From contig PCXY01000005.1 in assembly GCA_002762785.1 (NCBI GenBank), positions 124,001 through 188,000 of the forward strand: 64,000 bases of DNA, given 5' to 3'. The notes under the pieces are model-generated. The model saw only the letters and a program-made list of their open reading frames with translations. It was not told the origin of the DNA and did no database searches. Of the stretch, positions 1 through 64,000 are shown one piece after another (the stretch's first letter is position 1; the number at the start of each line of letters is the position of its first letter). The DNA is from Candidatus Woesearchaeota archaeon CG10_big_fil_rev_8_21_14_0_10_45_16. Its GTDB lineage: Archaea > Nanobdellota > Nanobdellia > Woesearchaeales > GW2011-AR9. The position numbers and the translations under genes are program-made.

Positions 1-1
1 G

Positions 2-1276
2 ATGAATATAGTTATAAACGTAACATTGTGGATCGTCTACATCCTTTCTCTCTACTTCTCGGTATTTCTATTCTTGATCTTCATCGACAAAAAAAACTTT
101 TTTTCAACCGAAGAGTCTTCGATAAACCTTGCTAGAGAACCTTATGTTTCTGTGTTCGTACCTGCATATAACGAAGAGAAGACTATCGTCAAGACCCTGC
201 AATCTATTGACAATCTGGACTATCCGCATGAGAAGATTGAAGTTATCGTCATCGATGACGGCTCTAAAGACAGGACAAGATCCATCATCGAAGAGCACAT
301 GAAAGACAAGCCAAACTATCGAATGATCTCCAGACCTAACAAAGGAAAAGCCGCTTCATTGAACGATGCATTAAAAGCAGCAAATGGAGAATTTTTTGCC
401 TGCCTTGACGCTGATTCTTTTGTCCATAGAGACACGCTGAGAAAGATGCTGGCGTTGTATGAGAAAGAGAACGATGAAAGGCTGGCTATCATCACTCCAG
501 CCATGAAAGTCCACGATCCTAAAACGGTCTTGGAGAAGATCCAGTGGCTTGAATATCTGGTGATCATCCTTATCTCACGGATCTCCAGCCACCTTGATTC
601 GTTGTATGTGGCGCCAGGACCTTTTTCTCTCTACCGCACCGAGATCATCAGGAAGATCGGCGGTTTTGATGAGACCAGCATCACTGAAGATCAGGAGATC
701 GCCTATCGTGTACAAAAAGAGAATTACCGCATCAAGCAGTGTTTCGACGGCTATGTCTTCACGACGGCGCCCAGTAAGCTCAAGCCGTTCTACCGGCAGC
801 GAAGACGCTGGTATCTCGGCAGTATCATCTGCTTGCACCAGTATAAAGAGATGGTCGCCAACCGCAAGTACGGTGATTTCGGTATGATGCAGATGATCAA
901 GAACGTCGCGGGATACCTTTTAGCCACGGCCGGCATCTTTATAGCCGTCTACCTTTTCATCATCCCGGCTTGGAACTATCTTAAGAGCGGCTGGCTGATC
1001 CGTTTTGAGATCATGCCCATCCTGAAGAACTTGGACTTTTCAATCACCATGATGGATCTGTTGACCATAGATTTCAAGAGAACTTTTATCATCATCTCCT
1101 TATTTATGATCGGCTTTTACTTCTTTTATCAAGCCCATAAGAATGCCAATGAGAAAGTGATGAAGTTTGGGATCATCCCCTTACTGCCTTATTTTCTCTT
1201 TTATTACCTGTTGAAAGGCATAATCCTTTTAATGTCATTGACAAAATTCACTGCAAAACAGAAATTACGATGGTAG
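2..1276 (+). CDS. Membrane family 2 glycosyltransferase (processive/BcsA-like)
   Basis: Predicted inverting GT-A glycosyltransferase anchored in the membrane. An N-terminal membrane segment (about residues 5-28) is followed by the catalytic domain: 'VPAYNEE' near 53, the nucleotide-binding DDGS at 85-88, the metal-binding DAD at 136-138, the TEDQE acceptor/base motif near 228 and an RQRRRW motif near 265 that resembles the QxxRW of hyaluronan/cellulose-type synthases. Three or so hydrophobic segments follow (about 300-410). The ATG lies at base 2, so a longer upstream start cannot be excluded, but an N-terminal membrane helix is usual for the family. It overlaps the next gene by seven bases and heads the 1-4.7 kb operon. 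The sugar and acceptor cannot be read from sequence. Confidence 0.9.
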   Translation: MNIVINVTLWIVYILSLYFSVFLFLIFIDKKNFFSTEESSINLAREPYVSVFVPAYNEEKTIVKTLQSIDNLDYPHEKIEVIVIDDGSKDRTRSIIEEHMKDKPNYRMISRPNKGKAASLNDALKAANGEFFACLDADSFVHRDTLRKMLALYEKENDERLAIITPAMKVHDPKTVLEKIQWLEYLVIILISRISSHLDSLYVAPGPFSLYRTEIIRKIGGFDETSITEDQEIAYRVQKENYRIKQCFDGYVFTTAPSKLKPFYRQRRRWYLGSIICLHQYKEMVANRKYGDFGMMQMIKNVAGYLLATAGIFIAVYLFIIPAWNYLKSGWLIRFEIMPILKNLDFSITMMDLLTIDFKRTFIIISLFMIGFYFFYQAHKNANEKVMKFGIIPLLPYFLFYYLLKGIILLMSLTKFTAKQKLRW

Positions 1277-1974
1277 ACCAAAAAAGTTCATTCAGAAAGA
1301 TCAGCAAAGACAAGTACGTTGTCGCTGCGATAATCACATTCCTAATCTTCTCTTTAGGCCTTACTCTAGGGATCGTGTTGAAAGATTATCAGTATGGGCT
1401 CATTGAGGAAGTGAACATGGAGCAAGACGTAAAGTTCTACAGTACCCAGCTGCAGTACGCCTACCTCAATGCTTTCAGTGATCTTGATAATTGCGCCGTC
1501 CTCAGGACGACTTTACAGGAAGCAGTAGTAGAGTTGGCTGACTCTCTCCAGCAGGTCATCGAACAGGAAGAAGGACAGCCGGGAGATATCCGCAGCCAGG
1601 TAGTGCTGCGGAGGTATGCGCTTGACAACCTCAGGTATTGGCTGCTGGCTAAGCAGAGCAACCAGAGATGTGATCTTAACACTGTCCTTGTCCTCTATTT
1701 CCACACGCCCGAGAAGAACTGCCCTTCATGTGAGAACCAAGGAGCTATCCTGACCCATTTCAAGAATGTCTTTGAAGAACGTTTCCTGGTCTTCCCGATT
1801 AATCTCGACTTGAGAAGCGAAGAGCCGATGATCGAGATCGTCAAATCACAGTTTAATGTCACCAAGGTGCCTACTTTAGTGATCGGCGACCAGAAATATG
1901 AAGGCGTCATCTCCAAAGAACAGCTGCAAAACATCATCTGCAATTCGCTCCATGATGCTCCAGAATGCACATGA
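1270..1974 (+). CDS. Membrane-anchored thioredoxin-fold protein with CPSC motif
   Basis: A single N-terminal membrane helix (about residues 20-38) precedes an extracytoplasmic helical region and a C-terminal thioredoxin-like domain. That domain carries a CxxC redox motif, CPSC, near residue 151, and a 'VTKVPTLVIG' strand with the cis-proline typical of thioredoxin folds. Several further cysteines (N-terminal half and extreme C-terminus) could form structural disulfides. Translationally coupled to the glycosyltransferase before it and the GT-C gene after it. A thiol-disulfide role for secreted or membrane proteins is plausible, but the partner is unknown. Its place inside a glycosyltransferase operon is unusual. 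Confidence 0.8.
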   Translation: MVDQKSSFRKISKDKYVVAAIITFLIFSLGLTLGIVLKDYQYGLIEEVNMEQDVKFYSTQLQYAYLNAFSDLDNCAVLRTTLQEAVVELADSLQQVIEQEEGQPGDIRSQVVLRRYALDNLRYWLLAKQSNQRCDLNTVLVLYFHTPEKNCPSCENQGAILTHFKNVFEERFLVFPINLDLRSEEPMIEIVKSQFNVTKVPTLVIGDQKYEGVISKEQLQNIICNSLHDAPECT

Positions 1975-3377
1975 GATCAGCTAACCTAAGAAAAAACAGT
2001 CTGCTCTACATCCTCGTCTTCTCTGTGGTGGTCAGGATAATATACCTGCTGGCCCAACAGCCGTTGTGGTGGGACACGCATGTCTACATCGGCATGGGCA
2101 AGTATATCTTTTCTTCTGGAAAATTTGGCATCTGGGAATCATTCAGGCCGCTGCTGCATCCTTTGATCCTGGGATTTTTCTGGGACCTGGGCTTTAGTCC
2201 GATAGTCGTCGGCAAGATCCTGGATATCTTTTTCTCAGTGTTGGTGGTCTTCTTCACGTATAAGATAGCTGAGAAAGTGTTCTCAAAGAGAGTAGCTATC
2301 ATCAGTTCGCTGCTGTTGTCGGTAACGCCGGTGTTCTTGATGTTCACCGGATTGATACTGACGGATCCGATGGCCATGTTTTTTGGTTTAGCAGGCATTT
2401 ATCTGTATGTTAAAGATCAATCTGACAAGAATTTATTCTTTGCAGGGTTTCTTCTGGCGTTATCATTCCTGACCAGATTTCCGATGGGCCTGTTTCTGGC
2501 AGCCGTAGGCATAATCCTTGTTTTCCAAAAAGAAAAGATCATCTCAAAGATGCGGCAACTATTTATTCTTGGTTCTGGTTTCATCATCCCAGTCCTCCCT
2601 TATCTGTGGTTCAACTATCAGAAGTACGGAAACGTCTTTGAACCGTTTACTGCCGGTTCCTGGATCGTGACGACGGCCACCTGGCTCTATGGATCCGGGA
2701 TCACGTATTATTTCAGAGAATTTTTCTTCGGCACTTTGATCTATGTTTTTAGTTTTGTCTATCTTTATCATTTCTTTAAAGAAAAAGGCTGGAAAAACTC
2801 TTCCAAACTGCTAGTGGTCTTGATTCCGATGTTGGTCATAGCTTACTTCATGTACGTCCCGCGGAAAGAACTGAGATATATCGTCGCGGCCGTGCCATTT
2901 CTCAGTATGATGGTAGCAGCAGCTGTGACCAGGATCTATGACCAGTTGAGATCTACTGAGAAACCCCCCATCACTCCAAAAGCGTTCGTCATCATCTGTG
3001 TGCTGCTGATCTTGGCTTTCATCCCGGCAGGATTGCATTTTGAACGGCCGCCATCATTCACGACTGAGATCGACCGGGCCGTAGCAGAATACAACGTGAC
3101 TGGAACGATCATGGCTTCCGACCCAAGTTTCATATCTTACCTGGACAATCCGATCCTCCTACTGGGAGGCATGACCTTTGCACCCGAAGTGTATGAACAG
3201 CACAAAGATGGGTTTGAGCTGCTGTTCATCAACCAGTGTGACCTACCCTGCCCGCCGGAAGATCTGTCTTGTATCAACAGGAGGCAGGAGCTCCTGGAGA
3301 AAGTAAAGCTGGAGAACCAGGAGATATTTAGCAAAACTGTTAAAAACTGCAGCTACTCTATACACGTACCACGATGA
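1971..3377 (+). CDS. GT-C fold glycosyltransferase (ArnT/PMT-like)
   Basis: Polytopic membrane protein with about ten hydrophobic segments and a short C-terminal extracytoplasmic tail containing five or so cysteines. After the first helix there is a WWDTHVY motif, positioned like the acidic catalytic loop motif of GT39/GT83 lipid-linked-sugar transferases. Such enzymes use polyprenyl-phosphate sugars on the outer face of the membrane. I place the start at the ATG of the ATGA overlap (1971) rather than the ATG two codons earlier; either is possible. The next two genes look like a maker of a polyprenyl-phosphate pentose, so this protein is a candidate user of that donor (inference). Confidence 0.85.
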   Translation: MRSANLRKNSLLYILVFSVVVRIIYLLAQQPLWWDTHVYIGMGKYIFSSGKFGIWESFRPLLHPLILGFFWDLGFSPIVVGKILDIFFSVLVVFFTYKIAEKVFSKRVAIISSLLLSVTPVFLMFTGLILTDPMAMFFGLAGIYLYVKDQSDKNLFFAGFLLALSFLTRFPMGLFLAAVGIILVFQKEKIISKMRQLFILGSGFIIPVLPYLWFNYQKYGNVFEPFTAGSWIVTTATWLYGSGITYYFREFFFGTLIYVFSFVYLYHFFKEKGWKNSSKLLVVLIPMLVIAYFMYVPRKELRYIVAAVPFLSMMVAAAVTRIYDQLRSTEKPPITPKAFVIICVLLILAFIPAGLHFERPPSFTTEIDRAVAEYNVTGTIMASDPSFISYLDNPILLLGGMTFAPEVYEQHKDGFELLFINQCDLPCPPEDLSCINRRQELLEKVKLENQEIFSKTVKNCSYSIHVPR

Positions 3378-4228
3378 TAAAAGACTACTTTAGCCTAATT
3401 CGGGTACAGCAATGGTACAAGAACCTAGTAGTGTTCCTAGCTATCTTTTTCTCAGGCAACGTGTTTGATCTTGCTCTTCTGGAAAGAGCGGGGATCGCTT
3501 TCGCCAGCCTCTGCCTGATATCATCAGCCGGCTACATCATCAACGACCTTATCGACCGGCGGAAAGACCAGCTGCATCCTGAAAAGAAGATGCGGCCCCT
3601 TGCTTCCGGTAAGATCTCGATCTACTCAGCTTTGGTGTTCATGGGCCTATTACTGGTGACGGCATTATACCTGGGCCAGAACGTCGGCGACACTTTTTTA
3701 GTGATTGCGATATCATTATTTCTGCTGACACAACTATACACATTCTATCTCAAGAACGTAATCTTTGCCGATGTCTTGGTCATCGCATCCTTATTTGTGT
3801 TGCGGGCCATCGCCGGCGCCGTGGCCGTTTCCGTAGTCGTTTCACCGTGGCTGATCCTCTGTCCTTTTTTCCTAGCTTTGTTCATGGCTATCGCCAAACG
3901 AAAAGGTGACTTGCAGCTATTGGGTGAAAGAGCAGCCGCAACCAGAAAAGTGCTACATGAATATAACCATGCGGTCACCGATTCGCTGATGAGCATCACG
4001 ACCGGGCTGCTGGTGATGTCATACAGCCTCTATTCGTTCCTCAGCCCCTACAACAGACTTATATACACTATCCCCTTTTCCCTCTATGTCATCTTCCGTT
4101 ATTACCACCTGGTCGGCAAGTCGCCGGAAATCGCCCGGCAGCCGCATAAAGCGATACAAGATCTGGCGTTGATGGTCGGCATCCTGTTATGGGTGATGGT
4201 AACCGGAGCTTTGATATATTACCCATGA
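3374..4228 (+). CDS. UbiA-family polyprenyl-phosphate phosphoribosyltransferase-like
   Basis: UbiA-superfamily membrane prenyltransferase of about eight helices. The first Asp-rich motif, NDLIDRRKDQLHP, followed by RPLASG, and a second region with 'DVLVIASLFVLRA', then 'SPWLILCPFFLALF' and AKRKGDL, match the decaprenyl-phosphate phosphoribosyltransferase (Rv3806c) branch better than menaquinone- or heme-type UbiA. That branch transfers 5-phosphoribose from PRPP to a polyprenyl phosphate. The gene overlaps its neighbours by ATGA on both sides. The following PAP2 phosphatase mirrors the mycobacterial Rv3806c-Rv3807c pair, which supports the assignment. An archaeal digeranylgeranylglyceryl-phosphate synthase (also UbiA) is the main alternative. 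Confidence 0.85.
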   Translation: MIKDYFSLIRVQQWYKNLVVFLAIFFSGNVFDLALLERAGIAFASLCLISSAGYIINDLIDRRKDQLHPEKKMRPLASGKISIYSALVFMGLLLVTALYLGQNVGDTFLVIAISLFLLTQLYTFYLKNVIFADVLVIASLFVLRAIAGAVAVSVVVSPWLILCPFFLALFMAIAKRKGDLQLLGERAAATRKVLHEYNHAVTDSLMSITTGLLVMSYSLYSFLSPYNRLIYTIPFSLYVIFRYYHLVGKSPEIARQPHKAIQDLALMVGILLWVMVTGALIYYP

Positions 4229-4653
4229 AATATGCAAAACTGTTCGACACCGCTTTTCGGGACGTAACCGCTTTTGGCGGATTCATCTTCTACGGGTTTG
4301 TGCTGTTGTTATCTTTAGGTAATCTGGGATTATTTATCCGTCTGTTGATAGGATTAGCAGTGATGGTAGCTGTCGTGGTCCTGATCCGTTCGTTCTATTT
4401 CAAGCAGAGGCCTAAGAAACAGAGTTACAGTAATTTTTTAGAAAGGATCGATGCGGCTTCGTTTCCCTCGCTGCATACGGCCAGGGCAGTATTTTTAGCG
4501 TTGGTCTTTTCTCCGGCTAATGCGATATTAGTTTCGGTGATGGCTGTCCTGGTAGCCTATTCACGGATATATCTGAAGAAACACGATTGGATAGATGTAT
4601 TGTTCGGTGGATTGCTGGGCTGGGGCGTGTATTGGGTAGTTGGGTTGATTTAG
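4225..4653 (+). CDS. PAP2-superfamily membrane phosphatase
   Basis: Small 142-residue membrane phosphatase. The three PAP2 signatures are visible: KQRPKKQ (basic motif 1), SFPSLHTARA (motif 2 with the acid-base His) and SRIYLKKHDWIDV (motif 3 with Arg and nucleophilic His). The ORF track starts at 4189, inside the upstream gene; the ATG at 4225 forms an ATGA overlap with the UbiA stop and gives a compact N-terminus, so I use that. By analogy with the mycobacterial arabinan pathway it would remove the 5-phosphate from polyprenyl-phosphoryl-phosphoribose. A polyprenyl-diphosphate recycling phosphatase is the alternative. Ends three bases before the convergent MBF1 gene. Confidence 0.85.
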   Translation: MKYAKLFDTAFRDVTAFGGFIFYGFVLLLSLGNLGLFIRLLIGLAVMVAVVVLIRSFYFKQRPKKQSYSNFLERIDAASFPSLHTARAVFLALVFSPANAILVSVMAVLVAYSRIYLKKHDWIDVLFGGLLGWGVYWVVGLI

Positions 4654-4656
4654 AGA

Positions 4657-5100
4657 TCACTTCCTTTTCCTGACTTTGATAAAATCACCCAGCGTCATCT
4701 CATCCGACTTCTTAGAAGATAAGTCAACAGCTGCTCTTTCGTCTTTCTCCACCAGCGAGATGTCCAGCTTCTTTTCTAATTGACGGGCGACGGCAAGCTG
4801 CGGTTTTAATGACCCCGATTCCCATTTCTGCACCACGCTGGCCCGCTCCTGCAAGAAGGAGGCGAACTGTTCCTGATTCAATGAACGGGATTCTCTGGCT
4901 TTCCGTATCAATGAGGGGTAATTATCAACCACCCGGAACTCTGGCGTGGAAACCTGGCTCTGTCTGGGAGAATAAGAATACTGCGGTTTCTTCTTGATAG
5001 TGCCGTACTTCAAGCAGGCTTGACAGAGCTGAAAATCAGCGCTTTCTACCGTAGCAGCGGTCAAAGAGCCGCTTTTCCCGCACATATCACAAACTGCCAT
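4657..5100 (-). CDS. Archaeal multiprotein bridging factor 1 (Zn ribbon + HTH)
   Basis: The 147 residues begin with a zinc-ribbon (CDMCG, then CQAC) followed by a linker and a cro/C1-type helix-turn-helix near residues 63-117, containing 'LNQEQFASFLQERASVVQKW'. This is the domain order of archaeal MBF1 (aMBF1), a transcription or translation-associated factor. A basic C-terminus (KVRKRK) is typical. A TATA-like box lies about 24 bases upstream of the ATG, implying a leaderless message. It is divergent from the ATP-citrate lyase operon, whose promoter occupies the same 84-base gap. Confidence 0.93.
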   Translation of the reverse strand: MAVCDMCGKSGSLTAATVESADFQLCQACLKYGTIKKKPQYSYSPRQSQVSTPEFRVVDNYPSLIRKARESRSLNQEQFASFLQERASVVQKWESGSLKPQLAVARQLEKKLDISLVEKDERAAVDLSSKKSDEMTLGDFIKVRKRK

Positions 5101-5118
5101 ACAGAAACAAAAATGAGG

Positions 5119-5130
5119 TTATATTAAAAT
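5119..5130 (-). promoter_or_regulatory. TATA-like box for MBF1
   Basis: CATTTTAATATA on the minus strand, centred about 24 bases from the MBF1 ATG; shares an 84-base divergent gap with the aclBA promoter. Confidence 0.6.
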
Positions 5131-5153
5131 GTTCTGACTAATCTTCCAGAACC

Positions 5154-5164
5154 TATTTAAAATA
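5154..5164 (+). promoter_or_regulatory. TATA-like box for aclBA
   Basis: TATTTAAAATA centred about 26 bases before the aclB ATG, matching the leaderless spacing seen across the window. Confidence 0.65.
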
Positions 5165-5184
5165 AAGTCAAAATTCTCTCTTAA

Positions 5185-6405
5185 ATGGCCAGACGGAAGA
5201 TCAGGGAACATGACGCCAAGAAGATTATAGCGGATGCCATCCCTGAGCTGGGATTCAAGTCTGTTCTCATAACTCCGGAAACTAACGTAGAGACTCTTCC
5301 AGAGAGATTCCATTGGTTACTTCAGGAAAAGCTGACTATCAAACCCGATCAGCTGTTTGGAAAGAGAAAAAAGCATGGATTAGTCCTCATAGATGCTGCT
5401 TTTCAAGGGGTTAAAGACTTTCTTCAGCAATACCGCAACAAAGAGTTCACCATCAACGATACGGAAGATATCCTGACCCATTTCATCATCGAACCGTTTG
5501 TTCCTCACCATAAAGAATACTATCTGGCCATAACTTCAGAGAGAGATCACGACACCATCCACTTCTCGGAAACTGGGGGCATCGATATCGAAGAGAATTG
5601 GGACAATGTTAAGACTATCCAGATCCCAACCTTTACAAATATCGACGAAGTCAAACTAGAATTTCTAGATAATAGTGAGATTGAGAATAAAGAGAAGATA
5701 ACATCGTTCATAAAAGAACTTTACAAAGCTTTTAGAGATCTTGATTTCACTTATCTAGAGATCAACCCTTTCACTTTTGACAACGACGGAAAAATTGTTC
5801 TTCTCGACACTGTCGCCAGGATCGATGACTGCGCATCATTCAAAGGACAGTGGGATCTTGAATTCCCACGAGAGTTCGGCAAAAGACAATATCAAGAAGA
5901 ACTACATATCGAAGAGCTGGATAGGAAGAGTGGCGCCTCGTTGAAGCTTACTATCCTCAATCCAGACGGCAAGATCTGGAACATTCTTGGCGGTGGCGGA
6001 GCCAGTATCATCTACCTGGACATGATCACCAACCTAGGACACGGCAAGGAAATAGCCAACTATGGAGAATCGAGCGGCAACCCTTCGATGGAAGAATCGT
6101 ATGAATATGCCAGATCAATATTAGAACTGATGACTAAGAACAACGGAAAAGTCCTGTTCATCGTCGGCGGTATCGCTAACTTTACCGATGTCAGGAGCAC
6201 TTTCAAAGGCACCATCAAAGCTCTGGAAGAATATGCTGATCAGTTGAAAGACGTGACCATCTTCGTCCGCAGAGGCGGACCGCACCATGAAGAAGGATTA
6301 AGGTTGATGAAAGGAACTGGAGAGAAGCTGGGGATCAGGATGTACGTCCACGGACCGGAAACGTCGATGCCGGAGATCATCACTATCGCGGGAGGCAGCT
6401 TATGA
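5185..6405 (+). CDS. aclB: ATP-citrate lyase, small (ATP-grasp/SucC-like) subunit
   Basis: Subunit of ATP-citrate lyase, which splits citrate with CoA and ATP to acetyl-CoA and oxaloacetate. The 406 residues correspond to the N-terminal part of animal ACLY and the separate AclB of green sulfur bacteria: an ATP-grasp region ('YLEINPF' near 191) followed by a citrate-binding Rossmann region with GGGGAS, 'LGHGKEIANYGESSGNPS' and 'FVRRGGPHHEEGLR'. The last motifs are close to ACLY rather than succinyl-CoA synthetase. A TATA box 27 bases upstream implies a leaderless ATG. Overlaps the large subunit gene by ATGA. Confidence 0.95.
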   Translation: MARRKIREHDAKKIIADAIPELGFKSVLITPETNVETLPERFHWLLQEKLTIKPDQLFGKRKKHGLVLIDAAFQGVKDFLQQYRNKEFTINDTEDILTHFIIEPFVPHHKEYYLAITSERDHDTIHFSETGGIDIEENWDNVKTIQIPTFTNIDEVKLEFLDNSEIENKEKITSFIKELYKAFRDLDFTYLEINPFTFDNDGKIVLLDTVARIDDCASFKGQWDLEFPREFGKRQYQEELHIEELDRKSGASLKLTILNPDGKIWNILGGGGASIIYLDMITNLGHGKEIANYGESSGNPSMEESYEYARSILELMTKNNGKVLFIVGGIANFTDVRSTFKGTIKALEEYADQLKDVTIFVRRGGPHHEEGLRLMKGTGEKLGIRMYVHGPETSMPEIITIAGGSL

Positions 6406-8183
6406 TGGAACCATATCAATTGTTCGGCAAGCACTCGCAGACCTTCTTCTACAACCTCAAAGGCAAGCCGATCCAACATATGCTTGACTTTGATCACCTC
6501 TCTAAAAGAGAAAAGCCAAGTGTTGCAGCCATCATCCATCCAGGGAAGAGCGGCTACCATAAAGTGTTCTTCGGAAACAGAGAGATCCTCCTACCGATCT
6601 ATTCCAGCATCAAAGAGGCAGCCGAAAAACATCCTAACGTCGATTCCATCATAAACTTCGCCTCTTTTCGTTCCGCATACCAGTCATCAAAAGAAGCTTT
6701 ACAGCAGCCGACGATCAAAACCGTCGTCATCGTCGCGGAAGGCATCCCGGAACGGCAGACGAAAGAACTGATCGCGATCGCCAAACAACAGCAGAAGACC
6801 ATCATCGGCCCATCTACCGTCGGCGGCATCGTCGCTGGAAAGTTCAGGATAGGTCATGCCGGCGGCATGAACGAGAACATCTTGAGAGCCAGATTATACC
6901 GATCAGGCAGCATCGGTCTTGTCTCAAGATCTGGCGGCATGATGAACGAGTTCTTCAACATCATCTCCCGAGCAGCTGACGGCATCCATGAAGGCATCGC
7001 TATCGGCGGCGACGCTTTTCCAGGTTCAACATTATTGGACCACATGCTTCGTTATGAAGCTAATCCGGAGATCAAGATCATCGTCGCCCTCGGAGAGATC
7101 GGCGGTTCCATGGAATATGAGATCATAGAAGCCAAAAAAGCCGGAAAACTGACGAAACCTATCGTGATGTGGGTTTCAGGCACCTGCGCCAGCATCTTTC
7201 CCTGGGAAGTACAGTTCGGCCATGCAGGAGCGAAAGCTGAGTCTGGAAAAGAAACTGCGCAGGCGAAGAATGCGGCTCTGAAAGAAGCCGGCATCGTCGT
7301 CCCCGAGTCGTTTGAACAATTTGAGGCCGTTATCGGGGAAACGTTTAAAAAACACGTTCCGACTAGGCAGCCGATGGAGAATCCACTGCAGATCCCGGAA
7401 CGGAAGAATACTCATTTTACCAGCACTATCTCTGATGATCGAGGGGAGGAGCTTACCTATAATGGCATCCCTATCAGCAAGCTGATCACTGACAATTCCT
7501 CATTAGGAAAGATCATCGGACTATTGTGGTTCAAGAAAGATCTTCCTGCCGAGTTCGTCCATTTCCTTGACCTCTCTTTAGTCCTTTGCGCTGACCATGG
7601 TCCGGCAGTAGCCACAGCCCATAACGCCATGGTCACCGCCAGAGCCGGCAAAGATGTCATCAGCAGTCTCATCGCCGGGTTGACTACCATCGGCAGCCGC
7701 CATGGCGGTGCGATCGACGACGCCTGCCGCTATTTCCTGGAAGCAACTGGATCATTGAAGCCGGCTGAGTTCGTGGAACAGATGAAACGACAGGGTAAAT
7801 ACATCCCTGGCATCGGCCACCGGGTCAAGTCAAAGAAAAATCCAGATAAAAGAGTAGAGCTGCTTAAACAGTTCGCCAAAGAAAATATTTCCAGCACAAG
7901 ATATCTTGATTACGCCTTAGCGGTGGAGGAAGAGACTCTCAAGAAAGCAGAGAACCTCATCCTAAACGTGGACGGCTGCATCGCTGCCATTTTCCTTGAC
8001 CTTTTGGAAAGCTGCGGACAGTTTAACAGAGAAGAGATTGCGCAAATTACCCAGATCGGCTATATGAACGGACTGTTCGCGGTCGGTAGAAGTGTAGGGA
8101 TCATCGGCCATATCTTAGATCAGAGACGGCTGGATGAAGGATTGTATAGGCATCCTACAGACGATATCTTATACCATCAATAA
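6402..8183 (+). CDS. aclA: ATP-citrate lyase, large (SucD/citrate synthase-like) subunit
   Basis: Catalytic partner of AclB. The N-terminal half is a CoA-binding and ligase region ending in VQFGHAGA, whose His (about residue 274) is the phosphohistidine of the family. The C-terminal half, from about residue 340, is the citrate synthase-like lyase domain with ADHGPAV, 'ARAGKD', 'IGHRVKS' and a final 'LDQRRLDEGLYRHP'. Similarity to animal ACLY is obvious by eye across the whole length. All expected regions are present, so the enzyme should be active. Likely roles are cytosolic acetyl-CoA supply or a reductive citrate cycle; no other citrate-cycle gene is in this window. Confidence 0.96.
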   Translation: MMEPYQLFGKHSQTFFYNLKGKPIQHMLDFDHLSKREKPSVAAIIHPGKSGYHKVFFGNREILLPIYSSIKEAAEKHPNVDSIINFASFRSAYQSSKEALQQPTIKTVVIVAEGIPERQTKELIAIAKQQQKTIIGPSTVGGIVAGKFRIGHAGGMNENILRARLYRSGSIGLVSRSGGMMNEFFNIISRAADGIHEGIAIGGDAFPGSTLLDHMLRYEANPEIKIIVALGEIGGSMEYEIIEAKKAGKLTKPIVMWVSGTCASIFPWEVQFGHAGAKAESGKETAQAKNAALKEAGIVVPESFEQFEAVIGETFKKHVPTRQPMENPLQIPERKNTHFTSTISDDRGEELTYNGIPISKLITDNSSLGKIIGLLWFKKDLPAEFVHFLDLSLVLCADHGPAVATAHNAMVTARAGKDVISSLIAGLTTIGSRHGGAIDDACRYFLEATGSLKPAEFVEQMKRQGKYIPGIGHRVKSKKNPDKRVELLKQFAKENISSTRYLDYALAVEEETLKKAENLILNVDGCIAAIFLDLLESCGQFNREEIAQITQIGYMNGLFAVGRSVGIIGHILDQRRLDEGLYRHPTDDILYHQ

Positions 8184-8250
8184 ACTACCGATAAAAAAAC
8201 AGGCGTCGATCGGCATCTCAAACCATGATTATCCTGCAAGAAGGAAGATT

Positions 8251-8260
8251 TTATAAATAA
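8251..8260 (+). promoter_or_regulatory. TATA box deciding the GTG start of aglB
   Basis: TTTATAAATA ends 22 bases before GTG 8283. Transcription would begin within a few bases of the GTG, which supports that start over later codons. Confidence 0.7.
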
Positions 8261-8282
8261 AGTATCGGTTTTGAGCAGATAG

Positions 8283-11219
8283 GTGGAAAGAGTGGAAGAA
8301 GAGAAGAAAGAGAATCTTGAGGAAACGGCAGAAAAGCCAGTCATGAAAAGTGACGAAGAAGTCATCGATTTTTCTACGTTCAAAAACCTCTTCAAGAAGA
8401 AAAAGAAAGCTGCAAAGCATGAAGAGCAGCCTATCCAACCACTACCTCACGAAAAAGAAAAGATTATAGAAGCTCCTTCTGATGATTCAGAGACTATTTC
8501 TTTATCAGCACTAAAAGAAAAGAGCAAGAGTTTCTTCAAGAAAGAGAATAGAAGAAAAGGATCACATCAAAGCGCAGGAGATCACGAGGGACCATCATTT
8601 AATTTCGACAGTGTTAAAGGTTTCGCCAGGAAAAACCAGAAGTGGCTTATCCCAGTAGCGTTGATATTTCTCGCCATGCTGGTATCGTTCCATTTCAGGA
8701 TGATGCCCTCAGATCTGCCGATAACTGAAGACTGGGCTCAGAGTACAGTATATAACTATTATCAAAACAATATGCAGAGCCAAGTCAACCAGCAATACCC
8801 AAACTTGCCGCAGCAGAATCGAGACGCTTTAGTCAACACGGAATTTCAGAAATTCCTCACGGATAACGCGGATTCCGTGCAGCAGCAGATCGACCAAGTC
8901 TCACAAGAGTTCAAAGGGCAGTTCCAAGACGAGAACGGAGACACTTATCTGTTGGCCATCGACCCATACTTGTGGTATAGCGAGATGCGAAATGTCATCA
9001 ACTACGGCCATCTGGGAGACAAGATCATCGACGGCGAATCGTATTTCTCGCTGCGTGATGGCAGATTAGACAAAAAAGCAAGTTTCCAGCTTCACCCCTA
9101 TATAGCAGCATACTTCTACAAGTTCATGTCTGTCTTTGACAGAGACATCTCACTGATGCGGGCATTATTCCTGCTGCCGGCAGTCCTTATCGCTCTGGCT
9201 CTGATCCCGATCTTCTTTATCGGACGACGCCTAGCCGGAAATGTTGGCGGTTTCTTTGCGGCCATATTGCTGGCAATCAATGGACCGCTGTTGGGAAGGA
9301 CACCGGCCGGTTTCGCAGATACAGACCCATATAACATCTTGTTCCCGTTATTGATCATCTGGCTGTTCATCGAAGCGTTCTATGCAAGAGATCTAAAGAA
9401 AAAGATCGCATATTTAGCTGGTTCCGGTCTTTTTGTCGGCGCTTTTGCCGTCACCTGGAGCGGCTGGACTTACGTTGAACTGATTATCGCCGGAATCTTC
9501 GGAGCATGGCTGCTGATTAGAGTTGCGATCGATTATTACAAAGAAAGAAATGAAAAAAAATGGTGGAAGAAAGTTGCGACCGATCTTAAAGCGCCATTCT
9601 TCACTTTCATCGGCTTCCTGGTCTCTTCTGGCATATTCGCAGCGCTCTTCGGCCGTTTCACACAGTTTTATGGTGCGTTGAGCAGGACCATCAGTTTCAC
9701 CAATATTAAAGAGGTCGGTATCAAAACTATCTGGCCCAACGTCCTGACGACTGTAGCAGAATTTAACACGACATCGTTCTCAAACATCGTCGACCAGATG
9801 GGCGGGAAACCTCTGTTCACGCTGGCCGTCCTCGGCGCGTTATTGTTATTAGTCAAAAGAGTCGGCGAAGAGAAAAGAAATTACTTTGATTTCATCATGC
9901 TAGCCGTCTGGTTTACAGCAACAGCATACGCTTTCACCAAAGGAACACGTTTCGCTATCCTCATGGCTCCGCCGTTCGCTTTAGCCATCGGCGCTTTCTC
10001 CGGAAGGATCTATTATAAAGGCTCGCTGATGGTCAAAGAGAACATCAATCTTGACCGAAGGATCGCTAAAGGGCTGGCCATCCTCCTAATCTGTTTATTT
10101 TTGATCACACCGTTCGCCAGTGCCAAACAGGTTGCTATCACCGAAGTGCCAAGCATGAACGATGCTTGGTATACTGCCTTGACTAAGATACGAGACGATA
10201 CACCTGACTCCATCATCACCAGCTGGTGGGATTTCGGCCATTGGTTCGTCGCCATCGGCCAGAGAAGAGTTACCTTTGACGGCGGAGATCAGGGAGAAAG
10301 GATCCACTGGGTCGGCCGCACTTTATTATCAGATAATGAAGCGGAATCTGTCGGTATCCTGCGCATGCTCAACTGTGTCCAGGAAACGGCACCTCATAAG
10401 TTGGACGAGTACACCCACGACAGCCTGAAGTCTATCCAGATGTTATACCAGGTATTTCCGATTTCGTCACGATCACAGGCACTACAAAAATATCAGGAAC
10501 TGGGATTGACCAAAGAACAAGCCGAGGTGATGATCGAATATACTCACTGCCAAGACTTGTTGCCTAACTATTACATCACCTCAGACGACATGGTTGGTAA
10601 AGCTGGTGTCTGGGGGCACTTTGGCAGTTGGGACTTTGAAAAATCAACAATGTTCCAGACTACCAAGAAGATGAGCCGGGAAGACGCTGTGAAATATCTT
10701 ATGGAAAAGTTCGGGATGACTGAAGAACAGGCCCATAAGACGCATGGGGAGATTCAGGCAGCGTCTGGCGATCAGTGGATCGCTCCCTGGCCAGGGTATT
10801 TGACCAGCCCAAGAGCCTGTGAGAAGCTTTCCGAGAACGAGATCAGCTGCCAAGCCCAGAGCAACGGTGGTATCATCCCTTTAAAGATCAACATAGATAC
10901 TATGACTGTGACTGTGGAAGGTAATGATGAAGTTACGGTAAATTCCCTGGTCTATCCAACACCATCTGGTGTCCAGGTCAAAGAATTTGAAGGGGAAAAA
11001 GTCGGCGCATCAGTGGTCCTTATTCCTAATGGAGAAAGATATAATTTCCTTCTGGCCGATCCATTACAGGCTAAGAGCATGTTCACAAAATTGTTCTTCC
11101 TCAACGGCGAGGGGTCGAAATGCTTCCAGAAGTTCGATGAGCGGAACCTGGTTACCGGAGGGGCGATCATGACCTGGAAAGTCGATTATAGCTGTTCTCA
11201 GGGGAATATTGTTCAATAG
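8283..11219 (+). CDS. aglB: Archaeal oligosaccharyltransferase AglB/STT3
   Basis: Transfers lipid-linked glycan to Asn of secreted proteins. The first 115 residues are Lys/Glu-rich, cytoplasmic and probably disordered. A helix follows near 120-140, then the first extracellular loop with a Gln-rich segment and the first acidic motif (AIDPYLW). Next comes the second acidic motif ADTDPYN, about twelve more helices, and a C-terminal globular domain beginning just before WWDFGHW (about residue 648). The sequence around that motif resembles DPANN STT3 proteins. The start is GTG, with TTTATAAATA at 8251-8260, so the message is probably leaderless. A pyrimidine-rich tract after the stop may terminate transcription. 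Confidence 0.95.
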   Translation: MERVEEEKKENLEETAEKPVMKSDEEVIDFSTFKNLFKKKKKAAKHEEQPIQPLPHEKEKIIEAPSDDSETISLSALKEKSKSFFKKENRRKGSHQSAGDHEGPSFNFDSVKGFARKNQKWLIPVALIFLAMLVSFHFRMMPSDLPITEDWAQSTVYNYYQNNMQSQVNQQYPNLPQQNRDALVNTEFQKFLTDNADSVQQQIDQVSQEFKGQFQDENGDTYLLAIDPYLWYSEMRNVINYGHLGDKIIDGESYFSLRDGRLDKKASFQLHPYIAAYFYKFMSVFDRDISLMRALFLLPAVLIALALIPIFFIGRRLAGNVGGFFAAILLAINGPLLGRTPAGFADTDPYNILFPLLIIWLFIEAFYARDLKKKIAYLAGSGLFVGAFAVTWSGWTYVELIIAGIFGAWLLIRVAIDYYKERNEKKWWKKVATDLKAPFFTFIGFLVSSGIFAALFGRFTQFYGALSRTISFTNIKEVGIKTIWPNVLTTVAEFNTTSFSNIVDQMGGKPLFTLAVLGALLLLVKRVGEEKRNYFDFIMLAVWFTATAYAFTKGTRFAILMAPPFALAIGAFSGRIYYKGSLMVKENINLDRRIAKGLAILLICLFLITPFASAKQVAITEVPSMNDAWYTALTKIRDDTPDSIITSWWDFGHWFVAIGQRRVTFDGGDQGERIHWVGRTLLSDNEAESVGILRMLNCVQETAPHKLDEYTHDSLKSIQMLYQVFPISSRSQALQKYQELGLTKEQAEVMIEYTHCQDLLPNYYITSDDMVGKAGVWGHFGSWDFEKSTMFQTTKKMSREDAVKYLMEKFGMTEEQAHKTHGEIQAASGDQWIAPWPGYLTSPRACEKLSENEISCQAQSNGGIIPLKINIDTMTVTVEGNDEVTVNSLVYPTPSGVQVKEFEGEKVGASVVLIPNGERYNFLLADPLQAKSMFTKLFFLNGEGSKCFQKFDERNLVTGGAIMTWKVDYSCSQGNIVQ

Positions 11220-11250
11220 ACATACTTGCTTTTCTCTTCTTTTTCATAAT

Positions 11251-11260
11251 GTTTATATAC
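11251..11260 (+). promoter_or_regulatory. TATA box overlapping the rejected upstream start of GT2
   Basis: GTTTATATAC overlaps the first codons of the ORF-track model and lies about 33 bases before ATG 11288, which is therefore preferred. Confidence 0.7.
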
Positions 11261-11287
11261 CTACCAGACGGGTTTGAGGCTATTACA

Positions 11288-11941
11288 ATGGACCAGACTT
11301 ATGTGATAGTTCCTGCTTACAATGAAGCGGCTCGGATCAAAGATGTTATCGGTGAGATCAGGAAGTACTGCAAGAATATCATTGTCGTTGATGATGGATC
11401 AAAAGATGACACAGTTAAAGTAGCATCTAGGGAGAACGTCACAGTTCTTAGACATGAGATCAATATGGGCAAAGGAGCAGCTCTGAAGACTGGCTGTGAT
11501 TATGCCTGTAGTAAAGATGCTGGATATATCATCACTATCGACGCTGACGGCCAGCACCAGCCGAAAGAGATCCCAACTTTCATGAAAGCTTTAGAGAAAG
11601 CAGATATCGTCTTCAGCTATCGTATGATTAACAGGAAAATGCCGTTCGTACTGCGGTTCGGCAACAGGTTCATCAACCAGACCCTTAATTACCTTTACGG
11701 TATCAAGATCAAAGACAGCCAGAGCGGCTACCGCGGCTTCACCGCTGATGCTTATAAAAAGATCCGTTGGAATGCCACAGACTACTACATGGAAACAGAG
11801 ATGATAATCAAGACCAGGAGAAGAAGGTTGAGATATGCCCAACTGCCGATCCAGACTATCTACGGAGACAAGTACAAAGGAACGACCGTGCTTGATGGGG
11901 TTGGGATCGTAGCTAAGATGATAGGAGGGAAACTGTTCTGA
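11288..11941 (+). CDS. Family 2 glycosyltransferase (DPM1-like, soluble)
   Basis: GT-A enzyme of 217 residues with VPAYNEA near the N-terminus, DDGSKDDT, the IDADGQHQP metal motif and SGYRGF, the pattern of polyprenyl-phosphate hexose synthases. No membrane helices. The ORF track starts at 11249, but that ATG lies inside the sequence GTTTATATAC, a TATA box; the ATG at 11288 is about 33 bases downstream and starts directly at the beta-strand of the GT domain. One-base overlap (TGATG) with the DUF2304 gene, a partnership common for this subfamily. Confidence 0.92.
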   Translation: MDQTYVIVPAYNEAARIKDVIGEIRKYCKNIIVVDDGSKDDTVKVASRENVTVLRHEINMGKGAALKTGCDYACSKDAGYIITIDADGQHQPKEIPTFMKALEKADIVFSYRMINRKMPFVLRFGNRFINQTLNYLYGIKIKDSQSGYRGFTADAYKKIRWNATDYYMETEMIIKTRRRRLRYAQLPIQTIYGDKYKGTTVLDGVGIVAKMIGGKLF

Positions 11942-12303
11942 TGAGCACGACATTTTGGATACAATTTTTAGGCGTAATATTTGGAATAGCCATGATGTAC
12001 TTCACTTTCGTCAAATACAAAAGGAAAGAGTTAAAGTCGCACGAACTGATGATGTGGTTCCTCGGCTGGATCCTCCTCATGTTGGTAGCTATCATACCCT
12101 CCTCATTAGATTTGATCATCGCGCCGCTCCATTTCTACCGGCGCCTGGACTTCTTCGTGGTCTTCGGCTTTTTTATCCTGCTAGGCATGGGATTCTACAA
12201 CTACAGCGTCACCAAGAAGATGGAACGAAAACTGGAAGTTCTGGTCAGAAGAAGAGCCATTGAAGAGAACCCGCAGGTCGAACAGAAACACGAGAAACGA
12301 TGA
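11941..12303 (+). CDS. DUF2304 small membrane protein
   Basis: A 120-residue protein with three hydrophobic segments (about residues 5-22, 38-58 and 68-88) and a charged C-terminal tail. Length, topology and position immediately after a DPM-like GT2 match the DUF2304 family, which accompanies glycosyltransferases in bacteria and archaea. It probably anchors or assists the GT2 at the membrane; this is inferred from context because no enzymatic motif is visible. Overlaps the next gene by ATGA. Confidence 0.85.
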   Translation: MSTTFWIQFLGVIFGIAMMYFTFVKYKRKELKSHELMMWFLGWILLMLVAIIPSSLDLIIAPLHFYRRLDFFVVFGFFILLGMGFYNYSVTKKMERKLEVLVRRRAIEENPQVEQKHEKR

Positions 12304-13427
12304 AGATTCTTTTTATCTGTGAAAATTATATCCCCCATTACGGTGGGGCGGAAGTTGTCTTCAAGAATCTGGCTGAAGGTTTTGTAAAGCGAGGCCACAC
12401 GGTTTCTCTGATCACTCATCAGCTCCAGGATACAAAGAGAAGAGAAAAGCTCAACGGCGTTGATGTCTATCGCATTCCCTCTTTTCATTCAAGGTATGTC
12501 TTTTCGTTCTCAGCCATCCTGAAAAGTATAATGCTAGCGCGAAATGCCGACGTTATCCAGACGACTACATTTAATGGTGCTTTCCCGGCGTGGTTAGCGT
12601 CTAAGATCACCGGAAAACCAGTAATTCTGACGGTCCATGAGGTATGGGTCGGGAAATGGCAGGCGGTGACTGGTTTCTCAAAATGGAAAAGCTGGCTTCA
12701 TGATTCTCTCGAGAGATTGATCTATCTGCTGCCTTTCGACCATTACGCCTGTGTTTCTGAAGCGACCAGGAAAGATCTGATGAAGCTAAAGATACCAGCC
12801 AGAAAAGTCAGCCGGATCTACAACGGCTTTGATTACGATTTCTGGAACCAGCAGCGTTTCAAGGCCGAAAAAGCAGCATCGATACGGAAAAAACTGAATC
12901 TTAATGACGACTATGTCTTCTTCTCCTGGGGTCGGCCGGGACCATCCAAAGGTTTTGAATATGCGGTAAAAGCCATGCCCCTGATCATGAAAGAAAAGCC
13001 GGATGCGGTCTTACTTTTGATGCTTGGTTCCATTGACAAGTATCAAGAGGGGTTCCAGAGATTACGGAAACTTATCAAAGAGCTTAAGCTTAGTGATAGA
13101 GTGAAGATCATCCCGTCAGTTCCCTATGAGCAGTTGGGAGACCATATCAAGATGGCTGACTGCGTGATAGTCCCTTCAGTTGCCGAAGGGTTTGGGTACA
13201 CTACCCTAGAGGCGAATGCCATGGGTAAACCAGTTATCATCAGTGATGCCGGTTCACTGCCGGAAGTGGTCTCCGGGAAGCATCTCATCTTCAGGAAGAA
13301 GGATAGTGGCGATCTAGCTCTAAAAGCTCTGAAGATGATGCAGAAAAGGTACAATGATACACCAAAGAAAAGATTCACCTGGGAGGAATCGATTTCAAGT
13401 TACTTGCAGGTGTACAAGAGGCTTTGA
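12300..13427 (+). CDS. Family 4 glycosyltransferase
   Basis: Retaining GT-B enzyme of 375 residues. The N-terminal Rossmann half contains the glycine-rich 'YGGAEVVFKNLAEGF' acceptor-side loop; the C-terminal donor-binding half has 'WGRPGPSKGFEYAVKA' and the E-x7-E signature in 'EGFGYTTLEANAMGKPVI'. Translationally coupled to DUF2304 and the GT2, so it likely extends the same lipid-linked glycan. The sugar is unknown. Converges with the kinase-fusion gene four bases after its stop. Confidence 0.93.
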   Translation: MKILFICENYIPHYGGAEVVFKNLAEGFVKRGHTVSLITHQLQDTKRREKLNGVDVYRIPSFHSRYVFSFSAILKSIMLARNADVIQTTTFNGAFPAWLASKITGKPVILTVHEVWVGKWQAVTGFSKWKSWLHDSLERLIYLLPFDHYACVSEATRKDLMKLKIPARKVSRIYNGFDYDFWNQQRFKAEKAASIRKKLNLNDDYVFFSWGRPGPSKGFEYAVKAMPLIMKEKPDAVLLLMLGSIDKYQEGFQRLRKLIKELKLSDRVKIIPSVPYEQLGDHIKMADCVIVPSVAEGFGYTTLEANAMGKPVIISDAGSLPEVVSGKHLIFRKKDSGDLALKALKMMQKRYNDTPKKRFTWEESISSYLQVYKRL

Positions 13428-13431
13428 ATCG

Positions 13432-14742
13432 TCAGTACCAATTATGCAAGATAAACCTCCACAGCTCTGTCGCTGCGTTCTCTAAATCTTTCTTCTGATT
13501 TTCCGTCTTTATCGCTATCGGCTTAAGATACTTGTTCAGCTCTTTGAACAGGACCATCTGCCGCTGTAACCCTGCAGGAGATTCTTTAGGACGTCTTTTC
13601 ATAAGGATCTCCACGTCATTATAGAGATAAAATGTAATGCTTGGCTTGGGAAAAAGATGCAGCAGGAAACTCCTGAACCATAAAGGAACATTGTCCATCA
13701 GGAAGATGTCGGAACAATATCGGTCGGTGATCACAAAATGATGTCTTTTCCGTTTAGGCAGGATCAAAAAGAAATACCGCAACAGCAAATCCATAGTAAA
13801 GACCGGAGCAGCAACCGTGTAGAGAATTTTTCTCGCTACAGATGTTTTTTTCTTTTTTCGGGAGAAGTCTTTTTTCTTTTCCAGCGATTTGTATCTATTA
13901 CCGAGCTTGCGGAACGGCAGCAGCTGTTTCCTGCCCCTTCCGGTATAAGCGATGGACACTTTCCTGTCCTGCAACCGAAGAAAAGAGGCCAGTCCGGCTG
14001 CTAAAGTAGATTTCCCAGCTCCGTCCGGACCGATTATGCTTATCAACGGGTATGACCAGCCGATCTTTTTCCAGGACAGCCAACGGAAGAAGAGGCGCGA
14101 GAAGATGAAAGTTCGTTTGGGCGATCTAAAGATAAATGAAGCAATGATACTTAACTTATACAAGATAATCTTTTTGAGATTTCCAGATATTACGAAAGAG
14201 AAAATCTTATTAGCGACAGATCTTGAAAAGTTTTGCTGAAGACATTTTTTAAGATAATCTTTATTGATAGAAGGGAGCAATGCGGCGAGTGTCTCCAGAT
14301 ATTCTGGTTTGAAACGGCGTTTGCCCAGGATAGAATGCAGCAAGAGCATCACGAACATGTCGTCAGATGAAAGGGTGTAGAAGAAAGATCTCTTTATTCT
14401 TCTCTGGAAGATAAACGTGTCCGAAAGATAGCAGATGTCGTTCCAATGGATGCCGCCGACCTGGACATCGAAGCTGATTATTTCACGATCATCGATCCTA
14501 AAGTAAGAAACATGTTTGCGAGAGAACTGCGGCGTCTTTCGCTTTGTAAATCCAGCAGTTTCCATGACCTGATGGAATAAAAGATAATCCTTAGAATGGA
14601 CAGACAGATCGATGCTCCTTTCTGAATGCTTAGCTGGATCTCTCTGTTCTAATAAAAAATCATAATTTCTAAGAACTACATAACGGATGCCTTTCTCGTT
14701 TAAAGCCAGGAAAACGTCTTTCAACAGCTGCAGCCGGTCCAT
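13432..14742 (-). CDS. Nucleotidyltransferase-like domain fused to thymidylate kinase-like P-loop kinase (copy 1)
   Basis: Two-domain protein of 436 residues. The N-terminal half resembles nucleotidyltransferase-fold proteins ('GIRYVVLRNYD', then 'SIDLSVHSKDY' with an acidic pair where metal ligands are expected). The C-terminal half is a P-loop kinase: GPDGAGKST (Walker A), a TDRYCSD motif like the DRY/DR loop of thymidylate kinases and a basic lid region. The family recurs in polysaccharide clusters; the substrate is unknown. ORF-track start is TTG at 14751; the ATG at 14742 is 27 bases from a CTTTAAAAACC box and is preferred. A paralogue lies at 16085. Confidence 0.8.
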   Translation of the reverse strand: MDRLQLLKDVFLALNEKGIRYVVLRNYDFLLEQRDPAKHSERSIDLSVHSKDYLLFHQVMETAGFTKRKTPQFSRKHVSYFRIDDREIISFDVQVGGIHWNDICYLSDTFIFQRRIKRSFFYTLSSDDMFVMLLLHSILGKRRFKPEYLETLAALLPSINKDYLKKCLQQNFSRSVANKIFSFVISGNLKKIILYKLSIIASFIFRSPKRTFIFSRLFFRWLSWKKIGWSYPLISIIGPDGAGKSTLAAGLASFLRLQDRKVSIAYTGRGRKQLLPFRKLGNRYKSLEKKKDFSRKKKKTSVARKILYTVAAPVFTMDLLLRYFFLILPKRKRHHFVITDRYCSDIFLMDNVPLWFRSFLLHLFPKPSITFYLYNDVEILMKRRPKESPAGLQRQMVLFKELNKYLKPIAIKTENQKKDLENAATELWRFILHNWY

Positions 14743-14849
14743 CTTCCACAACCCCGAACCATGGTTTTTAAAGGTAATGAAAACGAGGCTCTTTTTAGCT
14801 GCAAAATTTAGCTGTAAAAAGAAAGATTACAGACCTTTATACCACAACC

Positions 14850-14859
14850 ATTATAAAAC
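14850..14859 (+). promoter_or_regulatory. TATA-like box for GT4/kinase-fusion operon
   Basis: ATTATAAAAC about 26 bases before ATG 14880; a second A/T element (TTTTTAAAA) follows but is too close to the start codon. Confidence 0.6.
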
Positions 14860-14879
14860 GACTTTTTAAAAGCAAACTG

Positions 14880-16088
14880 ATGGATATCCTGTTCGTTTCA
14901 GAGTATTATCCACCTGTAGTGATGGGCGGCGGCGAGATCAATCTGCAGATATTAGCCCAGTCGTTAGACCGAAGGGGCCACAACGTCAGTGTGCTTACTT
15001 CTTGCTCAGATCCTTTACCAAGAGAAGGTCATGATAACAGGGTTAAGATCATAAGATCGCTGGCAACCGGAAAAGATCCTTCTTCTGCTTTGAGCAACCT
15101 TAAACGATATCTTTTTCTGGCCAGGAACATCAAAAAACAAGTGCTGAGGTTAAAAAACAAACCAGAAGTCATCCACCTCATCGGCGCCGCTGTCTGTTCT
15201 GCCGGAAAACTCAGCAGTATGAATATTCCTTTGATCGCTACCATCGAAAGTTATCCAACACTATGTCCTAAAGGCGACCGGATGTATCACGGAAAATCAG
15301 AATGCCGGGTCAGATGTTCGTTCCGCAAGTTTGTTCCCTGCCAGGCTAGATCATCCGAGATCGGCAAGATGGAGAATAGTTGGTATTTCCGCTACAATCC
15401 GTTATTTCTTGGTTTCGTCTATCACCATTACCGCAAGATGAGCAGGTCACTGAAGTATTGTAAGTTGATCTCCATCAGCAGATATGTGCAAGCGTTGCTG
15501 CAGAAAGAAGGCCATTGTAGTTCTGTCGTCCCAAACAGTATCGACACACCACGTTTTAAGAACGATCCTTCACCTAAGGTGGAAGGGAAAACGAGGATCA
15601 TCTATCTCGGATCATTAACACGGTTCAAAGGACCGCAGGTGCTTCTTGACGCAGTACAAGGAATAGATTGCCGCACAGATCTTTATGGGAATGGTCCGTT
15701 ACAGGCAGAATTAGAAAGGGTCATCACAGAGAAGAGACTGGATGCCCAGGTCCATAAGCCGGTTCCATACGAGAAAGTACCAGCTCTTTACCAGGAAGCT
15801 GATATCGTCGTCTTCCCCTCGATCTGGCCGGAACCGTTCGGCCGCATCGCCATCGAAGCCATTGCTGCCGGCAGACCGGTGATCGGTTCGGCCGTCGGCG
15901 GCATCAGGGAGAGTATTCCCGAAGGAAGAGGCTTTTTGGTAACGCCGGGAGATGCTGGTGAACTGCGTTCTGCCATCCTGGATGTTATCAACAGGATCAA
16001 AGAAGATAGAGTTGCCAGAGTCGCACCATTGCCAGAATATGAACCAGATAAAGTTGCGGAACTGGTAGAGAAGGTGTATGCGTCATGA
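14880..16088 (+). CDS. Family 4 glycosyltransferase, Cys-rich insert
   Basis: GT-B enzyme of 402 residues with the GGGEINLQ loop at the N-terminus and an E-x7-E signature in 'PEPFGRIAIEAIAAGRPVI'. Between the halves (about residues 128-160) is a cluster of cysteines (CPKGD, SECRVRCS, PCQ) that could bind zinc, as in a known GT4 subgroup. A TATA box at 14850 sits 28 bases upstream, so the ATG is probably the 5' end of the message. Coupled by ATGA to the second kinase fusion. Donor and acceptor unknown. Confidence 0.92.
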   Translation: MDILFVSEYYPPVVMGGGEINLQILAQSLDRRGHNVSVLTSCSDPLPREGHDNRVKIIRSLATGKDPSSALSNLKRYLFLARNIKKQVLRLKNKPEVIHLIGAAVCSAGKLSSMNIPLIATIESYPTLCPKGDRMYHGKSECRVRCSFRKFVPCQARSSEIGKMENSWYFRYNPLFLGFVYHHYRKMSRSLKYCKLISISRYVQALLQKEGHCSSVVPNSIDTPRFKNDPSPKVEGKTRIIYLGSLTRFKGPQVLLDAVQGIDCRTDLYGNGPLQAELERVITEKRLDAQVHKPVPYEKVPALYQEADIVVFPSIWPEPFGRIAIEAIAAGRPVIGSAVGGIRESIPEGRGFLVTPGDAGELRSAILDVINRIKEDRVARVAPLPEYEPDKVAELVEKVYAS

Positions 16089-17407
16089 GATCCGGACTGT
16101 TCAGCGGCATGGCAGCAAACCAAAGAAAAATCATCAAGCTGTTTGAGGATAAAAAGATCAATTTTGTCCTCTTCAAATCTGAGCATAACCTGAGAGGCAG
16201 CAATAAGAACCTGGATGTTCTGCTTTCCAGCAAAGATTACAGGTCGGCGTCAATTCTCCTGAAACAGCAAGGATTTGCGCTCTATCTTCCTGAAAAGATC
16301 GAAAAGTACAAGAGGATGTTCGTCAATTTTGAAAAAGGCATAGTCACAGCTATCCATCTGCATCGTGAGGTAGCATGGCATGGATTGAGAGCGCTTGATA
16401 AAAAGAACATATTAAGACGGGCCAAAGATCATCTGCCATCGCCGGAAGACTCCCTGCTGATCCATGCGGCTCACGGACTGTTTGAAAACTTTCAGTTTAC
16501 TGCTGAACAGAAGAAACTGCTGGAATCGTATTCAAAAAAGTGCAAAGATTGGATATATGTGCGGAAACAAGCCCATCGTTATGGTTGGGGGAGATTGTTC
16601 CTTAAAATTGTGAAGAAAAGAAAGGTTGAGAGAAGAGACATCTTCTTCACCTATCTAAGCAGGGTCATCTACGACCCGCTAGGAGTACTTTATTTCAAAT
16701 TAAAAGTGATCAAAAAGATTATTCGAGCGCTTTCTTTACGACGGCAGGGACATCTCATCGCGCTGATAGGTGTAAATGGCGCCGGGAAAAGTACAGTCAA
16801 AAAAAATCTCCTGGAAGAATATGCACCATTGACAGCCATGGTAAGCGGACAGCAGGGATTCTATTATGGATGGAAACAATCAGGCGTCTCAAAGATCATG
16901 GCAAAAACTGTCAATGTCTTTAGCAGAAAGAAGAAAGATCAGAATCTTTTCCAAAAAGTAAGCGACGAGAAAGTGAAGAGATTTGATACGTTCCAAGAAC
17001 TTCTCTTTATCTACAATTACGGCAGCTATCTCTGGCGCTATCTTATCGGCATCTATCCGCAGCTGCGGAAAGGCAAACTGGTCGTCACGGATAGGTACTA
17101 TTATGACCTTTACGGCCAGTATCCGTATTCGAAAAACAGCTGGATATTGCCGCTGCTGCCGTTTCCGAAACCGGATGCGGTGTTCCTGCTTGATGCGGAT
17201 ATCGCTACTATCACCAGACGTGATAAAGAGGGGTACGATCAGAGGGTCTTGCAGCCAGTGGAAAAATTGGAAGGGCAGAGAAGACGATACCATCGTCTTG
17301 CAGAAAGACGCGGTTTTACAGCTATCGATAACAGTAAAGACCTGCAGAAGAACATCGACATCATTATAAAGAAGACTTGGGGGGCGTATCTGAACAAGAA
17401 AAGATGA
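16085..17407 (+). CDS. Nucleotidyltransferase-like domain fused to thymidylate kinase-like P-loop kinase (copy 2)
   Basis: Paralogue of the gene at 13432-14742, with the same order. The N-terminal nucleotidyltransferase-like domain contains 'FVLFKSEHN' and 'NLDVLLSSKDY'; a helical linker follows; the C-terminal kinase has GVNGAGKST (Walker A), VTDRYYYDLY and the 'LLDADIATITRR' nucleotide-binding strand. Length (440 residues) matches the first copy, but the two differ considerably, suggesting an old duplication or separate substrates. It sits between two glycosyltransferase-type genes with ATGA overlaps on both sides, so a role in activating or phosphorylating a glycan or lipid carrier is plausible. 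Not demonstrated by sequence. Confidence 0.8.
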   Translation: MRSGLFSGMAANQRKIIKLFEDKKINFVLFKSEHNLRGSNKNLDVLLSSKDYRSASILLKQQGFALYLPEKIEKYKRMFVNFEKGIVTAIHLHREVAWHGLRALDKKNILRRAKDHLPSPEDSLLIHAAHGLFENFQFTAEQKKLLESYSKKCKDWIYVRKQAHRYGWGRLFLKIVKKRKVERRDIFFTYLSRVIYDPLGVLYFKLKVIKKIIRALSLRRQGHLIALIGVNGAGKSTVKKNLLEEYAPLTAMVSGQQGFYYGWKQSGVSKIMAKTVNVFSRKKKDQNLFQKVSDEKVKRFDTFQELLFIYNYGSYLWRYLIGIYPQLRKGKLVVTDRYYYDLYGQYPYSKNSWILPLLPFPKPDAVFLLDADIATITRRDKEGYDQRVLQPVEKLEGQRRRYHRLAERRGFTAIDNSKDLQKNIDIIIKKTWGAYLNKKR

Positions 17408-18957
17408 GCATGATCTTCAAAAATATTATTGATGAACAACTGCCAGGATGGTCAGGAAAAGAGTATAATGGAAAGTCTTTTGATTCCATTCTCCAGATCG
17501 ACGGCATCCCCCTATGGTGGTTTTACAGCAGGCTCGTGACCGGTCATGTTCTTCCCAAACAATTTGACCTCCAGGATCGTCTCAAACAGGCTGACAGTAG
17601 GGGGGCGAAGGATGCCTATTATCGACTGTTATTAATGTTCTTGCAAAAAGCTCTTCGATTTAATGAGTCAAGAAAATTCTCTGCTGCCAGGATTAAAACC
17701 ATGGACAGTAGTGAGTCCGGAGCAAAAGCATTGTTCTTGACCTATACCAACCATTTCAACAGGGAAAGCAAGACCACGTACCGCATCCAGAAAATTGTTG
17801 ATTGCCTCAGACAAGAACCAGGTTTAAAGCCGTTGGTCATCTTTGCCGACCCGTTGTCGAACCGTAAGCCTCTCTCTAACGATCTTCCTGGCGACACCAT
17901 CTATGGTTATATCGATGAAAGTATCAACCGGCAGGCGAAAGCCATGGCGAAAGATCTTCATCATGCTTGGAAGAGAGCTCCCCATAACGAGATCTTCAGC
18001 AGCCTGTGGAGAAAGATCAGAGAGACCATGAATTTTTTCTTTTCTGAGGACTTTATCTATCTTACGGCACTATACTACCTCGTCAGCAAAAAGGTTATCT
18101 CGGAAGAAAAGATAAAAGTGATCGTATTGACATCGCGAAATGGCCTTCATGAGAAATGCGTGATGGCGGCAGCTCATACTCTTGATATACCTGTCGTCAT
18201 CCTCCAACACGGCTTAGGTATTGGAGTTGAAGACCAGGAAACTTTCACCGGTACTAAGTTTGCCGTATTTGGGGAATTTTTCCGAAAAAGGTTGACCCGA
18301 TGGGGAGTTCCTGAAGATGATATCTTTATCACTGGACCGATCATCTTTGATGAGATCGTACCATTTATCAGAGATCCGAGAAAACTTGGCAAGGTAGTTC
18401 TGTTCACTGCTCCTTTCATCGAGAACGGCTGGACCAGTAAAGAGAAATACTTTGCAGATATGGAACAGATCTTAAAATCACTGAAAGGCATCAGTAAAGA
18501 ACTTATCATCAAACTTCATCCCCGAGAGAAAGAGCTGCAGACCTACAAAGATCAGGTAGATAAAGTCGGGATTCAAAATACGACCGTCATCGCCGGAGTT
18601 GGAAGCAGTCTGGTCTATGAGACTATGCATGATGCAGAGCTGGTCATTAATTTCTTCTCGACCGTCGCTTTAGAGGCGATGATCATGGACATTCCTGTAC
18701 TGACGCTGGACCTAGTACCAGGAATAGTCGATGATCTTGAAAATACACCGTACAGCGGCGGAATTATAAAAAGCATGGACGTAGATCTCAAAAAGACTAT
18801 CGAGATCGCCCTACAAGATTCTCCTGAACTGCAGCAGAAACGCCAGGAAAAAGTGAAAGAATTCTGTTCTGTCATCGATGGGAAAGCATCACAGAGAGTA
18901 GTTGATCTCCTGCTGAAAATAACTGATGCCGGTAAGGAAAAAGAGATGAGAATTTAA
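17404..18957 (+). CDS. GT-B-like surface carbohydrate transferase (CDP-glycerol/capsule type)
   Basis: Predicted GT-B protein of 517 residues. The clearest part is the C-terminal nucleotide-binding half, with 'LIIKLHPRE', a 'VAGVGSSLVYETMHDAELVI' type turn and 'FFSTVALEAMIMDIPVLTLD'. This is the pattern of capsule or teichoic polymer transferases and 2-epimerase-like folds. The N-terminal 170 residues are not recognised. The ORF-track start at 17377 lies inside the upstream gene; the ATG at 17404 forms an ATGA overlap. Its 3' end overlaps the convergent zinc-ribbon gene by four bases. The substrate might be a phospho-polyol rather than a sugar. Confidence 0.75.
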   Translation: MSMIFKNIIDEQLPGWSGKEYNGKSFDSILQIDGIPLWWFYSRLVTGHVLPKQFDLQDRLKQADSRGAKDAYYRLLLMFLQKALRFNESRKFSAARIKTMDSSESGAKALFLTYTNHFNRESKTTYRIQKIVDCLRQEPGLKPLVIFADPLSNRKPLSNDLPGDTIYGYIDESINRQAKAMAKDLHHAWKRAPHNEIFSSLWRKIRETMNFFFSEDFIYLTALYYLVSKKVISEEKIKVIVLTSRNGLHEKCVMAAAHTLDIPVVILQHGLGIGVEDQETFTGTKFAVFGEFFRKRLTRWGVPEDDIFITGPIIFDEIVPFIRDPRKLGKVVLFTAPFIENGWTSKEKYFADMEQILKSLKGISKELIIKLHPREKELQTYKDQVDKVGIQNTTVIAGVGSSLVYETMHDAELVINFFSTVALEAMIMDIPVLTLDLVPGIVDDLENTPYSGGIIKSMDVDLKKTIEIALQDSPELQQKRQEKVKEFCSVIDGKASQRVVDLLLKITDAGKEKEMRI

Positions 18958-19160
18958 CGCTCCAGCCAGCGCATGCTGTCCCCGGTACGTTCATTGAACC
19001 AGGACTGGCAGCCGCGACAGAAAAAACGGGTCAGGCCGTTCCGTTCATAACCTCTCTTGATGATAGTGTAGCCGGTCTCTGACAGTTTACGGGAAGTCTT
19101 ACAGTAGGGACAGATACAGTAAACCATCTTTAGATCTGACAAAAAGCGCGCAGGTTTCAT
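18954..19160 (-). CDS. Small zinc-ribbon protein
   Basis: A 68-residue protein with two CxxC knuckles, CPYC and CRGC, spaced like a zinc ribbon and followed by 'SWFNERTG'. This resembles the zinc-ribbon of transposase or regulator N-termini, but no transposase is attached. A box reading CTATTATAAG on the minus strand lies 28 bases from the ATG, supporting an expressed leaderless gene and this start over the internal Met at residue 12. It is divergent from the UDP-sugar dehydrogenase. Function unknown. Confidence 0.65.
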   Translation of the reverse strand: MKPARFLSDLKMVYCICPYCKTSRKLSETGYTIIKRGYERNGLTRFFCRGCQSWFNERTGDSMRWLER

Positions 19161-19179
19161 AAAGACAAAAAAGGCCTTG

Positions 19180-19189
19180 CTTATAATAG
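19180..19189 (-). promoter_or_regulatory. TATA-like box for zinc-ribbon gene
   Basis: CTATTATAAG on the minus strand, about 26 bases from the ATG at 19160; supports expression of the 68-residue protein. Confidence 0.55.
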
Positions 19190-19239
19190 AGATTTATGGA
19201 ATTAGGTTCCATCTCAAAAGCGCGCATAATTACTTAAAC

Positions 19240-19248
19240 TTTATAAAT
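19240..19248 (+). promoter_or_regulatory. TATA-like box for UDP-sugar dehydrogenase operon
   Basis: TTTATAAAT about 80 bases before ATG 19325. Unlike most promoters here it implies a leader of about 55 bases, which carries an AAGGTGGTGG Shine-Dalgarno-like site. Confidence 0.6.
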
Positions 19249-19324
19249 GGATAATTGGAGCGTTTCCCACAGGTGTTTGTAATCATGAGAATCAGATTAA
19301 ATAATGAAGGAAAGGTGGTGGAAC

Positions 19325-20650
19325 ATGAATATTAAAGAAGAGCTTAGGGCTGGCAACAAGAAGCTAGCCGTGTGGGGTCTGGGATATATCGGATTTTCCT
19401 CGATTGCTCATTTCGCAAAGGAAGGAGTAAGCTGTATCGGCACAGATGTAGCTGTTAACCGTGTCGATGACGTCAATAACGGCAAGGCGACAATCCCCAA
19501 CCTTGATTTCTGGCTGGGATTTGATACGAGGCCACTAGCCAGAGATGGCAAGATGAGAGCTACTACTGACTGGAAAGAAGCAGTGAAAGCTGATGTGGCT
19601 GTCCACCTCATCACTATCCCAACAGAGATGAATGGCAAGCCGTATCATGATATCCTCATCGACGTTATCGAAAAACTCAGCAGCTATAAAAATATCTCCT
19701 GCGAGCGCCCGCCGCTAGTGATCGTCGAGAGCACCCTTACTCCTACCGTGGCTGACAATCTCGTCATTCCGCTTTTCCGTAAGAACGGGCTGGAGGTTGG
19801 AAGGGACATTCTTCTTGGGGTGGCTCCAAGAAGAGATTGGTTTACCTCTGCAGATAAAGGACTAAGAATGCTTCCTCGGGTTGTGGGGGGAACGAATGCG
19901 TATACGACCCAAGTCATGGCTGATGTTCTCGGTATCATCTGCAAGAACATAATCCCAGCTAAAGATCATAAGCATGCGGCGATGGTCAAGAGCATCGAAA
20001 ATGCGTACAGGCAGCTGGACATCGCGTTCGCCAACCAGCTCACACTGGCTTATCCAGACATGGACATGACCAGTATCCTGAAGATGGTCGGCACCAAATG
20101 GAACGTAGAGACTTATCATCCCTCCTTCGGGACGGGAGGTTATTGCATCCCATTAGCTCCACAGTACGTGCTTGAAGGCGCAAAACATCCTGAACAGCTG
20201 ACGCTTCTGCAGGCTTCCCTCAAGACTGATTTCACCCAGCCAGAGAAAGTGGTAGAGAGTATCATCAAAAGAGGTGTAAGAAAGATAGCAGTTCTTGGTA
20301 TCGCGTACACAGGAGACCTAAAAGTTCATACGTTAAGTCCAGCATTTCCGATCATCAGGAAGCTGAGGGAAAATGGTATTGACGTTAAAGTACATGACCC
20401 ATACTACAACGAAGAAGAGATCAAGAAGCTGACGGAATGTCCATCAGTTGTGTTTCCTCAGGGGCTGAGTGATCGAGACTGCGTGATCGTCGTCTCACCG
20501 CATATGCAATACCGTTACACCCATAAAAATGATGTCGTCAGCAATCTCCAGAGTGCAAAGCTGATCCTTGATAACATGGGTGTCTGGAACGACATCTCTT
20601 TCCCACCGCCGATACAATACTATGAAGCAGGCCATGCTAACTGGCTTTAA
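19325..20650 (+). CDS. UDP-N-acetyl-hexosamine 6-dehydrogenase (WbpA/WecC type)
   Basis: Oxidises C6 of a UDP-sugar to the uronic acid with two NAD+. 'VWGLGYIGF' forms the Rossmann nucleotide loop, 'VESTLTP' and 'KSIENAYRQLDIAFANQL' are family motifs, and the catalytic Cys is in 'GTGGYCIP'. It lies nearer the UDP-GlcNAc/ManNAc dehydrogenases than UDP-glucose dehydrogenase. I move the start from 19304 to the ATG at 19325, which is preceded by AAGGTGGTGG, a plausible Shine-Dalgarno site; a TATA box at 19240 would give a leader of about 55 bases. Together with the genes at 45.6-47.5 and 50.6-52.7 kb it fits a diacetamido-uronic acid pathway. Confidence 0.92.
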   Translation: MNIKEELRAGNKKLAVWGLGYIGFSSIAHFAKEGVSCIGTDVAVNRVDDVNNGKATIPNLDFWLGFDTRPLARDGKMRATTDWKEAVKADVAVHLITIPTEMNGKPYHDILIDVIEKLSSYKNISCERPPLVIVESTLTPTVADNLVIPLFRKNGLEVGRDILLGVAPRRDWFTSADKGLRMLPRVVGGTNAYTTQVMADVLGIICKNIIPAKDHKHAAMVKSIENAYRQLDIAFANQLTLAYPDMDMTSILKMVGTKWNVETYHPSFGTGGYCIPLAPQYVLEGAKHPEQLTLLQASLKTDFTQPEKVVESIIKRGVRKIAVLGIAYTGDLKVHTLSPAFPIIRKLRENGIDVKVHDPYYNEEEIKKLTECPSVVFPQGLSDRDCVIVVSPHMQYRYTHKNDVVSNLQSAKLILDNMGVWNDISFPPPIQYYEAGHANWL

Positions 20651-20654
20651 GACG

Positions 20655-22253
20655 ATGACTATTGCCATAGCACAGATCAATCCCACCGTCGGTGATCTTG
20701 ACCGCAACCTGGAGAAGATTAGCGACCACATAGCTAAGGCCAGGATGAAAGGTGTTAAACTGGTGGTGTTCCCAGAGTTGTGTGTTACAGGTTACCCGCC
20801 AAAAGATCTACTGAGCAAGAAAGCCTTCGTAAAGAAAAATAAAGAGATCTTGGAAAAGGTTGTTGGTTTAAGCCGCGACATGGGTTTGATAATCGGTTTT
20901 GTTGATGAAAGAGAAGGCAGGTTATTCAACGCGGCAGCAGTGATAGAAGATGGAGAGCTGAAAGCTGTTTATCACAAGATGAACCTGCCAAACTATGATG
21001 TCTTTGATGAAAAAAGGTATTTCACACCAGGCAGCCAAGCAGTCTCTTTGGCTGTAGCTGGGTTCAGGGTGGGATTAACCATCTGTGAAGATATCTGGGT
21101 TGAGGATGGACCTGTCAGTAACTTTTCGGGTTCAAACACGGACCTGATAATCAACATCTCGGGATCGCCGTATCATCTGGGGAAGCGGAAACTACGTGAA
21201 GACCTTCTGAGAAAACGGGCATTGGAAAGCGGACTGCCGATAGTCTATGCCAACCTGGTCGGCGCTCAGGACGACTTAATCTTCGACGGCAGGAGTTATG
21301 TTTTTAATCAGAAAGGAGAAAAGATCGCTGAAGCGAAGTCGTTTGAGGAGGATCTGCTGATAGTAGATGATCTTATCACTGCTCCCATAGTTGTATCGGA
21401 AGAAGAAGAGATGAAAGACCTTTATCAGGCTCTAGTATTAGGCATCAGAGATTATTTTCAAAAAAATGGTTTTAAGAAGACGGTATTAGGATTAAGCGGC
21501 GGTATCGATTCCGCCCTTACGGCCGTATTGGCTGTGGAAGCGTTAGGAAAAGAGAACGTTAGAGGGATATCCATGCCCAGCAAGTTCTCGTCGTCCGGAA
21601 GTGTCGATGATGCCAAAGCTTTAGCCGAGAATCTAGGGATAGACTTACAGGTCGTCCCCATCAAAGCCGTCTTTGACAACTACCTTGAAACCCTTAACCC
21701 TCATTTTGAAGGGATGCCATTTAATGTTGCCGAGGAAAATATCCAGGCTAGGATACGGGGAAATTTTCTGATGGCCCTGTCGAACAAGTTCGGCTATCTG
21801 GTGCTGACGACCGGCAACAAATCGGAGTTATCTGTAGGGTATGCTACCCTTTATGGGGATATGTGTGGAGGATTAGCAGTAATATCTGATGTCTTCAAGA
21901 CAAAAGTCTATGATCTTTCTAGGTATATCAACCAGCAGGCTGGAAAAGAAATAATCCCCTCATCAACGATCACTAAAGAACCGTCAGCAGAACTACGGGA
22001 AGACCAGAGAGACACTGACTCACTGCCGCCATACGAGATGCTTGACGCCATCCTTAGAGAGTATATCGAGAACGATAAAGGGAAAGAAGAGATTGCAGCT
22101 TTGGGCTTTTCAGAAGAATTGGTCAAGAAGATCATCAGTATGGTAGACCGCAGCGAGTATAAAAGGCAACAGGCTGCGCTGGGCTTGAAAGTAAGTCCGT
22201 TAGCGTTCGGTTCCGGCAGAAGAGTGCCGATAACCAACAGGTGGAAAGAATGA
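20655..22253 (+). CDS. nadE: Glutamine-dependent NAD+ synthetase
   Basis: Makes NAD+ from deamido-NAD+, ATP and glutamine. Residues 1-250 are a nitrilase-type glutaminase with the Glu/Lys/Cys triad visible in FPELCVTGYPP, YHKMNLPNY and TICEDIW. The remainder is the ammonia-dependent synthetase with the PP-loop 'LGLSGGIDSAL' and 'TTGNKSELSVGYATLYGD'. The ORF track begins at 20568 inside the dehydrogenase; the ATG at 20655 gives the standard N-terminus for the family, four bases after the upstream stop. It sits inside a sugar-nucleotide operon full of NAD-dependent enzymes. Overlaps the next gene by ATGA. Confidence 0.95.
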   Translation: MTIAIAQINPTVGDLDRNLEKISDHIAKARMKGVKLVVFPELCVTGYPPKDLLSKKAFVKKNKEILEKVVGLSRDMGLIIGFVDEREGRLFNAAAVIEDGELKAVYHKMNLPNYDVFDEKRYFTPGSQAVSLAVAGFRVGLTICEDIWVEDGPVSNFSGSNTDLIINISGSPYHLGKRKLREDLLRKRALESGLPIVYANLVGAQDDLIFDGRSYVFNQKGEKIAEAKSFEEDLLIVDDLITAPIVVSEEEEMKDLYQALVLGIRDYFQKNGFKKTVLGLSGGIDSALTAVLAVEALGKENVRGISMPSKFSSSGSVDDAKALAENLGIDLQVVPIKAVFDNYLETLNPHFEGMPFNVAEENIQARIRGNFLMALSNKFGYLVLTTGNKSELSVGYATLYGDMCGGLAVISDVFKTKVYDLSRYINQQAGKEIIPSSTITKEPSAELREDQRDTDSLPPYEMLDAILREYIENDKGKEEIAALGFSEELVKKIISMVDRSEYKRQQAALGLKVSPLAFGSGRRVPITNRWKE

Positions 22254-23134
22254 AGATTCTCGTACTTGGAGGATCTGGTTTTGTCGGTATTCCGATCGTC
22301 CGAAAGTTACAGCAGAGTCATCTTTTAACTGCTACTTATCAGAGAGAGATACCCCAGGAGAAAAAATGTACTTGGGTCCAGCTTGATGTGACCAAAGAAG
22401 GAACCCTGCGTTCTCTTCTTAATAAAGTCGAGCCTGACCTCATCGTCAACTGCTTAGCTATTTCTAACATTGATGTTTGTGAACAGGACCATGCCCTCTG
22501 CAACAGGATCAATGTACGGCCGACAGAGATCATAAAAGATTACTGTACACTAAATCAGCAGGTAAGATACATCTTCTTTTCCACCAGCAATGTCTTTGAT
22601 AATAAAGGGAGCGTCAATAGTTTTGAAAACGATGAACCGAACCCCTGTAATCATTACGGCAAGAGCAAAGTACACTGTGAAGAGATCATCAAGACCATGC
22701 CGCACTATGCCATCATCCGTCCCTGCATAATCTTCGGTATTCCTGAGAAAGGTCAACATGAAAACATCTTTAACTATATTTATAAAGGGCTTTCCACGGG
22801 AGAAAGATTTACTGGATTTACAGATTTCCGACGAAGCCCCTGTTATGTTGAAGACGTGGCTTTGCTTGTCGAAAGGATCGTGGAGATGGGTAGTGAAGGT
22901 ATCTTCCACGCTAGTGGTGAGGCCCTGACCATGGCGGAATTTGCGGATAAAGTAGCTGATTTTTTTAAGTTCGATAAGTCTGGAATCCGAAGAGAGAAGA
23001 GCGGCGACACCGGCCGCGACAAGTACCGGCCTAAGAACACGGCTCTCAACTGCGCCCGCACCATGAAAGAGCTCCATTTTACATTTAGGCCTTTACAGGC
23101 ATCATTAGAAGATATACGGAGGCGATTAATATGA
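22250..23134 (+). CDS. NAD(P)-dependent sugar reductase/epimerase (RmlD-like SDR)
   Basis: Extended short-chain dehydrogenase of 294 residues: 'LGGSGFVG' nucleotide loop, a Ser/Thr-rich 'FFSTSNVF' strand and the catalytic YGKSK. The short C-terminal region and overall pattern resemble dTDP-4-dehydrorhamnose reductase and related sugar reductases. Start moved from GTG 22241 to ATG 22250, which forms the ATGA overlap with nadE. Exact substrate unknown; it may reduce a 4-keto sugar made by a dehydratase that is not seen in this window. Confidence 0.82.
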   Translation: MKILVLGGSGFVGIPIVRKLQQSHLLTATYQREIPQEKKCTWVQLDVTKEGTLRSLLNKVEPDLIVNCLAISNIDVCEQDHALCNRINVRPTEIIKDYCTLNQQVRYIFFSTSNVFDNKGSVNSFENDEPNPCNHYGKSKVHCEEIIKTMPHYAIIRPCIIFGIPEKGQHENIFNYIYKGLSTGERFTGFTDFRRSPCYVEDVALLVERIVEMGSEGIFHASGEALTMAEFADKVADFFKFDKSGIRREKSGDTGRDKYRPKNTALNCARTMKELHFTFRPLQASLEDIRRRLI

Positions 23135-24069
23135 CTTTAACGTTAGTGACAGGAGGAGCAGGATTTATCGGCAGCCATCTGGTAGAAGCTTTAGCGGAGA
23201 AAGGATATAAAGTAAGGGTCCTCGACAGCCTGATCAAAGGAAAATTGTCAAGCATCAAGTATCTTATCGATCAAGGAAAAGTTGACTTTATGGAAGGAGA
23301 TATCCGCAACAAAGACACTGTTGACGAAGCCATGAAAGATGTCGATTATGTTTTCCATACCGCCGGCATCCATATTGCCAAGAGCGTGGCTTCTCCTGAC
23401 GATTGCATCAGCACCAATATCCAAGGGTCATATAACGTATTTCATTCTGCATTGAAGCATGGCGTCAAGCGGGTGATCTTTTCTTCGTCCTCTAGCGTCT
23501 ATGGCGACCCAAAAAAACTGCCGATGGCTGAAAGCGACCAGCTTTATCCTGCCGAACCGTACGGAGCCGGTAAATTGTATTGCGAGCATCTGCTGCAGCA
23601 TCTGGGCAAGAAAGGCCTGAAGTATAATTCGCTTCGTTATTTTAACGTCTATGGCGAGAGGCAGGCGGCTCATGCTTATTATACCACGGTAGTCACCCAT
23701 TTTATCAGACGTATCATGAACAATGAACCCCCGACGATCGACGGCAAAGGCGACCAGTCGATGGATTTCACCCATGTTTCGGATGTTGTCAGAGCAAATA
23801 TCAGGGCCATGGAATGTGAAGCTGTCAACCAGGAATTTAACGTAGGGACAGGAATCAGCACTTCGGTAGCCAAGCTGGCGGAGATCATCATCAAAGCCCT
23901 CGGAAAAGAGTTACAGCCGATCTTTAGAGAGAGAGAGGTCTTTGTCACCAGAAGACAGGCTGATACTACCAAAGCGCAGCAGCTTCTTGGCTTTACTGCC
24001 CAGGTCAATGTCGAGGATGGGATCGCTGCGGTAGCTAGAGAGATAGCTGCTCATCCGGAGAGGTACTAA
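23131..24069 (+). CDS. NAD-dependent nucleotide-sugar epimerase (UDP-GlcNAc/Glc 4-epimerase-like)
   Basis: Extended SDR of 312 residues: 'VTGGAGFIGSHL' Rossmann loop, SSSSVYGD strand, catalytic YGAGK and 'RYFNVYGERQ'. The Ser-Val-Tyr strand fits 4-epimerases rather than 4,6-dehydratases, which usually show TDEVYG there. UDP-glucuronate decarboxylase is an alternative. ATGA-coupled to the upstream SDR and one base before the aminotransferase, so these probably act in sequence on one nucleotide sugar. Confidence 0.85.
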   Translation: MTLTLVTGGAGFIGSHLVEALAEKGYKVRVLDSLIKGKLSSIKYLIDQGKVDFMEGDIRNKDTVDEAMKDVDYVFHTAGIHIAKSVASPDDCISTNIQGSYNVFHSALKHGVKRVIFSSSSSVYGDPKKLPMAESDQLYPAEPYGAGKLYCEHLLQHLGKKGLKYNSLRYFNVYGERQAAHAYYTTVVTHFIRRIMNNEPPTIDGKGDQSMDFTHVSDVVRANIRAMECEAVNQEFNVGTGISTSVAKLAEIIIKALGKELQPIFREREVFVTRRQADTTKAQQLLGFTAQVNVEDGIAAVAREIAAHPERY

Positions 24070-24070
24070 G

Positions 24071-25210
24071 ATGACAGGTGAAGAATTTCTGCCTTTGGCA
24101 AAACCAGGTATCGGAGAGGAAGAGTTGAACGCCGTCGTGGAGGTTCTCAAGTCAGGATGGCTGACCACGGGGCCGAAAGTGAAAGAGTTTGAAGAGAAGA
24201 TGCAGGAATACCTGGGCTGCGCTAAAGCAGTTGGTTTAACATCCTGTACTGGCGGCTTGCATATTGCTTTAGCAGCTTTAGGCATCGGTCCCGGTGATGA
24301 AGTTATCTTACCAACGTATACTTTTGTGGCCTGCGCTCATGTCGTTGAATGGGTCGGAGCAAAACCTGTATTGGTGGATGTAGAGAAAGACACGTTCAAC
24401 ATAGATCCGGCCGCTATCGAGACAGCCATCACGCCAAGGACAAAAGCGATCATGCCAGTCCATTTTGCCGGGCATGCCTGCGACCTAGACCGGATTATGG
24501 ATATTGCTAAGAAACATGGTCTGTTTGTCGTTGAAGATGCTGCTCATGCTATTGGTACCGAATATAAAGGTCGTAAGATAGGTACTTTTGGTGATGTGAC
24601 AGCTTTCAGTTTTTATGTGACGAAGACGATAACTACGGCCGAAGGCGGCATGGTCACCACCAATGACCCAGAACTAGGACAGAAACTGAAAAGGAAGTCT
24701 TATTTCGGCGTCGATAAAGATGCCTATGGTCGTTATACGGACAAAGGAACCTGGTATTATGAAGTCATCGAATCCGGCTTCAAGTACAACATGGATAATA
24801 TCCAAGGTGCGCTGGGTGTGGAACAGCTCAAAAAATTGGAGGGATTTATCGCTAAAAGGAGAGAACTGGTAGATCATTATAATGAACTCCTGAAAGATGT
24901 TCCGGGAGTGGTAATCCCTACTGAGAAAGATTATACCAGACATTCTTACCATCTGTATCCAGTGTTGATTAATTCTGGAAGGAAAGATTTTATTGAGAAA
25001 CTGCGTGAACGGAAGATCGGGGCCAGCGTCCATTTCATCCCGCTGCATCTTCACCCCTACTATCAGAAAAAGTACGGGTATAAGAGAGGCGACTTCCCTA
25101 CGGCTGAATTCATCTATGACCGGGAAGTATCGCTGCCGTTATATCCCGGAATGACCAGGCAAGATGTCGAGTATGTGGTCGAAGCAGTGAAGGAGATTCT
25201 GTTTTCTTAA
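24071..25210 (+). CDS. DegT/DnrJ/EryC1 sugar aminotransferase
   Basis: PLP enzyme of 379 residues that aminates a keto-sugar nucleotide. The start 'LAKPGIGEEELNAV', the phosphate-binding TGGLHIAL, EDAAHA (Asp to the pyridine nitrogen) and FYVTKT with the PLP-binding Lys, followed by EGGMV, are all present. It is close to LegC/PseC/perosamine-type enzymes that transfer an amino group to C4, and could supply the amino sugar for the nonulosonic acid operon that starts 1.2 kb downstream. Exact regiochemistry cannot be read. The region after the stop is A/T-rich and convergent with the next gene. Confidence 0.92.
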   Translation: MTGEEFLPLAKPGIGEEELNAVVEVLKSGWLTTGPKVKEFEEKMQEYLGCAKAVGLTSCTGGLHIALAALGIGPGDEVILPTYTFVACAHVVEWVGAKPVLVDVEKDTFNIDPAAIETAITPRTKAIMPVHFAGHACDLDRIMDIAKKHGLFVVEDAAHAIGTEYKGRKIGTFGDVTAFSFYVTKTITTAEGGMVTTNDPELGQKLKRKSYFGVDKDAYGRYTDKGTWYYEVIESGFKYNMDNIQGALGVEQLKKLEGFIAKRRELVDHYNELLKDVPGVVIPTEKDYTRHSYHLYPVLINSGRKDFIEKLRERKIGASVHFIPLHLHPYYQKKYGYKRGDFPTAEFIYDREVSLPLYPGMTRQDVEYVVEAVKEILFS

Positions 25211-25274
25211 AATTATTATCTTATTTTAAATATTATTCTAAAATTCTAAAAAATAGATCAATAAAAACTTAATC

Positions 25275-26372
25275 CTACTTCTTTTCCCACTTCTCATTGA
25301 TTATCTGCGAGAAGAGATCGTAGTCAGGGTCTGCCCCCTCAACGAGCGGCATGACAATCTCATCTTTGAAACGATGACCCCACCGGTTCCTCATCGGATC
25401 ATTAGGCTTCGTCGCATAAATAGTAGCTGCTCGTAAGAAGTGGTTAAGGTCCAGAGCTCTCATCGCTGCTCTCGTGGCAGTATCATCAAGATCGATAGTC
25501 CCGTCGGCAGCACGATATCCTTCAACAAGAGCTTTATGCACATCCGCCGTCCTTGCAAATGCAGGATTGGCAAACTGCCAGAAGGCATTATAAAACTCAG
25601 CTGCCGGAATACCGGCCTGCGCGAAGTTGCATTGGTCGAAACCATCTATTTCACCGGACTCATCAAGATAAATGTTCCCACGATGAGTATTCGCTAAAAC
25701 CAGAACTGGAGCAGGAAACTCCATGCCTTTGACATCTTCAAGAGATTTTCTTGCATGGACACGGACAGCATCTAACTCTGCAGGATTAAAGACTTTCTCG
25801 TGAGGATTCCAAGCCAGGTTTCCAGTAAGGAACCGTTCCAACCGTTTACTATAATGGTCGACAGAATTCTCAATCTTAAGATTAAGATCACCGTATTCTT
25901 CATCTTCTTTAAGAGGAACAACAGCCTGAACATAAGCAAATAAAGCGCCTACTTTCCGCATCAGACCAAGATATGTCGCTTGACGCTGTTCCTCAGGAAG
26001 TGAAGCAACATAATTCTGGATGTTTTCCCCTTGCAAAGCCTCTCTGAGAAGGAAGGGAGTTCCATCAGCTGCTCTTCCCAGTTTAACTGCAGCTCCCGGA
26101 ACACCAAAAGAAACAAAATAATCATAGATCTCACATTCCCTTTCCAAAGAGATAGTTCCCTGAAAGACAGATTCAACCGTCTTCTCTCCCCACTTCTTTT
26201 CAAGATCGCTTTGGAAAGTAATGTCATAACTATCATGATGATCATCACAATCGAGAACTTGCGCTCGATATTTATGATGACCTATGTCAGTAGAGACGAG
26301 TTTGATAGAATCAACTCTGAATCCGATGTGTTCAATAGCTTTTCGAGCATATTCAGGAGTTATCTTATCCAT
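25275..26372 (-). CDS. APH/choline kinase-fold protein with altered catalytic loop
   Basis: The 365 residues look like an aminoglycoside phosphotransferase-fold protein. The C-terminal half has the pattern of the catalytic loop and the metal Asp, 'LVLANTHRGNIYL' followed by 'EIDGFDQ', and a helix rich in aromatic residues. The canonical loop is HGDxxxxN; here the His and catalytic Asp are replaced by Leu and Asn (NTHRGN), so ordinary kinase chemistry may be lost. TATA-like GCTTTAAAAG lies 27 bases upstream of the ATG. It is a single gene on the opposite strand to both neighbours. Confidence in the fold is moderate; function unknown. Confidence 0.6.
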   Translation of the reverse strand: MDKITPEYARKAIEHIGFRVDSIKLVSTDIGHHKYRAQVLDCDDHHDSYDITFQSDLEKKWGEKTVESVFQGTISLERECEIYDYFVSFGVPGAAVKLGRAADGTPFLLREALQGENIQNYVASLPEEQRQATYLGLMRKVGALFAYVQAVVPLKEDEEYGDLNLKIENSVDHYSKRLERFLTGNLAWNPHEKVFNPAELDAVRVHARKSLEDVKGMEFPAPVLVLANTHRGNIYLDESGEIDGFDQCNFAQAGIPAAEFYNAFWQFANPAFARTADVHKALVEGYRAADGTIDLDDTATRAAMRALDLNHFLRAATIYATKPNDPMRNRWGHRFKDEIVMPLVEGADPDYDLFSQIINEKWEKK

Positions 26373-26430
26373 GCTTTCAATTTATCAACACCACTTTTAA
26401 AGCTTATGGAAGTGAAACCAGCATCATAAA

Positions 26431-26440
26431 CTATATAAAG
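26431..26440 (+). promoter_or_regulatory. TATA box for nonulosonic acid operon
   Basis: CTATATAAAG about 25 bases before ATG 26461, consistent with a leaderless message. A minus-strand box (GCTTTAAAAG, 26394-26403) for the APH-like gene lies next to it. Confidence 0.68.
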
Positions 26441-26460
26441 CGGCAAAAGTCGAAAAAAGC

Positions 26461-29340
26461 ATGAAATTCAGCATAGCAGGGAGAGAGATAGGTGACGACT
26501 GCCCTTGCTTTACCATCGCCGAGATCGGCATCAATTTCAACGGCAGTTTAGATACTGCTAAAAGATTGATCGATGCGGCAGTAGCTGCCGGCTGTGATGC
26601 GGCCAAGTTCCAAGCTTTCAGCGCCGACAACATCTATCCCAAGACGGCTGGTACGTTAGATTGGGAAGATAACGAAAAAAAATATTCCTATTCCATCCAC
26701 GAAAACGTCAAAAAATTTGAACTGCCCAAATCCTGGGTGCCGGAACTGAAGCGATATTGTGATGAAAAAAGGATCATCTTCTTCTCCAGCATCTGTGATG
26801 AAGAACAGGCTGATTATTATGATTCCTTAGGCGTCCCTTTGTTCAAAACCACATCGTACGCTGTCACCCATCTGCCGTTGATCGAATACATCGCCAAGAA
26901 AGGCAAGCCGATCATCATCTCCACTGGAGGATCCGATCTTCAGGAAGTGAAAGAAGCATATGAAGCAGCCAGAAAATACAACGGCAAGATCATCCTGCTG
27001 CACTGTGTGATTAAGTACGGCGCTGCTTTAGATACCATCAATATGAACGTTCTCGATACTCTGAAAACAGAATTTCCAGATGCAGTCATCGGCTATTCAG
27101 ACCATACTTACGAAGCCGTTGACACGCCGGTTGCCGCAGTGTACAAAGGAGCGAAAGTGGTGGAGAAACATATCACTCTAGACAGGAAAATGCCGGGACC
27201 TGATCATTTCTTCGCTTTGGAGCCAGCCATGTTAAAAGAGATGGTTACAGCAATAAAAGACACCGAGCGGAAGATGAATGAGGGCAAACCGATATCGATT
27301 AACCCGATCATCCTTGGTTCTGGAGAAAAGAAGATGCAGTCCAATGAAGAGTATCTTCGCAAGTTTGCCTTCCGCACCATCATAACTTCCAAAGCCATCA
27401 GCAAAGGAGAGACGATAAATCTCGACAACGTCAAGGTTCTGCGTCCTGGAAAGTTAGAGAAAGGATTAGAACCAAAAGAACTGCCCAAGATCACTGACGG
27501 TTCCTATAAAACAAAAGATAATCTTGCTGAAGGGACCGTCATCACCTGGAAAAATATTGAAGGAGGAAAAATGAACATCAACAATAAAGAACTGCAACAA
27601 GATAAAGCTTACATCATAGCTGAAATAGCGTCTGCCCATTGCGGCGACATCAACAAACTAAAACAGATCATCAAAAGCTGTGTTGACTCAGGCGTAGACG
27701 CCGTCAAGTTCCAGATGTTTGATGTCGACTACTTTGTATCAGTCTTCCATCCAAATTATCCTAATAACAAGAAAAACCAGTTCAGCAAGGAGACCTGGGA
27801 AGAGATCTTCAGTTACACCAAACAGTTCAACGTCGACGTCTGGGCAGATGTCTTCGACGAAGGCAGCGCCGATTTAGCCGAACAGCATGTGCATGGCTTC
27901 AAGCTGCATTCGACAGATGTCACCAACCCATTCATGATCAGGCACGTAGCTAAGAAAGGCAAGCCGATCATCCTGGCTGCTGGCGGAGCCACCCTCCAGG
28001 AACTGAAAAATGCGGTAAAGATGATTGAAGAAGCCGGCAACTGCCAGATCATCCTTAGCCACGGTTTCCAGGCTTATCCTACCAGTATCGAGAACGTTAA
28101 TCTTAAACGTCTCAATGTTTTGAGAGAAGAGTTTCCGCAATATACCATAGGCTACCATGACCATACTGATGCAGAGATGAACATGGCTAAAGTCATGCCT
28201 CTGGCTGCGTTCGCCTATGGAGCAAGAGTCATCGAGAAACACGTCACTGATGACCGTTCGCTCAAAGGCTTTGATTATGAATCATCTCTGAATCCAGATG
28301 AACTGAAAGAGATGGTCCAGATGTTCCAGACCTTCGAATCAAGCCTCGGCAGCGACGGATTTGAGATGTCGGAAGCTGAAATGAAATACAAAGATTACAC
28401 CAAAAGGTATGTCGTCGCCAAGAGACCGATCATGAAAAGTGAGACTATCACCAAAGAAGATCTTGCTTTCAAGAGATCGACACACGGTATCACCCCCCGA
28501 GAATATGAAAAAGTTGTCGGCAGGAAAGCAGCTAGGGACCTTAAGCAGGATGAATCCATCACCATGGCTGACATCGAGAATAAAGTGGCCATCTGCCTGG
28601 CTGTCCGGCTTAAGTCGACCAGACTGCCGAAGAAAGCTCTCCTAGAGATTGATGGACAGACGTTCATCGAACACCAGATCGATCGGATCAGGCGCTGCAA
28701 GAACGGCGAACTTATCCTCTGCACCTCAGACCTTGAAGAAGATTCTCTTTTGATAGAGATTGCCAAGCGAAAGGGCGTCAAGTGGTTTGCCGGCAGCGCA
28801 GATGATGTCATGGACAGGTTCATGAAAGCTGCTGAAAAAGAGAACGCTAATATAATCGTCAGGACCACCGGCGATAATCCTTTACAGGACCCAGAGCTGA
28901 TCGATCAGCAGATCGAATTCCATATCAAAGAAGGCGCTGATTACACCGGTATCGAAGATCTGCCGATCGGCTTCGAGGCAGAAGTCGTCAACATGTGGAC
29001 CTTGAAAGATGCTCACAGCAGGGTCAAAGACATCAAAGAGACAGAATTCATGACCTGGTTCATCAAAGATCCAAAACATTTTAAGGTGATGATCCTGCCG
29101 GTCGATGATAATCTTAAAAGAAAGTATCGGGTGACTTTAGACACGCCGGAAGACCAGAAGGTCATCAGCTCTGTGTTCGATGCTTTATACCCGCAAAATA
29201 AAACTTTCGGAGTGAAAGAAGTGGTGAATTTCTTAGACAACAATATCGAGATCGCTTCGATCAACGTTGACTATGAACAGATAAAACGGCCGCCAAAGCT
29301 TAAGGAGATGAACAATGATACAGATATCTCCAGTTATTGA
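26461..29340 (+). CDS. Nonulosonic acid synthase (NeuB x2) fused to CMP-sugar cytidylyltransferase
   Basis: Trifunctional-looking fusion of 959 residues. Residues 1-368 are a full NeuB/PseI/LegI synthase (FTIAEIGINFNG, KPIIISTGG, IGYSDHT, EKHITLDRKMPGPDH) with a C-terminal SAF/antifreeze-like domain. Residues 371-705 are a second NeuB plus SAF domain (YIIAEIASAHCGD, IGYHDHT, EKHVTDDRS), lacking the MPGPDH motif. Residues 706-959 are a SpsF/KdsB-like cytidylyltransferase (AVRLKSTRLPKKAL, RTTGDNPL). A TATA box at 26431 implies a leaderless ATG. At the first junction a GGAGG precedes an in-frame ATG at 27571, a relic of two genes or an internal start. The products would be a nonulosonic acid and its CMP form. 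Confidence 0.92.
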   Translation: MKFSIAGREIGDDCPCFTIAEIGINFNGSLDTAKRLIDAAVAAGCDAAKFQAFSADNIYPKTAGTLDWEDNEKKYSYSIHENVKKFELPKSWVPELKRYCDEKRIIFFSSICDEEQADYYDSLGVPLFKTTSYAVTHLPLIEYIAKKGKPIIISTGGSDLQEVKEAYEAARKYNGKIILLHCVIKYGAALDTINMNVLDTLKTEFPDAVIGYSDHTYEAVDTPVAAVYKGAKVVEKHITLDRKMPGPDHFFALEPAMLKEMVTAIKDTERKMNEGKPISINPIILGSGEKKMQSNEEYLRKFAFRTIITSKAISKGETINLDNVKVLRPGKLEKGLEPKELPKITDGSYKTKDNLAEGTVITWKNIEGGKMNINNKELQQDKAYIIAEIASAHCGDINKLKQIIKSCVDSGVDAVKFQMFDVDYFVSVFHPNYPNNKKNQFSKETWEEIFSYTKQFNVDVWADVFDEGSADLAEQHVHGFKLHSTDVTNPFMIRHVAKKGKPIILAAGGATLQELKNAVKMIEEAGNCQIILSHGFQAYPTSIENVNLKRLNVLREEFPQYTIGYHDHTDAEMNMAKVMPLAAFAYGARVIEKHVTDDRSLKGFDYESSLNPDELKEMVQMFQTFESSLGSDGFEMSEAEMKYKDYTKRYVVAKRPIMKSETITKEDLAFKRSTHGITPREYEKVVGRKAARDLKQDESITMADIENKVAICLAVRLKSTRLPKKALLEIDGQTFIEHQIDRIRRCKNGELILCTSDLEEDSLLIEIAKRKGVKWFAGSADDVMDRFMKAAEKENANIIVRTTGDNPLQDPELIDQQIEFHIKEGADYTGIEDLPIGFEAEVVNMWTLKDAHSRVKDIKETEFMTWFIKDPKHFKVMILPVDDNLKRKYRVTLDTPEDQKVISSVFDALYPQNKTFGVKEVVNFLDNNIEIASINVDYEQIKRPPKLKEMNNDTDISSY
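27562..27573 (+). promoter_or_regulatory. Internal Shine-Dalgarno and in-frame ATG inside NeuB fusion
   Basis: GGAGG at 27562-27566, four bases before an in-frame ATG (27571-27573) that lies exactly at the border of the first and second NeuB units. It is read through as Gly-Gly-Lys-Met in the fusion but could start a shorter protein of 589 residues. Confidence 0.6.
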
Positions 29341-29770
29341 CATTGAACAGGCTTTGCCGATCCTTTGGGAACACGACCTTAAGAACCAGAGGATAAACTT
29401 TCCAAAAGATTCACCGCGGAGACAGTTGTTTGAAGAAAGGATCAGGAGAGAGTACACAGAAGAGCCCGACGGTTTTTTCTTCATCATAGAGGTTGATAAG
29501 ATTGTTGGTTCGCTGATCCTGAAGACGAAGATTAATCACTACCGGGGGAAAAGATACGGAGATGTCAGAGCGATCTACCTTGATGAAGACAAGCGAGGAC
29601 AAGGTCACGGCAGCAGGATGCTGCAGTTTGCTGATGACCATTTCAAAAGCAAAGGCTGTTCATACGTTTTTGCCGGCATCTCTGCTCAGAATCCAGCATC
29701 AAATTCTCTCTTCACTGGATCTGGATACAGCCAGACCAGGGTCATCCTGGAAAAAGAATACGAACAATGA
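29315..29770 (+). CDS. GNAT-family N-acetyltransferase
   Basis: A 151-residue GNAT fold: the acetyl-CoA pyrophosphate loop is 'DKRGQGHGSRML' and the C-terminal part has 'NPASNSLFTGSGY'. An AAGGAG Shine-Dalgarno site lies 7 bases before the ATG, which overlaps the synthase gene by 26 bases. Between NeuB and a PseG-like hydrolase it probably acetylates the 4-amino group of the nonulosonic acid precursor, as PseH or LegH do (inference from context). A protein N-acetyltransferase is possible but less likely here. Confidence 0.87.
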   Translation: MIQISPVIDIEQALPILWEHDLKNQRINFPKDSPRRQLFEERIRREYTEEPDGFFFIIEVDKIVGSLILKTKINHYRGKRYGDVRAIYLDEDKRGQGHGSRMLQFADDHFKSKGCSYVFAGISAQNPASNSLFTGSGYSQTRVILEKEYEQ

Positions 29771-30789
29771 AAACGATCGCAATCCGTACGGACGGCAGCC
29801 AAAGCTATGGGATGGGGCATGTGCAAAATGCCCTTACTTTGGCCGCTTACCTCAAGAGATATGATGACTTCTCTATCTATTTTGTCATGATCTTTCCTGA
29901 AGGAATGGAAAAAGTACGGCAGCATGGTTATGACACCGAAACCTTGCGTAATGATGATCTTAAAGAACTGCTGCAGGTACTAAAGCGTAGAAAGACTGAT
30001 CTTTTGATAACAGATCTGCTAGAAATAAAAGAAGATTATTCAGAAGATCTTCAAAAAGCCAATATCAAAAGTGTCTGCTGTGATATTCTAGGCAGATCGA
30101 GACTGAAAGCAGATTTGCTGTTCAATAGGACGGTGATCGAGAAACGCTGGGAGAACTACGATCGAAACTCCAAGACCAAATTCTTTCTTGGGACAAGATA
30201 TGTTGTCCTTAAGCCAGAATATGGCCTAATCTGTTCACAGACAAGAAACATCAGCCAGACAGCAAAAAACGTGTTAATCACGATGGGCGGCGGCGATGAG
30301 TTCAATATCACCACTAGAGTTGTCAGAATACTCAAAGGTTTTCCTGATCTTTCGTTGACGGTCGTCCTTGGTTCTGCATTTGCAGATGAGGATACATTAA
30401 GAGAAGCCGTAAAAGGCACTTCCATCAAGATCATCAAAGATGTTCCTTCCTTAGCAAAACTTTTCTTAGAAAATGATATTGTCATCGGCGCTGGTGGCAG
30501 CACTTTATACGAATTAGCCTGTACTGGAACACCGGCCCTAATAATACCTATGAACGACCATCAGGTTGAAAACGCCGAAGCCTTTGCAGCAAAAGGCAGC
30601 GTCATCAGCACCAGGATCCACTCAGAAGCGACCGATAAAGAGATTGGAGAAAGCTTCATAAAGATAGCTGATAACAGCGTCCTGCGAAAGATGATGAGCA
30701 ATAAAGGGAAAAAAATTACAGATGGAAAAGGTGCAGAAAGGGTCGCTGAGATAATACAGCGATTCGCTTCCAGTGAGGAAAATGTCTAA
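29767..30789 (+). CDS. PseG/SpsG-like UDP-sugar hydrolase
   Basis: GT-B-like protein of 340 residues with the PseG N-terminal signature RTDGSQSYGMGH, whose His corresponds to the general base of PseG, and a C-terminal MurG-like half ('GGGDEFN', 'GAGGSTLYELACTGTPAL'). PseG releases UDP from the acetylated amino sugar to give the free sugar used by NeuB. The Arg that often follows the His in GHVMR is Asn here (GHVQN). ATGA overlap with the GNAT gene; consistent with a pseudaminic or legionaminic acid-type pathway. Confidence 0.88.
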   Translation: MKTIAIRTDGSQSYGMGHVQNALTLAAYLKRYDDFSIYFVMIFPEGMEKVRQHGYDTETLRNDDLKELLQVLKRRKTDLLITDLLEIKEDYSEDLQKANIKSVCCDILGRSRLKADLLFNRTVIEKRWENYDRNSKTKFFLGTRYVVLKPEYGLICSQTRNISQTAKNVLITMGGGDEFNITTRVVRILKGFPDLSLTVVLGSAFADEDTLREAVKGTSIKIIKDVPSLAKLFLENDIVIGAGGSTLYELACTGTPALIIPMNDHQVENAEAFAAKGSVISTRIHSEATDKEIGESFIKIADNSVLRKMMSNKGKKITDGKGAERVAEIIQRFASSEENV

Positions 30790-32194
30790 GATCGTCCTCA
30801 TCGGCATCGATGCCGCAACCTGGACCGTGATCGATCCTTTACTAAAAGATGGAAAACTGCCTTCAATCTCCTCTCTTATCGAGAATGGTGTTAGAGCTCC
30901 GCTGAAAAGTCTTCAGGGATATAAATCGCCTGCTTTATGGACCAGCATCGCCACCGGGAAGACGCCGGAGAAGCACAGCATATTATATTTCTCTAACCTC
31001 TACCTTGGGAAAACGAAAAGCAGGAACATCTCCACCAATCCGTTGATAAACTGGCCTCTTCGTCTAAAAAACCAGATCCATAAAGATCCTTTCACCACCT
31101 CAAGATCCGGCCACTTCCTAAATAAAGCCTATGTCTATTCAATGTTAAAGTACGGCCGCCTCTTAGAAAAGTTAAAGATGGGCGGAAACAGATTGACGAC
31201 CAGCACATCGCTGCAGGAAAAGACCATGTGGGAGATGCTCAGCAATGAAAAAGTCTCCTGCGGGGTCGTCGGCTGGCTGGTGACCTGGCCGGCGCAGAAG
31301 ATCCACGGCGCGATGATCTCAGAGAAAGCCATCGAAGGCTTACAGAAAATCTACAAGAACAAGTTTGATCTGGAAGAGGCCAAAGTAAGCATCACTTTCC
31401 CTGAAGAAATAAACGAAGAGATATCTTCTTTGAAGAAGAAAGCAGAAGAGATCAGCGATCAAGAGATAGATGGATTCTTCAACAACCTTTCAGCGGATGA
31501 AAAACAACAGATACGGAAGGATATTTTCGATCGCAAAAGCAGGCTGTCGTTCTTCACACATCTTTATCTCAGCGACCTCTTTTCAACAGAAGCTGGACTT
31601 CACCTAAAAAACAAGATTGATCCTGACTTCCTGTCAGTCTATCTTCCCGGGCTGGATGGCATCCAACATCTTTTCTGGCAGTTCCATCAGCCAGAATCTT
31701 TCTCATTTCTTCCGGAAGATCAGACCCATGTGGATAAGTTCAAAGACATGGTCAACAATTATTATATCTTCCTGGATAGCCTGATAAGCAGGATGGTCGA
31801 TGATGAAGCAGTCATTATCCTGGCTTCTGACCACGGCATGGAAGCTATCTCAGAAAAGGATTTTGACAAAACAGCGATACGATCAGGACAGCATGAGAAT
31901 TCGCCTGACGGCATCCTGATCATGAGCGGCGGACCTATCAAGAGGGGAGAACGATTGGAGAAAGCTACCATCCTGGATGTTGCACCGACTGTTTTATATC
32001 TTCTCGGAAAAGAAGTTGACATCAACATTGAAGGGAAGGTATTGAAAGATGCTTTTGACCCCACCCATATTGAAAACAATCCTGTCAGAAAGAAAGATTA
32101 CGGTAAGAAGAAAGGCGGCCAAGAATCGTTCTATACTTCAAAAGAAGAGAAAGAGGTCAAAGACCGGCTGAAAGCGTTAGGTTATCTCGATTAG
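30782..32194 (+). CDS. Alkaline phosphatase-superfamily phosphodiesterase/transferase (copy 1)
   Basis: Soluble member of the type I phosphodiesterase/nucleotide pyrophosphatase group, 470 residues. Metal and nucleophile motifs visible: GIDAAT at the N-terminus, SPALWTSIATGK (nucleophile Thr), GLDGIQH, LASDHGM and GQHENSPDG. No signal peptide or membrane helix. Start moved from GTG 30773 to ATG 30782, preceded by GAGG; it overlaps the PseG-like gene by eight bases, so it belongs to the nonulosonic acid operon. The substrate is unknown; hydrolysis or transfer of a phospho-group on a sugar or lipid is possible. Paralogous to 32226-33659. Confidence 0.85.
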   Translation: MSKIVLIGIDAATWTVIDPLLKDGKLPSISSLIENGVRAPLKSLQGYKSPALWTSIATGKTPEKHSILYFSNLYLGKTKSRNISTNPLINWPLRLKNQIHKDPFTTSRSGHFLNKAYVYSMLKYGRLLEKLKMGGNRLTTSTSLQEKTMWEMLSNEKVSCGVVGWLVTWPAQKIHGAMISEKAIEGLQKIYKNKFDLEEAKVSITFPEEINEEISSLKKKAEEISDQEIDGFFNNLSADEKQQIRKDIFDRKSRLSFFTHLYLSDLFSTEAGLHLKNKIDPDFLSVYLPGLDGIQHLFWQFHQPESFSFLPEDQTHVDKFKDMVNNYYIFLDSLISRMVDDEAVIILASDHGMEAISEKDFDKTAIRSGQHENSPDGILIMSGGPIKRGERLEKATILDVAPTVLYLLGKEVDINIEGKVLKDAFDPTHIENNPVRKKDYGKKKGGQESFYTSKEEKEVKDRLKALGYLD

Positions 32195-32225
32195 ATAGGT
32201 TAAAGAGAATTTTCTTAGATCCGCT

Positions 32226-33659
32226 TCAGATCAAGATCCTGCCCGATAATCCCGGTGGTATCGGCACTTCCATTATCTTGAACATCGTTGGTAAAACGTC
32301 GATGAGCTTGATATCATCGTCTCTTCTTGATTCAAGAGACCTATGATGCAGGATGAACATCCCGTAAGGAGCGTGGCCGGCATCGTCGCTGCCTTTGGTC
32401 GTAGCAAGATTGTGCAGCCCCTCGTTGCCAACATCGTTGTTGACACCCCACTTAAGGTCATCGAAATAAAGATAGAGATCGGGTCCGTTGTCGCGGTAAG
32501 GTCCTTTGTAGATATCCTGCGGGAAGAAAGGCAGGACCCGCAGCGGCTGCCCCTGGTCGTCGGCGATATTCCTGATCTTCTCATAGATCTCCTTCTGTAA
32601 TACAGGAACATCAGCTTCCTCAATTATCCCGTTCAGAGGATCACGCTGTTTACGGTTGAAATAGATCCGGCCGAAGTAAGCGCCGACAGCATACGCCCTT
32701 GTTTTCGACCAATCGACATTCTTAAAATCAAGCTTTTGCTGTTCAGATGGAGCTTCTTTCAGAACCAGATAACCTTCGCGGATAAGCCAGTCGTTGAGAT
32801 TGATCCTTCCATCCATCCTCGTGAAACCATGGTCGGAAGCGATGATCAGATAAGTATTATCGTCGAGCATCTCTTTGATAGAAGCGATCTCTGCATCAAG
32901 ATATTGATAATACTCTTTTAGGGAGTTCTGATACTCGTTAGGACCAGGATAACGGCGGTGCTTAGGGTCATGATATTTCCACATGGTATGCTGGATCCGA
33001 TCTGATCCCAGCATCACGGCCATGGCGAAATCCCATTTTTCATCCTGCACAAACTTTTTTAGGAGAGTTAACTGCTGGTCGGTCATGGCTTTAGCTTTTG
33101 AAAGCATTTCCGCCGGAGGAAGATTCTTATACCCAGCCAAGCCGGAACCGACGTCAAAAAGGTATTCTTTTCCATATCTCTTCTCGATCATCTTCCTGAC
33201 AGCTGGCGGGAAGACTGAACTATCATTAAGATCGGGCGAAAGAAAGCCACCGATCATGATCCCGTCCAATGAAGTGATGGGATAGGTAAGAGGGACATTG
33301 ACCAGGATCGACCGTTTCTTCAAATGATCGAGATAGTCCCAGATCCTTTTCTCTTTCACGCTCCGGGAATTCGAAAGACGCTGCTGATTATGATCGTCTT
33401 TATAGGTGTAGGAATAAACGTCGAAAAAACTGGGATCCTTGCCCGTCAAGAATGAAGTCCAGGCCACGATGGTAGACGGCGGGACAGAACTTTCCATCTT
33501 GCCATAGATAGAGTGTGATAATAGCGACTTGATGTTGGGAAGATCGTCCAGCCACTCGTCTAGTATCAAGTGTGGTGGAGCGCCGTCGATGCCGAGAACA
33601 ATGACTTTCGGCGAGGAAGTGTTCTTCTTACGGTTGAAGATATTCAGGAATGACCTCAT
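32226..33659 (-). CDS. Alkaline phosphatase-superfamily phosphodiesterase/transferase (copy 2)
   Basis: A 477-residue paralogue of the preceding gene: GIDGAPP, STIVAWTSFLTGK (nucleophile Thr), GSDRIQH, IASDHGF and a GHAPYG motif near the C-terminus. All metal-binding regions are kept. It lacks a signal peptide. TATA-like CATTTAAAAAG lies about 28 bases upstream of the ATG, so it has its own leaderless promoter on the minus strand, convergent with copy 1. Function within glycan metabolism is inferred from position only. Confidence 0.86.
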   Translation of the reverse strand: MRSFLNIFNRKKNTSSPKVIVLGIDGAPPHLILDEWLDDLPNIKSLLSHSIYGKMESSVPPSTIVAWTSFLTGKDPSFFDVYSYTYKDDHNQQRLSNSRSVKEKRIWDYLDHLKKRSILVNVPLTYPITSLDGIMIGGFLSPDLNDSSVFPPAVRKMIEKRYGKEYLFDVGSGLAGYKNLPPAEMLSKAKAMTDQQLTLLKKFVQDEKWDFAMAVMLGSDRIQHTMWKYHDPKHRRYPGPNEYQNSLKEYYQYLDAEIASIKEMLDDNTYLIIASDHGFTRMDGRINLNDWLIREGYLVLKEAPSEQQKLDFKNVDWSKTRAYAVGAYFGRIYFNRKQRDPLNGIIEEADVPVLQKEIYEKIRNIADDQGQPLRVLPFFPQDIYKGPYRDNGPDLYLYFDDLKWGVNNDVGNEGLHNLATTKGSDDAGHAPYGMFILHHRSLESRRDDDIKLIDVLPTMFKIMEVPIPPGLSGRILI

Positions 33660-33781
33660 GTTGATTCAGATCGTTAGATTTTCTTTTTAAATGTAATGTA
33701 ACTAAATATACGCTCTAATCTCCTACAAACCTTCACTTCTCTTTAACAAGCTTTAAATAGGCGCTTTTTGAAGCAAAGCTG

Positions 33782-34927
33782 ATGAAAATTGCGCTCTTGG
33801 CTCCCGGCTACCTCATAAGCAAGAAGGAAGCGACCTGGAAGACATTAAAAGACCTAGCTAAAGAGTATAACTCAGCCGGCCATAAGGCGGTGATCTGCGC
33901 CCGCAAACATCCCTCTCTTCCAGTATATGAAAAAGTGGAAGATGTCGATGTCTGGCGTCTTTATTCTGGGAAGATGGGAATAACACAAGGACGTAAGACT
34001 CTCGCTCACCTTAAGAAAAAAGGACTAGAGTTCGACGTGGTCCATGGGTTTGGAAGCCATACTCTCAGCATCCTGGGGACTTACCTGGCTGCCAGATGGA
34101 CAGGACAAAAAAATAGAAGCAGGATCATTCACACCATTAAGTCAGAAGGCGGACGGAGAAGAACATCTTTACTTTGTTCTCCTCTGCTTAATCTTGCCGA
34201 CAAAGTGACGTTTCCGACTAACGTCCTGATGAAGAAACACCAGAGGTTCGGCTGCCGGAAGAGCAAGTGCCGAGTTATCCGATCCAATATCAATCTGGAA
34301 CATTGCTATCCGCGGGACAAAGCATCGCTGCGGCAGAAACATGGCTTTGACTCACGACCGATCGTCTTGTATTGCGGAGCTTTAAGAAAAGAGAAAGGAG
34401 TAGATGATCTTATCAAAGCTATTCCCTCGGTAATCAAAGATTTCCCTGAAGCCCTCTTTATTTTTGCGATCAGGTCCAAAGCTTATTCTAAAGAAAAAAT
34501 CTACTTAGAAAAAGCTAGAAGTCTTGGCTGTCAACAGTCAGTCAGGTTCACGTTTGAAGATATTCCTATCGGAGAGTACATCAGCCTGGCCGATACTCTC
34601 GTTCTGGCTTACCCAACCCTGCTTGGAACAGAAGGAAACCCATCAAGCTTATTGGAAGCGATGGCCGCTAAGGTGCCGGTCGTCACGACCAAGCTTCCCG
34701 AACTTCAGGAGATAGCCGTTGATGGAGTGGATTTGCTGATGGCCGAACCGGGAAACCCTGTTGATGTAGGAAAAAAGGTCATAAAGATGCTGCGGGACCC
34801 AATGCTACGAGAGAAGTTAGGAGAGAATGCATATAAAAAAGCGCTGCGATTTGATGTCAAAGAGATCAGCCGACAGATGCTGGACATATATCAACAAGAC
34901 GAAGACAAAAAAATAAATGATGAATAA
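33782..34927 (+). CDS. Family 4 glycosyltransferase
   Basis: GT-B enzyme of 381 residues. The donor half includes 'YCGALRKEKGVDDLIKA' and the E-x7-E region 'EGNPSSLLEAMAAKVPVV'. N-terminal half starts 'LLAPGYL' without a Gly-Gly loop. A TATA box at 33751-33760 gives a leaderless ATG. Six bases before the CDP-alcohol phosphotransferase, so the two are probably cotranscribed. Confidence 0.9.
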   Translation: MKIALLAPGYLISKKEATWKTLKDLAKEYNSAGHKAVICARKHPSLPVYEKVEDVDVWRLYSGKMGITQGRKTLAHLKKKGLEFDVVHGFGSHTLSILGTYLAARWTGQKNRSRIIHTIKSEGGRRRTSLLCSPLLNLADKVTFPTNVLMKKHQRFGCRKSKCRVIRSNINLEHCYPRDKASLRQKHGFDSRPIVLYCGALRKEKGVDDLIKAIPSVIKDFPEALFIFAIRSKAYSKEKIYLEKARSLGCQQSVRFTFEDIPIGEYISLADTLVLAYPTLLGTEGNPSSLLEAMAAKVPVVTTKLPELQEIAVDGVDLLMAEPGNPVDVGKKVIKMLRDPMLREKLGENAYKKALRFDVKEISRQMLDIYQQDEDKKINDE

Positions 34928-34933
34928 GATAAG

Positions 34934-35614
34934 ATGGAACAAGCAAAAACATTAAAGCAAGAGATCTGGGAAAAGAGCAAGAAACACAAAGAATGGAGCA
35001 TGGTCTTGACAGATTACATATCACGGCCAGTAGCTTACCTGATAGCTCGTTTTACTAACCTCACACCTAATCAGATCAGCATCCTCTCGTTCATCCTGGG
35101 GCTAGCAGGCTGTTACTTCCTGATCAGAGGTGGATATCAAAATACTCTGATTGGCGCGTCATTAGCCATGGCTTACAACGTATTAGACATGACCGACGGC
35201 ATCATCGCCAGAGTCAAAGGAAAAGCGTCACGGGTCGGCCACTGGCTTGACGGCATACTAGGTTTTGTCCTGACGCCATTGCTGGTGATAAGCCTGGCTA
35301 TCGGACTGCGGAACTATCTGGCTCTTACTCTAGGTCTTTTCGCCGCCATCAGTTATCCGCTGCAATACAACCTCGTCTATTTTTTCAACGCCGAAGTCGT
35401 CAACAAGAACGAAAAGTTAGGGATACCCGGCAAAGGCAAGCTAGAATGGACCCGTTACGTCTACGGCATCAGCCTTTTTTATATCGCCCTGTTCGTAGCT
35501 GCGATCGCCGATAAGACTTTCTGGGTACTGGGGTTCTGGGCTGTCTTCGGCAACCTTTACTGGATGGCTATTGTCATGGTCCAGTTCCTGACCATCAGGA
35601 AACAGCAACAGTGA
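34934..35614 (+). CDS. CDP-alcohol phosphatidyltransferase-family membrane protein, fourth Asp missing
   Basis: Membrane enzyme of 226 residues with the CDP-alcohol phosphotransferase signature DMTDGIIAR, then GHWLD. The usual motif ends G-x3-D-x3-D, but here the last position is Gly (GHWLDGILG), so the fourth Asp, normally the catalytic base, is absent. About six hydrophobic helices. Such enzymes join a CDP-alcohol to a second alcohol to make phosphodiester lipids. Within a glycan island it might add a phospho-polyol to a lipid-linked glycan, or it may have lost activity. Flanked by two GT4 genes. Confidence 0.85.
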   Translation: MEQAKTLKQEIWEKSKKHKEWSMVLTDYISRPVAYLIARFTNLTPNQISILSFILGLAGCYFLIRGGYQNTLIGASLAMAYNVLDMTDGIIARVKGKASRVGHWLDGILGFVLTPLLVISLAIGLRNYLALTLGLFAAISYPLQYNLVYFFNAEVVNKNEKLGIPGKGKLEWTRYVYGISLFYIALFVAAIADKTFWVLGFWAVFGNLYWMAIVMVQFLTIRKQQQ

Positions 35615-35646
35615 AAAAATAAGAGATGAAACGGGAATAGAAAAGA

Positions 35647-36720
35647 ATGATGAAAGTCTACTGTAACATTGATGTTGATCAGAGAAAGTTTGAAGGAAGG
35701 ACACAGATTTCCGGATCTATCGCAAGGTATCTACAAAAGAATGGATATGAGTTTACGAAAAATCCAAGAGAAGCCGATCTGATCCATTTCCACAGCAGCG
35801 GCGTCGCCGATTCATACCATGCTTTCAAACTGCAGCAGCGATGGAAAATTCCCTGTATCTACTCCTTGTACTCTAATGCGCAGACGGAAGTTGTTGGTCA
35901 TGTCCTTAATTTTATGATCCAGAAAATCTTCTTTCAGCCGACGGCAACAAGATTCCTATCCAGTTACAGTGCCATCTTACCGTTACGCTGGCGGGGGTTC
36001 TATCTAAAGAAACTGAAGAAAGTTATCGTTCCTACGGCTGACCTTAGTAGAAAACTTTTTGCAAATACTGAGACTATCCATTTTGGTGTGGATACCAGTT
36101 TCTTTAAGCCGCTCCCGAAAATTGAAAGAGAGGGCAATGATGCTAAAACGGCAGCCAGACTTTTCCGCATCGCCTATTTCGGACATCCCGGCGTCTTCAA
36201 AGGACTGAACGACTTTGTCAATGCTGCCAAGAAGCTGCCGAAAAGTATCGAGGCGCATGTCTACCTTACGGAAGTACCAGCCAAAGTAGTAAAATACATC
36301 CGAAAGAGAGATCCACGGATCGTCATCCATGGTTTCACTAACGATCTAGTGCAGGAATATAACAACATGGATGCGGTTGTGCTTCCGTACAGGATGCAGA
36401 TCGGTACTGTAGCCAATCCCCTAGTGTTGTTAGAAGCTATGTCCTGCGGCAGACCGGTGATAACCACAGACTGGAAATTCATCCGGGAGATCGTGGGAGA
36501 TGCAGCTATCATCGTCAAGAAGAACTCACCGGCCGCCATCAGTAGAGCGGTTCTTCACCTAGAGCGAGAATCGCAGCTGCGGGAGATTCTGGGAAAAAGA
36601 GCCCGTCTAAGAGTGGAGAAAGAATATAGCCTTACACAGATGCTTCAATCTTACCACCGATTATACACTTCTTTTGAAAAAAATAGTAACAATACTGCGA
36701 GAGACGATGAGAAAGGCTAA
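35647..36720 (+). CDS. Family 4 glycosyltransferase
   Basis: GT-B enzyme of 357 residues with donor-site 'YFGHPGVFKGLNDFVNA' and 'VANPLVLLEAMSCGRPVI' carrying the distal Glu of the family. The N-terminal half is short ('HFHSSGVADSYHAF'). Two adjacent ATGs occur at 35647 and 35650; either may be used. Overlaps the SGNH gene by 14 bases, so the two are coupled. Donor and acceptor unknown. Confidence 0.9.
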   Translation: MMKVYCNIDVDQRKFEGRTQISGSIARYLQKNGYEFTKNPREADLIHFHSSGVADSYHAFKLQQRWKIPCIYSLYSNAQTEVVGHVLNFMIQKIFFQPTATRFLSSYSAILPLRWRGFYLKKLKKVIVPTADLSRKLFANTETIHFGVDTSFFKPLPKIEREGNDAKTAARLFRIAYFGHPGVFKGLNDFVNAAKKLPKSIEAHVYLTEVPAKVVKYIRKRDPRIVIHGFTNDLVQEYNNMDAVVLPYRMQIGTVANPLVLLEAMSCGRPVITTDWKFIREIVGDAAIIVKKNSPAAISRAVLHLERESQLREILGKRARLRVEKEYSLTQMLQSYHRLYTSFEKNSNNTARDDEKG

Positions 36721-38041
36721 TTCTCTGGTCATTGTGAGTATATTGATTGCCATCAGCTGGTGGCTTGCCGGAAATTGGGGAACAAAGGCTTTACTGCTGT
36801 ACTTAGGAGTTATCGTCATCCTGGAACTTCTTTCCTGGCTGCTAGTCCTGAAACTCAGGAACTATTCGCCGTTGTTCATCACACCAAAAGATGAAACTCC
36901 GGAACTCAGCAAGGATGGTCTTTTTAAATTTTTTAAGCATGGCTACGATCCGGAGTTGGGCTGGATCAGGAAACCGAACACGTCAAAACAGGAGAGGAGC
37001 AGGGTCGGTCTCACTTCTTACAGCATCGATGAAAAAGGGGCCAGACGAAATCCTGGCCATGAACATCTTCCGGCTATCATCTCCTGCTACGGCGATTCAT
37101 TCACCTTTGCCCGCCAGGTTAATGACGATCAGACTTGGGGATGGTATCTCTCGGAGATGACCAAAAGTAATGTGCTAAATTTCGGTGTCGGTAACTACGG
37201 GGTTGATCAGGCTTTTCTCCGTCTGAAACGAGAATACCCTCAGAACAAGACTAAGATTGTCATCATGGGCATAGTTCCTTCAACTATACTAAGGATACTC
37301 GCTGTCTGGAAACACTACCATGATTATGGCAACACCTTCGGCTTCAAGCCGATCTATCTCCTGAAAGATGGAAAGCTGCAGTTGACTCCTAACTTTATCG
37401 ACAGTCAGGAAAAATTTGACCATTATCAAGATTATCTACCGCAGATACAAAAACTGGATCATTTTTATGATAACAAATTTAAGAAAGAGATGCTGCAGTT
37501 CCCATATCTTGTTTCTATCTTGAGTAATCCTCACCGTAATATTCCCCTCATAACAGCAGTCATGGTTTCTGCGTTAAGAAGTCGAGAAAATGGCAAGGAA
37601 AAACAGAGAAATGATCCCAGAGATGAAGAAAATAAGATAAAACAGATGATGGATTTTCTGGCAACTCTCAAAGGCAGGTTCTTCATACCGACAAAGTATC
37701 ATCTTTACAGCAATAAATACGCGGTCGACCTCCTGACAGCCATCATCGAAGAGTTCAAGCGGTATTGTCAAGAACAGGGGAGCACTCCGGTATTGGTCTG
37801 GATGCCGCAGAAAGATGATATCACTTTGATTAAGCGGCGAGGTTTATACTACAAAAATTTTGTTGATTCTATCAGTGATAAGATCAACGTTATTGACTTG
37901 ACGTCATCTCTTCTCAGGCAGGAAAGGATAGACACGATCTATGCGGAAGATTCTGCCGACGGCGGCCATTTCAGTCCGGAGGGAAACAGGTTTGTGGCAG
38001 AAGAGATCACCAAGGCTTTGAAAGAGAAAGATTTTCTTTAA
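36707..38041 (+). CDS. Membrane-anchored SGNH/GDSL-family hydrolase-like protein
   Basis: Two N-terminal hydrophobic helices (about residues 5-50) precede a domain with the block I motif CYGDSFTFA (nucleophile Ser) and a C-terminal 'DGGHFSPEGN', giving the Asp-x-x-His of SGNH hydrolases. Such proteins add or remove O-acyl groups on glycans. The ORF-track start at 36674 is TTG; I use ATG 36707, which still contains both helices. Its 3' end overlaps the convergent flippase gene by four bases. Likely acts on the membrane-bound glycan; direction of reaction not determinable. Confidence 0.82.
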   Translation: MRKANSLVIVSILIAISWWLAGNWGTKALLLYLGVIVILELLSWLLVLKLRNYSPLFITPKDETPELSKDGLFKFFKHGYDPELGWIRKPNTSKQERSRVGLTSYSIDEKGARRNPGHEHLPAIISCYGDSFTFARQVNDDQTWGWYLSEMTKSNVLNFGVGNYGVDQAFLRLKREYPQNKTKIVIMGIVPSTILRILAVWKHYHDYGNTFGFKPIYLLKDGKLQLTPNFIDSQEKFDHYQDYLPQIQKLDHFYDNKFKKEMLQFPYLVSILSNPHRNIPLITAVMVSALRSRENGKEKQRNDPRDEENKIKQMMDFLATLKGRFFIPTKYHLYSNKYAVDLLTAIIEEFKRYCQEQGSTPVLVWMPQKDDITLIKRRGLYYKNFVDSISDKINVIDLTSSLLRQERIDTIYAEDSADGGHFSPEGNRFVAEEITKALKEKDFL

Positions 38042-39555
38042 TTTTGCAGCTGCGTCTTCTTAGAAAAAACCCTTCGGCCCATCCTCTTTATCTCGGCAAA
38101 GTTGAATATCTTAAATGATAGTGAGAGGATGAAACAGAAGAGACACATGATCATAATGGAAAGCAAGACTGTCAGCCAACCTGAGCCGAATAGGAAAGTC
38201 AATAAGGGGTTAACGACAATTCCAGCAATAGCAAAGGAGATGAAAGCTACAGCTAAAATCTTAGACCATTTTTTTAAAGGCAGTTTTTTCTGTAATGAAG
38301 AGTAGACAATCTTAGTGGACATGAAGAACGAGAGATAATAACTGAAAGTAGTGGTAAACGCGGCTCCGATGATACCGAAAGAAGGAATCAACAAGAGGTT
38401 AAGGATAGTATTAGCAGCGGCGCTGATCATGGTGACCTTCATCACCGCTTTAGTTTTTCCCATTCCAGCCAGGATGCTGTTGTTAGACTGCACCAGGATG
38501 TAGATCATAACTCCCAGAAGCAGGATCTGGAAGGCCAATGCTCCCGACTGGTATTCCTGACCAAAGAGCGCGCCGATGATAAATTCGCTCTGAAAAAATA
38601 GTACAATAATCAATGGCAGCAAGGCAATAAGAACGTATTGGTGGATTAGATTAAGTCCCTGATAGAGACGCCGGAGGTCTCTTTTCTCCCATAGCTCGGA
38701 AGACATCGGAAAGACCACTGAAGAGAGTGAACGACCGATAGAAAGGATAATGATAGCTGTTGGCAGGACTACGTTGTAGATCCCAACATCGCTGAGAGAA
38801 ACAAAAAAAGTTAGGATAATGGTATCGATGTAGCCGATGACAGCGCCGCTGGCCGAGGTAAACAAGACTGGGATGCCGTAAGCGAGCATCTCTTTAGAGG
38901 TCTCTTTAAACTGTGAAATGGAGATAGTAAGCCTCGGCGAGACTTTAAGGAAAGGGATAAGATAGACTAAAGTGAGTAGTGGACCGATCAGCACATAGGC
39001 AAAGAGAGGGGCGTAAACCTTTGATACGAACGGCAGGAAGGCGATCACCAGCAGAAAGACCAGGACGTTTTTCAACAGCTCGACAGAAGAATAAAGAAAC
39101 ATCTTTTGGAAAGCCTGAAACATCTGCTTCTGGACCCGGAAGAAGATGCTGGAAAAGATATAGATCACCAGCAAGAGGAGAATGATGGAAGCGCGGCTGT
39201 CTTTAAAATAATGTACAGCCAGGTACGACGATCCCAGGATGAAGACGCCGCTCATGATGATCGTTCCTAGGAGCTGCCAGGCGATGGTCGTGGTAAGATA
39301 CCTCATAATATCTCCCTTGCTGCCGCGCACTCTGGCGGCGGCGATAAATTTTACAAGGGATTGATCAAGACCGAGATCCCTGATGAAAAGGAAGAAGATC
39401 ACAAAAGTGAATACAGCGTAGAAAAGACCATATTCTTCCGGACCGAGCAGACGGGCCAAGTAGATACGGGTGATATAGCTGACGATGGCTGCCAACGTTA
39501 CCATCAACAACGAGATGCCGGTGCTTCTTACAGCTTTCCTAAAATACGAGGACAT
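38038..39555 (-). CDS. Wzx/MATE-like polysaccharide flippase (copy 1)
   Basis: A 505-residue polytopic protein with about 12-14 membrane helices. The N-terminal 'GISLLMVTLAAIVSYITRIYLARLLGPEEYG' pattern and the internal 'SFGIIGAAFTT' near 395 are typical of Wzx/RfbX polysaccharide exporters of the MOP superfamily. It would move lipid-linked oligosaccharide to the outer face for AglB. TATA-like GATTTAAAAACAG is 28 bases from the ATG. A second, diverged flippase is at 53705. Confidence 0.93.
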   Translation of the reverse strand: MSSYFRKAVRSTGISLLMVTLAAIVSYITRIYLARLLGPEEYGLFYAVFTFVIFFLFIRDLGLDQSLVKFIAAARVRGSKGDIMRYLTTTIAWQLLGTIIMSGVFILGSSYLAVHYFKDSRASIILLLLVIYIFSSIFFRVQKQMFQAFQKMFLYSSVELLKNVLVFLLVIAFLPFVSKVYAPLFAYVLIGPLLTLVYLIPFLKVSPRLTISISQFKETSKEMLAYGIPVLFTSASGAVIGYIDTIILTFFVSLSDVGIYNVVLPTAIIILSIGRSLSSVVFPMSSELWEKRDLRRLYQGLNLIHQYVLIALLPLIIVLFFQSEFIIGALFGQEYQSGALAFQILLLGVMIYILVQSNNSILAGMGKTKAVMKVTMISAAANTILNLLLIPSFGIIGAAFTTTFSYYLSFFMSTKIVYSSLQKKLPLKKWSKILAVAFISFAIAGIVVNPLLTFLFGSGWLTVLLSIMIMCLFCFILSLSFKIFNFAEIKRMGRRVFSKKTQLQN

Positions 39556-39675
39556 GGGCGTCCAGCCGTATTGGCTGTTTTTAAATCTAATGGAGCAACC
39601 ATTCTGAACTGGTGGTTATAACTTTAAAGATCAGACCGCGAAAAGTTTATAAGCGGCTTTCTCTCCGGATCAATT

Positions 39676-39927
39676 ATGACTGAAATCACCTCAGCGCAGA
39701 AGTGGACTTTCTACGTCCTTTGCGGCTTGATAGTGGTAGTTCTAGTATTCTCGATCGGCGTGAGCAGGCTGCAGGGAGAAGATGCATACAACTCCTGCAT
39801 CCAAAAGAAATGTGAAAGTGGCGGGGAAAAATATTGTACTAAGAGTCGGGAAATCAACAACTGTTGCTTAGGTGCTCGAGGCCAGGTTGCTCAGAAAGAC
39901 GGGAAACTAGTGTGTGTGTTCAAGTGA
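39676..39927 (+). CDS. Small single-span membrane protein, Cys-rich exterior
   Basis: An 83-residue protein with one hydrophobic segment (about residues 12-33) followed by a short extracytoplasmic domain with six cysteines (pattern C..KKC, YC, NCC, VC). This could make three disulfides. TATA box GTTTATAAGC about 28 bases upstream supports a real leaderless gene. No family recognised. It stands alone between two minus-strand genes, with a structured 204-base gap after it. Could be a surface-exposed accessory peptide. Confidence 0.6.
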   Translation: MTEITSAQKWTFYVLCGLIVVVLVFSIGVSRLQGEDAYNSCIQKKCESGGEKYCTKSREINNCCLGARGQVAQKDGKLVCVFK

Positions 39928-40025
39928 GTTTATTTGAGTATCATTCTAAAAGATAATAAAAAAATGAAACCCGCTATTGACTCTTGGTTTAAATCATAAA
40001 AATGCGTGAAACCGTCTTACCCCGC

Positions 40026-40090
40026 CAGCAAAGTTGTTGCTTTGCTGTGGACATCCACAGACTAAAGCCAGTGGTTTTCTGGCTATTTTT
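40026..40090 (+). repeat. Cluster of three inverted repeats in the 39.9-40.1 kb gap
   Basis: CAGCAAAG/CTTTGCTG (8-base stem, 6-base loop), overlapping CTGTGGA-CA-TCCACAG, then AGCCAG/CTGGCT (6-base stem, 7-base loop) followed by ATTTTT. The rest of the 204-base gap is A/T-rich with no ORF. Could be a bidirectional terminator between converging genes, or a remnant of an IS200/IS605-type end; no transposase is present. Confidence 0.5.
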
Positions 40091-40131
40091 ACATAAAATT
40101 AGATAAGATGAATCAATGGATTTAAAATATT

Positions 40132-42114
40132 TTAATTAACTTTAAACACTAAGAAGAACCCATCTTTCTGCTGGTAGACGGGCTGCAGGAACGGCTGTTT
40201 GGCCAGCATCTCATCATATCTCTGCTGCAATAACTGCTGCGCCCCGTCGTTGCCGAAACTTGACTGCGCATAGCTGAGATCCATCCTCGGATTAACGACA
40301 AGATATTCGTACTTATGTTCTTTCAGGAAGTCATAAAGCTGATCAGCATCGTTCTGAGGGAAATCTTCCCGGAAATCGATGACATCCTGACACCAGGCGC
40401 AGCTGTAACCACCATAACCGATAGTCAGTTTATCTCTCGGTGAATAAAGAAAAACCGGCGTATTCAAAGGGATAGACTTGAACCACTGCCCGTATTCGTA
40501 AGCTTCCTGCGGTGAGAACGAGCCTGATGTCGGCCAGACTGCAGTATTGACTGCATACTTGTCGGAAGCAGACGTGAACAAGACCAGACCGATGAGAACT
40601 ATCGCTGCAGCAGCTTTAAGAACTTTCTGGCTGGAGAAAAAATTAACGACAGAAGAAAAGCCTTCTGCTGCGACTAAAGCCACTGCGATAGCTAGGATCA
40701 TCCAGATCCTGAACGGAGCCTTAGCTACTGAGATCGGAAAACCCTGGCCGTTGACACCCCAATAGGTGAAGACCAGCCAGAACAAAGAGACAGCCAACCA
40801 GGTATTTTTTTCTGTCATAAGCCGTGAACGGTACTTAAATAAGGCATAGATGAGACCGATGATGGCCAGCAGCGAGACGACAAAGCCGATGCCGATCGGA
40901 TTATTGATCATGTTATCCGGCTTCGTAAAGATAAAATCCTGTATGTGATAGATACGGGAACCGGAACCGCCGGCGCTGGTGATCTTGTCGAGGACGGCGC
41001 CAAGTTTAGTGATGACGGAATTGATAAACGACCCCCCCGTTGCAGCCAACGCCCCATCGCTGGCACTGGCTCCTGCTCCAGCATAATACGTGATAAATCC
41101 TCGAAGAGTATATTTCTGGATCATCACGCCCCACCAAACAAATGATAAAGCGATACCCCCGGCTAAGGCGGCATAACAACGATAGAAAAATTTCTTATGG
41201 ATGATTGAAACTAGGACTAGATATATGATCAGCATCGAAGTCAATTTGATCGGCTGTTCAAGATTCTGGGAAACCCAGATGCTGGCGACTAAGATTAGAG
41301 CGACTATCCACCAGCCTTCCTTCTCATCCGAACGGACTGCCTGTATAAAAGCATACATCGTCGGAAAAAAGATGGTGATGACCAGGCTGTGAGCCCAGAT
41401 GAAATGGCTAAGATACGCAGGGACAGAGGCCAGGACAAATGTTGCGAACAAAGCTTTGCCGCGGTTTTCTATCAGAAGATTAGCAAAAAGGTAGAAGAAT
41501 ATGAAGCCTAACGAAATAATCAGGGCATTGAAGAATTTCAAAGTCCAGGTGAGGTCAGGAGACGTTTGATGTAATATTCCCATCAGAACATCGTACGCCG
41601 GCGGATAAGGGTCGATATATGAAAGGACTGGGTCGACTGGTGTGTCTGCTACCATCACTGCCGGATCATAGGCATTCTTCTCAAGAGCAACATATTTCAC
41701 ACCGAGAGCATGGCCCCAAGGGTCTTCATCCTCAAGATATGGATACGAAAACGCGCCCGTGGTATAAGTATAGAAAGACACGGCAAATATCAAGAGAGCG
41801 ACGAGAAGAGCCGCGTCAGATTTCGTCAGCGAAATCTTAGGAAAAGTAAACTTGAAATTATTGGATTTTGCTTTCTTCGCAAAGATGATCGCTGGAAAGA
41901 TCAGGCTCAGGAACAGGAATAATCTCCAGTCAAGAGGGACATGGATGGCATTTATGATAATGGCTAAGATCGGAAAGATACCTAAACCAAGACCAACATT
42001 GACAAAAAATCGTTCCAGCCAACGGCTAGGTTTAGGTAGGAAGTAAGAAGCTGTAAAGCCCAGCCCCCACATATAGATGAAAAAAAGTACGATCGTCAAA
42101 AAAGATACGCTCAT
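40132..42114 (-). CDS. GT-C fold membrane glycosyltransferase, STT3/PMT-like
   Basis: A 660-residue polytopic protein with about 12-13 helices and a soluble C-terminal domain of roughly 110 residues (with a CAWC pair). After the early helices comes an acidic loop, LEDEDPWGHA, placed like the DxD of STT3 and other GT-C enzymes. It lacks the WWDxG of AglB, so it is not an oligosaccharyltransferase of the usual type. An upstream GAGGT Shine-Dalgarno site 8 bases before the ATG and a TATA box at about 42150 suggest a leadered transcript. Likely transfers a sugar from a lipid carrier on the outer membrane face. Confidence 0.82.
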   Translation of the reverse strand: MSVSFLTIVLFFIYMWGLGFTASYFLPKPSRWLERFFVNVGLGLGIFPILAIIINAIHVPLDWRLFLFLSLIFPAIIFAKKAKSNNFKFTFPKISLTKSDAALLVALLIFAVSFYTYTTGAFSYPYLEDEDPWGHALGVKYVALEKNAYDPAVMVADTPVDPVLSYIDPYPPAYDVLMGILHQTSPDLTWTLKFFNALIISLGFIFFYLFANLLIENRGKALFATFVLASVPAYLSHFIWAHSLVITIFFPTMYAFIQAVRSDEKEGWWIVALILVASIWVSQNLEQPIKLTSMLIIYLVLVSIIHKKFFYRCYAALAGGIALSFVWWGVMIQKYTLRGFITYYAGAGASASDGALAATGGSFINSVITKLGAVLDKITSAGGSGSRIYHIQDFIFTKPDNMINNPIGIGFVVSLLAIIGLIYALFKYRSRLMTEKNTWLAVSLFWLVFTYWGVNGQGFPISVAKAPFRIWMILAIAVALVAAEGFSSVVNFFSSQKVLKAAAAIVLIGLVLFTSASDKYAVNTAVWPTSGSFSPQEAYEYGQWFKSIPLNTPVFLYSPRDKLTIGYGGYSCAWCQDVIDFREDFPQNDADQLYDFLKEHKYEYLVVNPRMDLSYAQSSFGNDGAQQLLQQRYDEMLAKQPFLQPVYQQKDGFFLVFKVN

Positions 42115-42193
42115 TTTTACCTCAAGTTTTCAGAGTAAAGAGTCTTTTATAAGATTATCGCCTTTCTTCTATCGTAATATCATGATAAGAGTA

Positions 42194-43702
42194 TCAATCA
42201 ACACTGTATTTGTATAAGGACAGACCATAAAACTCTTCTGAATCCTCCAAACGATAATTGAGTGGAACCTTTTCTTGATAATAATCATAAGGGCGGGAAT
42301 TTTTACTAAGGAGCAACCAAAACTTTTCTTCAGAAGAGAAAGCAGCTGCGACTTCTTGTGGACTCAGCTCAGCAGCCTGCCGCCAGCCGGTGGTCCAGGT
42401 CAGGTTGTGGATTCCAGAGAAACCTTGGTCGTAGTAATTGATGGAAAATGAGTTGGCGATGCCGCCGCTGTCCAGGAAGATAGACGGTGTTCCTTCACTT
42501 TGTTCATGGATATATGAAACTGCCTCCTCCCACTCCATCTTAGTCGGCGTCACGTAATAGACACCTAAAGAGAACAATGAGGTAAGGAGGATGAGGAGGA
42601 TTGAGATAACAGCCAGCTTCTTGGAGAACATCTTAAGGGAGAGATATGAAAACAAGACATAGATGACAGGAGCAAGGAACAAGGAATGACGCACCAGAAA
42701 ATAGGAATTAGTGATCGGAACCCTGAACAGAGGGATACCGAAGATAGTCAAAGGCGATAATGTTAGATACACATACGATGCTGAAAAGACCAGTATGGCG
42801 ACAAAGAACAGCCACGAGGGCATTTTGATACGTCGTATGCTACTTTCTACTTTTTTCCTGAAGACCAAGGTTAAAGCCAGGAGCCCGCCGACCAAAACCA
42901 GAGGGAGTGTGAACATCCAGATGCCGAGCTTAGCCAAGGCAGCTGGAACACCCAGCTTAAGATAAGTGGCGGCCGCTCCAGCATTCAGTATTTGGTACTG
43001 TTTCAACAATAATGGGAAAAGTGGGATGAGAAACAATCCCATCAAAGTATGTATCAGGATCCAGTTAAAGAAGAAATGACGGGATCGTTTCCAGTTCCAA
43101 AGGATATACAAAGTGAAAAGGAAAACAAGAAACACAGAGATATAGTTGACGTAAAGGCAAAGAAGCATCGCCAGAATGTACAACCCGTATGAAAGATAGA
43201 GGCTTTTCGTCGATCTAGAACTAGTCGTCTCAGCCCGGAACAAGCGGAGAAATGAATACGTGGAAAACAACGAGAGAAAGGTGAAGAGACTATACAGCCT
43301 GATCTCCTGTGAATATAAGACTTGAGTCATGGAAACAGCCATAAACAATGATGACAACAAAGCCGTCTTACGGCCAAAATAGGGAACGATCATAAAATAT
43401 AGCAGTAACACGGCCAGTACGCCGAAGATGACGGAGAGAAAGCGGGCGGCGAATACAGACGTGCCGAACCATTTGATCCATTTGTGAAGTAAAAGATAAT
43501 AACCGAAAGGGGCAGCTTCCGTCTGAGCGATCTCCGACATGACCACACCTGAATTTTCCTGAAAAGCATAACGCAAGGAATAGGCTTCATCAACCCAGAT
43601 GCTTTCAGTATCCAAACTGTATGTTCTCAACGAGAACGCTAAGAGGGTTATCAGTAGAAGGGCAAACAGCGCTTTCCGAGATGAGATATCTTTTGAGATC
43701 AC
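42194..43702 (-). CDS. GT-C fold glycosyltransferase (ArnT/PMT-like)
   Basis: Polytopic protein of 502 residues with an extracytoplasmic acidic motif WVDEAYSLR after the first helix, the GT39/GT83 signature. About 11 helices and a C-terminal soluble tail follow. Start codon is GTG; a box reading ATTTTATATAGG lies 28 bases upstream, so this is probably a leaderless GTG message. Acts on lipid-linked sugar at the outer face. No ATG near the N-terminus offers a better start. Confidence 0.85.
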   Translation of the reverse strand: MISKDISSRKALFALLLITLLAFSLRTYSLDTESIWVDEAYSLRYAFQENSGVVMSEIAQTEAAPFGYYLLLHKWIKWFGTSVFAARFLSVIFGVLAVLLLYFMIVPYFGRKTALLSSLFMAVSMTQVLYSQEIRLYSLFTFLSLFSTYSFLRLFRAETTSSRSTKSLYLSYGLYILAMLLCLYVNYISVFLVFLFTLYILWNWKRSRHFFFNWILIHTLMGLFLIPLFPLLLKQYQILNAGAAATYLKLGVPAALAKLGIWMFTLPLVLVGGLLALTLVFRKKVESSIRRIKMPSWLFFVAILVFSASYVYLTLSPLTIFGIPLFRVPITNSYFLVRHSLFLAPVIYVLFSYLSLKMFSKKLAVISILLILLTSLFSLGVYYVTPTKMEWEEAVSYIHEQSEGTPSIFLDSGGIANSFSINYYDQGFSGIHNLTWTTGWRQAAELSPQEVAAAFSSEEKFWLLLSKNSRPYDYYQEKVPLNYRLEDSEEFYGLSLYKYSVD

Positions 43703-43845
43703 GAACTTCTCGTCCCTATACCCTATATAAAATTTATTAAAGTAACTACTCTGTAGAAAATGAATGACCGCTACCCTTGTACGAGTAGAGGTCGCTTCTA
43801 AAATCCATTAAGTATATAAAACGAAAGCTGCTCTTCCAGGATGAG

Positions 43846-44874
43846 ATGCAACTTAAGAACCTCATGCAGAGATTACTGATAATCCTAGGACTTATAGCGA
43901 TCGTCTATTTCTTCCTGACCATTTCCATAAAAGATGTGCAGGCAGCAGGCAGACAAGTAGGGACATTTGTCATCTTGCTTCTCGGTCTTACTACTTTTAA
44001 TATCTGGATCAAGTCATACCGCTGGCAGAAGATGATCTTTGGTATCAGCGGCAAAAAGATCGGAACTTGGTTCTCATTCCGCTCCATATTGGCAGGTATT
44101 GCGGCAGGAAGCTTCATCCCTGGGCGGATAGAGTTCGCAAAGACGTTCCTGGCCAAGAAAGAGTATGACGTGCCGATGTCGCAATCAGCATCAGCTTTAG
44201 TAATAGAACGCTTCATGGACTTTGCAGCTATCCTGCTGATCTTAGCTGGATCTATCGCGTTCTTTCATCAGGAAAACAAAGATCTGCTTATCGCCGCATC
44301 CGCCATGATAATCTTTTTGGTTATCATCACGATAACTCTCGTCTTCTACCCTAAAGTATTGATGAGGCCAGTAAATTTTATCCTAAGAAAGATGCCTGGC
44401 AAAGATGGACCTAAAGATAAACTTCAGCGGTTCTCAGAAGATTTCTTTGTGAGCTTCAAACTGTTAAGATCAAAATGGATAACCGTCTGGTTTATGTTCC
44501 TCTCTTTAGCAGCGTTGGTCGTAGAGATCGTACGTCTTTACAGTCTCTTCATGATCTTAAGCATTCCGGCTGGTATCTCAGCCACCAGCCTGGTCTTTAC
44601 AGCGTCTGTCTTCATCGGGATATTATCAACAATACCGGGTGGTATCGGCGTGACGGAGATCTCAGCAACGACGATCTTATCGCAACTGATCCCTGGAACA
44701 CCGAAAGAGATGATCTCCTCAGCTATCCTGATCGAGAGGGTCATCTCTTATTATCTGCTGGTGGCTATCGGCAGCACTATCCTTCTTTATCAGCCGCGGA
44801 GCAGGACTGCCGCTGTCGTGGAAAAACCGCAGGATGCGACTGATCAGGAACTAAAAGAACCTATTAAATCATAA
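43846..44874 (+). CDS. AglD/UPF0104-type flippase-like membrane protein
   Basis: A 342-residue protein with seven or eight helices and the lysylphosphatidylglycerol synthase TM-region/UPF0104 motifs: 'GSFIPGRIEFAK' near 93, 'VIERFMDFAAI' and 'IPGGIGVTEIS' near 263. Members are found near archaeal and bacterial glycosyltransferases and may move lipid-linked sugars. TATA box GTATATAAAA at about 43811-43820. Just upstream of the GT2 at 44923, a common pairing. Confidence 0.88.
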   Translation: MQLKNLMQRLLIILGLIAIVYFFLTISIKDVQAAGRQVGTFVILLLGLTTFNIWIKSYRWQKMIFGISGKKIGTWFSFRSILAGIAAGSFIPGRIEFAKTFLAKKEYDVPMSQSASALVIERFMDFAAILLILAGSIAFFHQENKDLLIAASAMIIFLVIITITLVFYPKVLMRPVNFILRKMPGKDGPKDKLQRFSEDFFVSFKLLRSKWITVWFMFLSLAALVVEIVRLYSLFMILSIPAGISATSLVFTASVFIGILSTIPGGIGVTEISATTILSQLIPGTPKEMISSAILIERVISYYLLVAIGSTILLYQPRSRTAAVVEKPQDATDQELKEPIKS

Positions 44875-44922
44875 GATTTTTAAAGCGACTTCTAAGCCTC
44901 AAGACTGAAAAGGACTGAAATC

Positions 44923-45651
44923 ATGACACAGACCGTATCGATCATCGTACCCTTATATAACGAAGAAGAAGGTATCCCGCAGCTGAAAGAGAAATTGGAT
45001 CCGTTTATCAAGAGGCTGCAGGAAAAGTTTGAAGTCCAATTGGTGTTAGTGGACGATGGAAGCATCGATAAGACCAATGAGCTTCTCCACCAGTTTTATG
45101 ATGATAAACCCTATGCTTTGATCATAAAACACCCGAAGAACAAAAATCTTGGCGGAGCTATCAGGACTGGAGTGAGTCATTGCCACGGCGACATCATCGC
45201 CATGATCGACAGCGACTGCACCTACCAACCTTCTGTCATAGAGGGAATGATCAACATGCTGGATGACAATACTGATATAGTCACAGCTTCCCCCCTGCAT
45301 CCGAAAGGAAAAGTCAACGGCGTCCCAGGCTATCGTATCTTCCTTAGCAAGAGCGTATCGACGATGTATCGTATCCTTCTTAGGTCAGGGCTTCATACGC
45401 ATACGGCCATGGTTAGGGTTTACAAGAAGAAAGTGTTTGACACCGTCACATTCAAAGCAGATAATTTTCTTTCAGTCACAGAGATCGTCGCCAAGGCTTT
45501 GCTGCAGGGGTATAAAGTAAAAGAGTTCCCCTGTGAGATCAGCGTCAGGAAATACGGTATGTCCAAGATGAAATTTGTGAACGTCACCAAGAGCCATCTC
45601 AATTTCATGAGGAAGATCGTGATGCACAAGCTATTTCGTTCGGAGATCTAG
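44923..45651 (+). CDS. Family 2 glycosyltransferase (polyprenyl-phosphate sugar synthase-like)
   Basis: GT-A enzyme of 242 residues with VPLYNEEEG, 'LVDDGSIDKT' and 'AMIDSDCTYQP'. No membrane helices. The set is that of dolichol-phosphate hexose synthases. A 'TTTTTAAAG' element about 45 bases upstream may be its promoter. Followed after four bases by the hexapeptide acetyltransferase gene, so probably cotranscribed with the sugar-nucleotide genes. Confidence 0.9.
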   Translation: MTQTVSIIVPLYNEEEGIPQLKEKLDPFIKRLQEKFEVQLVLVDDGSIDKTNELLHQFYDDKPYALIIKHPKNKNLGGAIRTGVSHCHGDIIAMIDSDCTYQPSVIEGMINMLDDNTDIVTASPLHPKGKVNGVPGYRIFLSKSVSTMYRILLRSGLHTHTAMVRVYKKKVFDTVTFKADNFLSVTEIVAKALLQGYKVKEFPCEISVRKYGMSKMKFVNVTKSHLNFMRKIVMHKLFRSEI

Positions 45652-45655
45652 GAGA

Positions 45656-46366
45656 ATGGATGCAACTATCAGCAAGACTGCAATTATAAAGAAGAACGTG
45701 GTCATCGGTGAAAACTGTATCATCGGCGACAACGTCGTAGTTTTTGAAAACGTTACTATCGGAGATAATACGGTGATCGAAAACAACGTTACTTTGGGCC
45801 ATCCTATCGGACTATACGTACGTGATGAGAATGCCCGGGAGTCGATGCCTGCCACCATCATCGGGGCAGACAGCATCATCAGGACTGGAAGCATCATCTA
45901 CTGCGGGACAAAGCTAGGGAGCAAGGTCAGGACAGGAACCCATGTGGCTGTTCGAGAGTTCTGCGCAGTTGGTGATAGTAGTATCATCGGCACGCTGGTG
46001 CAGGTTGAAAATAATACGATCATCGGGCAGCGTGTTTCTATCGAGACAGGAGCACACATCACAGCGAAGGCTGTTATTGAAGATGACATCTTCATCGGTC
46101 CGCACGTAGTGACAACAAATGACAATCAGATGCTGCGACCGATAGATGTAGCTAATGGAAAGAAAGCAGAGCTGAAAGGACCGCACATCAAAAAAGGCGT
46201 TCGCATCGGTGCTAATGCGACGATCCTGCCGGGCATGATGATCGGTAAAAACAGTGTCATCGCTGCCGGATCTATAGTGACCAAAGATGTTCCTGAGAAC
46301 AGTGTGATGGTCGGCGTCCCGGCCAAGAAGGTTAAAGATGTGGGAGAAGAGTTCTGGTTAGGATAA
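45656..46366 (+). CDS. Left-handed beta-helix (hexapeptide) N-acetyltransferase, WbpD-like
   Basis: The 236 residues consist of repeated [LIV]-G-x4 hexapeptides from residue about 5 to 215, ending in 'SVIAAGSIVTKDVPENSVMVGVPAKKV', the typical C-terminal turn of sugar N-acetyltransferases. WbpD acetylates the 3-amino group of UDP-GlcNAc3N-uronate; its presence beside a 2-epimerase and with WbpA/B/E homologues elsewhere in the window makes this role likely. Other acyl groups cannot be excluded. Confidence 0.88.
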   Translation: MDATISKTAIIKKNVVIGENCIIGDNVVVFENVTIGDNTVIENNVTLGHPIGLYVRDENARESMPATIIGADSIIRTGSIIYCGTKLGSKVRTGTHVAVREFCAVGDSSIIGTLVQVENNTIIGQRVSIETGAHITAKAVIEDDIFIGPHVVTTNDNQMLRPIDVANGKKAELKGPHIKKGVRIGANATILPGMMIGKNSVIAAGSIVTKDVPENSVMVGVPAKKVKDVGEEFWLG

Positions 46367-46377
46367 CCCGAGGCAGC

Positions 46378-47466
46378 ATGAAAAAGATAAAGATAATCAC
46401 AGTTTTTGGAACCAGACCGGAGATTATCAAATTATCGCCGGTGATATCGCTTCTGGATGAATGTAGTGACCATATCTTAGTCCATACCGGACAGCACTAT
46501 TCCTACAATCTTGATCGACTTTTCTTTGAAGAGATGCATCTGCGGAATCCAGATCACCAGTTGAACGTCGGCTCCGGAACACCCGCATATCAAGTAGGGA
46601 CCATCATGATGAAAGTGGAAGAGATCCTGCTCAAAGAGAGACCGGATCTGGTCCTAGTGCAAGGAGATACCAATTCCACGCTGGCAGGAGCATTAGCGGC
46701 AGTGAAGTCTGGAATACCTTTAGGCCACATCGAATCAGGATACCGATCTGGCAACCTGCAGATGGCAGAAGAGATCAACCGCATCATCACTGACAGGCTT
46801 TCACGATACCTGTTTGTAGGAACTCAAGAAGGGATGGAAAACCTGCATCGGGAAGGTGTTGAAGGAAAGATGTTTCTCGTCGGCAATACGGCCATCGATG
46901 CTTTACGTAAGAATGAAACGCTGGCGGATGAAAAAGTGCTGGTACAGCATAGCCTTACTTCAGATGGTTACATCCTAGTGACAGTGCATAGAGCTGAGAA
47001 TACGGAGGAGAAGAACCTGAGCAGCATCGTAAACTCCTTGAACAAGTTAGCGGAGATGACTACAGTCGTTTTCCCCATCCATCCACGGACCAGAAAAATG
47101 ATAGAAACGTTCCAGCTGTCTCTCAGCGCAAAGATAACGGTTATCGAATCGACTGGTTACCTTGAGTTTATCAGCCTGATGAAAAATGCAGCGTTTATCA
47201 TGACCGATTCTGGCGGCATCCAGGAAGAAAGTGTCGAGCTGAACGTTCCCTGCCTGATCCTCCGAAATGAAACTGAGACCATGGATCTGGTCAATGCAGG
47301 AAAGACCATCCTTACTACGACCGATAAAGATAGGATCTTCAGTATTGCTTCGTCTCTTCTAGAAAGCAAAGAAAAAAGAGAAGAGATCAAAAACAGGCCA
47401 TTCTCTGGAAAAAGCGGCGTGGCCCAGAAGATAGTTGAGATTCTGCTGAGGGAACTTACTTCCTGA
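46378..47466 (+). CDS. UDP-N-acetylglucosamine 2-epimerase family (WecB/WbpI)
   Basis: A 362-residue GT-B fold non-hydrolysing 2-epimerase: 'TVFGTRPEIIKLSPVI', HTGQHYS, 'VQGDTNSTLAGALAA', HIESGYRS and 'TDSGGIQEES' with the expected catalytic acids and His. The enzyme inverts C2 of UDP-GlcNAc, or of UDP-GlcNAc3NAcA in the WbpI case. Neighbours favour the latter. Starts 12 bases after the acetyltransferase stop and probably shares its transcript. Confidence 0.93.
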   Translation: MKKIKIITVFGTRPEIIKLSPVISLLDECSDHILVHTGQHYSYNLDRLFFEEMHLRNPDHQLNVGSGTPAYQVGTIMMKVEEILLKERPDLVLVQGDTNSTLAGALAAVKSGIPLGHIESGYRSGNLQMAEEINRIITDRLSRYLFVGTQEGMENLHREGVEGKMFLVGNTAIDALRKNETLADEKVLVQHSLTSDGYILVTVHRAENTEEKNLSSIVNSLNKLAEMTTVVFPIHPRTRKMIETFQLSLSAKITVIESTGYLEFISLMKNAAFIMTDSGGIQEESVELNVPCLILRNETETMDLVNAGKTILTTTDKDRIFSIASSLLESKEKREEIKNRPFSGKSGVAQKIVEILLRELTS

Positions 47467-47499
47467 ACCTTTTTAAATCGAATTTACAGGGAATCAAAC

Positions 47500-48663
47500 A
47501 TGAACATACGAGTCGCAGGCACCGGCCATACTCCTTTTGGAACCTCTAAGAAAGAGATAGGTGAGCTGATGCTGGAAGCTGTCGAGGAAGCCCTGTCCCA
47601 AGCCAATGCCAAAGCGGACGATGTTGATACTATCTTTATCGCTAACTTCTCCAGCTCATTCGCAGGGCAGAGCCATCTTCCGGCGCTTCTTGCCTCAAAA
47701 CTCAAGACCAATGCTGAAATAGTCAGAGTTGAATCGGCCTGCGCTTCCGGAGGATTAGCTGTAAAAGAGGCAGTAGTCGCTTTATCTTCTGGATTGTACA
47801 AAACGGCTCTTGTCGTCGGTGTGGAAAAGATGAACGCCAGCACTATCTCTGAAGTGACTGGAATACTGGCATCGGCGGCCAGTCCTGACGAGATTATCCA
47901 TGGAGCTACTTTCCCCAGCCTTTACGCTTTGATTGCGAGACAGCATTTTGCAAAATACGGGACGACAGAAGAGCATCTGGCGATGGTCTCAGCCAAAAAC
48001 CATCAAAACGCACGCAAGAACATTTTAGCGCAGTTCAAGAAGGACATCAAAGTGGAAGATGTCCTCAAATCAAAGATGGTCGCTTCGCCTTTGAAACTGC
48101 TGGACTGCTCGCCGATCACCGACGGCGCGGCAGCAGTCTTCTTATGCAACCAGGAGGTCGCTGACAAGTTTACATCAAAAGAGTATCCGTCTGTTGACAT
48201 CATCGGCATCGGCCACAGCAGTGATTCTATCTCTCTTTTGGACAGAAAAGATCTTACGGTGATGCCGGCTGTCGTAAAAGCTGCGCTGAAAGCATATGCG
48301 ATGGGTTCGATAAGCCCGCAGCAGATAGATGTGGCCGAACTTCATGACTGTTTCACCATCGCTGAGATCGTCGAGATGGAAGATCTGGGACTCTGCAACA
48401 AAGGACAAGCCACCGCGATGATTACGGAAGGAAAGACTGCTATTGATGGAATGCTGCCGATCAACCCTAGCGGCGGCCTGAAAGCTAAAGGGCATCCTGT
48501 CGGCGCCACCGGCGTGAGCCAGGTTGTAGAGATAACGAAGCAACTGCAAGGACGCTGCGGTGAAAGGCAGGTGCGAAAAGCGGAGACGGGATTATGCTGC
48601 AATGTCGGCGGTTCAGGAGCGACAGCCGTCGTGACTATATTAAAAAGGGGGATGGAGAGATGA
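47500..48663 (+). CDS. Archaeal-type thiolase (acetyl-CoA C-acyltransferase-like)
   Basis: A 387-residue thiolase-fold enzyme: nucleophilic Cys in 'VESACASGG', 'AELHDCFTIAE', 'NPSGGLKAKGHPVGATG' with the catalytic His, and 'CCNVGGSGA' near the end. This is the archaeal or SCP2-like branch that normally acts with a DUF35 OB-fold partner. CTTTTTAAAT at 47468-47477 is about 30 bases upstream, giving a leaderless ATG. ATGA overlap with a DUF35-SDR fusion. The usual neighbour, HMG-CoA synthase, is absent, so mevalonate synthesis is not shown by context. Confidence 0.92.
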   Translation: MNIRVAGTGHTPFGTSKKEIGELMLEAVEEALSQANAKADDVDTIFIANFSSSFAGQSHLPALLASKLKTNAEIVRVESACASGGLAVKEAVVALSSGLYKTALVVGVEKMNASTISEVTGILASAASPDEIIHGATFPSLYALIARQHFAKYGTTEEHLAMVSAKNHQNARKNILAQFKKDIKVEDVLKSKMVASPLKLLDCSPITDGAAAVFLCNQEVADKFTSKEYPSVDIIGIGHSSDSISLLDRKDLTVMPAVVKAALKAYAMGSISPQQIDVAELHDCFTIAEIVEMEDLGLCNKGQATAMITEGKTAIDGMLPINPSGGLKAKGHPVGATGVSQVVEITKQLQGRCGERQVRKAETGLCCNVGGSGATAVVTILKRGMER

Positions 48664-49637
48664 CCTGGAAGATAATCAGCTACTCGGTCATCAACGTTCC
48701 GCCATCTTCTTATAGTGCCGGATACGCGCTTGCTCTGGTCGAGGATGAACAGGGGGAGAGAAAGACGGCCCAGGTAGAACGCCAGCACGCTGCATCCATA
48801 GCTGTTGGTACGCCTGGCACGATCATTATTGATGATGCTCCCAATGGTCTGCAAAAGAAGATCAATGTCTTTGTTCCAGACAACGCTGGATCAGACCGCA
48901 ACGTGAGGGAAGTGGCGTTTATCACCGGCAGTTCACGCGGTATCGGAAAAGCCATCGCTGTGGCTTTGGCAAAAGAGAAGAAAGACATTATCATCAACAA
49001 TAGTGTGGAGTCTGAAGAAGGGCGAAAGACCGTAAAAGAGATCGAGAGATTAGGGGTGCGCTGTTCTTATCTACCCGGGAAGATAAACGATGAGAAACAA
49101 GTGGGTGAGATCGTGGAAAAGATCATCCAGACATATGGTCAGATCGATATCTTAGTCAACAATGCCGGCATAACTAGGGACAAGATGATCGAGAACATGA
49201 GCGCCGAGATGTGGGATGAGGTTCTCGATGTTAACTTGAAAGGGACTTTTCTTTGTACAAAAGCAGTTCTTCATTTTATGGTCAAACAAGGCTCAGGCTC
49301 GATCATAAACATTTCATCTATCATCGGCGAGAACGGGACTATCGGACAGGCTAACTATGCCGCATCGAAAGGCGGGATGATCGCATTCACCAAAAGTATC
49401 GCAAGGGAATGTGCAGGGATGGGTATCAGGGCTAACGCTATCACTCCAGGATTTATCAAGACTGATATGCTCAATCCGATACCGCCGGCCATCCTGGGAG
49501 ACATCGTCAGACAGATACCGCTGCGCCGCCTGGGTAGACCAGAAGAGATTGCCAATGCAGTTGTTTTTCTAGCATCAGATAAAGCCAGTTATATCACCGG
49601 CCAGGTTATTGGTGTTAACGGCGGATTAAGGATGTGA
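48660..49637 (+). CDS. DUF35 OB-fold domain fused to FabG/PhaB-type SDR reductase
   Basis: Residues 1-75 look like the OB-fold half of DUF35 proteins, the obligate partners of archaeal thiolases. Residues 82-325 are a classical SDR: 'FITGSSRGIGKAIA', NNAGITRD, a Ser strand (NISSIIG) and YAASKGG, ending 'VNGGLRM', closest to 3-oxoacyl-ACP/acetoacetyl-CoA reductases. The ORF-track start at 48594 is inside the thiolase; ATG 48660 forms the ATGA overlap. Thiolase plus this fusion should make a 3-hydroxyacyl-CoA. This is an unusual domain combination. Confidence 0.85.
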   Translation: MTWKIISYSVINVPPSSYSAGYALALVEDEQGERKTAQVERQHAASIAVGTPGTIIIDDAPNGLQKKINVFVPDNAGSDRNVREVAFITGSSRGIGKAIAVALAKEKKDIIINNSVESEEGRKTVKEIERLGVRCSYLPGKINDEKQVGEIVEKIIQTYGQIDILVNNAGITRDKMIENMSAEMWDEVLDVNLKGTFLCTKAVLHFMVKQGSGSIINISSIIGENGTIGQANYAASKGGMIAFTKSIARECAGMGIRANAITPGFIKTDMLNPIPPAILGDIVRQIPLRRLGRPEEIANAVVFLASDKASYITGQVIGVNGGLRM

Positions 49638-49707
49638 TGGCTAGAAGAGTTCTAGACCAGATTAAGAGTTCCATAATATTTAAAAAAAGTCCTTAGCCGG
49701 AAAGGTC

Positions 49708-50556
49708 ATGGGCCTTCCAAAACTGACTGAACCCGGACCATGGCAGCAATGCTATGAAGATCAGGACGTCAGAACCCTCGCTGAATGGGGAATTACGGGG
49801 CCCATCGAAACGGTAAGATTGGTGCCAGTAGAAAAACCCAGAGAATTGCGAGAGCTTGACTACAAAGTTGCTTCTTACTGGGAAAAGTTGGCTGCGGAGA
49901 TCACGGCGAAAGGCGGCAAGCCTCGTAACGGAATCTTTCACGGCGTTGCCAACATGGATGCTATTGATGTTGACGGAAAAACCCTTGTCATCGGAACTTA
50001 TCAAGCTGATTTTGCAACCCTTCGTTTTAAGTTAGACGAACTATTTCCAGATCAAGGACAAGAACCACAGTTGACAGCTGAAGAAAAAGGGATTCTTCAA
50101 GATTTTTTCCATATCCTGGGTGTTAGCGCCTTGACGCAGAGCGCGCAGGGTTTATATCTCTTCGGAAGAGTTCAGAAAGACAATTTTTTGAAAGGGGGAA
50201 TGACAGAATATGTCCCGCAAGGCTTCCTGGACCGGAGACAGAATGACCATGATCCAAATGTTAACGCATATGACCAGGAATTATTGAAAGAACTTGAAGA
50301 AGAAACCAGCCTGACGCCAGATGCCATTGAAGCGAGAGATATCACGAGGATAATTGTCAGTGATATTTATTCAAACTTGACAGTTCTTTCTGAGATTAGA
50401 TTAAGAATTGGGTATGACGAGAGGACTCAGCTAAGTAGAGAACATGATAGTTTGGTATGGTATACAAGACCGGAAATCCTCGAGATCCATGAGAGACGCC
50501 ATACCTCCTTGGTCCCCACTGTCCCCAGATTATTTGAGAAGTCAGAAAGTGTGTGA
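49708..50556 (+). CDS. Nudix-like hydrolase
   Basis: A 282-residue protein with a recognisable Nudix-type helix, 'ELLKELEEETSLTPD', preceded at some distance by a 'PQGFLD' loop; the spacing between Gly and the Glu-rich helix is longer than usual because of an insert (RRQNDHDPNVNA). An N-terminal domain of about 130 residues precedes it. Nudix enzymes hydrolyse nucleoside diphosphates linked to another group, and a nucleotide-sugar substrate would suit this island (inference). TATA-like TATTTAAAA lies about 30 bases upstream. Monocistronic. Confidence 0.65.
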   Translation: MGLPKLTEPGPWQQCYEDQDVRTLAEWGITGPIETVRLVPVEKPRELRELDYKVASYWEKLAAEITAKGGKPRNGIFHGVANMDAIDVDGKTLVIGTYQADFATLRFKLDELFPDQGQEPQLTAEEKGILQDFFHILGVSALTQSAQGLYLFGRVQKDNFLKGGMTEYVPQGFLDRRQNDHDPNVNAYDQELLKELEEETSLTPDAIEARDITRIIVSDIYSNLTVLSEIRLRIGYDERTQLSREHDSLVWYTRPEILEIHERRHTSLVPTVPRLFEKSESV

Positions 50557-50585
50557 AAAGAGATCTGATGTGAAAAGAAATCTGA
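50552..50585 (+). repeat. 17-base tandem duplication at the end of the Nudix-like gene
   Basis: TGTGAAAAGAGATCTGA followed directly by TGTGAAAAGAAATCTGA, one mismatch. The first copy contains the stop codon of the Nudix-like gene. Probably a small replication-slippage duplication. Confidence 0.7.
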
Positions 50586-50630
50586 CCATCCGATACCCAC
50601 CGTCTGAAGACTAAATCTTAATTACCTAAA

Positions 50631-50640
50631 CTTTATAAAG
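50631..50640 (+). promoter_or_regulatory. TATA box for WbpE-WbpB-GT2 operon
   Basis: CTTTATAAAG about 26 bases before ATG 50662, the spacing of a leaderless archaeal promoter. Confidence 0.68.
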
Positions 50641-50661
50641 CGAAAACCAGAGATTTCTGCC

Positions 50662-51741
50662 ATGATCCCTATTGCTAAACCTATCCTCGGAAAGGAAGAA
50701 AAAGAGGCCGTCCTGGCGGTTCTGGACTCTGGTATGTTAGCCCAGGGAAAAAAAGTCCAGGAGTTTGAAGAATCTTTCGCCAGATTTATCGGGACCAAGC
50801 ATGCTATCGCTACCACCAACGGGACTACGGCGCTTCATGCTGCTCTGCAAGCACTTGGCATAAAAGAAGGAGATGAAGTGATCACCTCGCCGTTCACTTT
50901 TGCCGCCACCGGCAACACCATCAGGATGGTCGGAGCCACGCCAGTCTTTGTAGACATCGATCCTGCTACGTTTAATATCGATTCCCGTCTTTTGGAGAAA
51001 GCGATCACGCCAATGACAAAAGCCATAATGCCCGTACACCTTTTCGGCAAGACGGCAGAGATGGGAAAGATCTGCGAGATTGCCAAGAAACACGGCTTAT
51101 CGATCATCGAAGACGCCTGCCAAGCCCATGGAGCTGCTATCGAAGGAAAGAAAGCAGGAAGCTTCGGGACAGCTTGTTTCTCATTTTACGCGACAAAAAA
51201 CATGACCACTGGAGAAGGCGGCATGGTCACCACCGATGATGATGATGTCGCAGCGGCTGTCCGTAAGTTTATCAACCACGGCTCCTGGAAAAGATATCAT
51301 CATGACAGTGTGGGCCATAATTTCAGGATGACCGACCTGGCTGCCGCCATCGGCTGTGAACAGCTTCGGAAGATCGGACAGTTCAATGCCAAAAGACGCG
51401 AGAATGCCGCTTTCCTGACGAAAAATCTTAAAGAGGTAGCTGGATTGGTCGTTCCAGAAGTGAGTGAGGAGCATGTCTATCATCAATATACTCTAAGGAT
51501 CACTGACCGATTTCCCTGTTCAAGAGATGAAGTGTCCTCTTTATTGACAGAAAAAGGGATCGGCAACGCTACGTTCTATCCCGTTCCTCTTCACCAACAG
51601 CAGTCGTTTGCCGAATATAACAGTCTCTCTTTCCCGGAAGCTGAGAAAGCTGCCAGGGAAGTGCTGTCCATCCCGGTCCATCCGGAAGTCACGCAACAAC
51701 AGCTTCAACAGATTGTCGCTGTCTTAAGGTCGATACGATGA
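50662..51741 (+). CDS. DegT/DnrJ/EryC1 aminotransferase, WbpE-like
   Basis: PLP enzyme of 359 residues: 'IPIAKPILGKEEKEAV', NGTTALHAAL (phosphate site), EDACQAHGA and FYATKNMTTGEGGMV with the PLP-binding Lys. With the oxidoreductase that overlaps it by ATGA it would convert UDP-GlcNAcA to the 3-amino sugar (WbpB oxidises C3, WbpE aminates it). Leaderless promoter CTTTATAAAG at 50631-50640. Distinct from the DegT protein at 24071. Confidence 0.93.
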   Translation: MIPIAKPILGKEEKEAVLAVLDSGMLAQGKKVQEFEESFARFIGTKHAIATTNGTTALHAALQALGIKEGDEVITSPFTFAATGNTIRMVGATPVFVDIDPATFNIDSRLLEKAITPMTKAIMPVHLFGKTAEMGKICEIAKKHGLSIIEDACQAHGAAIEGKKAGSFGTACFSFYATKNMTTGEGGMVTTDDDDVAAAVRKFINHGSWKRYHHDSVGHNFRMTDLAAAIGCEQLRKIGQFNAKRRENAAFLTKNLKEVAGLVVPEVSEEHVYHQYTLRITDRFPCSRDEVSSLLTEKGIGNATFYPVPLHQQQSFAEYNSLSFPEAEKAAREVLSIPVHPEVTQQQLQQIVAVLRSIR

Positions 51742-52718
51742 TACGGATAGGCGTGATAGGAGTCGGTTCTATGGGACAGAACCATGCCCGGGTCTATGCT
51801 GACTGCGAAAATGCTGAACTGGTGGCGGTGGCTGATCCGCAGCCTGAACAACTGCAGAGGGTCGCCCATAAATTCAACGCCGTCCCGTACCAATCATACT
51901 TAGAGATGCTGGAAAAAGAAAACCTGGATGCTGTGTCCATCTCCGTCCCCACCAGTCTTCATAAGAAGGTGGCTATAGAAGCTTTATCCAGAGGGAAACA
52001 TGTCCTTTTGGAGAAACCGATCGCTGAAACCGAGGAAGAAGCCCGGGAGATCATCGATTGCGCAAAGATAAATAACGTCAAGCTGATGATCGGCCATATC
52101 GAAAGGTTTAATCCAGCTATTCTTCATCTTAAAGAACTTCTTGAACAAGGTGAACTGGGGGAGATCTATAAGATCGATGTCCAGAGGATCGGCCCGTTCC
52201 CCAGCCGCATCGCTGACGTTGGCGTCATCATCGACCTTTCCGTCCACGATCTCGATATCATCAACTATCTTACTGATAAAAAACCCTGCCGGGTCTATGC
52301 CGAAGTGCAGCAAAAACTTCACCCGTCACATGAGGATTCAGTGACAGCTCTCCTCAGCTATGACGATGAGATGCTGGCCGTACTGAATGTCAATTATCTT
52401 TCGCCGACAAAGATACGGCAGCTGAAGATCTTCGGGAAGAGAGGCATGTTTAGCGTCGACTATCTCAGCCAGGAATTATGTTTCTTTGAGAATCATAGTT
52501 TCAAGAGTGAGAACTGGGAAAGTGTCTCTGAAGGAGACATGAAAAAGATCCATCTGCCGAAGAAAGAACCATTAAAAGCGGAGATTGAAGCGTTCCTTAA
52601 ATCTATCGAAGAAGACTCGCAGCCGCCGGTAAGCGGCGAACAAGGGCTGCTGGCTTTACAGACCGCCAACCATATTATCCTTTCTGCTAAAGAAAGATCG
52701 ATCGTGAGGGTGCTATGA
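51738..52718 (+). CDS. Gfo/Idh/MocA oxidoreductase, WbpB-like
   Basis: A 326-residue two-domain NAD-dependent oxidoreductase with 'IGVIGVGSMGQNHARVY' (Rossmann), LLEKPIA (the EKP motif with catalytic Lys) and 'GVIIDLSVHDLDI' with the DxxxHD-type active-site residues. WbpB-type enzymes oxidise the 3-hydroxyl of UDP-N-acetylglucosaminuronic acid. Flanked by ATGA overlaps on both sides, between the DegT aminotransferase and a GT2. Confidence 0.92.
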   Translation: MIRIGVIGVGSMGQNHARVYADCENAELVAVADPQPEQLQRVAHKFNAVPYQSYLEMLEKENLDAVSISVPTSLHKKVAIEALSRGKHVLLEKPIAETEEEAREIIDCAKINNVKLMIGHIERFNPAILHLKELLEQGELGEIYKIDVQRIGPFPSRIADVGVIIDLSVHDLDIINYLTDKKPCRVYAEVQQKLHPSHEDSVTALLSYDDEMLAVLNVNYLSPTKIRQLKIFGKRGMFSVDYLSQELCFFENHSFKSENWESVSEGDMKKIHLPKKEPLKAEIEAFLKSIEEDSQPPVSGEQGLLALQTANHIILSAKERSIVRVL

Positions 52719-53644
52719 AAGCTGCTATGAAAAACAGCGTAGCAAAGAGTAAGATGGCCAGAAGTGGCATAAAAGTCATCATAACCATCCCGGCATACAA
52801 TGAAGAAAAAACCCTGCCGAGAGTGCTGGAAGAGATCAGACGAGTGATGGACAATACTAGGTATAACTATGAGATCCTGATCGTCAACGACGGTTCAAAA
52901 GACAAGACCGTCGAGGTAGCCCAAGCTTGCGGGGCAACTGTCGTGAGCAAAAAACACAGCGGACTGGCTGAAACGTTCAAGTTAGAGATGAAAGAATGTT
53001 TGGCCAGAAAAGCTGATATCATCGTCCACACCGACGCTGACGGGCAGTACCATCCGAAACACATCCCAGAAATGATCGAGAAAGTGCAGCGAGGGTTTGA
53101 CTTAGTTTTAGGCAGCCGTTTCAGGGGGAAGATCGAGAGTATGCCTCTACTGAAAAGACTGGGGAACATCGCTTTCTCGCGGGTCCTAAGTTCGCTGACG
53201 AGAACCAGAATCACCGATTCCACCACTGGCTTCCGGGCGTTCACGGCTGAAGTTGCCAGGGACATCCAGTACATCAACACTTTCACTTATACACAGGAGC
53301 AGATCATCAAAGCGGCCAAGCAAGGTTTCCGTATCGGCGAAGTGCCGATCATCGCCAGAAAGACCAGGGAAAGCAGATTGTTCAAGAACCCTTTACAATA
53401 TGCGATAAAAGCTTGGATCAATATCTTCAGGATCTACCGCGATTATGAACCGTTGAAATTCTTTGGAAAGATCGGACTGGCCGGATTCCTCGGTGGTTTC
53501 CTGATCGGTTTCTATTTTGTCTATCTTCATTTTACGACCGGCATCAAAGGCCATATCGGCCTGCTGTTCCTGATGCTGATCCTGCTGGTGTTCGGCCTGC
53601 AGACAATATTGTTCGGCTTTCTGGCAGACATGATGAAAAGGTAG
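52715..53644 (+). CDS. Family 2 glycosyltransferase with C-terminal membrane helices
   Basis: GT-A domain (ITIPAYNEEKT, NDGSKDKT, HTDADGQYHP, STTGFRAF) of about 240 residues followed by two hydrophobic segments (about 250-275 and 280-305). This layout is that of membrane-attached polyprenyl-phosphate sugar synthases or of transferases starting lipid-linked glycans. Several in-frame Met codons occur in the first 14 residues; the ATG of the ATGA overlap is used. Last gene of the WbpE-WbpB operon, so it may use the sugar they make. Confidence 0.9.
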   Translation: MKAAMKNSVAKSKMARSGIKVIITIPAYNEEKTLPRVLEEIRRVMDNTRYNYEILIVNDGSKDKTVEVAQACGATVVSKKHSGLAETFKLEMKECLARKADIIVHTDADGQYHPKHIPEMIEKVQRGFDLVLGSRFRGKIESMPLLKRLGNIAFSRVLSSLTRTRITDSTTGFRAFTAEVARDIQYINTFTYTQEQIIKAAKQGFRIGEVPIIARKTRESRLFKNPLQYAIKAWINIFRIYRDYEPLKFFGKIGLAGFLGGFLIGFYFVYLHFTTGIKGHIGLLFLMLILLVFGLQTILFGFLADMMKR

Positions 53645-53704
53645 TTAGAATTCAAAATGCCTGGTGGACAGTGAAACAGGATTACGAAAAGATAGATCAG
53701 ATGA

Positions 53705-55153
53705 CTATTTCTTAAACAGCTTTTTAAGAGGTTGAAAATCTTTAGTAGAGATTTCACCGAAGAGATACAATATAAGAAAATATATCAATCCGTAGACGAG
53801 ATAGTTGAACAAGATCATTAGTCCTGAGTACTGCCAAAGCGAAGCGATAAGATAGATAAAGACGGAAACCAGGATAATCTTTAATGACGACATTAAATTA
53901 GTCAACGTCTTAAAACGGGCATAGACATAGGCTGCGGCGACGGCACACGCAAAAATAGACGTTATCAATTGGGCGTACGCCGCTCCGACCAACCCATAGG
54001 ATGGCATCAATAAGAAGTCGAGGAAGACGAGGATAACCAACAACAATATCGTAAAGTTTAGTTCTATCTTCGGCTTGCCGCAGGCAGTGGTAACCGACAG
54101 AAGAACAGAAAAAAATACCAGGAAAGTGGACCCGAAAACTAAGACGGCAAGGACAGGAGCAGCAGAGACATATGACGGCGAGTAAATAAGAGACAAGATC
54201 TGGGGAGCCGTCGCTGCCGCCACCGCATTAAAAGGAGCAAGTATCAAGAGGCAATACCGTAAAGATGACGAAAGGTATTTACGTATAAGAGGGCCATTCT
54301 CTTCCGAGAAAGCTTTTGATACTGAAGGCGTAAGAGTCATTGGAAGAGCGCTAAAAACAAGGTAAGAGAGATTAGATACTGTAAAAGCAGCCGTATAAAG
54401 GCCGGCAACCGCATTGTCTACCAAAAAATATTTGATAAAGAGAGTATTCACATTACGGATAAGTGATTTTGAGAATATAGCGACAGTCAAAGGAAACGCG
54501 AAGAGAAATATCTTTCTGAAGTTGACCGGAGAACCACCACTGCCCGTGATAACTTTCTTTTCCCTGGATAAAAAATAATTCGTGACCAACAACCCATAGA
54601 GATAAGATAACAAGAAAGCCCACAAGACACCAAAGATTCCGTATCCCAAAAACATGAACAAAAATGCCAATACAACTCTCACGATCAACAGTGAGGTCTT
54701 GATGATCGCTTGGAGCCTAAACTGGCGCAGGCCATTCATATATCCCGACAACATCAATGAGAGCCAGGAATATGGGATCAGCATAAATCCCAGAAAGATA
54801 AGATAGGGAGAGAGAGAACTATCTCCTAACAGATCGGCGATGGAATGGGCAAAGATCAAGTATAAAGCAGAGAAGAAAAATGTTAACGCAAACTGCATTC
54901 TCAAAGAGATTTTCATCAACGACCGGATGTTTATCGTTACATCGGACATAAACTTTGATATCGTCCGAGGAATCGCTATGTTTAACAAGGCATCATTGAC
55001 AAGGTAGAACGACATAATAATCCCAAAAACACCATACAACTCGACTCCGAGGAGGCGAGCGATACCTATATGCATCGCGTAGTTAGACAAGACTGCTACA
55101 ATAACAGATGCCATAAGCCAGATAGTGCCGACTCCTAACGATTGTCTTGCCAT
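53705..55153 (-). CDS. Wzx/MATE-like polysaccharide flippase (copy 2)
   Basis: A 482-residue polytopic protein with 12-14 helices, starting 'GVGTIWLMASVIVAVLSNYAMHIGIARLLGVELYG' in pattern and containing 'SYGLVGAAYAQ' near 400, both Wzx signatures. It differs strongly from the flippase at 38038, so the two probably serve different lipid-linked glycans. A TATA-like GCTTTTAAAGC lies about 33 bases from the ATG, in a 123-base gap shared with the divergent GT4 promoter. Confidence 0.92.
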   Translation of the reverse strand: MARQSLGVGTIWLMASVIVAVLSNYAMHIGIARLLGVELYGVFGIIMSFYLVNDALLNIAIPRTISKFMSDVTINIRSLMKISLRMQFALTFFFSALYLIFAHSIADLLGDSSLSPYLIFLGFMLIPYSWLSLMLSGYMNGLRQFRLQAIIKTSLLIVRVVLAFLFMFLGYGIFGVLWAFLLSYLYGLLVTNYFLSREKKVITGSGGSPVNFRKIFLFAFPLTVAIFSKSLIRNVNTLFIKYFLVDNAVAGLYTAAFTVSNLSYLVFSALPMTLTPSVSKAFSEENGPLIRKYLSSSLRYCLLILAPFNAVAAATAPQILSLIYSPSYVSAAPVLAVLVFGSTFLVFFSVLLSVTTACGKPKIELNFTILLLVILVFLDFLLMPSYGLVGAAYAQLITSIFACAVAAAYVYARFKTLTNLMSSLKIILVSVFIYLIASLWQYSGLMILFNYLVYGLIYFLILYLFGEISTKDFQPLKKLFKK

Positions 55154-55276
55154 TTGTCGATGCGAATTGCCAGGATCATGCTTTAAAAGCTTTATGCGGA
55201 TGTGTTCTCAAAATGAGAGTAATATCAGAAAAAGTGAATCATAACTCTTTTAAACAGATGAGCGCAATATTTGACG

Positions 55277-56248
55277 ATGAAAGTAGCCTATCTCGGAAGA
55301 GACAGTTCTCAGGAGCATTCTGGTCGCCTTTGCGGTCCGCAGAGACTGGGGACAGAACTTGAAAAACGGATGCGTACCCATCTACAGACCCATCTTCTTT
55401 TCTCCGGTGATCCGGCTGCCTCGCTGCCAAGGATGATCTTAAGCATCAGAAAGAACAAGATCAAAGTCATGCATGCCCACGGATCAATCAACAGTGGACT
55501 GTGGCTGCTGCTGCTCAAAAGATTTGTGAAGTCAAAAGCCATCCTCACGTTCACCGATTTTAAGAAAAATGTCACCAACAACTATAAGATCTTGAATGGT
55601 CTCGATGCAGTCATCGTCATGGATGAATTCGCCAGAAAGAAGCTGATTGACGAAGGAGTGAAACGGGATAAGGTCCATCTAGTTCCATATGGGGTTGAGG
55701 ATTCGTTCTATAACGCAAAACAGTCAGCTGTCGTACGAAAGATGGCAAAGAAGATCATCCTTTATTATGGTGATGCGCGGATGGAAAGGGGTTTTCACCT
55801 GATCTTAAGATCGCTGCAGCATATCAAAGACGATACTTTGGTGCTGCTCTGCGTCCGTAACTTCCATGAAGGCTTCAGCAAGGAAGGAGTAGAAAAGTTC
55901 ATCAGTAGATATAAAAACGTTAAACTCTGGACCGTTAAGGATTACCCCTGTTCGATCCATGACCTAGTAAAGTCCGTAGATCTCGTCCTGCTGCCGTTCA
56001 TCAAGAACACGTTAGAACCTCCGTTGACATTACTGGAAGTTTCGGCTGCTGGAAAGCCCCTGGTCACGTTTAACATCGGCGGCAACAGAGAGGTGGTCTC
56101 TCCTGGATCAGTAGTCCTAGACCGGAAAGATCATCTGCAGATAGCTGAAGCTGTCAATGACTTCCGTCCTGGAAAGAGAGAGCAAAAAAGAATATTTTAT
56201 AATTGGGACGAGACAGTACGAAAGATAAGGGAGATCTACGATAAGTGA
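55277..56248 (+). CDS. Family 4 glycosyltransferase
   Basis: GT-B enzyme of 323 residues with 'YYGDARMERGFHLILRS' and 'EPPLTLLEVSAAGKPLV' as donor-site features. The ORF track starts at TTG 55271; the ATG two codons later (55277) lies 27 bases from CTTTTAAAC and starts the first beta-strand, so I use it. Three bases before the sulfotransferase, so glycan extension and sulfation are probably coexpressed. Confidence 0.9.
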   Translation: MKVAYLGRDSSQEHSGRLCGPQRLGTELEKRMRTHLQTHLLFSGDPAASLPRMILSIRKNKIKVMHAHGSINSGLWLLLLKRFVKSKAILTFTDFKKNVTNNYKILNGLDAVIVMDEFARKKLIDEGVKRDKVHLVPYGVEDSFYNAKQSAVVRKMAKKIILYYGDARMERGFHLILRSLQHIKDDTLVLLCVRNFHEGFSKEGVEKFISRYKNVKLWTVKDYPCSIHDLVKSVDLVLLPFIKNTLEPPLTLLEVSAAGKPLVTFNIGGNREVVSPGSVVLDRKDHLQIAEAVNDFRPGKREQKRIFYNWDETVRKIREIYDK

Positions 56249-56251
56249 AGC

Positions 56252-57055
56252 ATGAAATTCAAAGACATCATCAAAACTTTACGGGACTATCAGTTCAGGA
56301 GCATCATTCATAATGCTTTCTCCCTTATGATCAGCGACGCCCACGTCGTATCGTATCGAAAGAGCGGACGCACCTGGCTGCGGCTGCTGATAGCCAAAGT
56401 TCTTTCTGAGAGTTACGGCTTCAAGAAGATAAAACTTGATACTCAGTACATGACATTGTTCAGCAAAGCGCCGAACGTCGTCTTTTCCCATGCCGGCTGC
56501 ACCATCAACGACAACAAGGTCAACTTCAAGAAACTTCTTAGGAAGAAAAAGATTGTTTTTCTATCGAGAGATCCCCGGGATGATGTCGTCTCCCTCTACA
56601 ACGATTATACCAAGAGAGATAATGTCTGCGAGATGGATCCCTCTTCGTTCATCCGGGATGAGAAGTATGGGGTGGGGATGATAGTGCGATATCTCAACAG
56701 CTGGAAAGCAGAGATGGACAAAAGACAAGGAGATTTTCTGCTGGTCCGTTATGAAGACATGAAGAAAGATGCTGGTCATGAATTAAGACGCGTACTTGAT
56801 TTTTTGAAGATCAAATATACTCCTGAAGTGATTGAGAAAGCGGTGGAATACGGCTCGTTCAGCAACATGCGGAAGATGGAAGCGACGGATACGTTTGATG
56901 ACAAGCGGATGCAGGCGAGAGATAAGGACGATATCAGCAGTTATAAGACGCGTAAGGGGAAAGTAGGCAGCCATAAAGAGGAGCTGTCTGCAGAAGATAT
57001 ATTGTATCTTGACGAGCAGGTAAAAGCGCATCTTGATCCTGAGTTCGGGTATTGA
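56252..57055 (+). CDS. PAPS-dependent sulfotransferase
   Basis: A 267-residue sulfotransferase. The 5'-phosphosulfate loop is SYRKSGRTWLRLL (about residues 35-47; family consensus YPKSGTTWL), and the 3'-phosphate site is 'FLSRDPRDDVVSLYNDY' (about 104-120), with the Arg and Ser that bind PAPS. C-terminal SYKTRKGKVGSHKE corresponds to the conserved RKGxxGDWK region. It follows a glycosyltransferase and precedes ATP sulfurylase and APS kinase genes, making a surface glycan the probable acceptor. A truncated homologue runs off the window end. Confidence 0.92.
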   Translation: MKFKDIIKTLRDYQFRSIIHNAFSLMISDAHVVSYRKSGRTWLRLLIAKVLSESYGFKKIKLDTQYMTLFSKAPNVVFSHAGCTINDNKVNFKKLLRKKKIVFLSRDPRDDVVSLYNDYTKRDNVCEMDPSSFIRDEKYGVGMIVRYLNSWKAEMDKRQGDFLLVRYEDMKKDAGHELRRVLDFLKIKYTPEVIEKAVEYGSFSNMRKMEATDTFDDKRMQARDKDDISSYKTRKGKVGSHKEELSAEDILYLDEQVKAHLDPEFGY

Positions 57056-57181
57056 TCGATCATCTCTCTTTGCTTTATTCACACCCATCTTCTATTCTCA
57101 TCTTCCATAAGCCTTTTAAAGCAGCAACCTCCCGAAATCACCGACGAATAGTCTTAAAATTTTGAAAAAGAATCGTTCGAG

Positions 57182-59446
57182 GTGTTATATAAAGTGGTTA
57201 AAAAGATCAAGATTATCGCGACTCTAGGACCTGCAACCAATAAAGAGGAAGATATCGTCAGGGTCAAAGATAAAGGCGTCGATTTCATCCGCATCAACAT
57301 GTCGCATTCTTCACTAGAAGATATGGAGCATTTCCTGAAGATGGCTAAAAAGGTAAAGATACCATTTGTCATCGACACGGAAGGGTCACAGGTCAGGACT
57401 GGTGAATTGTCCACACCGACGGTAGACGTTTCTGAAAACAGCGAGATAAAGATCTTTGATAAGCCGATCGTCGGTGATAATACTAAGCTGTCATTAAAAC
57501 CGGAAGGTGTAGTGCCGCAGCTGGAGAAAGGCGACCTTATCCAGATCGATTTTGATACAGCTGTCCTGAGAGTCAGTGATACATCGACCATCAGTCGGGG
57601 TTACATCACGGCGAAAGTGGTCACAGCCGGTATCCTTGGAAAGAATAAAGCGGTTGTCCTGGATCGGGCCTGCGGCAGACCATTGCACCTCCCAATTCTT
57701 TCAAAGAAAGATTATGATTCCATCAAGCTGGGTATGGAGTATGGCGTCGGCCATATCGCTCTTTCCTTTGCGCGATCAGGTAAATGTCTTGATGAAGTAC
57801 GGAGAGCTACCCAGAACACCATGCAGGTCATCTCTAAGATCGAATGTGTCGATGCTCTCCGCAACCTGGATGTGATAATCGCCAAATCTGATTATCTCCT
57901 GATAGATCGGGGAGATCTCAGCAAAGAGATACCAGTCGAGAAGATCCCCTTCACTCAGAAGATCATCCTTAACAAGGCGGCTAAAGCAAAAGTGCCGGTG
58001 TTCGTCGCGACCAATCTTTTGGAAACGATGATCAATTCACGGAAGCCTACAAGGGCAGAAGTGCATGATATCCTTAACACCATCCTGGACGGGGCCGGCG
58101 GTCTGGTATTGGCTGCAGAAACGGCCATCGGCAAGCATCCGATGGAATGTATCAACATGCTCAACAAACTGATCAACCATGCTCAGCTAGCCATGGACGG
58201 CAGTGATGTTTCACAAAAAGAGGAAGAATTTGTCAGTAAGCTGTTGGCAAAGAATTATCTTCTTGATTCAGAAGTGTCGTCATCATTGATAGAGCCGCAC
58301 GGCGGCCGATTGGTCAACCGGGTGGCTGTTAAGATTCCAGAGAAGTCCTATCTTGATTCCCTGCCAAAGATAAATTTGGATGAGAACCGGCAGCGTGACG
58401 TGGAACAGATCGCCGTGGGAACCTACAGCCCCATCGAAGGCTTCATGAACAAAGACAATTTTAATTCCGTCCTTGACCGGATGAGACTTTCTAATGGATT
58501 GGTCTGGTCGCTGCCGATCTTCCTGGACGTCAGCGAGGAGAAAGCAGCAGAACTGGCTGTCGGCAGTGATGTGGCTTTAGTCGATGAGCGTGGCGAAGCG
58601 ATGGCTATCCTGAATCTTGAAGAGAAATATCATTTTGACAAGACGGAGATGGCTGAGAAATTGTATGCTACGCTTAGCGACGAGCATCCCGGCGTGAGAT
58701 GGATCTTTAACCTTAATCCGGTGATGCTGGGCGGAAAGATCACCTTACTGAGGAGAAGAGACAACGAGGATAAAGAGTACGAGATGACACCAAAGCAGAC
58801 CAGAAGCTTGTTTGAGGAGAGGGGGTGGTCTAAAGTGGTGGCGTTCCATACCCGGAACGTACCGCATAGAGGTCATGAGTTCATCCAGATGAAAGCCATG
58901 GAACGTGAAAAGTGCGACGGCTTGTTCGTCCATCCTGTTGTCGGCAAGAAGAAGCAGGGTGATTTCAATGCCAAATATATCACTAAAGCCTATGAGATCA
59001 TGACTGAGAAGTTTTACCCGCAGAACAGGGTCATCTTCGGCACTTTTTCAACCTACAGCCGTTATGCTGGACCGAGGGAAGCTTTATTTACGGCCTTATG
59101 CCGTCAGAATTTTGGCTGTAGCCATTTTGTCGTCGGCAGAGACCACACCGGGGTAAAAGATTTTTATCACCCAAAAGCATCCCATAACATCTTCGACAGG
59201 TTCCCGGACATCGGCATCAAAGCTGTCTGCTTCGATAAGGTGTTCTATTCTCCGACACTGCAGGACCATGTCCATCTGGCCGATAATCCTGAGCATCCTG
59301 AAGACGATTCCCAGCATATCAGCGGCACCCAGGCCCGAAAGATGTTCGAGGCGGGAGAACTGCCTCCTGCCTGGTTCATGCGGCCGGAGATCTCGCAGAT
59401 GATCATCGATGCGGTGAAGAGAGGCGAAGAAGTGTTTGTGAGGTGA
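57182..59446 (+). CDS. Pyruvate kinase-ATP sulfurylase fusion
   Basis: A 754-residue fusion. Residues 8-340 are pyruvate kinase: IIATLGPA, RINMSHSS, DTEGSQVRTG (Lys of the usual DTKGPEIRTG is Glu), SKIE with the catalytic Lys, RGDL, VATNLLETM, and AAETA for SGETA. The regulatory C-terminal domain is absent. Residues 365-754 are a full ATP sulfurylase: 'VGTYSPIEGFMN', TRNVPHRGHE, GRDHTGV and ISGTQARKMF. The combination makes APS and regenerates ATP from ADP and PEP. Start is GTG 57182 or, after GAGGTG, GTG 57194. The preceding TTATATAAA overlaps codons 2-4. Upstream GTCTTAAAAT may be the promoter. Confidence 0.93.
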   Translation: MLYKVVKKIKIIATLGPATNKEEDIVRVKDKGVDFIRINMSHSSLEDMEHFLKMAKKVKIPFVIDTEGSQVRTGELSTPTVDVSENSEIKIFDKPIVGDNTKLSLKPEGVVPQLEKGDLIQIDFDTAVLRVSDTSTISRGYITAKVVTAGILGKNKAVVLDRACGRPLHLPILSKKDYDSIKLGMEYGVGHIALSFARSGKCLDEVRRATQNTMQVISKIECVDALRNLDVIIAKSDYLLIDRGDLSKEIPVEKIPFTQKIILNKAAKAKVPVFVATNLLETMINSRKPTRAEVHDILNTILDGAGGLVLAAETAIGKHPMECINMLNKLINHAQLAMDGSDVSQKEEEFVSKLLAKNYLLDSEVSSSLIEPHGGRLVNRVAVKIPEKSYLDSLPKINLDENRQRDVEQIAVGTYSPIEGFMNKDNFNSVLDRMRLSNGLVWSLPIFLDVSEEKAAELAVGSDVALVDERGEAMAILNLEEKYHFDKTEMAEKLYATLSDEHPGVRWIFNLNPVMLGGKITLLRRRDNEDKEYEMTPKQTRSLFEERGWSKVVAFHTRNVPHRGHEFIQMKAMEREKCDGLFVHPVVGKKKQGDFNAKYITKAYEIMTEKFYPQNRVIFGTFSTYSRYAGPREALFTALCRQNFGCSHFVVGRDHTGVKDFYHPKASHNIFDRFPDIGIKAVCFDKVFYSPTLQDHVHLADNPEHPEDDSQHISGTQARKMFEAGELPPAWFMRPEISQMIIDAVKRGEEVFVR

Positions 59447-59454
59447 ATTAGAAC

Positions 59455-61125
59455 CTAATCTTTGCTTTTACTTTTCGATTTCTTTGATTTGGACATCTTT
59501 ATCTGATCTCCCTGTATCTCTCGTGGTTTCCCTAAACTGAGTATTGTCTTGACGACTCCTTTAAAATCTTGTCCTTCTACCAGGTAGGTGATACAAGGGT
59601 CTTTTTCTTTGTAGAGTTGGATCATCTTTTTGCTGGGATTAAAACAGATCCTGGTTTCTGTCGCTTTAAGCATCGGGATATCCGAATAACCATCACCGAC
59701 GCCGATGCTTCCTTCCTCCGGGATGGAATAACGTTCCATGATGTATTTAACGATATAATATTTAACGTCATCATGGAGAACATTTTTTTCGGCAACTTCG
59801 CCGGTGATGATCCCTTTCTTTTCATCAAGCACATTACAATAGATCTCGTCGATGCCAAGTTCTTTACATATCGGCGTGACTATCTGGGAGAAACCTGAAG
59901 AGATAGCAACAAGGTAGTACCCGTTATCCTTAAGTTCTTTGATGCCGGCCTTGACGTTATCGATCAACCGAAGATTTGGTATGAACGCTTTGATGTCGCT
60001 TACTTTAAGACCTTTCAGCAGCTTTGCGCTTTCGATGATAGCCTCTTGCATACTCAACGTTCCCTCAATCTGTCTGATGATAAATTCCAACACTTCTTTC
60101 TGCTTGCCCATCAGGTTCGCAAGTTCTACCGTAGTGTGATTCTGTGTGAAGATACGATTGACATCAAAAGCGATAAGTTTCTTTGGTTTGTCCTCGCTGA
60201 GAGATAGTAGCAGATGATCTTGTTCTTTAGGAAAGTCGCCGTCCTCTTTGAGAGAGACTGTAGTTGTCATAAGGGATAAAAAGTGCTGTTTGGTCTGTTT
60301 GATAGTTTCGTAGGAATTTATGAAGATACCGCCGCTGGTAAGACCGTTTGAATTTTTTAAGAACATGAATAGAGCATCGCCTTCTTCATCATTTTCTATA
60401 AGGGCGAAATTAAAGGGTGTTGGGGTCTTGCGAAGATCGATATTCTTATTCTGGATAGTTTTCTTTTTGGTGATAGCCAAGATCTCTTGTAACTCTTCTT
60501 TGATAAGCTCGCGGTTCTTATATTTTTTTTGAAGCCTGTGCTGAAGAGCCTCTGTCCTATAAGGAGAGAGACAGAACAAAGAGAAAGAAGAATCATGTAT
60601 CTTGTCGGTAAGTGTCTCAATATACGCAGCTTCCTGGGCACTGTTACATAAAGCGAAAGAGTAAGCGTACTGAGGGAAGTCGCAGCCGATGTAAAAAGCG
60701 CTGGCATTTTTCAGATAGAACACCAACTGTTTATATAGTTCAGCTTCTGTAAGGTAGGTTACAGAGATAGAATTTGGCTTGATGTATTTTTCAAAGAAAG
60801 CCTGAGTGTCGGAAGCAAAATTTGTTATCTCATCCATCTCTTGGGCTAATTCTTTCTTCTTGGCATATATCACTTCCTGGATGCCCCTTAAGTTCAGAAG
60901 ATATTGAGAATTCTCAGTCTTCATGATTACCCCTTTCTCCTGAAGGATCCGTAGCTGGGTAAAAAGGTTCGATTTTTGGATAAACCCCTTGGTCTCTTTA
61001 AAATACTCGCGTTCTATCACGACCGGATTGGTCGGGAGCTTATTCTCTTGAAGCTGAAAGATTATCCCGATTATACTGGTCTGCTGGCTGGTCAACTGCA
61101 GCCATCTCGCTATCTTGGGGATCAT
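59455..61125 (-). CDS. Winged-helix regulator-like N-terminus fused to SerB-like HAD domain
   Basis: Residues 1-75 resemble a winged helix ('FTQLRILQEKGVIMK' as the recognition region), about 90-290 an unrecognised TrmB-like or phospholipase-like sensor region, and 310-530 a HAD domain of the phosphoserine phosphatase type. Motif I is FDVNRIFT, with Asn at the second Asp; 'SSGFSQI' is motif II and 'GVGDGYSDIPML' motif IV. A Lys/Ser-rich tail follows. The ORF-track start at 61149 is inside the TATA box TTTATAAA; ATG 61125, 27 bases on, is preferred. Divergent from another HAD gene. May be a regulator that senses a phosphate ester. Confidence 0.72.
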   Translation of the reverse strand: MIPKIARWLQLTSQQTSIIGIIFQLQENKLPTNPVVIEREYFKETKGFIQKSNLFTQLRILQEKGVIMKTENSQYLLNLRGIQEVIYAKKKELAQEMDEITNFASDTQAFFEKYIKPNSISVTYLTEAELYKQLVFYLKNASAFYIGCDFPQYAYSFALCNSAQEAAYIETLTDKIHDSSFSLFCLSPYRTEALQHRLQKKYKNRELIKEELQEILAITKKKTIQNKNIDLRKTPTPFNFALIENDEEGDALFMFLKNSNGLTSGGIFINSYETIKQTKQHFLSLMTTTVSLKEDGDFPKEQDHLLLSLSEDKPKKLIAFDVNRIFTQNHTTVELANLMGKQKEVLEFIIRQIEGTLSMQEAIIESAKLLKGLKVSDIKAFIPNLRLIDNVKAGIKELKDNGYYLVAISSGFSQIVTPICKELGIDEIYCNVLDEKKGIITGEVAEKNVLHDDVKYYIVKYIMERYSIPEEGSIGVGDGYSDIPMLKATETRICFNPSKKMIQLYKEKDPCITYLVEGQDFKGVVKTILSLGKPREIQGDQIKMSKSKKSKSKSKD

Positions 61126-61148
61126 TTTGTTTCTACTTTGGAGTGGCA

Positions 61149-61156
61149 TTTATAAA
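61149..61156 (-). promoter_or_regulatory. TATA box deciding the start of the HTH-HAD gene
   Basis: TTTATAAA touches the ORF-track start at 61149 and is centred 27 bases from ATG 61125, which is therefore preferred. Confidence 0.65.
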
Positions 61157-61221
61157 TGTTACTATGATTATATGCATACCCCCATAGTATTAAGATATTA
61201 TGACTATAAATAGCACTAGGT

Positions 61222-61242
61222 AATAGTCCAACCAAGACTATT
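61222..61242. promoter_or_regulatory. Perfect dyad in divergent HAD promoter region
   Basis: AATAGTC, seven bases, GACTATT: a perfect 7-base inverted repeat between the two divergent HAD genes, with a further GACTAT at 61202-61207 on the same strand. It could be an operator for the winged-helix protein encoded next to it. Confidence 0.5.
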
Positions 61243-61291
61243 CACCTGGTTACGTCCCGCGTTTTTAATGCAATTCCATTCCAGATGGTGG

Positions 61292-62119
61292 ATGACAACA
61301 ACAACAAAACTTGTTTCATCCGACCTTAACGGAACTTTGGTGCATCAACACACTATGAGCGACATGATCAGGATATATCTTGGTCAGGAGAATTTTGAGA
61401 AAGCTAATGCTGTCTTCAAGAAGCAGACTTCGGGAGAAGCCAGCATGGAAGCAGCGTTCGGCAACGCCGGCCCTTTGACTAGAGGATTAACTTTACGGCA
61501 GGCCCTGGAATACACGCGGGACCATATGAGATTCGTGGACGGATTTCAGCCATTTGTCGACGAACTGGCAGATAGGCAGACCCCTTTCATCATCAATTCT
61601 ACAGGCTACTCAGTCACCATCCACGCCATCAGGGCTCAGCTGGGCCGGGATAAGATCGCTGGACAGATCGGCAACCGCCTTGAATTCGGCCAGGATGCTG
61701 ATCCACAGGCAGTATTGAGGGAAGATGAGCTGGAGAATCTGGTCTTTGATTATTTTGCATCCGGAAAAACCACCGATAGAGCTTATGATCGTATCAAAGC
61801 GACAGGTGTCGTCCATCTAGGAATAGTAGATGAAGCGGCCAAAGCCTCGCTGTTATTGGATCGTGTGGCGGCAGAATTTCCGGGCATTAATCCGACGGAA
61901 ATTGTCCACATCGGCGATACTTACGGAGATTTCGGCGGCATCTCGGGAATAGCTAAAGCTGGAGGCACAGGGATCGCTTTCAATTACAATGGTATTCTAG
62001 AAACCAAGCTAAAAGAAGAGATCGCTCAAGATCTTTCATTAGGCGCGCTGATCCATTTCGTCGATCCAAAGGGACCGGACTGCGACATGCGAAGGGTGCT
62101 GCCGATAGTATACAAATAG
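61292..62119 (+). CDS. HAD-superfamily hydrolase with DxN motif I
   Basis: A 275-residue HAD protein with motif I SSDLNGTL (Asn instead of the second Asp), a Ser/Thr motif II in 'FIINSTGYS', and motif IV 'HIGDTYGDFGGIS'. A helical cap lies between residues 25 and 95. The track start at 61268 is eight codons upstream; the ATG at 61292 lies 28 bases from GTTTTTAATG, matching the spacing seen elsewhere, so I prefer it. Placed between the PAPS-making genes. Substrate unknown; the missing acid/base Asp suggests slow or non-phosphatase activity. The gene ends in a hairpin terminator. Confidence 0.78.
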   Translation: MTTTTKLVSSDLNGTLVHQHTMSDMIRIYLGQENFEKANAVFKKQTSGEASMEAAFGNAGPLTRGLTLRQALEYTRDHMRFVDGFQPFVDELADRQTPFIINSTGYSVTIHAIRAQLGRDKIAGQIGNRLEFGQDADPQAVLREDELENLVFDYFASGKTTDRAYDRIKATGVVHLGIVDEAAKASLLLDRVAAEFPGINPTEIVHIGDTYGDFGGISGIAKAGGTGIAFNYNGILETKLKEEIAQDLSLGALIHFVDPKGPDCDMRRVLPIVYK

Positions 62120-62139
62120 ATTTTTACCATCTATTTTTT
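62114..62139 (+). terminator. Hairpin plus T-tract after HAD gene
   Basis: AAATAGAT, a 7-base loop, ATCTATTT, then TTT: an 8-base perfect stem followed by T residues. It includes the stop codon of the HAD gene and lies about 70 bases before the next promoter. Confidence 0.6.
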
Positions 62140-62210
62140 CTTATTTCTATCTTAAGAGTGATAAGATGCTCTCTTGATACTGTCCATTGATAGAATCCTA
62201 ACACATAACC

Positions 62211-62220
62211 TTTTTAAAGC
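62211..62220 (+). promoter_or_regulatory. TATA-like box for APS kinase-PAP phosphatase gene
   Basis: TTTTTAAAGC about 25 bases before ATG 62241. Confidence 0.62.
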
Positions 62221-62240
62221 ATTTTCAAGAGCCATGCATT

Positions 62241-63563
62241 ATGGGAAAAGTCGTCTGGTTTACGGGGTTGAGCGGTTCTGGAAAGACCACCATCGCCCTC
62301 AGATTAAAGAAAGAACTAGAGAAGCAGGACAAGACCGTCCACATCCTTGACGGCGACGTGGTGAGGAACGAGCTCCATAAAGACCTCGGCTTCTCCCGGG
62401 AAGACATCAGAGAGAACAACCGACTGATAGCCTTGCTGGCAAAGAAGTATCAAGATTCTTCAGATTTTGTTTTGGTCCCTATCATCTCACCATACCGGGA
62501 AGACCGAGCCATGGCCAGATCGATTATCGGCCCCAGTTTCATGGAGCTCTATGTCAACTGTTCTTTAGACGGCTGCATCAAGAGAGATGTCAAAGGCTTG
62601 TATCAGAAGGCTCTAGCCGGCGAGATCGACAATTTAATCGGCGTGGCTGACTCGAATCCGTATGAAGCGCCGGAAAATCCTGAACTGGAGATCAATACGG
62701 AAAAGAATGATCTTGACACTAGCATCGACCTGATCAGCAGCAGATTGCTGAAAGATAAGCTGCCTTTTGAAACTTCTTTCCCCGAGATAAAGATGGCGAT
62801 AGAAGGCATCCTGGAAGCGGGAAAAGCAGTCATGGAGATCTATAGTCGTGATTACGATATCTCCAGAGATAAAGATGGAGAACCGACCACAGAAGCCGAT
62901 AAGAAAAGCAATCAGATCCTGATGAACGCACTGGGAAAGACCGGCCACATGATCCTCTCAGAAGAAGATGTCAATGATGAAAAAAGATTAGGAGAAGAAT
63001 ATGTCTGGATCGTCGATCCCATCGATGGCACTTCTGATTTTGTCAACAAGACCGGCGAGTTCACGATCATGGTAGGGCTGGTAAAAGATCACGTGCCGGT
63101 GCTCGGTCTGGTCCTGTGGCCTCCCCAGAAGATCCTATTCATCGGTGAGAAAGGCAAAGGAGCGTATAAGCTCGAGAAAGGAGAATGGCAGAAGATACGG
63201 TGCAGCAGTAAGACCGATCTTAAAGAATGCCGCCTGATGAGGAGCCGACACCATCTCTCAGAGGAGGAACAACGGGTCGCTTCAGAACTCGGCATCACCA
63301 TGGCCGCGGCCAGAGGCAGCAGCCTGAAAGCCATGGATATCGCTCAAGGTTCAGGAGACCTCTATTTCACATTAACTTCAAAGATCAAGCAGTGGGATAC
63401 CTGCGCTTCATACTGCATCCTTACCGAAGCTGGAGGAAAGATGACAGATATCTTTGGAAATGCTCTTCAATATAATACTACTAAAGTAAACCACGAAAAT
63501 GGGATACTGGCGACAAACGGGATTGTCCATGAAAACTTTATAAAAAACTGCCAGAGACATTGA
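62241..63563 (+). CDS. APS kinase-PAP phosphatase (CysC-CysQ) fusion
   Basis: A 440-residue fusion. Residues 1-175 are adenylylsulfate kinase: GLSGSGKT (Walker A), LDGDVVRNELHKDLGFS, 'REDIRENNRL' and 'PIISPYREDR', all family hallmarks. Residues 180-435 are a Mg-dependent, Li-sensitive-type 3'(2'),5'-bisphosphate nucleotidase (CysQ): LSEEDV, WIVDPIDGTSDFV and 'QWDTCASYCILTEAGG', with all metal ligands. It makes PAPS from APS and clears the PAP left by sulfotransferases. TATA box TTTTTAAAGC at 62211-62220 gives a leaderless ATG at 62241; an out-of-frame ATG at 62234 is not used. Confidence 0.94.
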   Translation: MGKVVWFTGLSGSGKTTIALRLKKELEKQDKTVHILDGDVVRNELHKDLGFSREDIRENNRLIALLAKKYQDSSDFVLVPIISPYREDRAMARSIIGPSFMELYVNCSLDGCIKRDVKGLYQKALAGEIDNLIGVADSNPYEAPENPELEINTEKNDLDTSIDLISSRLLKDKLPFETSFPEIKMAIEGILEAGKAVMEIYSRDYDISRDKDGEPTTEADKKSNQILMNALGKTGHMILSEEDVNDEKRLGEEYVWIVDPIDGTSDFVNKTGEFTIMVGLVKDHVPVLGLVLWPPQKILFIGEKGKGAYKLEKGEWQKIRCSSKTDLKECRLMRSRHHLSEEEQRVASELGITMAAARGSSLKAMDIAQGSGDLYFTLTSKIKQWDTCASYCILTEAGGKMTDIFGNALQYNTTKVNHENGILATNGIVHENFIKNCQRH

Positions 63564-63572
63564 TACATCTCA

Positions 63573-63686
63573 ATGTTCCAGGCTAAAGATAAGGGAAAGA
63601 AAAACCTGATGACTTATAAGCATCTTAAAGATCTTTTGCAGAAGTCTGGGTTTGAGATTGTCGGCTACTCGACTGCCGGATTTTAG
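63573..63686 (+). pseudogene. Possible C-terminal remnant of a SAM-dependent methyltransferase
   Basis: A 37-codon open frame ending 'YKHLKDLLQKSGFEIVGYSTAGF' in pattern, which resembles the last helix and strand of class I methyltransferases in glycan clusters (typically Y/F-K-x-L-x-x-L-L-x-x-x-G-F). The N-terminal catalytic part is missing: the preceding bases belong to the APS kinase fusion. Too short for the ORF track. Most likely a relic of a deleted gene, or chance. Confidence 0.35.
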
Positions 63687-63810
63687 AGCAAGATATGATA
63701 TGAGTCCTTTTCAAAGAAGGTGTCCTCATCTTTACAGAGAAAAAGCGACCGGAGAAAGAGACCATTACGCTTCGGCAACGGTGTGGTATTCATAGCAAGA
63801 AAGATTTGAA

Positions 63811-64000
63811 TTATCGGTATCCAAAATCGGGATGCAGTTCTGCCTCAAGTCTACCATTAAGATAAGAGATATCAGCAGGTGACAGATAATCGTTATAACC
63901 TCCAACTTTGGCTTTCCTTACTTTATATGATTCAACGTCATTTTTGTTTTTTGCTCGAAGACGGTAATCTATAAATGAATCCGATCTTTCCATCTTTCGC
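63811..64000 (-). CDS. Second sulfotransferase, C-terminal part, runs off window end
   Basis: The track lists a 60-residue ORF from an internal Met, but the frame stays open to base 64000 (Arg-Lys precede the Met). The segment RKMERSDSF...SYKVRKAKVGG...LHPDFGYR aligns without gaps worth noting to the end of the sulfotransferase at 56252 (RKMEATDTF...SYKTRKGKVGS...LDPEFGY). It is therefore the 3' end of a paralogous sulfotransferase transcribed into the window. The N-terminal PAPS sites lie outside, so activity cannot be judged. Confidence 0.85.
   Translation of the reverse strand, partial: RKMERSDSFIDYRLRAKNKNDVESYKVRKAKVGGYNDYLSPADISYLNGRLEAELHPDFGYR

Follow-up and report, generated by a model that had tools for sequence, protein, structure and literature searches.

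The 64,000-nucleotide stretch of archaeal DNA analyzed here (the window) carries a gene in which two NeuB-type synthases and a cytidylyltransferase are read in a single frame, and at the joint between the two synthases a Shine–Dalgarno (SD)-like sequence is followed by an in-frame ATG. The question raised by this locus is whether that site is only the remnant of a former gene start, or a start that ribosomes still use to produce the second synthase and the cytidylyltransferase as a separate protein.

The fused gene and its two NeuB paralogues

The host genome comprises 1.18 Mb in 6 contigs with 98% completeness and was identified as archaeal by its Rpb5 protein. Archaeal 16S rRNA was found in relatives, but despite the completeness of the host assembly no 16S rRNA was found in it with either bacterial or archaeal models. 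Judged by their sequences, the genes around the fusion (Table 1) resemble an sps/pse-type operon for nonulosonic acids (sialic-acid-like sugars), here in an archaeon with a small genome. As in the Bacillus subtilis sps cluster (SpsC, D, E, F, G), an aminotransferase, a GNAT protein, a NeuB-type synthase, an SpsF-like cytidylyltransferase and a PseG-like hydrolase are clustered, and legionaminic acid on B. subtilis spores depends on these sps counterparts (PMC7439481). Unlike the B. subtilis cluster, the window has an extra NeuB paralogue, and NeuB1, NeuB2 and the cytidylyltransferase form one polypeptide. The NeuB1 start lacks an SD, and the TATA box upstream of it is probably the promoter of a leaderless transcript starting at NeuB1; SDs are present at the starts of the SDR, aminotransferase and GNAT genes of the operon. 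A phosphotransferase-like open reading frame (ORF; 25275–26372, minus strand) lies between the aminotransferase and NeuB1, which are fused to one another in the related genome G001; this ORF has a weak relative in genome G012 and no NCBIfam match.

Table 1. Features of the NeuB locus, in window coordinates
Feature	Coordinates	Strand	Remarks
PseC/SpsC-like aminotransferase	24071..25210	+	Fused to the NeuB1 N terminus in G001
TATA box TATATAAA	26432..26439	+	29 nt before the NeuB1 ATG
Fused gene NeuB1-SAF-NeuB2-SAF-cytidylyltransferase	26461..29340	+	959 aa; same fusion in G001
NeuB1 + SAF, SpsE-like synthase	26461..27561	+	Residues 1–367
AAGGAGG, SD-like site within coding sequence	27560..27566	+	Read as Glu-Gly-Gly-Lys with its neighbours
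Internal in-frame ATG, Met371	27571..27573	+	Homologous to starts of stand-alone NeuB2 genes
NeuB2 + SAF, separate NeuB paralogue clade	27571..28578	+	Residues 371–706
Possible separate product NeuB2-SAF-cytidylyltransferase	27571..29340	+	1770 nt including stop, 589 aa; G068 counterpart 587 aa
SpsF-like cytidylyltransferase domain	28579..29337	+	Residues 707–959
GNAT acetyltransferase, SpsD/PseH position	29315..29770	+	AAGGAG at its own start
PseG/SpsG-like UDP-sugar hydrolase	29767..30789	+	TIGR03590 above cut-off

Pfam analysis of the fusion returned two stretches of PF03102 (NeuB), two of PF08666 (SAF) and CTP_transf_3 at residues 715–898; alignment places the end of the first SAF domain near residue 366 and the start of the conserved core of the second NeuB near residue 383. 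The best match of NeuB1 among solved structures was SpsE (1vli, E = 3e-91). Both halves combine a NeuB TIM barrel with a C-terminal SAF domain and carry the active-site residues, as in NeuB, SpsE and PseI. Taking Neisseria meningitidis NeuB as reference (E25, K53/Q55, K129, Y186, H215, E234, H236 and the capping R314), the equivalents in NeuB2 are E18, K46/Q48, K111, Y169, H198, E222, H224 and R302, with differences at two ligand contacts (N184 to Gln and S213 to His), and those in NeuB1 are E21, K49/Q51, H215, E235, H237 and R328. In the numbering of the fusion, the catalytic Arg314 of the reference aligns with Arg328 (NeuB1) and Arg672 (NeuB2). NeuB2 alone scored below the equivalog cut-offs of TIGR03569 (253 versus 399.65 bits) and TIGR03586 (PseI; 204 versus 340.25 bits), and the whole fusion passed both (532 and 422.7 bits) as the sum of two matched stretches. 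From the residues retained, both synthases are probably active.

In a tree of 66 rows, NeuB2 fell in a group of 12 rows with 99% SH-aLRT support, together with proteins of G001, G068, G112, G118, G409, G123 and G012 and with genes of Blastocatellia, Dehalococcoidia, Flavobacteriales and Thermoplasmatota genomes. NeuB1 was placed elsewhere, next to the NeuB1 of G001 and then that of G123. A tandem duplication was rejected because the two halves belong to separate, strongly supported clades, and they are instead ancient, distinct paralogues. In the surrounding regions that were read, 11 of the 12 members of the NeuB2 group were accompanied by, or fused to, a further NeuB of the ordinary kind, the exception being G409. 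Genes of the NeuB2 clade clustered with an ordinary NeuB and a cytidylyltransferase were recorded at L061, L062, L063, L064, L066, L079, L081, L085 and L089.

The NeuB1–NeuB2 joint and the start signals of this genome

The original prediction was of a GGAGG and an in-frame ATG at the NeuB–NeuB joint, directly after the first SAF domain, with the SD translated as Gly-Gly-Lys and with an internal NeuB-cytidylyltransferase ORF of 589 residues; each of these points was borne out exactly. The joint reads ACC TGG AAA AAT ATT GAA GGA GGA AAA ATG AAC ATC, in which GAA occupies 27559–27561 and GGAGG 27562–27566, and its translation runs Glu-Gly-Gly-Lys-Met. The spacer between AAGGAGG and the ATG is 4 nt, and residues 331–418 contain no other in-frame start codon. 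The site thus has the sequence pattern of an internal start, that is, a start codon with an SD inside a longer ORF. An internal promoter giving a leaderless start at 27571 was also considered and rejected, as there is no TATA-like hexamer at about −36 to −21.

How genes begin in this genome was assessed in a sample of 464 kb (the window plus 20 further stretches) containing 1775 internal in-frame ATGs. Because gene calling simply took the longest ORF, the rates are approximate: a TATA-like hexamer starting at −30 to −28 was present before ~ 60% of first genes, 10% of operon-internal genes and < 1% of internal ATGs, and anti-SD pairing of −6 kcal/mol or lower was predicted for 37% of non-leaderless operon-internal starts, 5% of TATA-led first genes and 10% of internal ATGs. 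The first of these figures indicates that the genome is mainly leaderless, and the second that starts inside operons are enriched in SD pairing. Taken with the SDs of the operon neighbours, this enrichment makes the NeuB2 site one of the type that this genome uses inside operons. The anti-SD GGATCACCTCCT (CCTCC) ends the 16S rRNA of several relatives, G001 included.

An SD match of at least 7 nt preceded 2 of the 1775 internal ATGs, and an anti-SD duplex as good as that of the joint (−10.0 kcal/mol) was found at 11 of the 1775; since the site was picked by eye, both figures are counts of rarity and not p-values. Among those 11, the joint site alone was also unstructured, with a minimum free energy (MFE) of −1.3, whereas internal ATGs average −10.0 and operon starts −5.5. 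The AAGGAGG–ATG at the joint is something other than ordinary coding noise. A few more in-frame ATGs inside genes are closely preceded by GGAGG, at 63441 of the window and in L159, L163, L169 and L170, with more structured RNA where listed.

Relatives and the history of the fusion

Relatives were sought in 49 genomes of the family and in several hundred genomes each sampled from the class and the phylum, and among these NeuB1, NeuB2 and the cytidylyltransferase were found in one frame only in the window and in G001. No NeuB-NeuB-cytidylyltransferase fusion was present at the 80 loci of a contig alignment scan, and neither a single-protein scan of genome contigs nor a scan of viral contigs gave any relatives. 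G001, which belongs to another genus and is 67% identical, encodes a 1378-aa aminotransferase-NeuB1-NeuB2-cytidylyltransferase (L065, 8543–12679) with the frame open throughout, and its domain order and neighbouring genes are as in the window. Unlike the window, G001 is fused further upstream and its NeuB1–NeuB2 joint is 14 residues longer, without an in-frame ATG, GTG or TTG. The start at the joint is therefore not conserved in the other fused relative (n = 1), which implies that the fusion does not need an internal start and that the signal belongs to this genome rather than to the fusion as such. Note also that the startless joint of G001 is A-rich, so that composition by itself is weak evidence, and it is the SD and its position that carry weight. 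The A-richness and weak structure at the joint may stem from a linker rich in Lys and Asn, and not from a start.

In other relatives the parts are separate. G068 has a stand-alone gene for a protein of 587 aa (L061, 5850–7613) with the NeuB2 and cytidylyltransferase domains of the window and the same seamless joint, and its N terminus, MNIK, falls on the internal MNIN of the window; unlike in the window, the gene is not fused to NeuB1 and has TTTATA at −30 instead of an SD. G123 encodes the aminotransferase, NeuB2, cytidylyltransferase and NeuB1 in four separate, closely packed genes. In G012, a NeuB is followed after 16 nt (measured to the first possible start) by NeuB2, which overlaps the cytidylyltransferase by 4 nt, though this first NeuB is not the orthologous NeuB1; G012 NeuB2 has an ATG at the position of the internal Met, plus an upstream TTG. 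In G112 and G118, the cytidylyltransferase precedes NeuB2. Stand-alone NeuB2 proteins start at the position of the internal Met or within ~ 3 residues of it.

As expected of a gene fusion, the components thus occur apart in relatives, and none is the closest relative of another. The NeuB2–cytidylyltransferase joint has no linker and is of equal length and layout in the window, G001 and G068, which marks it as the older fusion. The NeuB1–NeuB2 joint, differing by 14 residues between the window and G001, is younger, or was made twice. The original prediction held that two genes were fused by loss of one stop codon and suggested a search for relatives in which a stop still separates them. That the genes were formerly separate is upheld by the split relatives (G012, G123 and G068) and by the homologous starts, but none of the genomes searched had NeuB2-cytidylyltransferase immediately downstream of the orthologous NeuB1 and separated from it by a stop. 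A single substitution would turn any of the four codons from Ile366 to Met371 (GAA, GGA, GGA and AAA) into a stop; the sequence therefore does not reveal the route, of which loss of a single stop codon is one possibility.

A probable former gene start and its possible use

The sequence comparisons give good support to the interpretation of AAGGAGG–ATG (27560–27573) as the start region of a former NeuB2-cytidylyltransferase gene, retained at the fusion joint. That the internal start still works is the reading we favour, with a probability of roughly 55%.

One alternative is that SD and ATG are only left over from a recent fusion and now encode a Glu-Gly-Gly-Lys-Met linker, the 959-aa protein alone being of importance. 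We regard this as possible, though on balance doubtful. It fits the startless joints of G001, not only between NeuB1 and NeuB2 but also between the aminotransferase and NeuB1. However, the motif is intact to 7 nt, well spaced and placed in open RNA, and a purely dead site would consequently have to be young. Moreover, if the fusion predates the split from G001 (~ 67% identity), a neutral remnant should have decayed, an argument that falls if the fusions in the window and G001 are independent; two fused sequences were available for judging selection on the SD.

It could also be that there is no fusion in the living cell, and that a base error in the assembly or a mixed strain hides a stop at 27559–27570 between two coupled genes with a classic SD. 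The closeness of all four codons to a stop, and a layout otherwise like that of a normal gene junction, would agree with this, but G001, which belongs to another genus, has the same fusion with its frame open, and single-base consensus errors in assemblies are rare, which makes a hidden stop improbable. Least credible is that a Gly-Gly-Lys-Met linker spells an SD and a start by chance: ~ 0.6% of internal ATGs in the genome have an equal anti-SD energy, but only this one is also unstructured, and its position coincides exactly with the homologous start in stand-alone NeuB2 genes.

For a start that still works, the following course of events is proposed. NeuB2 and the cytidylyltransferase would already have been one gene when NeuB1 joined its front, and translation would now pass through the former start region, which would act as a linker. 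The 959-aa fusion would come from ribosomes that load at the 5′ end of the leaderless mRNA, and 30S subunits binding the internal SD would produce some 589-aa NeuB2-cytidylyltransferase, so that two routes of initiation on one mRNA would give the fused pair and extra NeuB2-cytidylyltransferase. More tentatively, this would be a fusion caught half-way, in which the ratio of the 959-aa and 589-aa products is set by leaderless versus SD initiation. N. meningitidis NeuB forms a dimer in which the active site of a subunit is capped by the C-terminal antifreeze-like (SAF) domain of its partner (PMC6795526). Since both barrels and both capping Arg residues are kept in the fusion, our guess for a last step is that its two synthase halves may pair within the chain, as a NeuB1:NeuB2 pseudo-dimer.

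A known archaeal parallel is Cas11b of Haloferax volcanii, which is made from an internal Met of cas8b, as supported by mass spectrometry and mutation of that Met (PMC11899642). Like Cas8b/Cas11b, the window has an in-frame internal ATG with an SD-like site in an archaeal gene, and a C-terminal product that is here only predicted. Unlike Cas11b, the internal ORF of the window corresponds to an entire former gene and encodes two enzyme domains. If the site is indeed used, it would be a second case of such a start, in an uncultured lineage and at a dateable gene-fusion joint, and would show separate operon genes becoming one protein while both products are kept. The locus further suggests that NeuB1 and NeuB2 occur as a pair with a single cytidylyltransferase in both archaea and bacteria. 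The clusters of NeuB2, ordinary NeuB and cytidylyltransferase, which are present in archaea and in bacteria of several phyla, perhaps represent a hetero-synthase or two-sugar module.

Further fusions within the same pathway were observed. G361 encodes an SDR-aminotransferase-NeuB protein of 1118 aa (L069, 5928–9284, minus strand), and G001 an RmlD-like-SDR protein of 642 aa (L065, 6497–8425), the counterparts of which in the window are two genes with a 4-nt overlap.

Follow-up and report, generated by a model that had tools for sequence, protein, structure and literature searches.

A pyruvate kinase domain and an ATP sulfurylase on one polypeptide

What is a truncated pyruvate kinase (PK) doing beside an enzyme of sulfate activation? 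The question arises in the window, by which we mean the whole stretch of 64,000 nucleotides of woesearchaeotal DNA analysed here, where an earlier note had described a stripped-down PK at 57182-58230, with a changed active-site Lys, serving a sulfurylase partner. The PK domain is indeed present, but these coordinates cover only the N-terminal part of a longer gene and cut it in half. A single uninterrupted reading frame on the forward strand (57182-59446) encodes 754 residues, in which a PK barrel and B domain run on into the PUA_2 and catalytic domains of a complete Sat-type ATP sulfurylase (SAT), so that the supposed partner is the same polypeptide (Table 1).

Table 1 Features of the fusion gene and its surroundings in the window
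Feature	Positions	Strand	Details
Sulfotransferase gene, probable PAPS user	56252..57055	+	PF00685, E 3.3e-25
PK-ATP sulfurylase fusion gene	57182..59446	+	754 aa, GTG start; alternative in-frame GTG possible at 57194
PK barrel and B domain, residues 7-324	57200..58153	+	PF00224, E 4e-63
DTEGSQVRTG loop, residues 65-74 (rabbit 112-121)	57374..57403	+	E at 114, S at 116, Q at 117
IDFD, residues 122-125, in place of canonical (V/I)DDG of B domain	57545..57556	+	Phe at E. coli 127 in 54/55 fused PKs
SKIE: catalytic Lys K219 (rabbit K269), metal ligand E221	57833..57844	+	K269 in 56/57 fused sequences
DRGD, residues 242-245: D242 is rabbit A292 changed to D, a family hallmark; D245 is metal-binding Asp295	57905..57916	+	D292 in 55/55 fused PKs
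Interdomain linker, residues 325-369	58154..58288	+	Lowest confidence within model
PUA_2 domain of ATP sulfurylase, residues 370-524	58289..58753	+	E 3.6e-48
ATP-sulfurylase catalytic domain, residues 532-743	58775..59410	+	E 7.8e-77; TIGR00339; Z 51 to 8a8g
HTRNVPHRGH, residues 556-565: His for sulfate-binding Gln of QxRN, HxxH intact	58847..58876	+	HxRN in 58/59 scored fused SATs
HAD-family hydrolase	61268..62119	+	Pfam; linked to fusion also in G015 and L061
APS kinase fused to CysQ-type PAP phosphatase	62241..63563	+	TIGR00455 189.5 bits vs cutoff 138.7; TIGR01331 177 bits, below cutoff 228.8
Second sulfotransferase-like gene, 3' end, runs off window	63814..64000	-	L032:11815-12711 (-)

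The kinase half is a PK-family domain and not a stand-alone pyruvate kinase. It scores 213.9 bits against PF00224 in Pfam, where the curated cutoff is 30, and it stays below the NCBIfam cutoff of the whole-length PK equivalog TIGR01064 (266.7 versus 306.4 bits) because the last third of PK is missing from the fusion. A Pfam search of the 754-aa chain detected neither PK_C (PF02887), in agreement with the C-terminal regulatory domain having been reported as missing, nor a pyrophosphatase domain. The kinase had also been called unregulated; the absence of PK_C is observed, and a loss of regulation is something we could only infer from it. The second half exceeds the NCBIfam cutoff for sulfate adenylyltransferase (TIGR00339, 377 versus 323 bits).

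The nearest solved structures are the archaeal ATP sulfurylase 8a8d and E. coli PykF. An AlphaFold2 model of the 754-aa fusion, built on 46 fused sequences, gives a confident two-domain fold (mean pLDDT 91.1, pTM 0.84). In a structural comparison, of the kind that the earlier note proposed for the kinase, the predicted PK half matches PKM2 and PykF (Z about 37) and the sulfurylase half matches 8a8g (Z 51).

The kinase active site

The loop motif had been read correctly as DTEGSQVRTG, and R37, N39, S41, K219, E221, R243 and D245 are all present, among them the catalytic residues said to be retained; in rabbit numbering, the window protein keeps R72, N74, S76, D112, R119, K269, E271, D295 and T327. 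The replaced Lys, however, is not the catalytic one. It corresponds to rabbit K114, in the short loop between the A and B domains, while the catalytic K269 is kept as K219. Position 114 of PK naturally co-varies with 113, 117 and 120, and the rabbit K114Q enzyme has a kcat of 805 s-1 against 703 s-1 for the wild type, with Km values two- to threefold higher for PEP (0.15 versus 0.063 mM) and MgADP (0.54 versus 0.23 mM) (PMC8835810); K114E was not among the mutants seen in that study. Among fused proteins the position also varies (Glu in 48, Gln in 5 and Ala in 1; n = 54). Given the natural co-variation and the active K114Q enzyme, the re-tuning that had been ascribed to the Lys-to-Glu change finds no support. 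A loss of catalysis through this change was likewise rejected, since the site is K114 rather than K269 and rabbit K114Q is active.

Other positions distinguish the fused kinases more sharply. The loop pattern E/Q/A114, S/A116 and Q117 is clade-wide, with Gln replacing E117 in 53 of 54 fused PKs. Asp occupies position 292 in all 55 fused PKs, against Ala in 33/33 canonical PKs extracted with an HMM; N328 replaces Gln in 55/55, and the second Asp of DDG (E. coli 127) is Phe in 54/55, turning DDG into DFD. Each of these four changes is more conserved across the family than the one at K114, and all were missing from the earlier list. Ser361 is lost in most fused PKs (Ala in 41/55). Some re-tuning may yet reside at the fixed positions 117, 292, 328 and 361 and at the DFD motif; these conserved substitutions lie close to the active site and could have altered the PK activity or abolished it. 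A triple fusion, G042 (L037:8842-11634), has Glu at catalytic Lys 269 (AEIE for SKIE) and is possibly a kinase-dead member.

Such changes lend some credit to the view that the PK half does little catalysis and serves regulation or structure instead, as a PEP/ADP sensor or an oligomerisation scaffold. Fungal ATP sulfurylase offers a precedent in its APS-kinase-like domain, which is inactive and has a known regulatory role (PMC2275785). The loss of the catalytic Lys in G042 and a degenerate 235-aa PK beside an APS kinase-sulfurylase in G222 point the same way. Nevertheless, almost all members, whatever their phylum, keep every residue for phosphoryl transfer and metal binding: the readable fused sequences show no variation at R72, N74, S76, D112, R119, E271 and D295, while K269 is present in 56/57, and T327 in 55/57 with Ser in the other two. 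The PK half is also more constrained than the SAT half in rhizobia (below). We consider a non-catalytic role unlikely, without dismissing it.

The loop further bears on cation dependence. PK loops fall into a K+-dependent type (T113/K114/E117/T120) and a K+-independent type (L113/Q114/K117/(L,I,V)120) (PMC8835810), and the window's T/E/Q/T at 113/114/117/120 fits neither. Because crenarchaeal PKs with a neutral residue at 117 are K+-independent (PMC4374775), we predict by analogy that the fused kinase site is K+-independent too. Separately, clade-specific changes at PK residues 69, 124 and 300 fall on E. coli PykF P70, D127 and A301, where the variants P70Q, D127N and A301S/T have been crystallised; A301S, at the A/A' interface, reached fixation in three of the populations in the Lenski long-term experiment (PMC5406848).

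Distribution and evolution of the fusion

A search of 145 relatives, together with a scan of GTDB genomes using an alignment of fused sequences, found the PK-sulfurylase fusion in 59 loci across many bacterial and archaeal phyla, 56 of them distinct once three contigs counted twice are set aside. Seven other genomes among the relatives carry it, and three encode a PK-sulfurylase-APS kinase triple fusion of 913-933 aa. A predicted model of one triple fusion has three ordered domains (pLDDT 88.7, pTM 0.74). The archaeal fusions from the GTDB scan belong to Woesearchaeota, Pacearchaeota and Nanohalarchaeota. The others come from many Patescibacteria and from Omnitrophota, Elusimicrobia, Chloroflexi, Latescibacterota, Melioribacteraceae, [Flexibacter] sp. 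ATCC 35103, Deltaproteobacteria, Nitrospina, Rhodospirillaceae, Planctomycetes, Methylococcaceae, Mesorhizobium, Ensifer and Nitratireductor, and two megaplasmids of Ensifer/Sinorhizobium bear the fusion as well.

Most copies come from metagenome assemblies, which might raise the suspicion of a chimeric contig or a chance reading frame. It is neither, since dozens of genomes contain the fusion, at 38-68% identity. The same junction stands in dozens of independent assemblies and on the two plasmids, and in complete or cultured genomes including Mesorhizobium amorphae, Lacipirellula limnantheis and [Flexibacter] sp. ATCC 35103; an artefact is already refuted and has next to no probability left.

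The fused PK domains form a single clade of 55 fused and 1 free sequence (SH-aLRT 100; 100/100 in a second tree), and the trees are therefore most simply read as a single origin with extensive horizontal transfer afterwards. Purifying selection in the rhizobial copies weighs more heavily on the PK half (dN/dS 0.03-0.11) than on the sulfurylase half (0.06-0.18), some synonymous distances being near saturation, and it does so even though these rhizobia encode a further PK. Apparent splits or losses occur in L108, L098 and L104, in the form of a clade PK without a nearby sulfurylase and clade sulfurylases without an in-frame PK.

Genomic context links the fusion to sulfation

In the window, the sulfotransferase gene is followed by the fusion gene, the HAD hydrolase and the APS kinase-CysQ gene, whose product is predicted to make PAPS and remove PAP. 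Of the 59 loci, 10 encode APS kinase on the fusion chain itself, 23 have its gene no more than 700 bp away and 4 carry it at another place in the locus; in 26 of the 59, some on cut contigs, none was found on the chain or within 700 bp. The commonest Pfam families among 149 neighbours of fused genes are Sulfotransfer_3 (14), Sulfotransfer_1 (11) and APS_kinase (9), followed by methyltransferases and by sugar-nucleotide and polysaccharide genes. By comparison, the commonest among 124 neighbours of free sulfurylases are PAPS_reduct (13), APS_kinase (7) and sulfite reductase (6), and sulfotransferase families are absent from the 25 most frequent Pfams of that set. Dissimilatory or assimilatory sulfate reduction was rejected as a role for the fusion, whose neighbours, unlike those of free sulfurylases, do not fit it.

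Several other genes lie nearby. The reverse-strand gene at 59455-61149 encodes 564 aa; its C-terminal part is a SerB-like HAD phosphatase, and by eye the N-terminal half resembles a DNA-binding regulator. Large proteins near the fusion in two genomes (L032:12801-15689, just past the window end, and L035:11888-16432) join a cytidylyltransferase, a PPDK/PEP-synthase ATP-binding domain and a PEP-utiliser mobile domain, and a class I glutamine-amidotransferase-like gene (by eye) adjoins the one in L032.

Other pyruvate kinases in the host genomes

A check for a second full-length PK, as the earlier note had suggested, found none in the window genome, nor in the order's other genomes with the fusion, where G056 alone gave an additional weak match. 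The fusion thus carries the sole PK of this genome and might also carry its glycolytic flux. Taken with the enolase encoded there, this would suit an explanation by accident, with the PK half no more than the glycolytic enzyme of the cell and its closeness to the sulfurylase devoid of functional meaning. Elsewhere, on the other hand, 14 of the 25 fusion-bearing genomes reached through the loci hold a separate full-length canonical PK, as does G109 besides its SAT-adjacent PK. Neither half was matched in 108 of the 145 relatives, and PK therefore seems dispensable there. Moreover, PK is linked to SAT in 13/13 SAT-bearing genomes of the order (among 352 genomes), fused in 8 and adjacent in 5, and the neighbours of fused genes are sulfation genes. 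An accidental fusion is accordingly improbable. As for the idea that the kinase serves only the sulfurylase, the fusion, its recurrence and the separate full-length PKs in 14/25 genomes speak for it, but its being the sole PK here does not.

The SAT-adjacent PKs fall outside the fused clade, yet share D292; tree support for grouping fused and adjacent PKs against canonical ones is 80/90, which is not decisive. Three of them (L038:9649-11346, L040:9024-10730 and L167:4617-6323) bear an N-terminal extension of ~90 aa that by eye looks like a winged-helix DNA-binding domain, with no Pfam match in L038 at 1e-4. In G222 (L166:5211-5915 and 5927-7714), an APS kinase-sulfurylase of reverse domain order lies beside the degenerate 235-aa PK, which has no B domain.

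The window genome also encodes a PEP synthase-like enzyme and a membrane pyrophosphatase, and has a weak DHHA2 match; soluble pyrophosphatase of PF00719 was not found in 10 of 11 genomes. A missing pyrophosphatase was dropped as the reason for the fusion, given the membrane enzyme and the weak DHHA2 match.

A substituted sulfate site

The window sulfurylase has the HRGH (HxxH) and GRDH motifs, and in place of the QxRN motif with its sulfate-binding Gln it has HTRN (residues 556-559; 58847-58858). In A. vinosum this Gln (Gln 199) binds the sulfate of APS (PMC3779200). HxRN is found in 58 of 59 scored fused SATs and QTRN in 28/28 free SATs outside the clade. The protein is assigned to the Sat type, with one conserved site substituted and the other tested features present; an oxyanion other than sulfate is possible in principle, given His for Gln.

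The two active sites have switched in a coordinated, clade-specific way (HxRN in SAT; A292D, Q328N and DF in PK). This speaks for a changed reaction, the PK half using another acceptor or nucleoside diphosphate, or coupling PEP directly to sulfate activation through the sulfurylase His. The APS kinase and sulfotransferase neighbours instead point to ordinary APS and PAPS, and the unfused PKs next to SAT go with sulfurylases of the usual QTRN type, so that a link to PK does not require the His. We give a changed reaction little chance.

A proposed role in PEP-fuelled PAPS formation

Sulfate activation is thermodynamically uphill, and cells assist it with pyrophosphatase or GTP hydrolysis. We consider it probable, with appreciable room for doubt, that the fusion is an enzyme dedicated to PAPS formation for sulfation, in which the kinase half regenerates ATP at the expense of PEP. 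The sulfurylase half would convert ATP and sulfate to APS and PPi, and APS kinase, from the nearby gene in the window or on the same chain in ten relatives, would turn APS into PAPS and ADP. The PK half would then use PEP to recharge that ADP to ATP beside both ATP-consuming steps, removing inhibitory ADP and pulling the unfavourable pathway forward. As the sulfurylase yields PPi and not ADP, the benefit of PK depends on APS kinase. PAPS would feed sulfotransferases, probably decorating surface glycans, while the CysQ domain would clear PAP. The architecture, its conservation, the linkage in the genome, the kept catalytic residues and the purifying selection are observed; the PEP:ADP activity, the local recycling or channelling of ATP and the identity of the sulfated product are what we infer. 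Human PAPSS1 offers a parallel in vitro, where practically no PAPS formed unless PK and PEP were supplied, and ADP built up in their absence (PMC9885120).

A more ambitious version is a widespread energy-coupled sulfate-activating enzyme, with PEP cleavage linked to APS/PAPS on one chain, channelled ATP/ADP, a probably K+-independent kinase and a sulfate site re-made with His for Gln. We offer it tentatively and doubt it more than we believe it; if true, it would join pyrophosphatase fusion and CysN GTPase coupling as a third way in which nature overcomes the unfavourable equilibrium of the sulfurylase.

The fusion points to PEP as another driving force for sulfate activation, in hosts that range from tiny-genome archaea and Patescibacteria to rhizobia, planctomycetes and a cultured [Flexibacter] isolate, and in which the molecules to be sulfated are apparently those of the surface. 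In uncultured lineages the fusion also makes a sulfation gene cluster recognisable. Biocatalysis, where PK and PEP are already added by hand, may gain from it a natural PAPS enzyme that recharges itself.

Comparison with known systems

Known fusion partners of ATP sulfurylase are APS kinase, pyrophosphatase and APS reductase (PMC2275785, PMC2705460, PMC4921024). We found no description of a PK-sulfurylase fusion in the open-access literature, gene-fusion surveys included, although absence there is not proof.

The bifunctional PAPS synthases (human PAPSS1/2; Aquifex 2gks) likewise join a Sat-type sulfurylase to another PAPS-forming enzyme. The window fusion differs in its N-terminal PK, with APS kinase encoded by a separate gene, where it is joined to a CysQ-type domain; the arrangement of PAPS synthase, in which a single chain carries both sulfurylase and APS kinase, is not seen in the window but occurs in ten relatives, where APS kinase is C-terminal. 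The sulfurylase-APS kinase-pyrophosphatase fusions of diatoms, oomycetes and haptophytes similarly include a third enzyme that should pull activation forward (PMC2275785, PMC2705460). Those proteins hydrolyse PPi, whereas the window fusion has no pyrophosphatase domain and would recharge ADP with PEP. The CysDN/CysNC complex also draws on an extra energy source, GTP hydrolysis, but the CysD and CysN proteins are unrelated, and the extra source for the window fusion would be PEP.

With classical pyruvate kinases (PykF, PKM), the kinase half has the barrel, the B domain and the catalytic residues in common; it differs in lacking PK_C, in K114E, E117Q, A292D, Q328N and DDG to DFD, and in belonging to a separate clade. 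Engineered PAPS recycling cascades that use PK and PEP (PMC9885120) perform the chemistry proposed here. Those are man-made mixes of separate enzymes, whereas in the fusion evolution would have put the enzymes on one chain.
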